DNA of 29,611 nt. Source: a virus. Position 1 is the stretch's first letter. Every line of letters begins with the position of its first letter. A model generated the notes under the pieces. That model was not told the DNA's origin and searched no databases. It saw only the letters and a program-made list of their open reading frames with translations. Shown one piece after another: positions 1 through 29,611 of the stretch. Location of the stretch: positions 1 through 29,611 of IMG/VR virus record IMGVR_UViG_3300046491_000198; one strand, written 5' to 3'. The translations under genes were made by a program, and so were the position numbers.

Positions 1-64
1 TACCGGAATAATTATTCGTGTAAGCAGGTTTCTTCGAAAATCGAACAAGAGGGAGGCCGCAAAG

Positions 65-400
65 ATGATGCGTAGAGGTTCAAAGTATTGGTTGTGGGCT
101 GACTGCGAGCTTCACTGTCGGTCCTACGAAGAGGTCGTCAGCGGCGGCACGATCATCGACGTTCAGACCAGGATCTCCAGGAAGGGAAGAACGCAACTGT
201 TTATCGGCGTTTACGACAAACAGGGAGCGCCTCTTTTTGAAGAGGCCCATGATTCCTTGCCGAACGACACCATGACCACCGCCCTTGCGTGGGGTGTGAG
301 TCGTGCACGAGGTGTCGCAGCTGGCAATTGTGTTTTGTCGGCTCAATCTCATGTTGCGAATGGTGCATCTACTCAGTCTCATCACCAGCCAGCAGCCTAA
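65..400 (+). CDS. Small phage protein of unknown function (111 aa)
   Basis: The reading frame starts at the first of two ATG codons (65 and 68) behind a good GGGAGG ribosome site at about 51-56. The product has a basic start, an aromatic KYWLW stretch and a compact alpha/beta-looking core up to about residue 85; the last 25 residues are rich in Ser, His and Gln and look unstructured. No signal peptide or membrane segment is seen. I recognise no catalytic motif. It lies at the left edge of the window, convergent with the leftward gene ending at 458, and resembles other short single-gene rightward units in this arm. Function unknown; that it is a gene rests on the ribosome site and composition. 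Confidence 0.6.
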   Translation: MMRRGSKYWLWADCELHCRSYEEVVSGGTIIDVQTRISRKGRTQLFIGVYDKQGAPLFEEAHDSLPNDTMTTALAWGVSRARGVAAGNCVLSAQSHVANGASTQSHHQPAA

Positions 401-417
401 AAGAAATCCCGAAGGCG

Positions 418-445
418 GCGCCGCACCGGTCTATCGATGCGGCGC
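418..445. repeat. Stem-loop between convergent genes
   Basis: Eight-base perfect arms (GCGCCGCA at 418-425 and TGCGGCGC at 438-445) with a 12-base loop lie between the convergent genes ending at 400 and 458. There is no U-run on either side, so an intrinsic terminator is not supported; a Rho-linked or processing role is possible. Confidence 0.3.
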
Positions 446-457
446 AAACCATTCGGC

Positions 458-826
458 TCATCGCCGGCCGCTCGTGGCGACTGCAGCCAGCTCGCACTCG
501 GCGGCCAGCTTCAGCAGGTTGCGGCTGGTCGGCGTGAAGCCCTCTGTGTTGGGATAGTCAGCGAGTTGGTGACCATGAGGGTATTCCTCAAAAGGACCGT
601 GCCACGGCCAATTTGACTTCCAGGAAGCCCAGACGGTGTAGGCGTCGCAGCCTTCGCCCCAATAGTCGGTTCCGCCGCCTACAGACGGAACATGGCTCAC
701 TCGCGTGTTTTGTTCATAGGCAAGCTCGGACGGCTCGTCCTTGTCGATCCAAGAGTTTCGGTAGTAGAGGGAAGGGTGCAGCTTAACCAGCCGCTTGCTC
801 AACTTCTTCTCGATGCGCGCCTTCAT
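458..826 (-). CDS. Conserved-looking phage protein, unknown function (122 aa)
   Basis: A leftward gene whose ATG at 826 overlaps the stop of a tiny upstream frame (TGATG); a GTG at 829 is an alternative start one codon earlier. An AAGGGG ribosome site lies just upstream. The product starts basic (KARIEKKLSKRL), is rich in Trp and Tyr in the middle, and has no membrane segment or recognisable catalytic motif. It is soluble by composition. The overlap chain 876-1370, 826-879, 458-826 suggests one transcript with translational coupling. Function unknown. Confidence 0.65.
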   Translation of the reverse strand: MKARIEKKLSKRLVKLHPSLYYRNSWIDKDEPSELAYEQNTRVSHVPSVGGGTDYWGEGCDAYTVWASWKSNWPWHGPFEEYPHGHQLADYPNTEGFTPTSRNLLKLAAECELAAVATSGRR

Positions 827-879
827 CACCGCGGCCCCTTGTAGCAGTACACGTAGGCGAACCAGGCGAGGGCGATCAC
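826..879 (-). CDS. Tiny overlapping ORF, 17-residue hydrophobic peptide (candidate)
   Basis: A GTG at 879 overlaps the stop of the upstream gene (GTGA) and the frame ends in a TGA that overlaps the next gene's ATG (TGATG). It would encode MIALAWFAYVYCYKGPR, a hydrophobic stretch followed by basic residues. The double overlap, with no spare bases between three frames, is what argues for translation. It could instead just be a spacer that couples the flanking genes. Confidence 0.35.
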   Translation of the reverse strand: MIALAWFAYVYCYKGPR

Positions 880-1370
880 GGCGTCACCTCTGAGGCCTCT
901 GGAATATCCTCGAACTTGTAAGTCTTGATGACGCGCTCTTCGACGCCGGAGACCTTGATGAATTTTGCCTCTTCAACCCAGGGGTAGGCGTCTGGCTCGC
1001 CGTGCTTGCCGCCGCCGCTCATCTCACAAAAGGCGAGAGCACGGCCGTCTGGCAGGATGAAGGCCTTCACATCGACCTCGTAGTTGCGCTCCCAACTGTA
1101 GTGGCACCAAGACGGAACTCCGGGGGCGTCCACTGCGCTGTAACGCACCTCGTTCACCGCATCATCGTGCGAGCTCTCATCGTAAAGATGATCCAGATCC
1201 TCGCCGGACATGGACGCCAAATCTTCAAGGGTAACGAGGCCATTTGGTGCATCGCTCAGGCTGTCGTACTTGTAGCCGAAAGCATTGATTCCGTGATGCA
1301 TCACCAGCAGCTTGGCCATCTGGCGTGCAGTGAGCGTGTTCAGTGAGTGGTGGATGTTTGCATCGAGCAT
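876..1370 (-). CDS. Phage protein of unknown function (164 aa)
   Basis: The ATG at 1370 has an AAGGA ribosome site 8 bases upstream, directly next to a 14-base perfect palindrome (1382-1395). The product is acidic and soluble: an N-terminal helical part (LNTLTARQMAKLLVMHHGI), then an acidic segment (residues about 50-75) and a beta-rich C-terminal half with a Gly-rich patch (MSGGGKHGEP). No known enzyme motif is seen. It is the first gene of the leftward set 1370 to 458. Function unknown. Confidence 0.65.
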   Translation of the reverse strand: MLDANIHHSLNTLTARQMAKLLVMHHGINAFGYKYDSLSDAPNGLVTLEDLASMSGEDLDHLYDESSHDDAVNEVRYSAVDAPGVPSWCHYSWERNYEVDVKAFILPDGRALAFCEMSGGGKHGEPDAYPWVEEAKFIKVSGVEERVIKTYKFEDIPEASEVTP

Positions 1371-1381
1371 AGCGATTCCTT

Positions 1382-1395
1382 GCCGCTATAGCGGC
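1382..1395. promoter_or_regulatory. 14-bp perfect palindrome upstream of a leftward gene
   Basis: GCCGCTATAGCGGC is a perfect palindrome ending 12 bases before the ATG at 1370. Its place in the leader of the leftward gene suits an operator. It does not resemble the cI/Cro operators of this phage, so any regulator would be a different one. Confidence 0.3.
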
Positions 1396-1527
1396 TAACT
1401 TTGAGGGGAGGGGGTGGTGGGCGGTAGCTACGGTCGAATGGGTATGAACTATCTCCCTCACGCCGCACTCAACCGCCCGAGTGACAACTGTTACTCGATG
1501 GCGGTGTGCTCCGCCCAGGGCCCAGAC

Positions 1528-1746
1528 ATGGCATCTATCGACGACTTCAGGATGAAATCACACGAACTTTTGTTAGAGCTCGACGCCGCAACCATGGGAA
1601 TGATGATGCTTGTGTCATCCAGGTGTGTTTCGGGACCTGAATGGGAAATTGCGACTAAGAGGCAGCACGACGCCTATCAGTGCTGGGACGCCTTTATGAA
1701 TGCCCCGTTAGTAACAGTTGCCGGTAATTTTCCTCCTGCTATTTGA
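1528..1746 (+). CDS. Small phage protein (72 aa), unknown function
   Basis: I chose the ATG at 1528 because the protein-like part begins there: MASIDDF, then an amphipathic helix (KSHELLLELDAATMGM), a PEW motif, and a second helix with AYQCWDAFMNAP. This two-helix layout with a conserved Trp and NAP near the end is one I associate with short Pseudomonas prophage proteins. The frame stays open upstream to a GTG at 1414, but that extension has poor protein character and overlaps a probable promoter element at 1429-1434. The ribosome site is weak. Function unknown. Confidence 0.5.
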   Translation: MASIDDFRMKSHELLLELDAATMGMMMLVSSRCVSGPEWEIATKRQHDAYQCWDAFMNAPLVTVAGNFPPAI

Positions 1747-1936
1747 GCTTCTCATTCGGTGTGCTGCCGTTTGGCTGACTTTAAAGGAGAGGAGTTTCGT
1801 AACGGTCTTCGCGCTGGAACGGCTCGGCCGTGTTGTTGTCTTTGGGCATAGAGCGTACTTCGCCGAGGCTTGCCCGGGCGAGTGAGAGTGGTGAGGAATG
1901 CTTACAGTGGAGCCATTAGCCAAAAGGGGGAGAGCG
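1747..1936. other. Intergenic stretch with little content
   Basis: About 190 bases between two rightward genes. I see only a possible leftward gene remnant at 1781-1849 and a recurring upstream motif (GTGGTG then TACAGT, 1887-1907) before the next gene. Confidence 0.4.
1781..1849 (-). pseudogene. Possible truncated N-terminus of a small leftward gene (22 codons)
   Basis: A leftward ATG at 1849 opens a 22-codon frame reading MPKDNNTAEPFQREDRYETPLL. The EPFQREDRY part resembles the start of small Pseudomonas phage proteins that go on for 40-60 residues; here a stop follows at once. I read it as a possible remnant. The evidence is only this short likeness, from memory. Confidence 0.2.
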
Positions 1937-2176
1937 ATGACTTGTTTGGTTTGCTATGAGCCAGCGGCAATCGTCGATGCTGGTGTCGATTATCAGGAAA
2001 GAGCCTGTCCGAAGTGCGGGTACTATCGAATCACTGGTGCCGCGCTTGTGCTGATGAAAGCCCATAAATTCCGCTTTGACGTGGAATTAACGCGGAAGTG
2101 GTTTTCAGAACGTCAAGGCACTGGGGTGATTCCAATCATCGATTCGAACCAGGCAGCTCGCTTGATCGACGTTTAG
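1937..2176 (+). CDS. Small CxxC zinc-ribbon-like protein (79 aa)
   Basis: The ATG at 1937 follows a strong GGGGGAGA site; an in-frame ATG at 1898 would add 13 residues but has no ribosome site. The product has two CxxC pairs, C3-C6 and C24-C27 (ACPKCGYYRIT), the pattern of a small zinc ribbon, then a helical segment rich in basic residues. Proteins of this kind usually bind nucleic acid or another protein. It is a stand-alone rightward gene, convergent with the HNH gene ending at 2217. No specific function can be named. Confidence 0.6.
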   Translation: MTCLVCYEPAAIVDAGVDYQERACPKCGYYRITGAALVLMKAHKFRFDVELTRKWFSERQGTGVIPIIDSNQAARLIDV

Positions 2177-2216
2177 GGCCGAATGGATCTAGTAGCTGTT
2201 TTCTGTGGGCATGGGG

Positions 2217-2702
2217 CTATTTCCCGTGGTTGTAGTGGTAGCCGTTCTGGCTTTCGAATGATTTGCGCGCTGCCGCCGCATCAAGCAACGACTGGTACCG
2301 CCCAAGCGCCAAGTAGCGGCCGCTGAGATAGCCGTAGGCGCGCCACCGTGATCGCTGATCCCACGTGACACCCGGCAATCCAGTTGAATTTGTCCTGTGG
2401 AGTCGCTGGTTTCTGGCGTTCTCGATCGCAGTAGCCGCCCGAAGGTTTTTCCATCGGTTGTCTGTACGGTTGCCGTTGATATGGTCGACGCAGTCCGGCA
2501 CCTCCCGACCCATGAAGGCAAAGGCCAGGCGGTGCAGGCTCTGGTACTTCTTGTCGACCATCACGACCAAGTAGCCATTGGTGGCTTTGGTAGCTGCGAC
2601 CGAGCCCGCCTTCGCACTGCCCTGGTCAACTTTCCAGGCGAACAACCCGCTTGCAGGGTCGTAGCTCAGCAATTCCTTGAGGTAGTCCTGATTTTCGAGC
2701 AT
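2217..2702 (-). CDS. HNH homing-type endonuclease with AP2 DNA-binding domain
   Basis: 161 residues from the ATG at 2702, which has AGGA upstream; an ATG at 2723 has no such site. The HNH nuclease core runs from about residue 55 to 98: HRLAFAFMG (H57), VDHINGN (H74, N76), then DNRWKNLR with Asn82. The C-terminal part (about 105-155), with GLPGVTWDQ, WRAYG and LGRY followed by DAAAARK, fits an AP2-type DNA-binding domain. This pairing is typical of free-standing homing endonucleases in phages. It stands alone between rightward genes, which fits an invasive gene. Confidence 0.85.
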   Translation of the reverse strand: MLENQDYLKELLSYDPASGLFAWKVDQGSAKAGSVAATKATNGYLVVMVDKKYQSLHRLAFAFMGREVPDCVDHINGNRTDNRWKNLRAATAIENARNQRLHRTNSTGLPGVTWDQRSRWRAYGYLSGRYLALGRYQSLLDAAAARKSFESQNGYHYNHGK

Positions 2703-2789
2703 GCGCGTCCTATGTCGGGGCATGCCCGGGCGGTGGAGGGTGGTGAAGGGATCAGCTACAGTTCAGCGATCAGCCGATGGAGGTGCGAT

Positions 2790-3080
2790 ATGGCCCTTTA
2801 CAGCGTGAAAGCCGTTCGGATCAGCAAGAATGGCGAAATCCAAGCGTTCAAAGGAATCGAAACGAATGGTCAAAACAGAGCCACGATCGGCTCGGAGCGG
2901 GTTTTCAGCGTGCTGGAGGTGCTTGGCTCCATAGCTCAAGGTGATGCGTTCGATTTAGCGTTCATAGCCGACAATGGCAGCATTGTCTCCGGCGGCCTGA
3001 TCGTTCCGGATGGAAACGGCTCGGTTCGTGAGGAGCGCGGCGGGGAGAAGAGAAATATTTCTGATTTGCCGAGATTCTAA
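2790..3080 (+). CDS. Small phage protein (96 aa), unknown function
   Basis: The ATG at 2790 sits behind a strong GGAGG site (about 2779-2783). The frame stays open far upstream on the strand opposite the HNH gene, but that part has no start signal. The product is a beta-rich small domain (YSVKAVRISKNGEIQAFKG, later VFSVLEVLGSIAQGDAFD) ending in SDLPRF, an ending I associate with a recurrent Pseudomonas prophage family. It is soluble with no membrane segment. It is convergent with the methyltransferase gene, with 5 bases between stops. Function unknown. Confidence 0.65.
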   Translation: MALYSVKAVRISKNGEIQAFKGIETNGQNRATIGSERVFSVLEVLGSIAQGDAFDLAFIADNGSIVSGGLIVPDGNGSVREERGGEKRNISDLPRF

Positions 3081-3085
3081 GCGCG

Positions 3086-4627
3086 TCATTCCAGTTGCTT
3101 CAGAATGCGCTGGCCGATCCAACGAACGACAGTGACCGCCTTGCTGTTCCCGATCGCCTTGTAGCGCGGGCCGTCCGGGCATTCGCTGGCTGGCTTGCCG
3201 CGCCAAGGTATGAGTGTGTAGTCGTCGGGCATGCCCTGGAGGCGCTCGCACTCGATGGGCGTGAGTCGCCGTACCTGAGCCGGAGTCAGTAGCGCCGGCG
3301 GGGGACTGCACGCATCCAAGGAGGCGGTGTATTCCTCGTACCATTTACCTGCGCCGCACGCCGATGTGTGATGCAGCTTGGTGCTATAGGAGGTGCTCGT
3401 AACGACATTCGGGCCGAGCGCAGAGTTTGTGTTGTCTAGCTGCTTCCCGTAGTTGCTGGTGATGGTCTGTGCGATCTCTCTGCAATACAGGACGTTCTCC
3501 TGGCCACTGTTTCGGCCCAGCGTATGGGCCTGATCGAAATTGACGCATGGATCCTGCGTTCCATGCACCACCAGGTGGCTGTGGCCGTGGTTGGCGTCCT
3601 GACCAGAGCAGCCCTGCAACCGTCCGTAACTCGCATCGAGAGTGGCGGCAACGCATGGCACATCGTCGTAGCTGTATCCACCAGACTTGCGACCGCCGCC
3701 GGCGAGCGTCGACGCTACGAAGAACGTCTCGCTCTCAATGTCCAGCCGGCTGTCTTTCGCGGTGAGGGTGGCCGACCTTTCGATCGAGCCACCCAGGCTG
3801 TGCCCGCCAAAGGCTGGGATTCCGCCGAACATCGAAACCGCCGGGCCTTCATCGCCTTCGCAGTTCACGCAGCCGTACGGTCCGAGCTCTTCGCCGAAGA
3901 CATGTCCGCATCCACACTGGAGCGCAGGGCCGAAAGGAGCTGTTCCGGTAACGTCTTGCCCCTCGCCTCGGCGCGGCGCAGTATCCCGGCGCACGCCTTC
4001 TCGCTCAAAAAGTACCTCGGTGGGATCGAATCCGTCTCGAGCACTTGCGACAACGAACACACGGCGGCGTCGTTGGGCCAGGCCGAAATATTGGGCGTCC
4101 AGGACCCGCCACGCGATTGTTCTTTTGGGTCCATACACACAACCAGCGTCCGGCCATTTTTTCCCTGAAGGCTGCAGTTCGCAGTCTTCCCCAGCAAGCG
4201 CGCCAAGAAAGCATCCGAAGGCGTTCCCTTTGTCGCTGAGGACGCCGGGGACGTTTTCCCAGACGATGACGCAGGGAGGCTTTCGTTGGCTGGCGCGAAC
4301 ATAGTCAGTTGCATCTGCAAGCTCCACGTATTTGATGGTGAGGGCACCGCGCGGATCGGCAAGGCCTTCGCGCATGCCGGCGACACTGAAGGCCTGGCAC
4401 GGTGTGCCGCCGACCAGCACGTCAGGCGCCGAAATCTTTCCGGCCAGCACCTGGGCCCCGAGTTTGGTCATGTCGCCAAGGTTCGGCGTGTTCGGGTAGT
4501 GGTGAGCCAGCACCGCGCTGGGGAAGGCTTCGATTTCCGCGAACCAGGACGCCTTCATGTTGAGCGGCTTCCAGGCGAGCGTCGCCGCTTCGATGCCGCT
4601 GCACACGCTTCCGTAAGTAATGGGCAT
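3086..4627 (-). CDS. dcm: DNA (cytosine-5) methyltransferase
   Basis: 513 residues. It transfers a methyl group from SAM to C5 of cytosine in DNA. Motifs in order: I (SVCSGIEAATLAW, residues 7-19), IV (GGTPCQAF with catalytic Cys77), VI (WENVPG, Glu124), VIII (QRRRRVFV, 185-192) and X near the C-terminus (YKAIGNSKAV). The target-recognition region is long and holds a Cys cluster (C238, C240, C253, C256) resembling a small zinc ribbon. No restriction endonuclease is adjacent, so this is most likely an orphan phage methylase that protects against host restriction or marks phage DNA. The ribosome site before the ATG at 4627 is weak. Confidence 0.92.
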   Translation of the reverse strand: MPITYGSVCSGIEAATLAWKPLNMKASWFAEIEAFPSAVLAHHYPNTPNLGDMTKLGAQVLAGKISAPDVLVGGTPCQAFSVAGMREGLADPRGALTIKYVELADATDYVRASQRKPPCVIVWENVPGVLSDKGNAFGCFLGALAGEDCELQPSGKKWPDAGCVYGPKRTIAWRVLDAQYFGLAQRRRRVFVVASARDGFDPTEVLFEREGVRRDTAPRRGEGQDVTGTAPFGPALQCGCGHVFGEELGPYGCVNCEGDEGPAVSMFGGIPAFGGHSLGGSIERSATLTAKDSRLDIESETFFVASTLAGGGRKSGGYSYDDVPCVAATLDASYGRLQGCSGQDANHGHSHLVVHGTQDPCVNFDQAHTLGRNSGQENVLYCREIAQTITSNYGKQLDNTNSALGPNVVTSTSYSTKLHHTSACGAGKWYEEYTASLDACSPPPALLTPAQVRRLTPIECERLQGMPDDYTLIPWRGKPASECPDGPRYKAIGNSKAVTVVRWIGQRILKQLE

Positions 4628-4664
4628 AATGGCTACTCGCCGGTATATGTTTCAGGAGGAAGTT

Positions 4665-5027
4665 GTGTTCGGTTTCGAGCCCATGGGCACACACGCAGAT
4701 TCAGTATCAGACGTTAGAAGGCGCATCTGTGTGGCTGCCTCGCTTACGTGTATGTCCATAATTGCTGTAGTGGTATCTGTTCAAGGGATATGGAGGCCCG
4801 CTTCGGAACCGATTGGTGTATGGGTTATGCGTTCTGGAGCGCTTGTGACGGTTTTCGCGATACTTGCCGATCATCTGCTCGCTGAGGGGCTACAGCGCCT
4901 ACCTAACCCCCTGATCAGGTACGCACCTTGGATGTCCTTCCAGCGCAAGTTGCTTGCTCTCCAGGTCATATTGGGCACAGTCATTTGGGGTTACGGTGAT
5001 CTGTTGCCATTTTTGAGCAATCCATAG
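4665..5027 (+). CDS. Small integral membrane protein (about 120 aa)
   Basis: A GTG at 4665 is preceded by AGGAGG five bases upstream, which decides the start over ATGs at 4620, 4629 and 4647. The product has hydrophobic segments at about residues 20-40 (ICVAASLTCMSIIAVVV) and 50-70, and a weaker one near the C-terminus (LLALQVILGTVIWGY), so two or three membrane helices. It is divergent from the methyltransferase and AT-richer than it. It resembles a lysogenic-conversion or superinfection-exclusion type moron by position only; the function is unknown. Confidence 0.55.
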   Translation: MFGFEPMGTHADSVSDVRRRICVAASLTCMSIIAVVVSVQGIWRPASEPIGVWVMRSGALVTVFAILADHLLAEGLQRLPNPLIRYAPWMSFQRKLLALQVILGTVIWGYGDLLPFLSNP

Positions 5028-5098
5028 CGGATCCTCGCCGGCTGGCGTGATTCGTTGAAGTGGGTATTCGTAACAGCTCGAACGTGAGGATGAGCCGT

Positions 5099-5377
5099 AT
5101 GACGCTTGAAACGATTGCCAGCATTGGCTCGCTAATTTTTGGCTTTGTGTCCGCATTTTGTTGGGTCATTTCCGCGGTGGTGAAAGCTCCGCCGGCTGAA
5201 GGACTTGAAGGAAAGCCAGACGGTAGCTATTGGGGCGGCGATATTCTTAACGGCGGAGATCTGTATCGAACGCTAAGGCTCCAGGCGAAGTGGAATAGCA
5301 TTGCAGCGTTTTCTGCTTCGGCTGCGGTGCTCCTACAGATTGCAGCGGGCCTATTGGCGACCAGCTCAGCGCAATAA
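5099..5377 (+). CDS. Small two-helix membrane protein (92 aa)
   Basis: The ATG at 5099 has GAGG 9 bases upstream; a GTG at 5060 and an ATG at 5090 are in-frame alternatives. The product has an N-terminal membrane helix (IASIGSLIFGFVSAFCWVIS), a polar loop with PPAEGLEGKPDGSYWGGD, and a second helix (AAFSASAAVLLQIAAGLLA). It follows another membrane protein gene in the same direction, so the two may be co-transcribed. No family is recognised. Confidence 0.5.
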   Translation: MTLETIASIGSLIFGFVSAFCWVISAVVKAPPAEGLEGKPDGSYWGGDILNGGDLYRTLRLQAKWNSIAAFSASAAVLLQIAAGLLATSSAQ

Positions 5378-5388
5378 TTGAGGGCGGA

Positions 5389-5738
5389 TTAGTCGTGCAG
5401 GTGCTCGCGATGCCCGGTTTCCTGATAGTGAAGGTCCTGGATCGCGAGCTGCTGTTCGATGGTGAAGAGTGGATTGCAGGTGTTGCAGTGACCGGTGATC
5501 TTGATCGCCGAGTAGTCAATGATACTGATGTGTAATCTCGCCGGCACTGGGGGCAGTTGATGCCTTCTATGCCGCAGCACACGATCGCCGCATCCTCGTC
5601 GTCGTGGTGGGCAGCGCAGACCGGGCAGACATAAAGAGTCGTCACCAGGGGCATGCAACACTCCCTTGCCCCATCCTCATCGTCGTGAATCTCGCGGCAC
5701 TCACCGCAGCGGTACAGCTCTTCGATTTTAATTTTCAA
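5389..5738 (-). pseudogene. Cys-rich multi-zinc-ribbon protein gene, frameshifted
   Basis: From a TTG at 5738 (GGAG 8 bases upstream) the frame encodes CGEC, ECC, CPVC, a second CC pair and CPQCRRDY, each beside an acidic HDDED patch: repeated zinc-knuckle units. After RRDY, near 5534, this frame turns into low-complexity Ser/Arg/Thr sequence. A second leftward frame then reads DYSAIKITGHCNTCNP and ends in ETGHREHLHD at 5389. The two halves together look like one small zinc-binding phage protein broken by a one-base loss between about 5518 and 5534. No slippery heptamer is seen there. Function unknown; nucleic-acid binding is plausible. Confidence 0.6.
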
Positions 5739-5757
5739 GGCTGATACTCCAGTCAGG

Positions 5758-5785
5758 CGCCGCCCTCCGTGACCGGATGCGACAG
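5758..5785. repeat. 28-bp direct repeat, left copy
   Basis: This stretch matches 6486-6513 at 27 of 28 positions (CGCCGCCCTCCGTGACCGGA then one mismatch, then CGACAG). On the minus strand it encodes the ending PVTEGGA of an interrupted frame. The two copies flank the membrane-protein gene at 5844-6419. Confidence 0.7.
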
Positions 5786-5843
5786 TGGCAATTTGATTTT
5801 GGATGGTGTCTGATGCTGCTTTTTGCTACCAAGGGGACAACTG

Positions 5844-6419
5844 GTGGACTTCAGAAAACAGCTGGAAAGAAGTGCTCCGTTCGCAATAGGTTTGCTCTGG
5901 GTAAGCTTCATAGCAGGGCCGACTTTTTGGTTAGTGCTGTCCGCAGTAAAGCTGTCAGGCATCGATGGCACCGTTGTGGCTTCATGGGTGCAAGCGGTGG
6001 GATCAATTTTGGCGATACTGGCGGCAATTTGGATAGCGAATAGGGATTCGAGATTTAGGAGGAATGCCGATCGGGAAGCTAGGCTAGGAGCATTGGTTCG
6101 GGCTATGACAGCTGTAGCTGATGGAAAATCTCGAGTAGAAAATGGATTTGACGGGGTAATTAGTAATGGGGCGTCGCCTTATCTTGTTGACGCGATTAAA
6201 TCCGATCTTAAAAAGTCCGAAGAACACCTGAAAGAAGCCATGTCGATTCATGGTGTGGACTCAGAAATCTACATTCATCTCTATGAGGCTAGAACCGCTA
6301 TCGAAGAAGCTGCCCTGTGTCTTTATCATGTGGCTGCAGAAGGGCCGTCAAAAAAAATACTTGGTCGACTAGCTTCCGCGCTTGACTCGCTCACTGAGAT
6401 ACACAACACAAAAAACTAG
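5844..6419 (+). CDS. Membrane-anchored protein with cytoplasmic helical domain (191 aa)
   Basis: A GTG at 5844 has AAGGGGA 6 bases upstream; a TTG at 5823 would lie before that site. The product has two membrane helices (about residues 12-36, FAIGLLWVSFIAGPTFWLVLS, and 46-66, WVQAVGSILAILAAIWIA). A basic stretch (NRDSRFRRNADREAR) and a soluble, mainly helical domain follow to the end. The gene is visibly AT-richer than its neighbours and is flanked by a 28-bp direct repeat, signs of a moron picked up by transfer. Layout alone fits a membrane sensor or effector; no family is recognised. Confidence 0.65.
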   Translation: MDFRKQLERSAPFAIGLLWVSFIAGPTFWLVLSAVKLSGIDGTVVASWVQAVGSILAILAAIWIANRDSRFRRNADREARLGALVRAMTAVADGKSRVENGFDGVISNGASPYLVDAIKSDLKKSEEHLKEAMSIHGVDSEIYIHLYEARTAIEEAALCLYHVAAEGPSKKILGRLASALDSLTEIHNTKN

Positions 6420-6513
6420 ATATTAATCAACCCAATGCAGTGGCCGACGAACATCTGGTGCGCAGGCTGAAGGTCGAACTCCGGTCGCCGCCCTCCGTGA
6501 CCGGATCCGACAG
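6416..6513 (-). pseudogene. Possible C-terminal remnant of an interrupted leftward gene
   Basis: The minus strand here reads RRPEFDLQPAHQMFVGHC and a few further residues before the stop at 6416. It looks like a real protein C-terminus but has no start or ribosome site of its own. Its upstream end is the 28-bp repeat (6486-6513), where the other frame would read PVTEGG. I infer that an ancestral small gene was split here. Confidence 0.3.
6486..6513. repeat. 28-bp direct repeat, right copy
   Basis: Matches 5758-5785 except for one base. It lies 60 bases before the start of the next rightward small gene, as the left copy lies 59 bases before 5844. Confidence 0.7.
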
Positions 6514-6572
6514 CGGGTTGTGTGTGGCGCGAGGCAAGGGTAGTATCACCAACGAATTTCAGGGGTCGCCTT

Positions 6573-6800
6573 ATGGCTATCCCTAATGAGTTGGCAACAA
6601 GTGCTATCTCAAAACTGAAACTCACTAGTGTTTTAGCCGTCGCATCTGATCTCGTAACTGTCGTTCCTGCATGTGTAGCAGCCGCTGCACACTGTTCTAA
6701 CTTCTTTGATATGGGGGCAATGATGACGCTACTTCCTACGATGTTTAACTGGTGCGGAACGGCTCTGCGGGTCTTATGTATACGGTTTAAATATTGGTAG
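6573..6800 (+). CDS. Short hydrophobic protein (75 aa), overlaps tRNA-like element
   Basis: The ATG at 6573 has AGGGG 7 bases upstream. A possible promoter precedes it (TTGTGT, 17 bases, TAGTAT at about 6518-6546). The product has one hydrophobic stretch (LAVASDLVTVVPACVAAAA), a second weaker one (MMTLLPTMFNWCGTALRVL) and a basic end. The last 11 codons lie inside the tRNA-like element that begins at 6767, which is odd for two functional genes and lowers confidence that both are real. Confidence 0.4.
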   Translation: MAIPNELATSAISKLKLTSVLAVASDLVTVVPACVAAAAHCSNFFDMGAMMTLLPTMFNWCGTALRVLCIRFKYW

Positions 6801-6863
6801 TTTCACGGATGGGAATAGTCAGCCGGCAGCGCCGGAGAGGTTCGATTCCTCTGACCCGCACCA
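6767..6863 (+). tRNA. tRNA-like element, class II form, anticodon unresolved
   Basis: The 3' half is canonical: variable arm CCGGC-AGC-GCCGG (6823-6835), T arm AGAGG-TTCGATT-CCTCT (6836-6852), acceptor strand GACCCGC, discriminator A, encoded CCA (6861-6863). The acceptor pairs 7 of 7 with GCGGGTC at 6767-6773. The 49 bases between (6774-6822) allow a weak D arm with a GG loop, but no good anticodon stem: the best candidate (GTTTC/GGAAT) needs two GU pairs and lacks T33. Discriminator A plus a long variable arm points to Leu or Tyr ancestry. It may be a decayed phage tRNA or an att-derived tRNA end. Confidence 0.5.
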
Positions 6864-6868
6864 CTTCC

Positions 6869-7180
6869 TCAAGGGGCTGAATCTTCAGCCCCTTTGTATT
6901 TTTCAAGCTGTCGTGACCACTTTTCGGTAACCACTATTTCAGGTCGTGACATTGTCGCGAATTGAGCTGACTCTACGGCTGGCGCAGCGGCAAGGTTGAT
7001 CAAAAAAGTCGACACCGTTTCCTGCCATTCCTCGAAACCGTGGCGCCCGCCCAGAACATTAAGGGCATCATTCAATGCCTTCGACACAATCAACGATCGC
7101 TTCTCGGCGCCGATACGGTCCAGCAGAGCTTTTTCCTTGGCGCGTTTGTCTCTCTGAATATCCGCGTTGCTCTTGGCCAT
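6869..7180 (-). CDS. Small phage protein (103 aa), unknown function
   Basis: The ATG at 7180 has GAGATAGG just upstream. The product starts with a highly charged helix (MAKSNADIQRDKRAKEKALLDRIGAEKR), suggesting an N-terminal coiled coil or nucleic-acid contact. A mixed segment with LNVLGGRHGFEEWQETV follows, then a charged C-terminal tail. No catalytic motif or membrane segment is seen. It is the last gene of the leftward run that begins at 7863. Its final codons lie within a terminator hairpin. Function unknown. Confidence 0.65.
   Translation of the reverse strand: MAKSNADIQRDKRAKEKALLDRIGAEKRSLIVSKALNDALNVLGGRHGFEEWQETVSTFLINLAAAPAVESAQFATMSRPEIVVTEKWSRQLEKYKGAEDSAP
6871..6894 (+). terminator. 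Intrinsic terminator after the tRNA-like element
   Basis: Perfect 10-bp stem (AAGGGGCTGA / TCAGCCCCTT) with loop ATCT, followed rightward by TTTGTATTTTT. It lies 7 bases after the CCA end and overlaps the last codons of the leftward gene ending at 6869, so it also separates the two convergent units. Confidence 0.8.
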
Positions 7181-7261
7181 GACCTATCTCTTCAATTCCG
7201 TGGGCTGGTAGATCCAGCCATGTCTGTCGTCGGCGCTGGCGCACCTGGTTGTTGATTCGCC

Positions 7262-7576
7262 TCATGAGTGCTCAGCGAACTTGAACTTGTTTTCCTGGGC
7301 GATCAGCTGTACGCGCTTGACATGCATGCTCAGCGCTTTGGCCGCCTCTGCGGCGGTCTTGCCGGCGGTAGCCTGCTCGCGCACCTTCGGGGCGATCTTA
7401 TCTCGCTCGGCGCGCAGGCGTTCGTGGTGTGCGGTGCTGCCGGTTAGTGTGCCTTCAGCGCTGACTCCGCTGGCTATCTGCTGGACTGTTTTGCCGGCGC
7501 CGAAGAAATGATCCAGCTGCTGGTTCAGCTCCGCGATGATCAAGTCTCTCGGATTGGGCAGTGGTACGCCGATCAT
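7262..7576 (-). CDS. Phage protein with C-terminal helix-turn-helix-like segment (104 aa)
   Basis: The start at 7576 forms an ATGA overlap with the stop of the gene before it; a GTG at 7585 is a less likely alternative. The C-terminal 40 residues (REQATAGKTAAEAAKALSM, then HVKRVQLIAQENKFKF) have the pattern of a helix-turn-helix with a hinge at AAKALSMHV, like small DNA-binding phage proteins. The N-terminal part is helical and hydrophilic. It is translationally coupled to the 96-aa gene upstream. A regulator or nucleoid-type role is a guess. Confidence 0.6.
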   Translation of the reverse strand: MIGVPLPNPRDLIIAELNQQLDHFFGAGKTVQQIASGVSAEGTLTGSTAHHERLRAERDKIAPKVREQATAGKTAAEAAKALSMHVKRVQLIAQENKFKFAEHS

Positions 7577-7863
7577 TTCCCCCACCCCTCAATGTTCACG
7601 GTTGCGCCGTTGGCCCGTGCTTCAAGCACCTGGGCCAAGTTGATCGCAGCCTTCCAAGTGAAACGGAAGCCCTTCACCTTGCCGGTGGTGCGCTCGACAA
7701 CGTGATAGGCGTTGTCGCCCTTGCTGATAACCTGGTAGCGAACCGGATTAATCGGTACATCTTTTCCAATCATGGCGTAGAAGTCGGCTGTGGCTGCCGT
7801 GGCGCGGATCTGCAGGGCGATGTTGCCTTCGACGCGCGCTTGCATCAGTGGGTGCATTTGCAT
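7573..7863 (-). CDS. Small phage protein (96 aa), unknown function
   Basis: The ATG at 7863 has GAGGGA upstream, and a large stem-loop (7895-7950) sits in its leader. The product is a small mixed domain: an N-terminal helix with GNIALQIRATAATADFYAM, then strands (YQVISKGDNAYHVVERTTG) and a helix (AAINLAQVLEARA). No known motif. It overlaps the next leftward gene by 4 bases. Function unknown. Confidence 0.65.
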   Translation of the reverse strand: MQMHPLMQARVEGNIALQIRATAATADFYAMIGKDVPINPVRYQVISKGDNAYHVVERTTGKVKGFRFTWKAAINLAQVLEARANGATVNIEGWGK

Positions 7864-7894
7864 GGCTGATCCCTCGGTTTGGATTGCGTGTATT

Positions 7895-7950
7895 CGTCAG
7901 CACTCGCGCCACCTGCTGGATGCCGTTAGGCGCAGGCGAGAGTGCTGACG
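7895..7950 (-). other. Long stem-loop in the leader of the 7863 gene
   Basis: CGTCAGCACTC (7895-7905) pairs perfectly with GAGTGCTGACG (7940-7950), and GCGCC (7906-7910) with GGCGC (7929-7933) inside, leaving a small internal loop. It lies about 30 bases before the ATG at 7863. It has no U-run in the leftward direction, so an RNA control or processing element is more likely than a terminator. Confidence 0.45.
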
Positions 7951-7965
7951 GATAAAGGCGGCAAA

Positions 7966-7995
7966 AGAAAGGCCCGTGGACGTTCGGGCCTTTCT
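7966..7995 (-). terminator. Leftward intrinsic terminator
   Basis: An 11-bp stem (AGAAAGGCCCG / CGGGCCTTTCT) with an 8-base loop is followed leftward by TTTTGCC. It would end or attenuate transcripts coming from the PL7 gene before the 7863 gene. In the PL operon it would need antitermination to be passed. Confidence 0.65.
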
Positions 7996-8331
7996 CAGAT
8001 GCAGTGATTTTCTGGTTTTGGTCTATTTCATGGCGGTCGCCCTCTTTAGGAGTGAGTGGAAAAACTATTCCGGCAAGGTGCAATTTGTTTCCGTTCCTAC
8101 TGGACGCAGGGGGCCGCATTGCGTGGTGCAGAATCTTCCGCATCGGAGATCGCTCGAATCTGGCTGGCGAGTAAACCGTCTTCGCCGCGACAAAATCCGC
8201 TCTGGCTCAGGTAAAGGTGGCCACCCTGCTATCTCGGGGCAGTCAGCCGAGCGATCTCCGATGCGGCCTGGTGCTGGGGAGTACCAGGTGCTCGGGCAGT
8301 TATCGTCAGGCTGACGTGGCGCTGGTTGGTC
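7996..8331. other. Gene-free stretch with a long perfect inverted repeat
   Basis: About 335 bases between the leftward terminator and the PL7 gene with no convincing gene on either strand. It holds the 19-bp inverted repeat (8138-8266) and a smaller one (CGTCAG-G-CTGACG at about 8304-8316). Confidence 0.5.
8138..8266. repeat. 19-bp perfect inverted repeat around a 91-base loop
   Basis: CCGCATCGGAGATCGCTCG at 8138-8156 is the exact reverse complement of 8248-8266. The 91 bases between hold no gene. The arms could pair in a leftward or rightward transcript, or be a recombination or protein-binding pair. No transposase or serine invertase is nearby in this window. Confidence 0.75.
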
Positions 8332-9006
8332 TTAGCTATGAGTGATGGACAGATCGCTGATTACGCAGATCGAAGCGTCCTCGGGATCGGTGGTGTCGGA
8401 GTAATCGATCTGGTTGTACACGCCGCCGTGGAAGGCGAGAGTTTTCGTGTCCCAGGTGTTGTCGAGGCGCATGATTGCGGAAGTAGATTTGACGCCGTTA
8501 CAGCTCGCTGACACGGAAACAGCACCGGTGGAGTTGGCGTGAATGTTGATTTTGAAAAGTGCACCGAGCGGCACGTCTGCCAGCACCGTCGAATTCACGG
8601 GATCGTCTTGCAGGTAGCTCGACCGGAACCCCATGGTGATTTTGCCTTTGTTCCAAAACACCTTTACCGGAGGGCGTTCAGAACCGTGCACATGAATTTG
8701 GCCGATCACAACCTTTTGCAACGAATTGACCTTCGTCAGCCGCATTTCTTGACGGCACCAATGGTCTGCGGCACTGGCAAACAGCCAATAGCCTGGCTCT
8801 TTCCATTCACAACGAGTTCGATGGACGCTTTTACTGGAGGCGCCAAGGGTGGGCGCCGTCATTTGCAGCGATCCGTCGGGAAGCATCGAAATGACGCTTG
8901 GGCATTCGATCAACGCTCGCCAGCCGATCAAGTCAAGGGAGATAGGGTTCGTGTCGGAAATTGGAAGCGGGGTGGCGATGATGAAATTGCTGATATCCAC
9001 AGTCAT
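8332..9006 (-). CDS. PL7-type (alginate lyase superfamily) beta-jelly-roll protein
   Basis: 224 residues from the ATG at 9006 (AAGGAG 7 bases upstream). Landmarks of polysaccharide lyase family 7 appear in order: an RTRCEW block at residues 63-68 where the family has R-x-E-x-R, QIH at 103-105 (the catalytic Gln/His pair), and AFHGGVYNQ at 191-199 for the family's YFKAGxYNQ. The first residue of this last motif, the usual catalytic Tyr, is Ala191 here. There is no signal peptide, so it would act from inside the cell, after lysis, or on a virion. The role may be alginate binding or altered cleavage. It lies in the PL operon downstream of a 53-aa gene. Confidence 0.75.
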   Translation of the reverse strand: MTVDISNFIIATPLPISDTNPISLDLIGWRALIECPSVISMLPDGSLQMTAPTLGASSKSVHRTRCEWKEPGYWLFASAADHWCRQEMRLTKVNSLQKVVIGQIHVHGSERPPVKVFWNKGKITMGFRSSYLQDDPVNSTVLADVPLGALFKINIHANSTGAVSVSASCNGVKSTSAIMRLDNTWDTKTLAFHGGVYNQIDYSDTTDPEDASICVISDLSITHS

Positions 9007-9059
9007 TGTCGACTCCTTATTTCATTTGATGTCACCTGTGCTCTGTTGAGCCTTCGCTT

Positions 9060-9102
9060 GATGTAGGCCTACATCCGTCTGCCCACTCGCTGAATGGGCA
9101 GA
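9060..9102. promoter_or_regulatory. 16-bp palindrome plus adjacent hairpin
   Basis: GATGTAGGCCTACATC (9060-9075) is a perfect palindrome, followed by an 8-bp hairpin (TCTGCCCA / TGGGCAGA, 9078-9102). Both lie between the 53-aa gene and the PL7 gene on the leftward transcript. No U-run follows, so a binding site or RNA-stability element is more likely than a terminator. Confidence 0.35.
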
Positions 9103-9110
9103 GGTGATGC

Positions 9111-9272
9111 TTATTCAGCCTGGAGCGCTTCAATGGCTACCCGGTAACTTGCAGCGAGGCCATCGTTGTAGTCCGCCTCTTTCCAATTGCCCTCGCCCCT
9201 CTGAATGGCTGCGTTTTCCTCGCACTGCTTTGCGTGTTGGTCGAGCTTTGCGATGGCTGCTTCGTGCTTCAT
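9111..9272 (-). CDS. Small helical phage protein (53 aa)
   Basis: The ATG at 9272 has GGAG 6 bases upstream. The product is almost all helix: MKHEAAIAKLDQHAKQCEEN, then a short GEGNW turn, then YNDGLAASYRVAIEALQAE. The two-helix pattern with a central Trp suggests a helical hairpin that could dimerise. It starts 15 bases after the LuxR-type gene ends, so the two are in one operon from PL. Function unknown. Confidence 0.6.
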   Translation of the reverse strand: MKHEAAIAKLDQHAKQCEENAAIQRGEGNWKEADYNDGLAASYRVAIEALQAE

Positions 9273-9286
9273 GGAGTTCTCCAGGG

Positions 9287-9670
9287 TTATGCGTGGTGGT
9301 CATAAGGTTCGGCGCGCTTCATCGTCCGGACCTGGGAGATACGGCGCTCAGGGACGCGGCGATCACGGCGCATTGAGTCGCCATCGAGCATTGCGTGTAT
9401 GGCGATCAGCGCAGCCAGCACGAAGCACATCGGAGAAATGATTTGGCGGCGCATCGCTTCGGCCACCAGGGCGGCGCGGCGGGTAACGCCGAGCTTGAAC
9501 ATGGCGTTGGTGAGGCGCTTCGCTACGGTGGCCGGCGAAATGCCGACCTCTCGTGCGATTTCCTTCGCGGTAAGCCCGAGGGCAACCCAGAGAAGAAACT
9601 GAAGCTCTCGCGGTGCCAGGCCACGACCGAGGTGACCCTTCCATGTGCCATTTACGATTTCTGTTTCCAT
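9287..9670 (-). CDS. LuxR-type HTH regulator with C-terminal membrane segment
   Basis: 127 residues from the ATG at 9670 (GGGAG 8 bases upstream); the frame stays open upstream to 9805 without a start signal. The LuxR/GerE four-helix HTH spans residues about 18-73: LAPRELQFLLWVALGLTAKE, then IAREVGISPATVAKRL. A hydrophobic segment (MCFVLAALIAIHAML, 81-95) follows, then a basic tail. There is no receiver or autoinducer domain. It is the first gene downstream of PL and its leader, so it is expressed early and repressed by CI in the lysogen. A membrane-linked DNA-binding regulator is an unusual form. Confidence 0.75.
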   Translation of the reverse strand: METEIVNGTWKGHLGRGLAPRELQFLLWVALGLTAKEIAREVGISPATVAKRLTNAMFKLGVTRRAALVAEAMRRQIISPMCFVLAALIAIHAMLDGDSMRRDRRVPERRISQVRTMKRAEPYDHHA

Positions 9671-9696
9671 CGTTTTGACTCCCGGTTGTTTTCCCA

Positions 9697-9720
9697 ATGC
9701 ACCCGGGTAATCAGGTGCAT
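9697..9720 (-). other. Stem-loop in PL leader just before the LuxR-type gene
   Basis: ATGCACC (9697-9703) pairs with GGTGCAT (9714-9720) around a 10-base loop, about 27 bases before the ATG at 9670. It could modulate translation or processing of the leader RNA. Confidence 0.3.
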
Positions 9721-9907
9721 CAGTGAAACGTTCCGTCCTATTGCCGCCGGAAGGGCGGGGCGCATTGCTTGCCGGGTCATTCACTCGGTTCTGGCGTTTC
9801 ACCATCGAGCAACCGTCCAGGGTGTTCCTGTCGTGGGCAGGCTTTCGGGCCTGTCTGCTCGCCGGTCGCCGGTAGAGGCAATGCGGTCTGTTGTTTATTG
9901 CGCTGTC

Positions 9908-9935
9908 TGTTAAAGAGCGGCGGGTCGCTTGACCC
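9908..9935 (-). promoter_or_regulatory. boxB-boxA-like antitermination site in the PL leader
   Basis: On the leftward transcript a hairpin GGGTC-AAGC-GACCC (9935-9922) is followed 2 bases later by CGCTCTTTAACA (9919-9908). The latter matches 11 of 12 bases of the rRNA-operon boxA (TGCTCTTTAACA) that binds NusB/NusE. Hairpin then boxA is the order found in rRNA leaders; lambda nut has boxA first. It lies about 55 bases after the expected PL start. It would let the PL transcript read through the terminators at 9-7.9 kb. Confidence 0.55.
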
Positions 9936-9979
9936 TTTCGCTTCCGGTCCCTGGTTGGGTATTCGGCGGCGATGGAGTG

Positions 9980-10021
9980 AATATAAGCGGGCTTATTTTA
10001 ATCGTCAATAAGCAGCCTTAT
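9980..10021 (-). promoter_or_regulatory. PL promoter with two cI/Cro operators (OL1, OL2)
   Basis: Leftward -35 TTGACG (10008-10003), 17-base spacer, -10 TATATT (9985-9980). Operator OL1 ATAAGCGGGCTTAT (9983-9996) covers the -10; OL2 ATAAGCAGCCTTAT (10008-10021) abuts the -35. Centres are 25 bases apart. Both fit the consensus ATAAG-N4-CTTAT found again at OR, so the same repressor binds both regions. It drives the LuxR-type, 53-aa and PL7 genes. Confidence 0.8.
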
Positions 10022-10040
10022 AAAATTTCTTCTAGGCGAT

Positions 10041-10064
10041 AAAAAGCCCGCTCAGTGGCGGGCT
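10041..10064 (-). terminator. Intrinsic terminator of the DUF1654 gene
   Basis: Stem AGCCCGC (10045-10051) / GCGGGCT (10058-10064) with a 6-base loop, followed leftward by TTTTT. It ends the leftward DUF1654 transcript just before PL, so the SOS unit and the PL operon stay separate. Confidence 0.85.
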
Positions 10065-10068
10065 AATT

Positions 10069-10320
10069 TCATGCTTCGCAGTACTGTCTCCAGCCGATCC
10101 TGACGGCGCCTCCCTCTAAGGATTCGACCATCACGCCGGCCGTCTCACTGATCTCATCGATTAAACGCTGCCAATCCTCGACGGTCTCGTGCTCGAGCCT
10201 GAACACCGTGACCGCTTGAACCTTTTGAACGCCAGGTGCAGCGATGATCGCTTGTAAGCGCCGCCCGGTTAATTCGTAGGAAGTGCGAGGTTTTGTCGTA
10301 GGAATCGAGGGGGAGAGCAT
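10069..10320 (-). CDS. DUF1654 family protein, SOS-type promoter
   Basis: 83 residues from the ATG at 10320 (AAGGA about 9 bases upstream). The pattern SYELTGRRLQAIIAAPGVQK, then FRLEHETVEDWQRLIDEI and GGAVRIGW is that of the DUF1654 family common in Pseudomonas genomes and prophages. It is a small alpha/beta protein of unknown function. Its promoter (TTGCCA, 17 bases, TACTGT) is overlapped by a LexA-type box, so expression on DNA damage is expected. It lies between the cI terminator and its own terminator and so is a single-gene unit. A link to prophage induction or DNA repair is inference. Confidence 0.75.
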   Translation of the reverse strand: MLSPSIPTTKPRTSYELTGRRLQAIIAAPGVQKVQAVTVFRLEHETVEDWQRLIDEISETAGVMVESLEGGAVRIGWRQYCEA

Positions 10321-10339
10321 GCGGTTTTCCTTACCGTGA

Positions 10340-10380
10340 CTGTATGAATGTACAGTATTGGTGCGGAGCCATTTTGGCAA
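10340..10380 (-). promoter_or_regulatory. SOS promoter with LexA box for DUF1654 gene
   Basis: Leftward -35 TTGCCA (10380-10375), 17 bases, -10 TACTGT (10357-10352). CTGTATGAATGTACAG (10340-10355) fits CTGT-N8-ACAG, the gamma-proteobacterial LexA box, and overlaps the -10 element. The box ends 20 bases before the ATG at 10320. LexA bound here should block the promoter until RecA is activated. Confidence 0.75.
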
Positions 10381-10389
10381 GATGAGCGG

Positions 10390-10403
10390 AGTACATTTGT
10401 ACT
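10390..10403 (-). promoter_or_regulatory. LexA2-like box upstream of the SOS promoter
   Basis: AGTAC-ATTT-GTACT is a palindrome close to the P. putida LexA2 motif AGTAC-N4-GTGCT, as I recall it. It lies just upstream of the -35 element, within a longer palindrome GAGTACA-TT-TGTACTC (10389-10404). It may add a second SOS-type control. Confidence 0.4.
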
Positions 10404-10421
10404 CTTTCCGATGCCAGGCAC

Positions 10422-10446
10422 AAAAAAGCCCACTCGGCGGTGGGCT
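10422..10446 (-). terminator. Intrinsic terminator of cI
   Basis: Stem AGCCCAC (10427-10433) / GTGGGCT (10440-10446), 6-base loop, then six U residues leftward. It lies 28 bases after the cI stop and separates cI from the DUF1654 unit. Confidence 0.85.
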
Positions 10447-10473
10447 TTGAGGCGCGTGCTTTTTGGAGAACGT

Positions 10474-11130
10474 TTACAGCTTTTGCAGCGCCCTGACTAC
10501 GACGCCGACAATCCTGCAGTTCTCTGCACACATTTCAGTAGGGTACGCAGGGTTTAGCGGCTTCAGGAACCGTCGACCGCCATCATCGACGAGCTTTTTA
10601 AAGGTTGCCTGGTCGCTGTCCGCCAGCTTCGCTACCACCAGTTTTCCTGATTGAGCATCAGCTTCTGTGTCGACCAAGATCAGTGTCCCCTCGGTGATAC
10701 TCGTTCCGACTGGAGACGTCATCGAGTCACCTTTTACCTCGAGCCAGAATGCTGGACCTTTCGAGTCGTAGTCCGACAGTTCATACCGATCGGAGTATCC
10801 AGGAGGGAATGGCTCAACTGCTTCGGCCCAAGCGCCGGCGGCAACCCAGCTGATTACCGGATACCGGAAAGACTCAACCGGCTGACGAGCTTCACCAACG
10901 TTTGAGTCGATCTTCGCGGCGCCGATCATTGGACCAATATTTTCAGACAGCCAGATAGCGCTCACGCCGCATGCATGCGCGATCTTAGGCAGATGTGCGC
11001 TTTGAAGATTCTTTCCTGTCTCCAACTGCGAAATCACTGGCTGCTCCACTCCAGCCTTTTGGGCGAGAGCCTTTTGCGTCAGCTTGGCGTGAATTCGTGC
11101 GGATTTAATTCGTTCGGCGAGTGTGCTCAT
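10474..11130 (-). CDS. cI: CI-like repressor (XRE HTH plus S24 autocleavage domain)
   Basis: 218 residues from the ATG at 11130. The N-terminal XRE helix-turn-helix spans about 4-60 (ERIKSARIHAKLTQKALAQK, then VISQLETGK). The S24/LexA-like half has the Ala98-Gly99 cleavage bond (VAAGAW), Ser136 in GDSM and Lys178 in ATFKKL as catalytic dyad. It keeps the prophage silent by binding the ATAAG-N4-CTTAT operators at OL and OR and is expected to self-cleave with RecA after DNA damage. There is no ribosome site; the PRM -10 is 7 bases before the ATG, so its PRM message is probably leaderless, as in lambda. Confidence 0.93.
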   Translation of the reverse strand: MSTLAERIKSARIHAKLTQKALAQKAGVEQPVISQLETGKNLQSAHLPKIAHACGVSAIWLSENIGPMIGAAKIDSNVGEARQPVESFRYPVISWVAAGAWAEAVEPFPPGYSDRYELSDYDSKGPAFWLEVKGDSMTSPVGTSITEGTLILVDTEADAQSGKLVVAKLADSDQATFKKLVDDGGRRFLKPLNPAYPTEMCAENCRIVGVVVRALQKL

Positions 11131-11137
11131 CCGTTGG

Positions 11138-11203
11138 AATTTATAAGTTTCCTTATTGGCTTGCAAATAAGTGTCCTTCTACATACGATATAAGCAGGCT
11201 TAT
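11138..11203. promoter_or_regulatory. OR region: PRM, PR and three operators
   Basis: Operators: OR3 ATAAGTTTCCTTAT (11143-11156), OR2 ATAAGTGTCCTTCT (11167-11180, one mismatch) and OR1 ATAAGCAGGCTTAT (11190-11203), with centres 24 and 23 bases apart. Rightward PR: -35 TTGCAA (11161-11166), 17 bases, -10 TACGAT (11184-11189). Leftward PRM: the same palindromic TTGCAA as -35, 17 bases, -10 TAAATT (11143-11138). The two divergent promoters thus share one -35 hexamer between OR3 and OR2. OR1 overlaps the PR start; OR3 overlaps PRM. Confidence 0.8.
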
Positions 11204-11217
11204 CTGGAGGGATAGAA

Positions 11218-11433
11218 ATGACTCCCATCGAAAGGCTCGTCGACTTCTTCGGCGGGCAGACCAAAACAGCTTTGGCTCTCGGCGTATCTCAGGCTGCGGT
11301 TTCGTACTGGGTGTCTGGTATTCACCTGATGAGTGCCGAAAAGGCCTTCAAGGCAGAAGAGCTAACAGCTGGGCAAATCACGGCTCGCGAGCTTTGCTCC
11401 CGCCCTCAAGCGGCTCGTAAATCAGCCGCTTAA
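11218..11433 (+). CDS. cro: Cro-like / YdaS-type HTH repressor
   Basis: 71 residues; the ATG at 11218 follows GGAGGG. The helix-turn-helix is ERLVDFFGGQTKTALALGVS followed by QAAVSYWVSG (residues about 5-34), the short Cro/YdaS form in which the second HTH helix reads SQAAVSYW. It is the first gene from PR, divergent from cI, so it should repress PRM and tune PR and PL during lytic growth. The Arg/Ala-rich C-terminus is probably disordered. Confidence 0.85.
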   Translation: MTPIERLVDFFGGQTKTALALGVSQAAVSYWVSGIHLMSAEKAFKAEELTAGQITARELCSRPQAARKSAA

Positions 11434-11469
11434 ACCACGCCACGCAACCCCGAATGCGGAAGTGAACCT

Positions 11470-11673
11470 ATGGCATACGACGATAAAGCCCACCGGCACG
11501 AGCACCAGGTGAAGGTGCGCCTCGATGACGAAGTCTTTCAGGAACTGAAGGACGTTGCCCGCGACATGAAGCTTCAACACAGCGTGCTTAGCCGAGAAAT
11601 CATCGAGGCCGCGCTTGAGGTCAAGCGAACGCTAGGAGAGCTGCCGTTTGAACTGGAGAAAAGACGCGCCTGA
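11470..11673 (+). CDS. Ribbon-helix-helix (Arc-type) DNA-binding protein (67 aa)
   Basis: The ATG at 11470 has GGAAG upstream. Residues about 12-52 show the RHH pattern: a short strand (HQVKVRLDDEV), helix A (FQELKDVARDMK), a turn, then helix B (SVLSREIIEAALEVKR). Such proteins are dimeric regulators. It sits in the place of lambda cII, between cro and the replication genes, and so may set the lysis-lysogeny choice or damp the PR operon; that is inference from position. Expressed from PR. Confidence 0.7.
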   Translation: MAYDDKAHRHEHQVKVRLDDEVFQELKDVARDMKLQHSVLSREIIEAALEVKRTLGELPFELEKRRA

Positions 11674-11694
11674 GAAGGCGACAGAGGGGGATTC

Positions 11695-11886
11695 ATGCCC
11701 AGTGCAGTAGTTGACTTACGGAAGGGCGACACGGAAGACCTGGTGCGATGGGCGTCTGAAATCGGGATCACCCCGGATGCATTGGCCTCGCAGATTTTGC
11801 GACTGGCCATCCCGGGACTCAAGAAGGCGGCAAGCGAACCCGTCCCGCTCGACAGCAACGTAGTTGCCTTCACTCCCAAGCGATGA
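11695..11886 (+). CDS. Small phage protein (63 aa) in the PR operon
   Basis: The ATG at 11695 has a strong AGAGGGGG site. The product starts MPSAVVDLRKGDTEDLVRWA, then ITPDALASQILRLAIPGLKK, then a Pro/Ser tail. The strand-helix-helix order is compatible with a second small RHH-type protein but the fit is loose. It starts 21 bases after the RHH gene. Function unknown. Confidence 0.55.
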   Translation: MPSAVVDLRKGDTEDLVRWASEIGITPDALASQILRLAIPGLKKAASEPVPLDSNVVAFTPKR

Positions 11887-12153
11887 GTACCGGCCCTTAT
11901 TAGGGACCGCACGGCATGGAAGGTGGACAGGTTGCAGATTTCAAGATTGGCGCTGGTCCCTGTTTCGGGACTGGAAGAAGAAATGGTCATGGGTTCGGCC
12001 CTGATCAAGCTGTTGAAGCAAGTATCGCGGGAATAGGGCGGCAGCGGCAGAACACCGGATTAGCTGTGAATTTAACCAGTACTCAAATTACACGCACAAA
12101 AAAGCCGGTGGCTAGACCGGCTTCTTCACAACGCAAACACTTGAGGGGCCATT
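11887..12153. other. Leader/terminator region before the antirepressor gene
   Basis: About 270 bases without a convincing gene. Two overlapping short frames are possible: a Trp-rich 46-codon one from a TTG at 11864 (DWRWSLFRDWKKKWSW) and a 37-codon one from a GTG at 11923. Neither has a ribosome site. A terminator lies at 12098-12123, the place of lambda tR1. Confidence 0.4.
12098..12123. terminator. Hairpin terminator between cro region and replication genes
   Basis: Stem AAGCCGGT (12102-12109) / ACCGGCTT (12116-12123) with loop GGCTAG. Leftward it is followed by six U residues; rightward only by CUUC. It would stop antisense transcripts well and rightward ones weakly. Confidence 0.6.
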
Positions 12154-12897
12154 ATGAACATCAATACCGCTCCAAGCAATACCCGCCATGTCACGACACT
12201 TTTCGGTCAATCGCAAAACGTGTCGCGTCACACGATGTCCTCTCGCGAGATTGCCGAACTGACCGGCAGCACGCATGACAATGTGCTGAAAACCATCCGC
12301 GCCTACGTTGCCAAGGGTGTCGTTTCTTCAAACGACACCCCCTACGTCCACCCGCAAAATGGTCAGGTCTACCGTGAGTTCCTGCTTTCCCAGCGCGACG
12401 CTCTGGTGGTGGTCTCAGGCTACAGCGTCGAGTTGCGCGCGCGGATCATTGATCGGTGGCAGGAGCTGGAGGCGCGCGCGGATCAGTTCCAGATTCCGGC
12501 TACCTATGCCGAAGCGTTGCAAGCGGCTGCTGATCAGGCGAAGGAAAACCAATCGCTTCGTTTGGTGATCCTGGACCAGGCGCCGAAGGTGGCTGCCATC
12601 AAGCGCCTGGCGTCCGCCGCCGGCGCAATCTGCATCAGCGATGCCGCCAAACAGCTGCAGGTTCCGCCATCCAAGCTTTTCCAGTGGCTGGAGAAGAATC
12701 GGTGGATCTTCCAGCGCGGTGGCTCCAAGCGCTGGACCGCCTATCAACCCCGCATCACCGCCGGCTATCTCGTCCACAAGGTCACCGCACTGAAGAGTGA
12801 TCCGGAGACTGGTGAGGATCGTGCTGCCTTTCAACCCCTTGTAACTCCCAAAGGCCTGGCCTACCTGGCTGAAAAGAATATCGGAGCCTCGCTGTGA
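12154..12897 (+). CDS. rha: Rha-type antirepressor / phage regulatory protein
   Basis: 247 residues; the ATG at 12154 has TGAGGGG upstream. The N-terminal Rha domain covers about 25-110: MSSREIAELTGSTHDNVLKT, YVHPQNGQVYREFLLSQRDA and VSGYSVELRARIIDRWQELE. The C-terminal half (about 140-245) has the ANT/KilA-C pattern: AICISDAAKQLQVPPSKLFQ, then WLEKNRWIFQRGG and later LVTPKGLAYLAEK. Such two-domain proteins act as antirepressors or block growth in some hosts. It is the first large gene of the replication module and overlaps the next gene by 4 bases. Confidence 0.85.
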   Translation: MNINTAPSNTRHVTTLFGQSQNVSRHTMSSREIAELTGSTHDNVLKTIRAYVAKGVVSSNDTPYVHPQNGQVYREFLLSQRDALVVVSGYSVELRARIIDRWQELEARADQFQIPATYAEALQAAADQAKENQSLRLVILDQAPKVAAIKRLASAAGAICISDAAKQLQVPPSKLFQWLEKNRWIFQRGGSKRWTAYQPRITAGYLVHKVTALKSDPETGEDRAAFQPLVTPKGLAYLAEKNIGASL

Positions 12898-13691
12898 GCG
12901 TTCAAGCAATGTCCTGGGCGCTCTCTCTGCCCACCGAGTCTCTGAAAGACTCAAGCGCACGTCATGTATTGCTGTGCCTGGCCAACTACGCCGGATCGAA
13001 CGGCGCTGGTGCATTCCCGTCGGCGTCGACCCTGGCTCAAGACACGGGCCTTTCCGAACGAACCGTTCGCTACAAGCTGGACGATCTGGAGAAGGTTGGC
13101 CTGATCCAGAAGGGCAACCAAGCTATCGCCGCCGTGCACATTGATCGTCATGACCGTCGACCAGTCGTTTACGACCTTCAACTATCGCGGGGTGCAAATC
13201 CTGCACCCCGTACAAAACGGGGTGCAGATGACGCAACGGGGTGCAACTCACAACAGAACGGGGTGCAGCCTAAGACAGAACGGGGTGCAGCGGCTGCACC
13301 CAATACTTCAATTAACCATCAAGTAACCGAAGAGCAGCAGCAGCGCGAGATTTCTGAAGTCATCGCCGAGCAGGATCGTCAGGCCCTCTCCACCGATGAC
13401 CGCCAACGCTTCGCCATGTTCGCCGAGTGGGAACTGCCGGAGAGCTGCATGGCGACCCAACTGAAAATCGCCGGCTTGCCAGCTGACTCGTTAACCGACG
13501 AGCTGGTCTCAGGGTTCAAGGGTTTCTTCGTCGCCAAGCCTTCGACTGTCGACACCGCTGCTGGCTGGTGCTTCCGACTGGTCACTTGGGTCAAGCGTGA
13601 GCGAGTCAACGCCGCCGGCACTACATCGTCCGCAGCTCCGGACGACTTTGACGATGAAAACACCGAATGGATGAATGGGGGTTCGAAATGA
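12894..13691 (+). CDS. O-like replication initiator with winged-helix domain
   Basis: 265 residues from a GTG at 12894 that overlaps the previous stop (GTGA), with GGAG upstream. The N-terminal winged helix (about 20-80) includes FPSASTLAQDTGLSERTVRY, then KLDDLEKVGLIQKG. A low-complexity linker (residues about 99-136) is encoded by the iteron array. The C-terminal part (DDRQRFAMFAEWELPESCMA, later GFKGFF and AGWCFRLVTWVKRE) fits a DnaT-like single-strand DNA-binding domain. Placement of the origin inside the gene and next to a P-like loader matches lambda O. Confidence 0.8.
   Translation: MSVQAMSWALSLPTESLKDSSARHVLLCLANYAGSNGAGAFPSASTLAQDTGLSERTVRYKLDDLEKVGLIQKGNQAIAAVHIDRHDRRPVVYDLQLSRGANPAPRTKRGADDATGCNSQQNGVQPKTERGAAAAPNTSINHQVTEEQQQREISEVIAEQDRQALSTDDRQRFAMFAEWELPESCMATQLKIAGLPADSLTDELVSGFKGFFVAKPSTVDTAAGWCFRLVTWVKRERVNAAGTTSSAAPDDFDDENTEWMNGGSK
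13188..13301 (+). other. Phage replication origin: iterons in the initiator gene
   Basis: Five direct copies of CGGGGTGCA begin at 13188, 13218, 13237, 13259 and 13281. Inverted copies are at 13202-13210 (TGCACCCCG) and 13295-13301 (TGCACCC); the last pair forms GGGTGCAG-CGG-CTGCACCC. An A/T-rich stretch (about 13302-13325) follows at once. This is the lambda-ori layout of initiator-binding repeats plus an unwinding region. Confidence 0.8.
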
Positions 13692-14383
13692 GAGCGGTTT
13701 CTACGGTAGCGGCTCAGGCCATGACCAAGGTTCGCCACGGCGAATTCATCGAAGCAGCTACTGAGGTTTCGGCCCAGGCCCGGCAGGATCAGGCCCATGC
13801 AACCGGCAAGGTGATCAACCAGCTTTTCCGTCAGTTGCGCTCGATCCGCACCGCATGGCGTCAAGCATGGCCAGACAAGAAGTCCTACATGGAATCGAAA
13901 GCCACCTGGTTGCAGGCGTTCGTTGAGAACGGCATTTGCACTCAGGAGCAGATCGATATTGGCCTGATCCGCTGCCGTGCCGAGCCTTCCGATTTCATTC
14001 CGAGCGTGGGCAAATTCATTCAAGGGTGTGTGCCTACTCCGGAGATGATCGGCCTACCCACCGTCGACTCCGCGTTCGATCAGGCAATGCGCAACTGCCA
14101 CCCGGCGATGCGAGCCGTAGCCAAGTGGTTTCATCCAGCGGTCTACCACGCTACCGCCGCAGCCGGGTTTCACAGCCTGCCGTTGCTCAGTCGCGAATTA
14201 GCATTGATCAGCTTCGAAAAACGTTACATGGAACAGGTCCGCAAGATCTGGATGGGCGAGCAGCTTCAGCCGGTACCGGTAGCGGAGTTGCCAGCGCCGG
14301 TAGCTATGCGGACTCCCAAGGTCGGAAACCAGGCGCTGGCCGAGCTGCGTGCCATGCGTTCGCGAGGTGCTGCTCGTGCCTAA
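13688..14383 (+). CDS. Lambda P-like replication protein (helicase loader)
   Basis: 231 residues; the ATG at 13688 overlaps the initiator stop (ATGA) behind a GGGGG site. The sequence has the lambda P layout: VINQLFRQLRSIRTAWRQAW, then WLQAFVENGICTQEQIDIGL, and a PSDFIPSVGKFIQGC block. It is expected to bring host DnaB helicase to the origin through the initiator encoded just upstream. A Pro/Ala-rich tail (about 200-215) precedes a basic C-terminus. It overlaps the next gene by 8 bases. Confidence 0.8.
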   Translation: MRAVSTVAAQAMTKVRHGEFIEAATEVSAQARQDQAHATGKVINQLFRQLRSIRTAWRQAWPDKKSYMESKATWLQAFVENGICTQEQIDIGLIRCRAEPSDFIPSVGKFIQGCVPTPEMIGLPTVDSAFDQAMRNCHPAMRAVAKWFHPAVYHATAAAGFHSLPLLSRELALISFEKRYMEQVRKIWMGEQLQPVPVAELPAPVAMRTPKVGNQALAELRAMRSRGAARA

Positions 14384-14579
14384 CCCGAATCTAGCACCCA
14401 CCGACCCAACCGAGTACCGGTACGCCGTGCATTGCTGCGCCTACAAGTGGGATCTCACCGATAAACCAGATCGCGCTGTAGCGCTGTTCGAGCATCGCTC
14501 TGCCGCTGTGAAGTTCGGCGGCCTGATGTGGCCAAGCACTTTCGAAGTAATCGACATCACCACAGGAGAGAAGGCATGA
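14376..14579 (+). CDS. Small phage protein (67 aa), replication operon
   Basis: A GTG at 14376 has GAGG 8 bases upstream and overlaps the end of the P-like gene. The product (PTEYRYAVHCCAYKWDLTDK, then AVALFEHRSAAVKFGGLMWP) is a compact strand-helix-strand protein of the sort found in ninX-like positions. No catalytic motif. It is coupled by an ATGA overlap to the small membrane protein that follows. Function unknown. Confidence 0.6.
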   Translation: MPNPNLAPTDPTEYRYAVHCCAYKWDLTDKPDRAVALFEHRSAAVKFGGLMWPSTFEVIDITTGEKA

Positions 14580-14695
14580 ACGACTTCCTGCTACATCTGT
14601 ACATCGCTTTTTTGACGGTCATCGCCGTGGGCCTTTGGTGGGGTATTCGCCGTCTCGAACGCCGTGCCCGAATTGCGCGGGGTAATCGCGAATGA
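14576..14695 (+). CDS. Very small single-span membrane protein (39 aa)
   Basis: The ATG at 14576 and stop at 14693-14695 form ATGA overlaps with the genes on both sides, strong support for translation. AGGAG lies upstream. The product is one membrane helix (LLHLYIAFLTVIAVGLWWGI) followed by a strongly basic tail (RRLERRARIARGNR), so an N-out, C-in topology is expected. Function unknown. Confidence 0.6.
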   Translation: MNDFLLHLYIAFLTVIAVGLWWGIRRLERRARIARGNRE

Positions 14696-15123
14696 CGCCT
14701 GTCGCCATGAAGCAGTTCATGCAGAAGTCGGAGCGCGCCAAGCCAGTCGACCGTGAAGGGCAGGAACAAGCGGCGTTGATGACCGAGTTGCGGATCCGCA
14801 TGCCTGAAGTCGCTGACTTGATCTATCACGTCCCGAACGGCGGCCATCGCGTCAAGGCCGTAGCCGCGAAGTTGAAGGCCCAGGGCGTAAAGGCCGGTAT
14901 CCCTGATCTGGTTTTGCCAATGGCCCGCGGCGGGTTCTTCGGTTTGTACATCGAATTCAAGGCAACGCCGCCGAACGATGCCGCGATTTCGTCCAGCCAG
15001 CATGAACGCATTCGCAAGCTCAATGCCCAGGGGTATCTGGCGGTGGTGTGCCGCGGGCACTTCGACACGATGGAGCAGATCCGCGCCTACCTTCGGCTCG
15101 CTCCTACAGTGGTGGCCGCATGA
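14692..15123 (+). CDS. VRR-NUC domain nuclease
   Basis: 143 residues; the ATG at 14692 overlaps the previous stop. VRR-NUC motifs: Glu in the first helix (EGQEQAALM), YHVPNGGHR (45-53), the catalytic KAGIPDLVLP with Asp72, the E-x-K pair in LYIEFKA (Glu88, Lys90), and a late Gln/Leu helix with GYLAVVCRG. The family holds structure-specific nucleases; in phages of this type it replaces RusA-like Holliday-junction resolvases next to the replication genes. Overlaps the recombinase gene by 4 bases. Confidence 0.85.
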   Translation: MTPVAMKQFMQKSERAKPVDREGQEQAALMTELRIRMPEVADLIYHVPNGGHRVKAVAAKLKAQGVKAGIPDLVLPMARGGFFGLYIEFKATPPNDAAISSSQHERIRKLNAQGYLAVVCRGHFDTMEQIRAYLRLAPTVVAA

Positions 15124-16400
15124 CCAGCGCCGCCGTGAAGATGTCCGACGCCGAGATAAAACGGCAGGCTGCCGGCGATGTTCGGGATCTGCGCGACATC
15201 GAGAATCGCGGCCTGTACCTGCGCTTCACCCGGGCTCGCGCACGTGCCTCCTGGTACCTGGTGGTGAAGGGGGAGTGGAAGCGAATAGGCGCCTTCCCGG
15301 ACCTCAACACCAAGCAGGTGATCGCGGCGCTGCCGGCCATCCGCCTGCGGCTGGAAGCCGGGACCGGCGCGAACCTGTCGAAGTGGGCCACTGTCGGCGA
15401 GCTGCTGACCTGGTATGCAGAACGCATGTCCCGCGACCGCAACCTCTCCAGCAAGCGCAAGAAGACCGGCGCGTCTGCCATCAAATGTCACCTGATGCCG
15501 CGCCTGGGTGACCTACCACTGACCGGCATCGACAAGGCGACACTCGACAGCCAGCTCATGTGGCCGCTGCAGGAAAGCATTTCCATCGACTACGTGCGCT
15601 CGGTGTTCCAGCTGCTGGCCCTGGCCTTCCGGCAGGCGTTCAAGCTGGGGCTGATCTCTGCCAACCCGATGGCGACCATCAAGTTCAACGACTTCTCCAA
15701 GGCCAAGGTCGGGATCAAACCGTCGCGCCTTCGTGGCGTGCAGCTGTCGGGCGTGCTGGAGCAGCTTGCCGCCGTCATCGTGGCTGAACCGCTGGATGCC
15801 ATGTTGGCTTTGATGATGCTCTGCCACGGCACGCGCATCGGCGAAACCCGGCAGGCACGCTGGTCACACATCAGCCTGGCCGAGCGTGAGTGGTTCATTC
15901 CGGCCGAACACACCAAGACCGGCGTCGAGCATCACCTGCCATTGACCGAGCAGGTGTGCGCACTGCTGATGCGGTACCGCGACGGTCAGTACACCCGCGG
16001 CTACGACGGCCAGTTCCTGTTCCCGGCGCGCAACGGCAAGGCCCTGAGCGAAGGCCAGGCCAGCGCCGTGTTCGCCCGGTTGGGGCAGGGCGAGTGGACC
16101 AGCCATGACCTACGCAAGGTGGCCCGTACCGGTTGGGCTGACCTCGGCATCGACCATCTAATCGGCGAGCTGCTGATCAACCACGCCATGGGTCACAACG
16201 TGAAGGTGTACATCCAGTCGGACGTGATGCGGCGCAAGCGTGATGCCTTGCAACAGTGGCACGCCCATCTAGACCAGAAGGGTTTTGCCCTGATTCACGG
16301 ATTGACCGGCTTTAGAACGGGAGATTCCGGTAATGCGCCGGAAGCCACGGAACACAAGGCCTGTGAGGCCCTTCAAGAATCAACCATAGGCGAGGTTTAA
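15120..16400 (+). CDS. Tyrosine recombinase / integrase
   Basis: 426 residues; the ATG at 15120 overlaps the nuclease stop (ATGA). The N-terminal arm-binding part (about 10-85) includes GLYLRFTRAR and WYLVVKGEWKRIGAFPDL; the core-binding domain follows (about 90-185). The catalytic domain has Arg239 (HGTRIGE), Lys266 (HTKTG), His329/Arg332 (SHDLRK), His359 (MGHN) and the nucleophile Tyr364 (VKVYIQ). All expected residues are present. It sits in the rightward PR operon rather than beside an attachment site, so it may be a second recombinase (plasmid or concatemer resolution) or an integrase expressed with lytic genes. The last 45 residues have low-complexity character. Confidence 0.9.
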   Translation: MTSAAVKMSDAEIKRQAAGDVRDLRDIENRGLYLRFTRARARASWYLVVKGEWKRIGAFPDLNTKQVIAALPAIRLRLEAGTGANLSKWATVGELLTWYAERMSRDRNLSSKRKKTGASAIKCHLMPRLGDLPLTGIDKATLDSQLMWPLQESISIDYVRSVFQLLALAFRQAFKLGLISANPMATIKFNDFSKAKVGIKPSRLRGVQLSGVLEQLAAVIVAEPLDAMLALMMLCHGTRIGETRQARWSHISLAEREWFIPAEHTKTGVEHHLPLTEQVCALLMRYRDGQYTRGYDGQFLFPARNGKALSEGQASAVFARLGQGEWTSHDLRKVARTGWADLGIDHLIGELLINHAMGHNVKVYIQSDVMRRKRDALQQWHAHLDQKGFALIHGLTGFRTGDSGNAPEATEHKACEALQESTIGEV

Positions 16401-16402
16401 AA

Positions 16403-16729
16403 ATGATGAAAAAGCAGCATGGACCCGCCTTCAGTGCTTCGCCGAAGCCGTTGAAATGGTGCGCAGCATGCAAGGGCAAAGCGGTCATCAAAGGCATATT
16501 TCATGAGCTGCCTTGCACTGAATGCCACGCCTCCGGTTGGGTTTCGGCGGAGACAGGGGAGGCGCTACCGGTCGAGGTACTCGTTACCCAGCTCGGGCTC
16601 ATGCTGAACATCTATCAGCAGCGCATTATTGCCTTTGGTAACCGGATAAATCAGCCGCCAGGCGCTCAGCAGCAATACGAACAGAACAACCGCCGCGGGG
16701 CCGGCGGATCGAACTACACAGGGGATTGA
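16403..16729 (+). CDS. Zinc-knuckle protein with DnaJ-like CxxC pairs (108 aa)
   Basis: Begins 2 bases after the recombinase stop. Two zinc-binding pairs with DnaJ-like spacing: CAACKGK (C20, C23) and CTECHASGW (C38, C41). A helical segment follows (LPVEVLVTQLGLMLNIYQQR), then a polar Gln/Asn-rich tail. Comparable small proteins sit before the late regulator in many lambdoid phages. A nucleic-acid or RNA polymerase contact is plausible but not shown. Confidence 0.65.
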   Translation: MMKKQHGPAFSASPKPLKWCAACKGKAVIKGIFHELPCTECHASGWVSAETGEALPVEVLVTQLGLMLNIYQQRIIAFGNRINQPPGAQQQYEQNNRRGAGGSNYTGD

Positions 16730-16732
16730 ACA

Positions 16733-17431
16733 ATGATCTATCCAGGCATTCTGCATGCAGTTGTTTCGGCCCTCGCGGCTGAAGCCATCGACAACACCAG
16801 CAAACAGGCATGGCAGAAACTCTACAACTCTGCCGACGAGGATGAAGGTGGCGATTTGGCGACGCTGGTTCGATCCCGAGGAGCCAGCAGCATTGATCGC
16901 ACTCAAGTGGATTGCTGGGTATCGGCCAGGTTGCATCATGGGCTTGAGCCGAAACATTGGGATGCTCTCGTCGCAAAATACAGCACGCACAAAGGCCGGA
17001 AGGTGCAAGCGATCGCCGCTCTGCAAACCATCATCACCACGCCGGCGCCGAAGTTGTTCCTCTATAAGGCGGTCACTGCGTGGGCGATCCCGCAGTTAAA
17101 GGGCGCTCGGTCAAAAGTTGTGAGTTCGGTATCCGTCGAGATTCCGCTCGATGCTCCAGCATGGCGTCGCGAAGCGATGGTGAAAGCAGCTATTGCAGCA
17201 GGTCAGGCCAAGGCCAAGAAAGACAACTCCCGATCCGCCGACATGATCGTGCTGAAGGATAGCTTCTACGATATGAACACATGGGATCTGGAAGCCAACC
17301 CCGAATCAACCAGGCGCCGTTGGAGAGCAGGAATCCACGGCACGCTTGATGAGATGGTGGTCGACGCGTTAAACCATGCTGAACTGATTCTATGTGCGGA
17401 GGGCGTCCTTATGGACCGGGAAGCATCATAA
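16733..17431 (+). CDS. Candidate late-gene regulator (Q position), 232 aa
   Basis: The ATG at 16733 has GGGGA upstream and begins 3 bases after the zinc-knuckle gene. The product has a helical N-terminal half (AVVSALAAEAIDNTSKQAWQ; SIDRTQVDCWVSARLHHGLE) and a basic middle (KAAIAAGQAKAKKDNSRSA). The C-terminal part has ESTRRRWRAGIHGTLDEMVV. I recognise no named domain with certainty. Position at the end of the early-right operon, before terminators and the holin, is that of a Q-type antiterminator; this is inference from context. Confidence 0.5.
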   Translation: MIYPGILHAVVSALAAEAIDNTSKQAWQKLYNSADEDEGGDLATLVRSRGASSIDRTQVDCWVSARLHHGLEPKHWDALVAKYSTHKGRKVQAIAALQTIITTPAPKLFLYKAVTAWAIPQLKGARSKVVSSVSVEIPLDAPAWRREAMVKAAIAAGQAKAKKDNSRSADMIVLKDSFYDMNTWDLEANPESTRRRWRAGIHGTLDEMVVDALNHAELILCAEGVLMDREAS

Positions 17432-17467
17432 ATGCGAAGATCGTGCCCATTCATAAAGGAATTGGCC

Positions 17468-18460
17468 ATGGATGATCTGGAAAGTTTACGTGTTGGGTAT
17501 CAAGATGTTTTTCCTAGAGCCGAGAGGCTTAAAAATGCAGTAATCGCGGAACTTCAGGAATTGTTTCATAAGCATGGAGTTTCTCTTGGGGTGCCAATTG
17601 AAAGTCGAGTAAAAACTTGGAGTTCAATTACTGATAAAATTGACCGAAAAGGGGCCGAAATATCTTCGATTGTTGATTTGTCGGATTTGATCGGTATTCG
17701 CGTTATATTATTGTTCAAAAAGGATTTGGACTCGGTTCGTGACATTGTAGCTAAAAATTTTGAATTGATATCCTCGGAGGATACTGGTGAGAGATTAAGC
17801 GAATCCGAGTTCGGCTATCAGTCGCATCATTATATTGTTAAGATTCCTTCGAACTGGCTTTCTGTTCCTACTTGGGCGGGTTTCGGTGGTTTTTCGCTGG
17901 AACTTCAGGTTAGAACGATGGCCCAACATATTTGGGCAGCTGCGTCCCATAAACTTCAATACAAGCAAGAGTCCGGCGTCCCCCACCCCATTCGGCGAAC
18001 TATAAACAGGGTATCTGCCCTTTTGGAAACAGTTGATCTTGAACTTCAACGAGTGTTGGACGAGCGCGTGGCTTACAAAGAACATGCGTCGGATGCTGTT
18101 TCTCAAAAGCCATCTATTGAGGATGAGTTGAACGTCGACAACTTGTCTGTGATTCTGAGTGAGGTATTTCCCAGTATTAATAAGCATGAATTTGAGGACT
18201 ATTCGGACCTCCTCAGTGATATGTTTGCTCTGGGGGTTACCACACGCTCACAAGCGATAGATATCTTCAAGAAAAATTATGCTCACGCAATGGCGGAAGA
18301 AAATAGGCTCGTGCAGGCGGGAAACCACGATTTTGACGACGAACCGGACTTTCGACCAGCGGGTGTCTACTTCAAGCACGTCGGTCTCGCTCGAGAGGCA
18401 CTCAGGGGTGAGTTCGGGTCAAGCGCTGTCAGCGAAGCGAAAAAAGCGCGTAGGAGTTGA
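17468..18460 (+). CDS. RelA/SpoT-domain alarmone synthetase (SAS / toxSAS-like)
   Basis: 330 residues; the ATG at 17468 has AAGGA upstream. The synthetase fold spans about 40-200: RVKTWSSITDKIDRKG (Arg47, Lys49, Ser52, Lys57, Arg60), DLIGIRVI (metal-binding Asp73), FGYQSHHYIV (guanine-stacking Tyr117, His120) and LELQVRTMAQHIWA (Glu145, Arg149, His154), then HKLQYK. All key residues for pyrophosphate transfer are present; there is no HD hydrolase domain. The C-terminal 130 residues are acidic and helical and match no regulatory domain I know. The gene is markedly AT-richer than its neighbours and looks transferred. The product could be pppGpp, ppApp or tRNA pyrophosphorylation; no separate antitoxin gene adjoins. 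Confidence 0.88.
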   Translation: MDDLESLRVGYQDVFPRAERLKNAVIAELQELFHKHGVSLGVPIESRVKTWSSITDKIDRKGAEISSIVDLSDLIGIRVILLFKKDLDSVRDIVAKNFELISSEDTGERLSESEFGYQSHHYIVKIPSNWLSVPTWAGFGGFSLELQVRTMAQHIWAAASHKLQYKQESGVPHPIRRTINRVSALLETVDLELQRVLDERVAYKEHASDAVSQKPSIEDELNVDNLSVILSEVFPSINKHEFEDYSDLLSDMFALGVTTRSQAIDIFKKNYAHAMAEENRLVQAGNHDFDDEPDFRPAGVYFKHVGLAREALRGEFGSSAVSEAKKARRS

Positions 18461-18529
18461 CAAGCATGAGCGTCTGAGCGAAATTAATCCCATCATGTCG
18501 ATCTTGCGCGTTATGAGAGACGACACCAA

Positions 18530-18554
18530 AGCTCAGCCATCCGCTGGGCTTTTT
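18530..18554 (+). terminator. Intrinsic terminator, first of a tandem pair
   Basis: Stem AGCTCAGC (18530-18537) / GCTGGGCT (18543-18550) with one T-G pair and loop CATCC, then a T-run. It lies 70 bases after the alarmone synthetase stop. Confidence 0.75.
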
Positions 18555-18568
18555 GCTATCTGCCCAAG

Positions 18569-18594
18569 AGCCCCGCCATCGTGCGGGGCTTTTT
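18569..18594 (+). terminator. Intrinsic terminator, second of a tandem pair
   Basis: Stem AGCCCCGC (18569-18576) / GCGGGGCT (18583-18590), 6-base loop, then TTTT. Two strong terminators just before the lysis genes mean the late transcript must be antiterminated or start after them. Confidence 0.85.
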
Positions 18595-18682
18595 CGTTTT
18601 CGGCTCCACCACACCCATTGCTCCGAGCTGGGAGTGCTGTTGGGGCCGAGCCTATCTCGCTCCCCGCAAGGGAGGATGCCGG

Positions 18683-19015
18683 ATGTCACATATGCCAGAG
18701 AAGAACCCAGAGACCTGGCTCATCGTCATGGCCTGGCTCAGCCAGCACGCCCCTATGTTCTATGCCGCGGCGCTGTCGTGCTGGATCGCCTTCTTGCGTG
18801 TCATCTACGGTGGAGGCGGCCGGCGACAAGCCCTGCTTGAGTCCTGCCTGTGTGGTGCGATTACCGCCGGGGCATTCCCGCTGCTTGAGTACTTCAACCT
18901 TCCATCGAGCCTTGCAGCTGCTGTCGGCGCCTGCATCGGCACCCTCGGCGTGAAGAAGGTCGCCGCCTTGGCCGACCGATTCACTGACTTCAAATTGCCC
19001 AAGCGGCAGGAGTGA
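18683..19015 (+). CDS. Lambda-family phage holin
   Basis: 110 residues; GGAGG lies 7 bases before the ATG at 18683 (ATG 18692 is an alternative that gives MPEKNPETW). Membrane segments at about 12-38 (WLIVMAWLSQHAPMFYAAAL), 50-70 (LLESCLCGAITAGAFPLL) and 76-92 (LAAAVGACIGTLGV), with the basic GGGGRR turn and the charged C-terminus usual for this holin family. It makes the inner-membrane lesion at the time of lysis. First gene after the tandem terminators. Confidence 0.8.
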   Translation: MSHMPEKNPETWLIVMAWLSQHAPMFYAAALSCWIAFLRVIYGGGGRRQALLESCLCGAITAGAFPLLEYFNLPSSLAAAVGACIGTLGVKKVAALADRFTDFKLPKRQE

Positions 19016-19018
19016 CCC

Positions 19019-19213
19019 ATGCAACTGATCGACAACTGGAAACAAGCGCTGAGCATGACCAGCGTTCAGGCGGGTGGTGCAATCGCCGCGCTTGGTGTGG
19101 CTGAACAACTGATGCCATCTCTTCAGGCGCTGTTGCCACCGATTGCCTATGGCGTACTGGGTCTGCTGGTGATGATCGCCCGAGTGGTCCTACAGCCGAA
19201 GCTGGTGAAGTAA
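19019..19213 (+). CDS. Small membrane protein next to holin (64 aa)
   Basis: Starts 3 bases after the holin stop, with GGAG overlapping that stop. It begins MQLIDNWKQALSMTSVQAGG and has hydrophobic segments at about 17-33 and 40-58 (YGVLGLLVMIARVVL). The start LIDNWK-A-SM(T)S is one I associate with the DUF7940 group of small phage proteins beside holins. A second holin, antiholin or lysis accessory is likely. No endolysin gene follows. Confidence 0.65.
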   Translation: MQLIDNWKQALSMTSVQAGGAIAALGVAEQLMPSLQALLPPIAYGVLGLLVMIARVVLQPKLVK

Positions 19214-19226
19214 CGGTTGAGCCCAA

Positions 19227-19421
19227 TTACCAATCAGGCGTCAGGATGACCCCAGAAGAGTGGGCTGTGATGGGGTGAGAAAGCTCTTCGTTCAGTTGAC
19301 GGCAATGGTGTTCTGCCTGTTCAGCCTGTAAGAAATTTCGATTCACTGCCTCCCCTGTACGGATGTCGACGATTCGGTAGTAGAAACCGTTCGAAACGCC
19401 GTGGGCAGGTCGTTTTTGCAC
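19227..19421 (-). CDS. Small leftward phage protein (64 aa)
   Basis: A GTG at 19421 has GGGGAAG about 8 bases upstream. The product has protein-like character: NGFYYRIVDIRTGEAVNRN, then EQAEHHCRQLNEEL and a short tail. No known motif. It is opposite in direction to the late genes around it, so it must have its own promoter and could be expressed from the prophage, like a moron. Function unknown. Confidence 0.55.
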   Translation of the reverse strand: MQKRPAHGVSNGFYYRIVDIRTGEAVNRNFLQAEQAEHHCRQLNEELSHPITAHSSGVILTPDW

Positions 19422-19601
19422 GATGAATACTTCCCCTATGATCAGGCCCCCAATTCGTCAATCCATTCACCTTAATCGCTGATGGGTATTTATCAAGGAC
19501 GGTGGATGAATGGGGATTTCGTAACGCGGAAGATCAATCAAAGCGTTCGTCGCGACACGTTTCGCGAATCCGCAAATTGTGTCACCAAGGGTCAGTCATG
19601 T
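19422..19601. other. Short stretch without a recognised gene
   Basis: About 180 bases between the leftward 64-aa gene and the HNH gene. It should hold the divergent promoter of the leftward gene; I see no clear -35/-10 pair. Confidence 0.35.
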
Positions 19602-19925
19602 ATGCCTCGACTTAAAACGTTACCGCCTCGAATGAAGCAGCCCGAAGGTAGACCATTCGCTGTCCCCATCGCAGAGGGAGGTGCAGAGGGTTGGGGTTCG
19701 GGCCGTGGTGGTCGACCTTGGCGACGTAAGCGTGTCGCGATCCTGGTGCGTGACGAGTACACCTGCCAAACCTGCGGTGTCATCACGCTGCAACTCGAGG
19801 TCGATCACATCGTGAACCGCGCTCGGGGTGGGTCGGACGATGAAGAGAACCTTCAGGCGCTCTGCATCCCGTGCCACAAGCTGAAGACCGCTGCCGAGTC
19901 GGCCGAGGGAGCGGGGCGAGCGTGA
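19602..19925 (+). CDS. HNH endonuclease of the packaging module
   Basis: 107 residues from the ATG at 19602 (AAGGG upstream). Zinc pairs C55/C58 (CQTCG) and C88/C91 (CIPCH) enclose the beta-beta-alpha-metal core LEVDHIVNRARGG (Asp68, His69), with Asn83 (ENL) and His92. This is the HK97 gp74 type found directly beside terminase genes of cos phages, where the nuclease helps terminase cut cos DNA. Position just before TerS fits. A tiny overlapping frame follows. Confidence 0.88.
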   Translation: MPRLKTLPPRMKQPEGRPFAVPIAEGGAEGWGSGRGGRPWRRKRVAILVRDEYTCQTCGVITLQLEVDHIVNRARGGSDDEENLQALCIPCHKLKTAAESAEGAGRA

Positions 19926-20026
19926 TGTTCGACGAATTCGCCGATCCAATGCGAATCGGTATCGATTGGGGTCTGTGGCACGTCAGTACCCCGGGGCGGG
20001 TCGAAGCCGTGGAAGGTTTTGCATAG
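19925..20026 (+). CDS. Tiny ORF between HNH and terminase (33 aa, candidate)
   Basis: The ATG at 19925 overlaps the HNH stop (TGATG) and the frame reads MFDEFADPMRIGIDWGLWHV and on to a TAG at 20026. The overlap favours translational re-initiation, and the composition is protein-like. It lies in the region where the cos site is expected, so constraint on the DNA may explain the open frame instead. Confidence 0.3.
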   Translation: MFDEFADPMRIGIDWGLWHVSTPGRVEAVEGFA

Positions 20027-20081
20027 GACACCGCCCCCGACCGCACGGACAGATTTTTTCCCCCACACAGGTTTTTTGTTA
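19926..20081. other. Probable cos region
   Basis: In HK97-like phages with 3'-overhang ends, cos lies between the HNH gene and terS. This 156-base stretch is that interval. It holds a C-rich run (CCGCCCCCGACCGCACGG, about 20030-20047) and T-runs just before terS. No exact overhang can be read from sequence alone. Confidence 0.4.
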
Positions 20082-20576
20082 ATGGCGTTAACAACCAAGC
20101 AGCGTGCTTTTGTCGACGCTGTGAGGGGAGGTGCGTCCAACAAAGATGCAGCGATAGCCGCAGGATATGCGGCCTCCAGCGCTTCGGTCGCCGGTTCACG
20201 ATTGGCCAAACACCCGCATGTCCTCGCCGCATTGGCCTCTTCACCCATTAACAAAAATGTTAAAGCCGGCCCCAAGCCGGTAAATGAAAAACCGCCGGCC
20301 GAAGACCTAGCCCGGGGTGATGTCGAATCCTCTTTCGACTTTTCCAAGGCGATGACATTTACCGATCCGAAAGCATTCTTGATCGCGACCATGAACGACT
20401 ACGACGCGGACGCGAAGCTTCGGGTCGACGCAGCGAAAGCACTCATGCCGTTCATTCATCCGCGTAAAGGTGAAGGCGGCAAAAAGGAAGAAAAGGAAGA
20501 TGCCGCGAAGAAGGCTGCCAAAGGCAAGTTCGGCGCTGCACCTCCACCCCCAACTCATTTGCGATCGGTGAAATAA
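20082..20576 (+). CDS. terS: Terminase small subunit
   Basis: 164 residues; I chose the ATG at 20082 (MALTTKQRAFVDAVRGGASN), where the conserved domain starts; the frame is open further upstream. It has the Terminase_2 helix-turn-helix: KDAAIAAGYAASSASVAGSR, then LAKHPHVLAAL. A helical oligomerisation part follows (ATMNDYDADAKLRVDAAKAL) and a Lys/Glu-rich tail. It binds phage DNA at the packaging start and loads TerL. TerL begins at the next base. Confidence 0.85.
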   Translation: MALTTKQRAFVDAVRGGASNKDAAIAAGYAASSASVAGSRLAKHPHVLAALASSPINKNVKAGPKPVNEKPPAEDLARGDVESSFDFSKAMTFTDPKAFLIATMNDYDADAKLRVDAAKALMPFIHPRKGEGGKKEEKEDAAKKAAKGKFGAAPPPPTHLRSVK

Positions 20577-22265
20577 GTGAACGAACCCACCTGGGACACA
20601 GCGTGCCCAGACTGGGAATCGCGAATCATCAATCGACAATCGCTGGTTCCGTTTCCGCCGCTGTTTCCGGATGAGGCGGCCGCGTGCATGCAGGTCCTTA
20701 ATGACCTGCGGATTGTCGACGCACCGGGTAGCCCGTTGATTGGCGAATCCTGTGCACCGTGGATCAGTGACCTGGCCGGCGCTATTTTCGGTGCCTACAA
20801 CTCCAATACTGGCGAGCGGCTGATTCAGGAGTTCTTTCTCCTCATCAGTAAAAAGAACGCAAAGAGCACCATTGCTGCGGCGATCATGCTTACGGTGCTG
20901 ATCCGGAACTGGCGCCAGTCAGCCGAGTTCATCATCCTGGCCCCGACGATCGAGGTTGCTAACAACGCCTACGCGCCGGCGCGGGACATGGTCAAACACG
21001 ACGAAGAGCTTTCTGCGCTGCTGCATGTGCAGGATCACGTTCGGACGATCACCCATCGTGAGTCCGGGGCGACATTGAAGGTGGTGGCCGCCGATCAAAA
21101 CACTGTCGGTGGGAAGAAGGCCGCCGTCGTCCTGGTCGACGAGCTCCACCTCTTTGGCAAGAATCCGCACGCGGCCAACATGCTGCGCGAAGCCACCGGT
21201 GGACTTGCCTCTCGGCCCGAAGGGTTCGTGATCTATCTCACGACGCAGTCTGACCAACCCCCGGCGGGCGTATTTCGCGAAAAGCTCCAGTACGCCCGGG
21301 GTGTTCGTGACGGCACGATCATTGATCCGAACTTCCTGCCGGTGATCTACGAGTTTCCGAAAAAGATCCTTGAGGGTGATGATCATCGCAAGCCCGAGAA
21401 TTTCTACATCACCAACCCGAACATGGGGTACTCGGTAAGCGAGAAATTCCTGATTCGGGAAATGAAAAAGGCGGAGGAGGCCGGTGAGGCGGAGGTGCTG
21501 GGCTTTATGTCCAAGCACCTTAACGTCGAGATCGGCCTCGCGTTGCGCTCAGACCGGTGGGCAGGCGCTGACTATTGGGTCGGCGCAGCAGAAAAGAAGC
21601 TCACCCTTGATGATGTGATTGCCCGATGCGACGTGATCGACATCGGGATCGATGGCGGTGGCCTGGACGACTTGCTAGGTTTCGCCGCGGTGGGCCGGGA
21701 CAAACGAACCCGAGACTGGTTGGTTTGGACTCACGCCTGGGCGCATCCCTCCGTGCTCGAGCGAAGAAAGGCAGAAGCCCCTCGTTTTCACGACTTTGAG
21801 AAAGACGGCGACCTGACCCTGTCAAAGCGAATCGGCGATGACGTGCTTGAGGTGGCTGACCTAGTTGAACAGGTGGAAGAGTCGGGCCTGCTGGACAAGG
21901 TCGGCGTTGACCCGGTCGGGATTGGCGCGATTTACGACGCGATGATCGAGCGCGAAATCCCCCCGGAAAAGATTGTCGCTATCAGCCAGGGCTGGAAGCT
22001 CGGCGGGGCGATCAAGACGGCGGAACGCAAGCTCGCCGAAGGCGGCATGAGGCATGGCGGCCAACCCATGATGGCCTGGTGTGTCAGCAATGCGAAAGTC
22101 GAGCCGCGCGCGAACTCCATCCTGATCACCAAGCAAGCCAGTGGCTCGGCCAAGATCGATCCCTTGATGGCTCTATTCAACGCGGTGACCTTGATTTCTC
22201 TGAACCCCGAAGGCCGGGGCAACGATGACTTCATGGCCGCCATTAGGAACCCGATCATCGTATGA
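20577..22265 (+). CDS. terL: Terminase large subunit (HK97-like)
   Basis: 562 residues from a GTG at 20577, directly after the TerS stop. The ATPase has a variant Walker A, SKKNAKST (91-98), and Walker B VVLVDE (184-189) with coupling motif TTQSDQ near 220. The nuclease half starts with the Asp-rich motif DIGIDGGGLDD (about 350-361), and a second acidic site lies at GVDPVGIG. Terminase_1 / HK97 gp2 type. It cuts concatemers at cos and drives DNA into the prohead. It overlaps the next small gene by ATGA. Confidence 0.95.
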   Translation: MNEPTWDTACPDWESRIINRQSLVPFPPLFPDEAAACMQVLNDLRIVDAPGSPLIGESCAPWISDLAGAIFGAYNSNTGERLIQEFFLLISKKNAKSTIAAAIMLTVLIRNWRQSAEFIILAPTIEVANNAYAPARDMVKHDEELSALLHVQDHVRTITHRESGATLKVVAADQNTVGGKKAAVVLVDELHLFGKNPHAANMLREATGGLASRPEGFVIYLTTQSDQPPAGVFREKLQYARGVRDGTIIDPNFLPVIYEFPKKILEGDDHRKPENFYITNPNMGYSVSEKFLIREMKKAEEAGEAEVLGFMSKHLNVEIGLALRSDRWAGADYWVGAAEKKLTLDDVIARCDVIDIGIDGGGLDDLLGFAAVGRDKRTRDWLVWTHAWAHPSVLERRKAEAPRFHDFEKDGDLTLSKRIGDDVLEVADLVEQVEESGLLDKVGVDPVGIGAIYDAMIEREIPPEKIVAISQGWKLGGAIKTAERKLAEGGMRHGGQPMMAWCVSNAKVEPRANSILITKQASGSAKIDPLMALFNAVTLISLNPEGRGNDDFMAAIRNPIIV

Positions 22266-22423
22266 ACCCATTGCACGTATTCATTCTGCTCGCGCTGTGC
22301 GGGTTCGGTTCGGCCGTTGCAGGCGTTTACGTTCTGCAAGGCTTGGGCTGGGCGCTAATCGCCGGAGGCGTTGCATTACTTCTGCTCGCTGGATTTGTGC
22401 GCAAGGGGCTGATCAGTGACTAA
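22262..22423 (+). CDS. Small two-helix membrane protein between terL and portal (53 aa)
   Basis: The ATG at 22262 overlaps the TerL stop (ATGA) and the stop overlaps the portal start by 8 bases. It is almost fully hydrophobic: FILLALCGFGSAVAGVYVL, a short turn, then WALIAGGVALLLLAGFV and KGLISD. Small membrane proteins at this spot are common in related phages; the role is unknown. Confidence 0.65.
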   Translation: MNPLHVFILLALCGFGSAVAGVYVLQGLGWALIAGGVALLLLAGFVRKGLISD

Positions 22424-23726
22424 ATCATTATCGGCCGTGCTGGGCCGCGCGGCACGCAAGCCGAGCGCATCGCTGGGACACACCTTGAACGAATGGATCG
22501 GTCGGCAGATCGGCTTGGGCGACGGCGGCTTCTGGGGGCAGTTCCTTGGTGGCGAATCCAGCTCGGGCAAGAACGTTACGGTCGACAACGCTATGCAGCT
22601 CTCGGCGGTTTGGTCTTGCGTCAGGATCATCTCGACGTCGGTGGCCGGCCTGCCGATGGGTGTGTATCGACGCGAAGCTGACGGTGGACGCAAGGATGCT
22701 CGGGACTTTGGCCTCTATGACATCGTGCACACAAGCCCCAACGAGGACATGACGGCGTTTCAATTCTGGCAGGCGATGGTTGCCGCCATGCTTCTACGCG
22801 GGAATGCATTTGCGGAAATCTTGCGCATAGGTAATCGAGTTGTCGCCTTAGATTTCCTGCTACCGAGCCGTGTCGATTTGGAATTGGATGCGGATGGCAA
22901 GATCACCTATTGGTACCGACCGAAGAAAGGCGCCCGGCGCAAGATTGAACGCCAAGACATGCTGCACATTCCGGCATTTAGCCTGGACGGCCGCGTCGGG
23001 CTCTCGGCCATTCGATACGGCGCGGACGTATTCGGCGCTGCGATGTCGGCGGACGACGCTGCCAATGGCACCTTTAAGAATGGCTTGTTGCCTGCCGTGG
23101 CCTTCAAGGTCGACCGGGTCCTGAAGCCCGAGCAACGCGAAGAGTTTCGCGATTATGTAAAGCAGGTGTCGGGGGCTTTGAATGCTGGGCGATCGCCAGT
23201 GCTTGAGCAGGGAATTACTCCAGAATCCATCGGGATTAATCCCGTGGATGCTCAGCTGCTCGAGTCCAGGGGTTACAGCGTTGAAGAGGTGTGCCGCTGG
23301 TTCGGCGTTCCGCCATGGATGGTGGGAAAAACGGATGCGGGTAGTAATTGGGGTACCGGGCTCGAGCAGCAGATGATTGCCTTCCTGACCTTTAGCATCA
23401 GTTCGATTACCAACCAGATTCAGCAGTGCGTTAACAAGCGATTGTTGACTCCGGCGGATCGCGTTTCGTACTACGCCGAATTTTCGCTTGAGGCATTCCT
23501 GAAAGCCGACACCGCCGGGCGTTCAGCCTGGTATAGCCAGATGACCCAGAACGGCATCATGACTCGTGACGAGTGCAGGGTAAAAGAGAACCTCCCCCGA
23601 CACGGCGGCAATGCAGGCGTGCTAACAGTTCAAACAAACTTGACCCCCATCGACAAGCTGGGCGAATCCACCGATGGCCAGGCCGCACAAACAGCCTTGA
23701 AAAGCTGGCTCGGCCATAAGGAGTAA
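22416..23726 (+). CDS. Portal protein (HK97 family)
   Basis: 436 residues from a GTG at 22416. Phage_portal features: AVWSCVRIISTSVAGLPMGV (about 67-86), LLRGNAFAEI, the central IPAFSLDGRVGLSAIRYGAD and the CRWFGVPPWMVGK stretch with SNWGTGLEQQ. Twelve copies form the ring through which DNA enters and to which connectors bind. Length is usual for the family. Confidence 0.93.
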   Translation: MTKSLSAVLGRAARKPSASLGHTLNEWIGRQIGLGDGGFWGQFLGGESSSGKNVTVDNAMQLSAVWSCVRIISTSVAGLPMGVYRREADGGRKDARDFGLYDIVHTSPNEDMTAFQFWQAMVAAMLLRGNAFAEILRIGNRVVALDFLLPSRVDLELDADGKITYWYRPKKGARRKIERQDMLHIPAFSLDGRVGLSAIRYGADVFGAAMSADDAANGTFKNGLLPAVAFKVDRVLKPEQREEFRDYVKQVSGALNAGRSPVLEQGITPESIGINPVDAQLLESRGYSVEEVCRWFGVPPWMVGKTDAGSNWGTGLEQQMIAFLTFSISSITNQIQQCVNKRLLTPADRVSYYAEFSLEAFLKADTAGRSAWYSQMTQNGIMTRDECRVKENLPRHGGNAGVLTVQTNLTPIDKLGESTDGQAAQTALKSWLGHKE

Positions 23727-23728
23727 CC

Positions 23729-24592
23729 ATGGCACTGAATATCAATGCTCGCAGTTTCAACTGCGAGCTGAGCCCGCGCGCGCTCGATCTATGGAACCCG
23801 GATCTGCGCGCGGCGCTGGAGGCCGGTACTGACACCATTACCATGTACGGCATTATTGGTGAGGATTGGTTCGGCGAGGGCGTCACCCTCAAGCGCGTCG
23901 ACGCAGCGCTGCGGGCCATTGGTGATAAGCCGGTCACCGTTTATATCAACTCGCCAGGTGGCGACATGTTCGAAGGCATCGCGATTTACAACCGCCTGAT
24001 CGAGCATTCGCAAGAGGTCACCATCAAGGTGCTAGGCCTGGCCGCTTCGGCGGCATCCGTTATTGCCATGGCAGGCGCCAAACGCGAAGTTGCCAAGACC
24101 GCATTCCTGATGATCCACAACTGCTGGACGTACTTCGCTGGCAACCGGCACGCCATCCGCGAACTGGCCGACACCATGGAGGAGTTCGATCGCGCCATGA
24201 TCAGCTTGTACGCCGACACCAGCGGGCAAAAGGAAGCTGCGGTAGAGAAAATGCTCGACGCCGAGACCTACATGAACGGATCGAACGCCGTCGAGAAGGG
24301 ATTCGCTACCGGTCTTATTTCCGCAACCGAGGTTGAGCAAACGCCAAGCGAAGAGGGGGCGCAGGCCCATTCAGCGCGCAAGCTTGACGCGGCACTGGCG
24401 AAGTCCGGCATGCCTCGCAGCGAACGGCGAAAACTCATTTCCGAAATCAAGACCAGCACGTCTAGCACTGCTGGCGACGACACGCTTCGCGCTGTCGTGC
24501 CGGGCATGCCCAGCGCTGTCCTTGATGTATCCGCGTTTGAAGAAACCGCTAACCAGGCGTCAGCGCTTCGAAGTTTGTTCCCGAGCCGCTGA
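23729..24592 (+). CDS. ClpP-like head maturation protease (S14)
   Basis: 287 residues; AAGGAG precedes the ATG at 23729, 2 bases after the portal stop. The ClpP fold covers about 35-205: TVYINSPGGDMFEGIAIYN, then GLAASAASVIAMAG with nucleophile Ser107, and FLMIHN with His130. The third residue lies further on, near the ISLYADTSGQ helix. The C-terminal 80 residues are Ser/Ala-rich and probably a scaffold-type tail cleaved during assembly. It processes the capsid delta domain. Confidence 0.92.
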   Translation: MALNINARSFNCELSPRALDLWNPDLRAALEAGTDTITMYGIIGEDWFGEGVTLKRVDAALRAIGDKPVTVYINSPGGDMFEGIAIYNRLIEHSQEVTIKVLGLAASAASVIAMAGAKREVAKTAFLMIHNCWTYFAGNRHAIRELADTMEEFDRAMISLYADTSGQKEAAVEKMLDAETYMNGSNAVEKGFATGLISATEVEQTPSEEGAQAHSARKLDAALAKSGMPRSERRKLISEIKTSTSSTAGDDTLRAVVPGMPSAVLDVSAFEETANQASALRSLFPSR

Positions 24593-24618
24593 GCGGCTGT
24601 AACCGCACCCGATTACCT

Positions 24619-24640
24619 ACCGCCCCCGTGGCGGTTTTTT
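24619..24640 (+). terminator. Intrinsic terminator between protease and capsid genes
   Basis: Stem ACCGCC / GGCGGT with a 5-base loop and a T6 run (24635-24640), 22 bases before the capsid start. It would set capsid levels relative to upstream genes or mark the end of a processed message; transcription must pass it, perhaps by Q-type antitermination. Confidence 0.7.
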
Positions 24641-24661
24641 CATTTCTGAAAGGACCAAAAA

Positions 24662-25852
24662 ATGCCAGCTCCGGATTATGCTCAAATCGAAGCCTCCCAG
24701 AAGCAAACCCAGGCCGACCTAAAAGCGGTTGGCGATCAAATCAAAACCTATGCCGAGCGCACCGAGAAGGAAATCAAAGCTTCCGGTGAGATGCAGGCGG
24801 AAACCCGTGGCAAAGTGGATGAGCTGCTGCTCAAGCAAGGCGAGCTGCAAGCCCGTGTGCAGGAGGCCGAGCAGAAGCTGGTCAATGCTGGCAAGCTGCA
24901 CGAGCCAGAAGTGCAGCAGTCTGCTGGTCACTTGGTGGCCGCCAAGATGGCTGAAGAGGGCGTGACCAGTTCGTTTCGCGGCTCGCGTCGTGTCGAGGTT
25001 CCGCGCGCCGCCATCACCACTGCCACCGGCGGCGCCCTGGTCGCCCCTGACCGCGTCGGCGTAATTATTGCCCCTCAGCGCCGCCTGACCATTCGCGACT
25101 TGGTCGCGCCGGGTACCACTGGCAGCAACGCTGTCGAGTACGTCCGGGAGACCGGCTTTACCAACAACGCCGCAATCGTCGGCGAAGGCTTGGCCAAGCC
25201 ATACAGCGATCTGACCTTCGCGCTGGAGAACGCGAACGTTCGCACCATTGCTCACCTGTTCAAAGGTAGCCGCCAGATTCTGGATGATGCCGCCGCACTG
25301 CAAAGCTACATTGACGCACGTGCGCGTTACGGGCTGCTGCTGGCCGAAGAAGCCCAGCTGCTGTATGGCAACGGTACCGGCAACAACCTGAACGGCATCA
25401 TTCCTCAAGCTCAAGCGTACGCCGCACCGGCCGGAATCACCGTGGCGGCCGAGCAGCGCATCGACCGCATTCGTCTGGCGCTGCTGCAGGCGACATTGGC
25501 TGAGTTCCCATCGACCGGCGTGGTTCTTAACCCGATCGACTGGGCTGCGATCGAGCTCCTGAAGGACGGCGAGGGTCGCTACATCATCGGCAAGCCTCAG
25601 GACGGCACCGCGCCTCGCCTATGGAACCTACCGGTTGTTGAAACCCAGGCCATCGTCCAAGACCAGTTCCTGGTCGGTGCCTTCAGCCTTGCTGCGCAGA
25701 TCTTCGACCGCATGGGCATCGAGGTGCTCATCTCGACCGAGAACGACAAGGACTTCGAAAACAATATGGTCACCATCCGTGCAGAAGAACGCTTGGCGTT
25801 CTCCGTGTACCGACCTGAAGCGTTCGTTACTGGCGACCTGACTGCCGCTTAA
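24662..25852 (+). CDS. Major capsid protein (HK97 fold)
   Basis: 396 residues; AAAGGA precedes the ATG at 24662. Residues 1-95 are a long coiled-coil delta (scaffold) domain, rich in Lys, Glu and Gln. The HK97 body follows: VIIAPQRRLTIRDLVAPGTT, AIVGEGLAKPYSDLTF, LLAEEAQLLYGNGTGNNLNG, LNPIDWAAIELLKD and a C-terminal FSVYRPEAFVTG. The protease encoded just upstream should remove the delta domain on maturation. Confidence 0.95.
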   Translation: MPAPDYAQIEASQKQTQADLKAVGDQIKTYAERTEKEIKASGEMQAETRGKVDELLLKQGELQARVQEAEQKLVNAGKLHEPEVQQSAGHLVAAKMAEEGVTSSFRGSRRVEVPRAAITTATGGALVAPDRVGVIIAPQRRLTIRDLVAPGTTGSNAVEYVRETGFTNNAAIVGEGLAKPYSDLTFALENANVRTIAHLFKGSRQILDDAAALQSYIDARARYGLLLAEEAQLLYGNGTGNNLNGIIPQAQAYAAPAGITVAAEQRIDRIRLALLQATLAEFPSTGVVLNPIDWAAIELLKDGEGRYIIGKPQDGTAPRLWNLPVVETQAIVQDQFLVGAFSLAAQIFDRMGIEVLISTENDKDFENNMVTIRAEERLAFSVYRPEAFVTGDLTAA

Positions 25853-25906
25853 TCCCCAAGAAAAAGGCCGCCGCTCGGTGGCCTTGCCCGTTTAGGAGAC
25901 ATCGAT

Positions 25907-26242
25907 ATGGCGCGTAATACTTCCAGCTCGCCTGCAGAAAATGACAATGCCACTGATACGTCTGTGGCTGCTTCTGCCGCTGGGGGAGCGGCTGCTGACA
26001 ATGCAGGGCAGGTTATCCCCAGCGACTCTACTGCAATGGATATCGCCGCGCTCGATGCGCGTGCGATCACCGCTACAAGCGAACAAGCGTCGGACAACTC
26101 GATCATGATTTACCCGCTGCGCAGCTACCTGGACGGCAAAGAAATCCGCCGGCGGGGTGGTGCCGGTTATCTTTCTCCGAAGCATGACGCGACCTCGCTG
26201 ATCGCTGCAGGCCTCGCGACTGACAAAGATCCAAGGGCCTGA
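25907..26242 (+). CDS. Phage structural-module protein (111 aa), unknown role
   Basis: The ATG at 25907 has TAGGAG upstream. The first 65 residues are Ala/Ser/Asp-rich and probably disordered. The last 45 form a compact motif (IMIYPLRSYLDGKEIRRRGG, then SPKHDATSLIAAGLA) that I have seen in this position in related phages. It may be a head decoration or connector-associated protein. It ends just before the connector gene. Confidence 0.6.
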   Translation: MARNTSSSPAENDNATDTSVAASAAGGAAADNAGQVIPSDSTAMDIAALDARAITATSEQASDNSIMIYPLRSYLDGKEIRRRGGAGYLSPKHDATSLIAAGLATDKDPRA

Positions 26243-26243
26243 T

Positions 26244-26585
26244 ATGAACGCCATATCGACCGATGAAGCAATGCAGCATTTGCGTGCGGAGGAAGACGAT
26301 CGTGCGTATGTGGAGTTGCTTCTGGCCGCAGCCGAAGACAGTGCGGCGCAGTTTCTGAACCGACGTTTTTATGCGGATGAACTTTCGCTTGCTGCCGCAG
26401 TGTCGGATGGCTCTGCGGGCAGCAAGCCAATTCTCATCAACCCGTCCATTCGCGCGGCGTGCCTGCTGATAGCCGGCAGTCTCTACGCGAACCGGGAAGA
26501 TGTCGTCGTCGGTACGATTTCTTCCGAGCTACCCATGGGTTCACGATCGTTGTTAACGCCATATCGTATTGGCTGGGGGGTGTAG
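26244..26585 (+). CDS. Head-tail connector protein (gp6-like)
   Basis: 113 residues. The pattern STDEAMQHLRAEEDDRAYVE, then LLLAAAEDSAAQFLNRR and PSIRAACLLIAGSLYANRED is that of the HK97 gp6 / phage connector family: a helical bundle that forms a ring under the portal. It shares one base with the next gene (stop TAG, start GTG). Confidence 0.85.
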   Translation: MNAISTDEAMQHLRAEEDDRAYVELLLAAAEDSAAQFLNRRFYADELSLAAAVSDGSAGSKPILINPSIRAACLLIAGSLYANREDVVVGTISSELPMGSRSLLTPYRIGWGV

Positions 26586-26923
26586 TGAGAGCAGGATCCT
26601 TGCGTCATCGCTGTGCCATGCAAAAGCCGGTGCGCGTTAAAAACTCATCTGCCGGCTTCGAGGTCACCTGGGCAGAAGTCGGCAAGCTTTGGGCTGATAT
26701 CGCGCTGCCCACCGGACGCATCGCCCCTGTTGCTGAGCAATTGAAGGCGACTGTGTCAGCTGAAATTCGCATCCGGCCCCGCGCGGATGTGGTCGCAGGC
26801 AATCGCCTGGTGCATGTGGTTGGCGGTATCGCCATGACCTACCTCATCGAGGCGGTATTGCCGGATAACGCCCGCTCGATGCTTCGACTCCTCTGTTCAA
26901 ACGTCCCCCATTCTGAGAGGTGA
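26585..26923 (+). CDS. Head-tail adaptor / head closure protein
   Basis: 112 residues from a GTG at 26585 that uses the last base of the previous stop. The features MRAGSLRHRCAMQKPV, EVTWAEVGKLWADIALPTGR and AEIRIRPRADVVAGNRL fit the Phage_H_T_join family (SPP1 gp16 / HK97 gp7 type), a small beta-barrel closing the connector. The downstream 55-aa gene starts 4 bases after the stop. Confidence 0.85.
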   Translation: MRAGSLRHRCAMQKPVRVKNSSAGFEVTWAEVGKLWADIALPTGRIAPVAEQLKATVSAEIRIRPRADVVAGNRLVHVVGGIAMTYLIEAVLPDNARSMLRLLCSNVPHSER

Positions 26924-26926
26924 ACC

Positions 26927-27094
26927 ATGAAAGTAATTGCATTGGGCAACCTGTCCGGCGCCACTGGTGAAAAATCTAAAGGCGAGGAGTTCATTGTCGA
27001 TGCCAAGACAGGTGCCGAACTGGTCAATCGCGGGCTTGTTCGCGAAGTAGTCGAGTCGCCGGTGGCCAAAAAGACCGAAGCAGCCAAGGAGTAA
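26927..27094 (+). CDS. Small phage structural-module protein (55 aa)
   Basis: The ATG at 26927 has GAGAGG overlapping the previous stop. The product reads MKVIALGNLSGATGEKSKGE, then EFIVDAKTGAELVNRGLVRE and a Lys/Glu tail. This beta-beta-alpha fold with V-x-x-A-x-x-L-V-x-R-G-L-V resembles the 25907 gene's C-terminal motif and small proteins at the head-tail joint of other phages. Function unknown. Its last base is the A of a downstream ATG. Confidence 0.65.
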   Translation: MKVIALGNLSGATGEKSKGEEFIVDAKTGAELVNRGLVREVVESPVAKKTEAAKE

Positions 27095-27099
27095 TGGTC

Positions 27100-27678
27100 A
27101 TGGCTGCTCGCCGCTCGCGCATGTCCGGTGACTTCAAGTTGCGGCGCACATTGCGCAACATTCACCTGAAGATGGATAACGAATTGGTCCCGGCGATGCA
27201 GGAATCAGCGGACCAGATACTCACCACCATGCGGCAGTTGGTACCGAAAGATACCGGCGCCGCTGCGTCTGCTTTGAGAACATTCGTTTCCAAAAGCGGC
27301 CTGGATGCGCAGATCGGCATCCGAGGTAAAAAGGACATGCGGCGGTTTTTCTATTTGCGCTTTCTTGAGTACGGCACCAAGGGTTACAGCGGCGCGCTTT
27401 ATCGACGGGCTGATGCCAACGCCGTTGGCGGTGAGCACACCAACAATCGGGATAAGTCGCAACTCAAGGGGCGCCGCAATGCCCTGAACCAGCGGCCTGC
27501 CAAGAACAAAAGTGATGGTGGCCACTTTTACGGCAATTACCCGGATATCCCGGCTCGGCCAGCACATCCATGGCTTCGACCTGCAATGGCCGTGAATCGG
27601 GAATTTGTCCTGGCCAATATCCGTGCCGCCGTGGCCAGAACATTGAGCAAAGCGAGTGAGGGCATTACCGATGGCTGA
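27100..27678 (+). CDS. HK97 gp10-like tail completion protein
   Basis: 192 residues. AAGGAG lies 8 bases before the ATG at 27100; the ATG at 27094 is too close to it. The family pattern (PF04883) is seen in MQESADQILTTMRQLVPKDT, GAAASALRTFV, FFYLRFLEYGTKG and, after a basic loop, PARPAHPWLRPAM. It joins the connector to the tail tube. It overlaps the DUF3168 gene by 8 bases. Confidence 0.88.
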   Translation: MAARRSRMSGDFKLRRTLRNIHLKMDNELVPAMQESADQILTTMRQLVPKDTGAAASALRTFVSKSGLDAQIGIRGKKDMRRFFYLRFLEYGTKGYSGALYRRADANAVGGEHTNNRDKSQLKGRRNALNQRPAKNKSDGGHFYGNYPDIPARPAHPWLRPAMAVNREFVLANIRAAVARTLSKASEGITDG

Positions 27679-28057
27679 TCCGTCTGTTGCACTGCAGGAA
27701 GCGCTGGTCGCGCGACTGGAAGCTGAGGTTTCGTGTCCTGTGTACGACGGTGCTCCGATGGATACGCCGATGCCTTACATTTCGTTTGATCGCGAAGTCT
27801 CGGTGAATACTCGGCCCATCTCCGGCCGTAAGCGCGAAACCCGGATGCTCTATCTGTCGGTTTGGTCAGATGCTCACGGCCAGGCGGAAGTGAAGCGCAT
27901 CAACGGCGAGATCGTCGCAGCCTTGGACGAGCGCCGTTTACCGTTGACAGTTGGCCGGGTTGTCTCCGTAAGAGTTGAGCAGGCCGACGCTCAGCGCGAT
28001 GCGGATGGTGTGACCTATCAAGGTTCGATCGCTGTTCGCGTTCTCACCACTCATTAA
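27671..28057 (+). CDS. DUF3168 tail completion protein
   Basis: 128 residues; the ATG at 27671 has GAGGG upstream. The pattern SVALQEALVARLEAEVSCPV, YISFDREVSVNT, LYLSVWSDAHGQAEVKRI and a final YQGSIAVRVLT fits DUF3168 (HK97 gp11 / lambda gpU-like), the terminator of the tail tube. It directly precedes the major tail gene, the usual order. Confidence 0.88.
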   Translation: MADPSVALQEALVARLEAEVSCPVYDGAPMDTPMPYISFDREVSVNTRPISGRKRETRMLYLSVWSDAHGQAEVKRINGEIVAALDERRLPLTVGRVVSVRVEQADAQRDADGVTYQGSIAVRVLTTH

Positions 28058-28110
28058 TTTAAATCCGGCCGCCTCGCGGCTTTATCCAATGTGCCTTTGG
28101 AGGAACCCCC

Positions 28111-29611
28111 ATGGCCGATGACAACCTCAATACCGCCGCCGGCTGCCGATTCTCGATCGGCAGCAAGAACGGCGCCGATACCGAAGCGCTCTACAAGGCG
28201 GACACCTATGTCGAAGTCGGCGAGATCGAAGACCTGGGCGAATTCGGCGACACTTTCAGCTCCGTGAACTTCACGTCCCTACGGGATGGTCGTGTTCGCA
28301 AATACAAGGGTACCGCCGATGCGGGCGACCTGACGCTGACCGTGGGCCTGGACAACGGCGACCTGGGCCAAGCCAAGCTTAAAGTTGCCCACAAGGATCG
28401 CAGCAAAGGTGACTACAACATCAAAGTCACCCTGAACGACGGCGATCCTGATGCAACCCCGGCCATTCTTCCGACCACGTTCTACATGCGTGGCAAGGTC
28501 ATGAACAACACCGTCGCTGCCGGTGCCGCTGACAACGTGGTGCGCCGCAATGTCACCACCAACGCTGACGGATCGGCCAGTCCGCGCTACCGGACATCTT
28601 GCGTAATCGGCGCTGACGAGCAACGCACACGTGTATTGCAGAAACTTGAGGCGGCGTGCGCGGGCAAGCTTATCCGTGTAGGTGGTCGCTGGATGCTCCA
28701 GACGGGCGCGTACTACGGTCCGTATGATTTCGAGATCACCGAAGACATGGTGGTGGGCACCATCACTGGCAGCACCGAGCCAACCAACGATTCTGCCATC
28801 AACACGGTGCGCGGCACCTTCATTGACCCTTCGCAGTCCTGGACCGAAACCGACTATCCCGAAGTGCAAGTGGATCAGTGGGTTGTCGAAGACGGTGGGG
28901 AGGCGGCGGAGACGCTGACCTTCTCCTATGTCACTGATCCGTACCAGGCTCAGCGCCTGGCAAACATCGAACTGCGCCGCCGGCGGGCGGGTGGGACCAT
29001 CAGCATTCCCATGAACCTTTCCGGCTACAACTGCCGGCCTGGTCGGGTCATCAGGGTCAACCTGCCGTCGCTGAACATCCTGGGGGAGTTCATCGTCACC
29101 AATTGGTCGATGGGTGATAAAGATGGCTGCAGTGTCTCGGTGGCGCAGTATGAGCCGGCCATTTTCAGTGATGCAGTTGGCCAGCCCTACAATCCGATCG
29201 GCTTTATCAACCTACCGACCGGTGGCCTGGGTTCTCCCACAAACCTCAAGTGGACGCAGGATGCATCGGCCGAGGTGACACAGGGCATCCTCTCCTGGGT
29301 GCCTCCGTCCGGCATTGTGAAGGAATACATCGTCATCGTTCGCCAGGGTGCGACCGCGATCCAATCGCACAATGTTCCGGCGACGTCCACCGAGCGGGCT
29401 ATCAATGGCTTGCCTTCGGGTAGCTACACGATGAGTGTGGCGGCGGTGGGGCCGATGGCTCGGTCGGGCGAGGCGACTATTTCAGTCAGCGTGAATGGTC
29501 CGCCCATTCCTGAAGCCTGTGTGGTGCAGTCATCGATTGATTCGATCACCTTGATTCCGTCCAACACCTTGCGCGGGCTGAATGGCGGGACTTATGAGTA
29601 CTTCTTCAGCA
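28111..29611 (+). CDS. Chimeric tail protein: major tail protein fused to J-like tail tip, partial
   Basis: GGAGG precedes the ATG at 28111 and the frame is open to the window end (500 codons). Residues 1 to about 155 are a siphovirus major tail (tube) protein: GCRFSIGSKNGADTEALYKA, YVEVGEIEDLGEFGDTFSSV, LKVAHKDRSKGDYNIKVTLN, TFYMRGKVMNNTV. From about 156 the sequence is a J-like host-specificity protein: EAACAGKLIRVGGRWMLQTG, QRLANIELRRRRAGGTISIP, GYNCRPGRVIRVNLP, then a fibronectin-III-like domain (about 370-465). Chaperones, tape measure and minor tail genes that normally lie between these two are missing. The switch falls in 28561-28590. Confidence 0.85.
   Translation, partial: MADDNLNTAAGCRFSIGSKNGADTEALYKADTYVEVGEIEDLGEFGDTFSSVNFTSLRDGRVRKYKGTADAGDLTLTVGLDNGDLGQAKLKVAHKDRSKGDYNIKVTLNDGDPDATPAILPTTFYMRGKVMNNTVAAGAADNVVRRNVTTNADGSASPRYRTSCVIGADEQRTRVLQKLEAACAGKLIRVGGRWMLQTGAYYGPYDFEITEDMVVGTITGSTEPTNDSAINTVRGTFIDPSQSWTETDYPEVQVDQWVVEDGGEAAETLTFSYVTDPYQAQRLANIELRRRRAGGTISIPMNLSGYNCRPGRVIRVNLPSLNILGEFIVTNWSMGDKDGCSVSVAQYEPAIFSDAVGQPYNPIGFINLPTGGLGSPTNLKWTQDASAEVTQGILSWVPPSGIVKEYIVIVRQGATAIQSHNVPATSTERAINGLPSGSYTMSVAAVGPMARSGEATISVSVNGPPIPEACVVQSSIDSITLIPSNTLRGLNGGTYEYFFS

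Follow-up and report, generated by a model that had tools for sequence, protein, structure and literature searches.

A gene of a Pseudomonas-type lambdoid phage or prophage, P0001, encodes what by its sequence is an intact RelA/SpoT-type alarmone synthetase (SAS) of predicted activity, extended by an acidic helical tail. It most likely is a single-gene, single-chain anti-phage effector carried as mobile accessory cargo; we assign to this reading a probability of about one half. The gene lies in a complete IMG/VR record of 29,611 bases, which was analysed over its whole length (the window). The gene order on the plus strand of the record is: anti-repressor, O-like and P-like replication genes, an integrase-like gene, a Q-like regulator, holin, HNH nuclease and terminase. 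The features of the P0001 locus are listed in Table 1.

Table 1. Features of the P0001 locus, in positions of the window.
Feature	Position	Strand	Basis
Q-like late regulator, bounding the cassette site on the left	16733..17431	+	phrog_3412, E 4.3e-78
Ribosome site AAAGGAA of P0001	17455-17461	+	sequence reading
SAS gene with C-terminal domain (P0001)	17468..18460	+	330 aa open frame
Synthetase part, aa 1-204	17468..18079	+	Pfam domain aa 46-168, catalytic residues, PDB matches
C-terminal six-helix acidic domain, aa 205-330 (126 aa)	18080..18457	+	AlphaFold2, no matched fold
Late-promoter-like element (TTGACA, 17 nt, GAAATTAAT, CCCATCATGTC...)	18457..18531	+	conserved in Q loci
Two tandem terminators of the late leader	18531..18597	+	stems 18531-18549 and 18566-18593
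Holin, right flank of the accessory region	18683..19015	+	PF05106, E 1.2e-24; phrog_126

The initial annotation, made from the sequence alone, had placed a RelA/SpoT-type synthetase gene here, and the open reading frame was confirmed. An alternative in-frame ATG is present upstream, at position 17432; the start was set at 17468 because the ribosome site and the homologue in the related phage L002 back it. The gene was also correctly described as AT-richer than its neighbours. Its GC content is 0.454, versus 0.572 for the whole record, and the lowest-GC 993-nt windows of the entire record all lie on it, making it the most AT-rich kilobase. The integrase-like gene, encoding a tyrosine recombinase (15048-16400, plus strand, phrog_1), is situated within the region between the replication genes and Q and not near an attachment site; the same placement is annotated in phages PseuP_224 and VW-6S. 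A C-5 cytosine DNA methylase of 513 aa (3086-4627, minus strand, PF00145, E 8e-37) is encoded near the left end of the record.

The site between the late regulator and the probable late promoter

Homologues of the Q-like gene are annotated as "putative antitermination protein Q". A strongly conserved element of 75 nt, formed by TTGACA, 17 nt, GAAATTA, and then CCCATC and TGTC..., was recognised in 70 of the 113 Q loci scanned. In 64 of these 70 loci it starts 3-12 nt past the Q stop codon. In the P0001 record and in the related L001 and L002 it starts 978-1026 nt past Q, right behind the SAS gene or overlapping its end; the stop codon of P0001 itself falls within TTGACA. Position and sequence suggest that this element is the late promoter, by analogy to lambda PR'.

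The late promoter and the tandem terminators (the second stem derives from a terminator scan, the first from direct reading) also occur in the SAS-free relative L163. The terminators were considered as the SAS gene's own, and this was ruled out by their presence in SAS-free relatives. Thus the initial annotation was right about the position of the gene between the late regulator and tandem terminators, but the latter belong to the late leader, and the late-promoter-like element intervenes. DNA identity to L163 is 0.94-0.97 in Q until about position 17200, then drops, and is again 0.93-0.95 from about 18490, whereas identity to L001 is 0.8-0.9 from about 17250 to 18250. Therefore the final ~180 nt of Q arrived with the cassette, whose other edge lies at the promoter.

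Both ends of the slot between Q and holin are present in 59 loci, many of them from related phages, so that the counts are not independent. The slot is nearly empty (24-203 nt) in 10 loci and contains the SAS gene in four (the P0001 record, the L001 contig, L002 and L119); most of the remaining loci carry other cargo. The late-promoter-like element seems to separate two adjacent accessory sites. Accessory sites of prophages and satellites are known immunity hotspots (PMC11364771 and references therein).

Most other cargo of the Q loci (L161-L240) is situated behind the terminators of the late-promoter-like element, and the SAS gene, like the cargo of L170, L194 and L159, in front of the element. 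In L189 a cargo protein of 210 aa, encoded in the slot about 108 nt after Q, matches the PADLOC candidate family PDC-S67 (E 3.9e-16). PDC families are candidates, still uncharacterised (PMC12482510).

A consensus promoter scan of positions 16700-19000 recognised no promoter; the same weak scan also missed the conserved late-promoter element. Since P0001 lies between Q and the late promoter with no promoter of its own recognised, it may be read only together with Q. In that case a quiet lysogen would not express it, a poor fit to a gene guarding the lysogen. Expression is thus the main difficulty of the defence reading, and transcription with Q only may suit a role in the lytic phase as well.

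One such role, which we consider rather unlikely, is that of a phage-timing enzyme. Expressed alongside Q in the delayed-early phase, the SAS would raise (p)ppGpp and so redirect host transcription or shift the balance of lysis and lysogeny, and the tail would do no more than regulate the enzyme by way of a metabolite or a host protein. Three related phages indeed have the gene precisely in the gap from Q to the late promoter, with no promoter of its own recognised, its catalytic domain is closest to the (p)ppGpp-making RelQ and RelP (see below), and (p)ppGpp can make many Pseudomonas putida phages either more or less successful (PMC12814882). However, most Q-carrying relatives have no SAS, and the same tailed gene occurs in P4-like satellites, P2-like prophages, a filamentous phage, an integron and chromosomes, where there is no Q timing.

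Relatives and their neighbourhoods

A scan of viral contigs and 84,980 genomes yielded 23 relatives (P0001 included) with 40-81% identity over the full length, tail included; homologues are 81, 70 and 47% identical to P0001. All 23 are uninterrupted frames, and in 22 of the 23 loci the GC content of the SAS gene is below that of its flanks. The family is rare: of 399 Pseudomonas species genomes sampled, five (about 1%) contained full-length members, and 14 some match at E 1e-40 or better.

The genomic contexts, derived from reading of open frames and with ten neighbours confirmed by Pfam, are diverse. The SAS gene adjoins an integrase in a P4-like element (L093), which has a chromosomal counterpart with a Toprim primase (L013). 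It adjoins dnaB in L094 and the P2-type genes gpD and gpJ in L095 and L098, respectively. It stands between integrase and terminase, in this order, in L100, and follows the zot gene of a filamentous phage in L101. In L099 an AAA ATPase and a RloB protein are encoded about one to two kb from it. In L014 (Azonexus) the gene is an integron cassette: attC-like sites lie on both sides of it, the first ending 12 nt before its start, in an array that contains a 93%-identical attC pair. A relative whose tail is of the same kind is encoded at 3980-4990 in a Vibrio filamentous phage, L009 (PQ189320.1), downstream of a gene annotated as gene-1-like, a placement that resembles the one after zot in L101.

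The SAS gene moves alone among accessory sites of unrelated mobile elements. Such a range of carriers, from phages and satellites to an integron and the vicinity of a RloB gene, is in keeping with defence cargo. In addition, all 38 aligned family members match the PADLOC candidate family PDC-S33 (E down to 1e-21), whose model length of 349 aa is like that of the family proteins, although the match of P0001 (E 1.2e-15) spans the synthetase part only, aa 39-160 against profile positions 63-178 of 349. In PHROG the protein matches phrog_9640 (E 1.5e-39).

All open reading frames within 2.5 kb of the gene were clustered across 25 loci. No antitoxin-like neighbour was found in these loci, either here or in the 24 others, as the initial annotation had said of P0001. 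The shared neighbours are backbone genes of the same element type only. As no neighbour is common beyond one element type, no antitoxin acting in trans is visible, and a hidden antitoxin gene near the SAS was rejected for these 25 loci. The description of P0001 as a self-contained prophage SAS and likely defence cargo thus holds as regards its solitary state, accessory position and mobile distribution, but not the comparison of its tail with that of CapRel (see below).

The solitary, mobile, low-GC gene, present on plasmids and phages, might also be explained as a selfish toxin or addiction gene, that is, a self-restrained SAS that stabilises its carrier element and has no dedicated phage sensor. 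A distant relative on a 3.5 kb ColE1-type plasmid would agree with this. However, there is no separate labile antitoxin nearby, so killing upon loss of the gene would have no antidote to decay, and a changing partner better explains the fast evolution of the tail described in the next section. We regard this explanation as improbable.

The synthetase domain and its C-terminal tail

The only Pfam domain of P0001 is PF04607 (RelA/SpoT; aa 46-168, E 1.5e-21); there is no hydrolase domain. Arg47, Lys49, Asp73, Tyr117, Glu145 and His154, listed in the initial annotation, are all at these positions. The first five (ATP, Mg and G-loop residues) are invariant in the 38 aligned sequences; position 154 is histidine in 33 of them and aspartate in five.

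The catalytic domain is nearer to RelQ and RelP than to toxSAS. Among PDB sequences the family profile assigns 92 bits to RelQ, 77-62 to RelP, 22 to CapRel (E 6e-4, through the synthetase domain), 18 to FaRel2 and 17 to long Rel. The single-sequence match of P0001 to RelQ/RelP (E 1e-16) covers only aa 44-199. With an AlphaFold2 model of the full protein (pLDDT 90.5, pTM 0.71), RelQ and RelP rank first among PDB structures (TMt 0.66-0.78), and CapRel aligns through the synthetase domain only (TM 0.35-0.38, rmsd about 19). Resemblance in sequence and predicted fold does not fix the product, but it leans towards a nucleotide alarmone.

The tail was correctly noted to be acidic (pI 4.9, net charge -9) and matches no Pfam family. 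The AlphaFold2 model of the tail alone is all-helical, with six helices (pLDDT 89.7, pTM 0.81), and the tail is thus confidently predicted to fold as an independent domain. It has no match beyond chance among PDB sequences (best E 0.087) and no fold better than E 2.3 among PDB structures. A likeness to the cFLIP death-effector domain (E 0.11, several entries) was treated as chance, as the structure search gave no support to it.

Several motifs of the tail are conserved, namely LNVD, PxxN and HVGLARxxL. G306 and R309 are kept in all 38 aligned sequences, and P235 in at least 90%. The tail-bearing SASs of the alignment include those of Clostridia, Zixibacteria, Paenibacillus, Prevotella and Actinomadura. 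To judge by this alignment, the tail is an old domain that is not particular to phages and occurs on chromosomal SASs of several phyla as well.

The two parts of the protein evolve at different rates. Between P0001 and its L001 homologue, dN is 0.046 and dN/dS 0.05 for the enzyme, compared to 0.264 and 0.24 for the tail, an approximately six-fold difference at amino-acid-changing sites. The tail is the faster part in all eight pairs compared. The dN/dS values of the N-terminal part are 0.03-0.12 across these pairs, and therefore the enzyme is under purifying selection. The tail values of 0.2-0.3 still correspond to net purifying selection. Such fast evolution fits a sensor facing a changing partner; relaxed constraint would also explain these sequence data.

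Relatives of the SAS at 25-35% identity bear other tails, among them one of TPR type and another conserved one, and hence the tails look interchangeable.

TPR-like C-terminal repeats replace the helical tail in the relatives L010:4989-6425, L050 and L067, one of which is encoded between toxin-antitoxin genes on a Limnohabitans plasmid. Yet another tail is found in a relative of 378 aa in L012 (NZ_CP058965.1), one of four annotated genes of a 3.5 kb ColRNAI-type Klebsiella plasmid.

An ordinary housekeeping SAS acquired by a phage, with a passive tail or one serving oligomerisation, would account for a synthetase part that is like RelQ and RelP in sequence and fold, and for the same-tailed enzymes on chromosomes in several phyla. 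However, RelQ and RelP stop at about 210 aa and do not account for the tail, the family is rare and scattered over accessory sites, and its GC content is almost always below that of the surroundings. It is quite improbable that P0001 is such an enzyme. That it is a true CapRel-type fused toxin-antitoxin with a pseudo-zinc-finger tail, despite the same two-part layout, the similar length (330 versus 373 aa) and the profile match of the synthetase domains, is very improbable in view of an all-helical tail that matches no CapRel fold and the absence of the YXXY motif from all 30 tails of the P0001 cluster.

Proposed mechanism and comparison with known systems

For the anti-phage effector considered most likely here, the following mechanism may be proposed. 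Firstly, the helical tail would hold the enzyme inactive in healthy cells. Secondly, the same tail would sense an invader protein or an infection signal. Once triggered, the N-terminal domain would move pyrophosphate from ATP to a purine nucleotide in the manner of RelQ and RelP; tRNA ends are an alternative target, less likely from the sequence of P0001. Finally, growth arrest by the released enzyme would cut the infection short. The control logic would be that of CapRel with an unrelated control domain, and P0001, if it has no promoter of its own, would be read with the Q operon.

The evidence in favour of defence comprises the invariant catalytic residues, purifying selection on the enzyme, a separately folding and fast-evolving tail, and the solitary state of the gene in 25 of 25 loci. 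To this are added the accessory sites (the lambdoid slot between Q and the promoter, P4-like satellites, P2-like prophages, a filamentous phage, an integrase-terminase element, an integron cassette and the vicinity of AAA/RloB genes), the rarity of the family, its match to PDC-S33, and the PDC-S67 cargo near the same slot. On the other hand, the tail does not contain YXXY, the one known autoinhibitory motif; it is under net purifying selection and may also be under relaxed constraint; and PDC-S33 is a candidate family. On the whole, the interpretation in the initial annotation is partly supported. Control of the enzyme by the tail is something we infer, and a tail of the CapRel or toxSAS antitoxin type, as suggested there, is contradicted by the motif and structure comparisons.

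A broader proposal can be made only tentatively. The tail may be a new sensor-inhibitor fold, and the family may belong to a modular group of immune enzymes built from one alarmone-synthetase core and interchangeable, unrelated C-terminal domains (helical, TPR and others) that each respond to a trigger of their own. Should the tail indeed restrain and trigger the enzyme, immunity by alarmone synthetases would extend beyond CapRel and toxSAS, would work with a RelQ-like core in place of a toxSAS one, and would have recruited unrelated control domains on more than one occasion. Functional tests would be eased by the many natural variants, 81% to 40% identical and diverging fastest in the tail, and by the clean empty sites. 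The gap from Q to the late promoter is also identified as an exactly located site for accessory genes in a common group of Pseudomonas prophages.

Defence by SASs of prophages is established for CapRel-SJ46 and Phrann (PMC9712102); the Phrann gp29/gp30 pair, as described in that paper, excludes other phages. In the bipartite toxSAS systems (FaRel, FaRel2, PhRel, PhRel2, Phrann gp29/gp30) the SAS fold, mobility and presence in prophages are shared with P0001, but an antitoxin gene adjoins the toxin, whereas none recurs by the P0001 family, and the profile score of FaRel2 is low. RelQ and RelP (YjbM, YwaC) come closest to the catalytic domain in both sequence and fold, but they are tail-less resident chromosomal proteins, unlike the mobile P0001.

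CapRel (CapRel-SJ46, CapRel-Ebc) is similar to P0001 in being a prophage-borne single chain with an N-terminal RelA/SpoT synthetase and no separate antitoxin. It acts in phage defence, and its phage-sensing C-terminal domain is the least conserved part (PMC9712102), as is the tail of P0001. The synthetase domains are only distantly related, however. The C-terminal domain of CapRel contains a pseudo-zinc-finger and YXXY, the neutralising motif of CapRel and ATfaRel2 (PMC9712102, PMC11782079), in place of the six helices predicted here, and by fold and motif the membership of P0001 in CapRel was rejected. Most likely P0001 is an alarmone-synthetase defence effector with CapRel-like logic, in which an unrelated helical tail is joined to a RelQ-like core.
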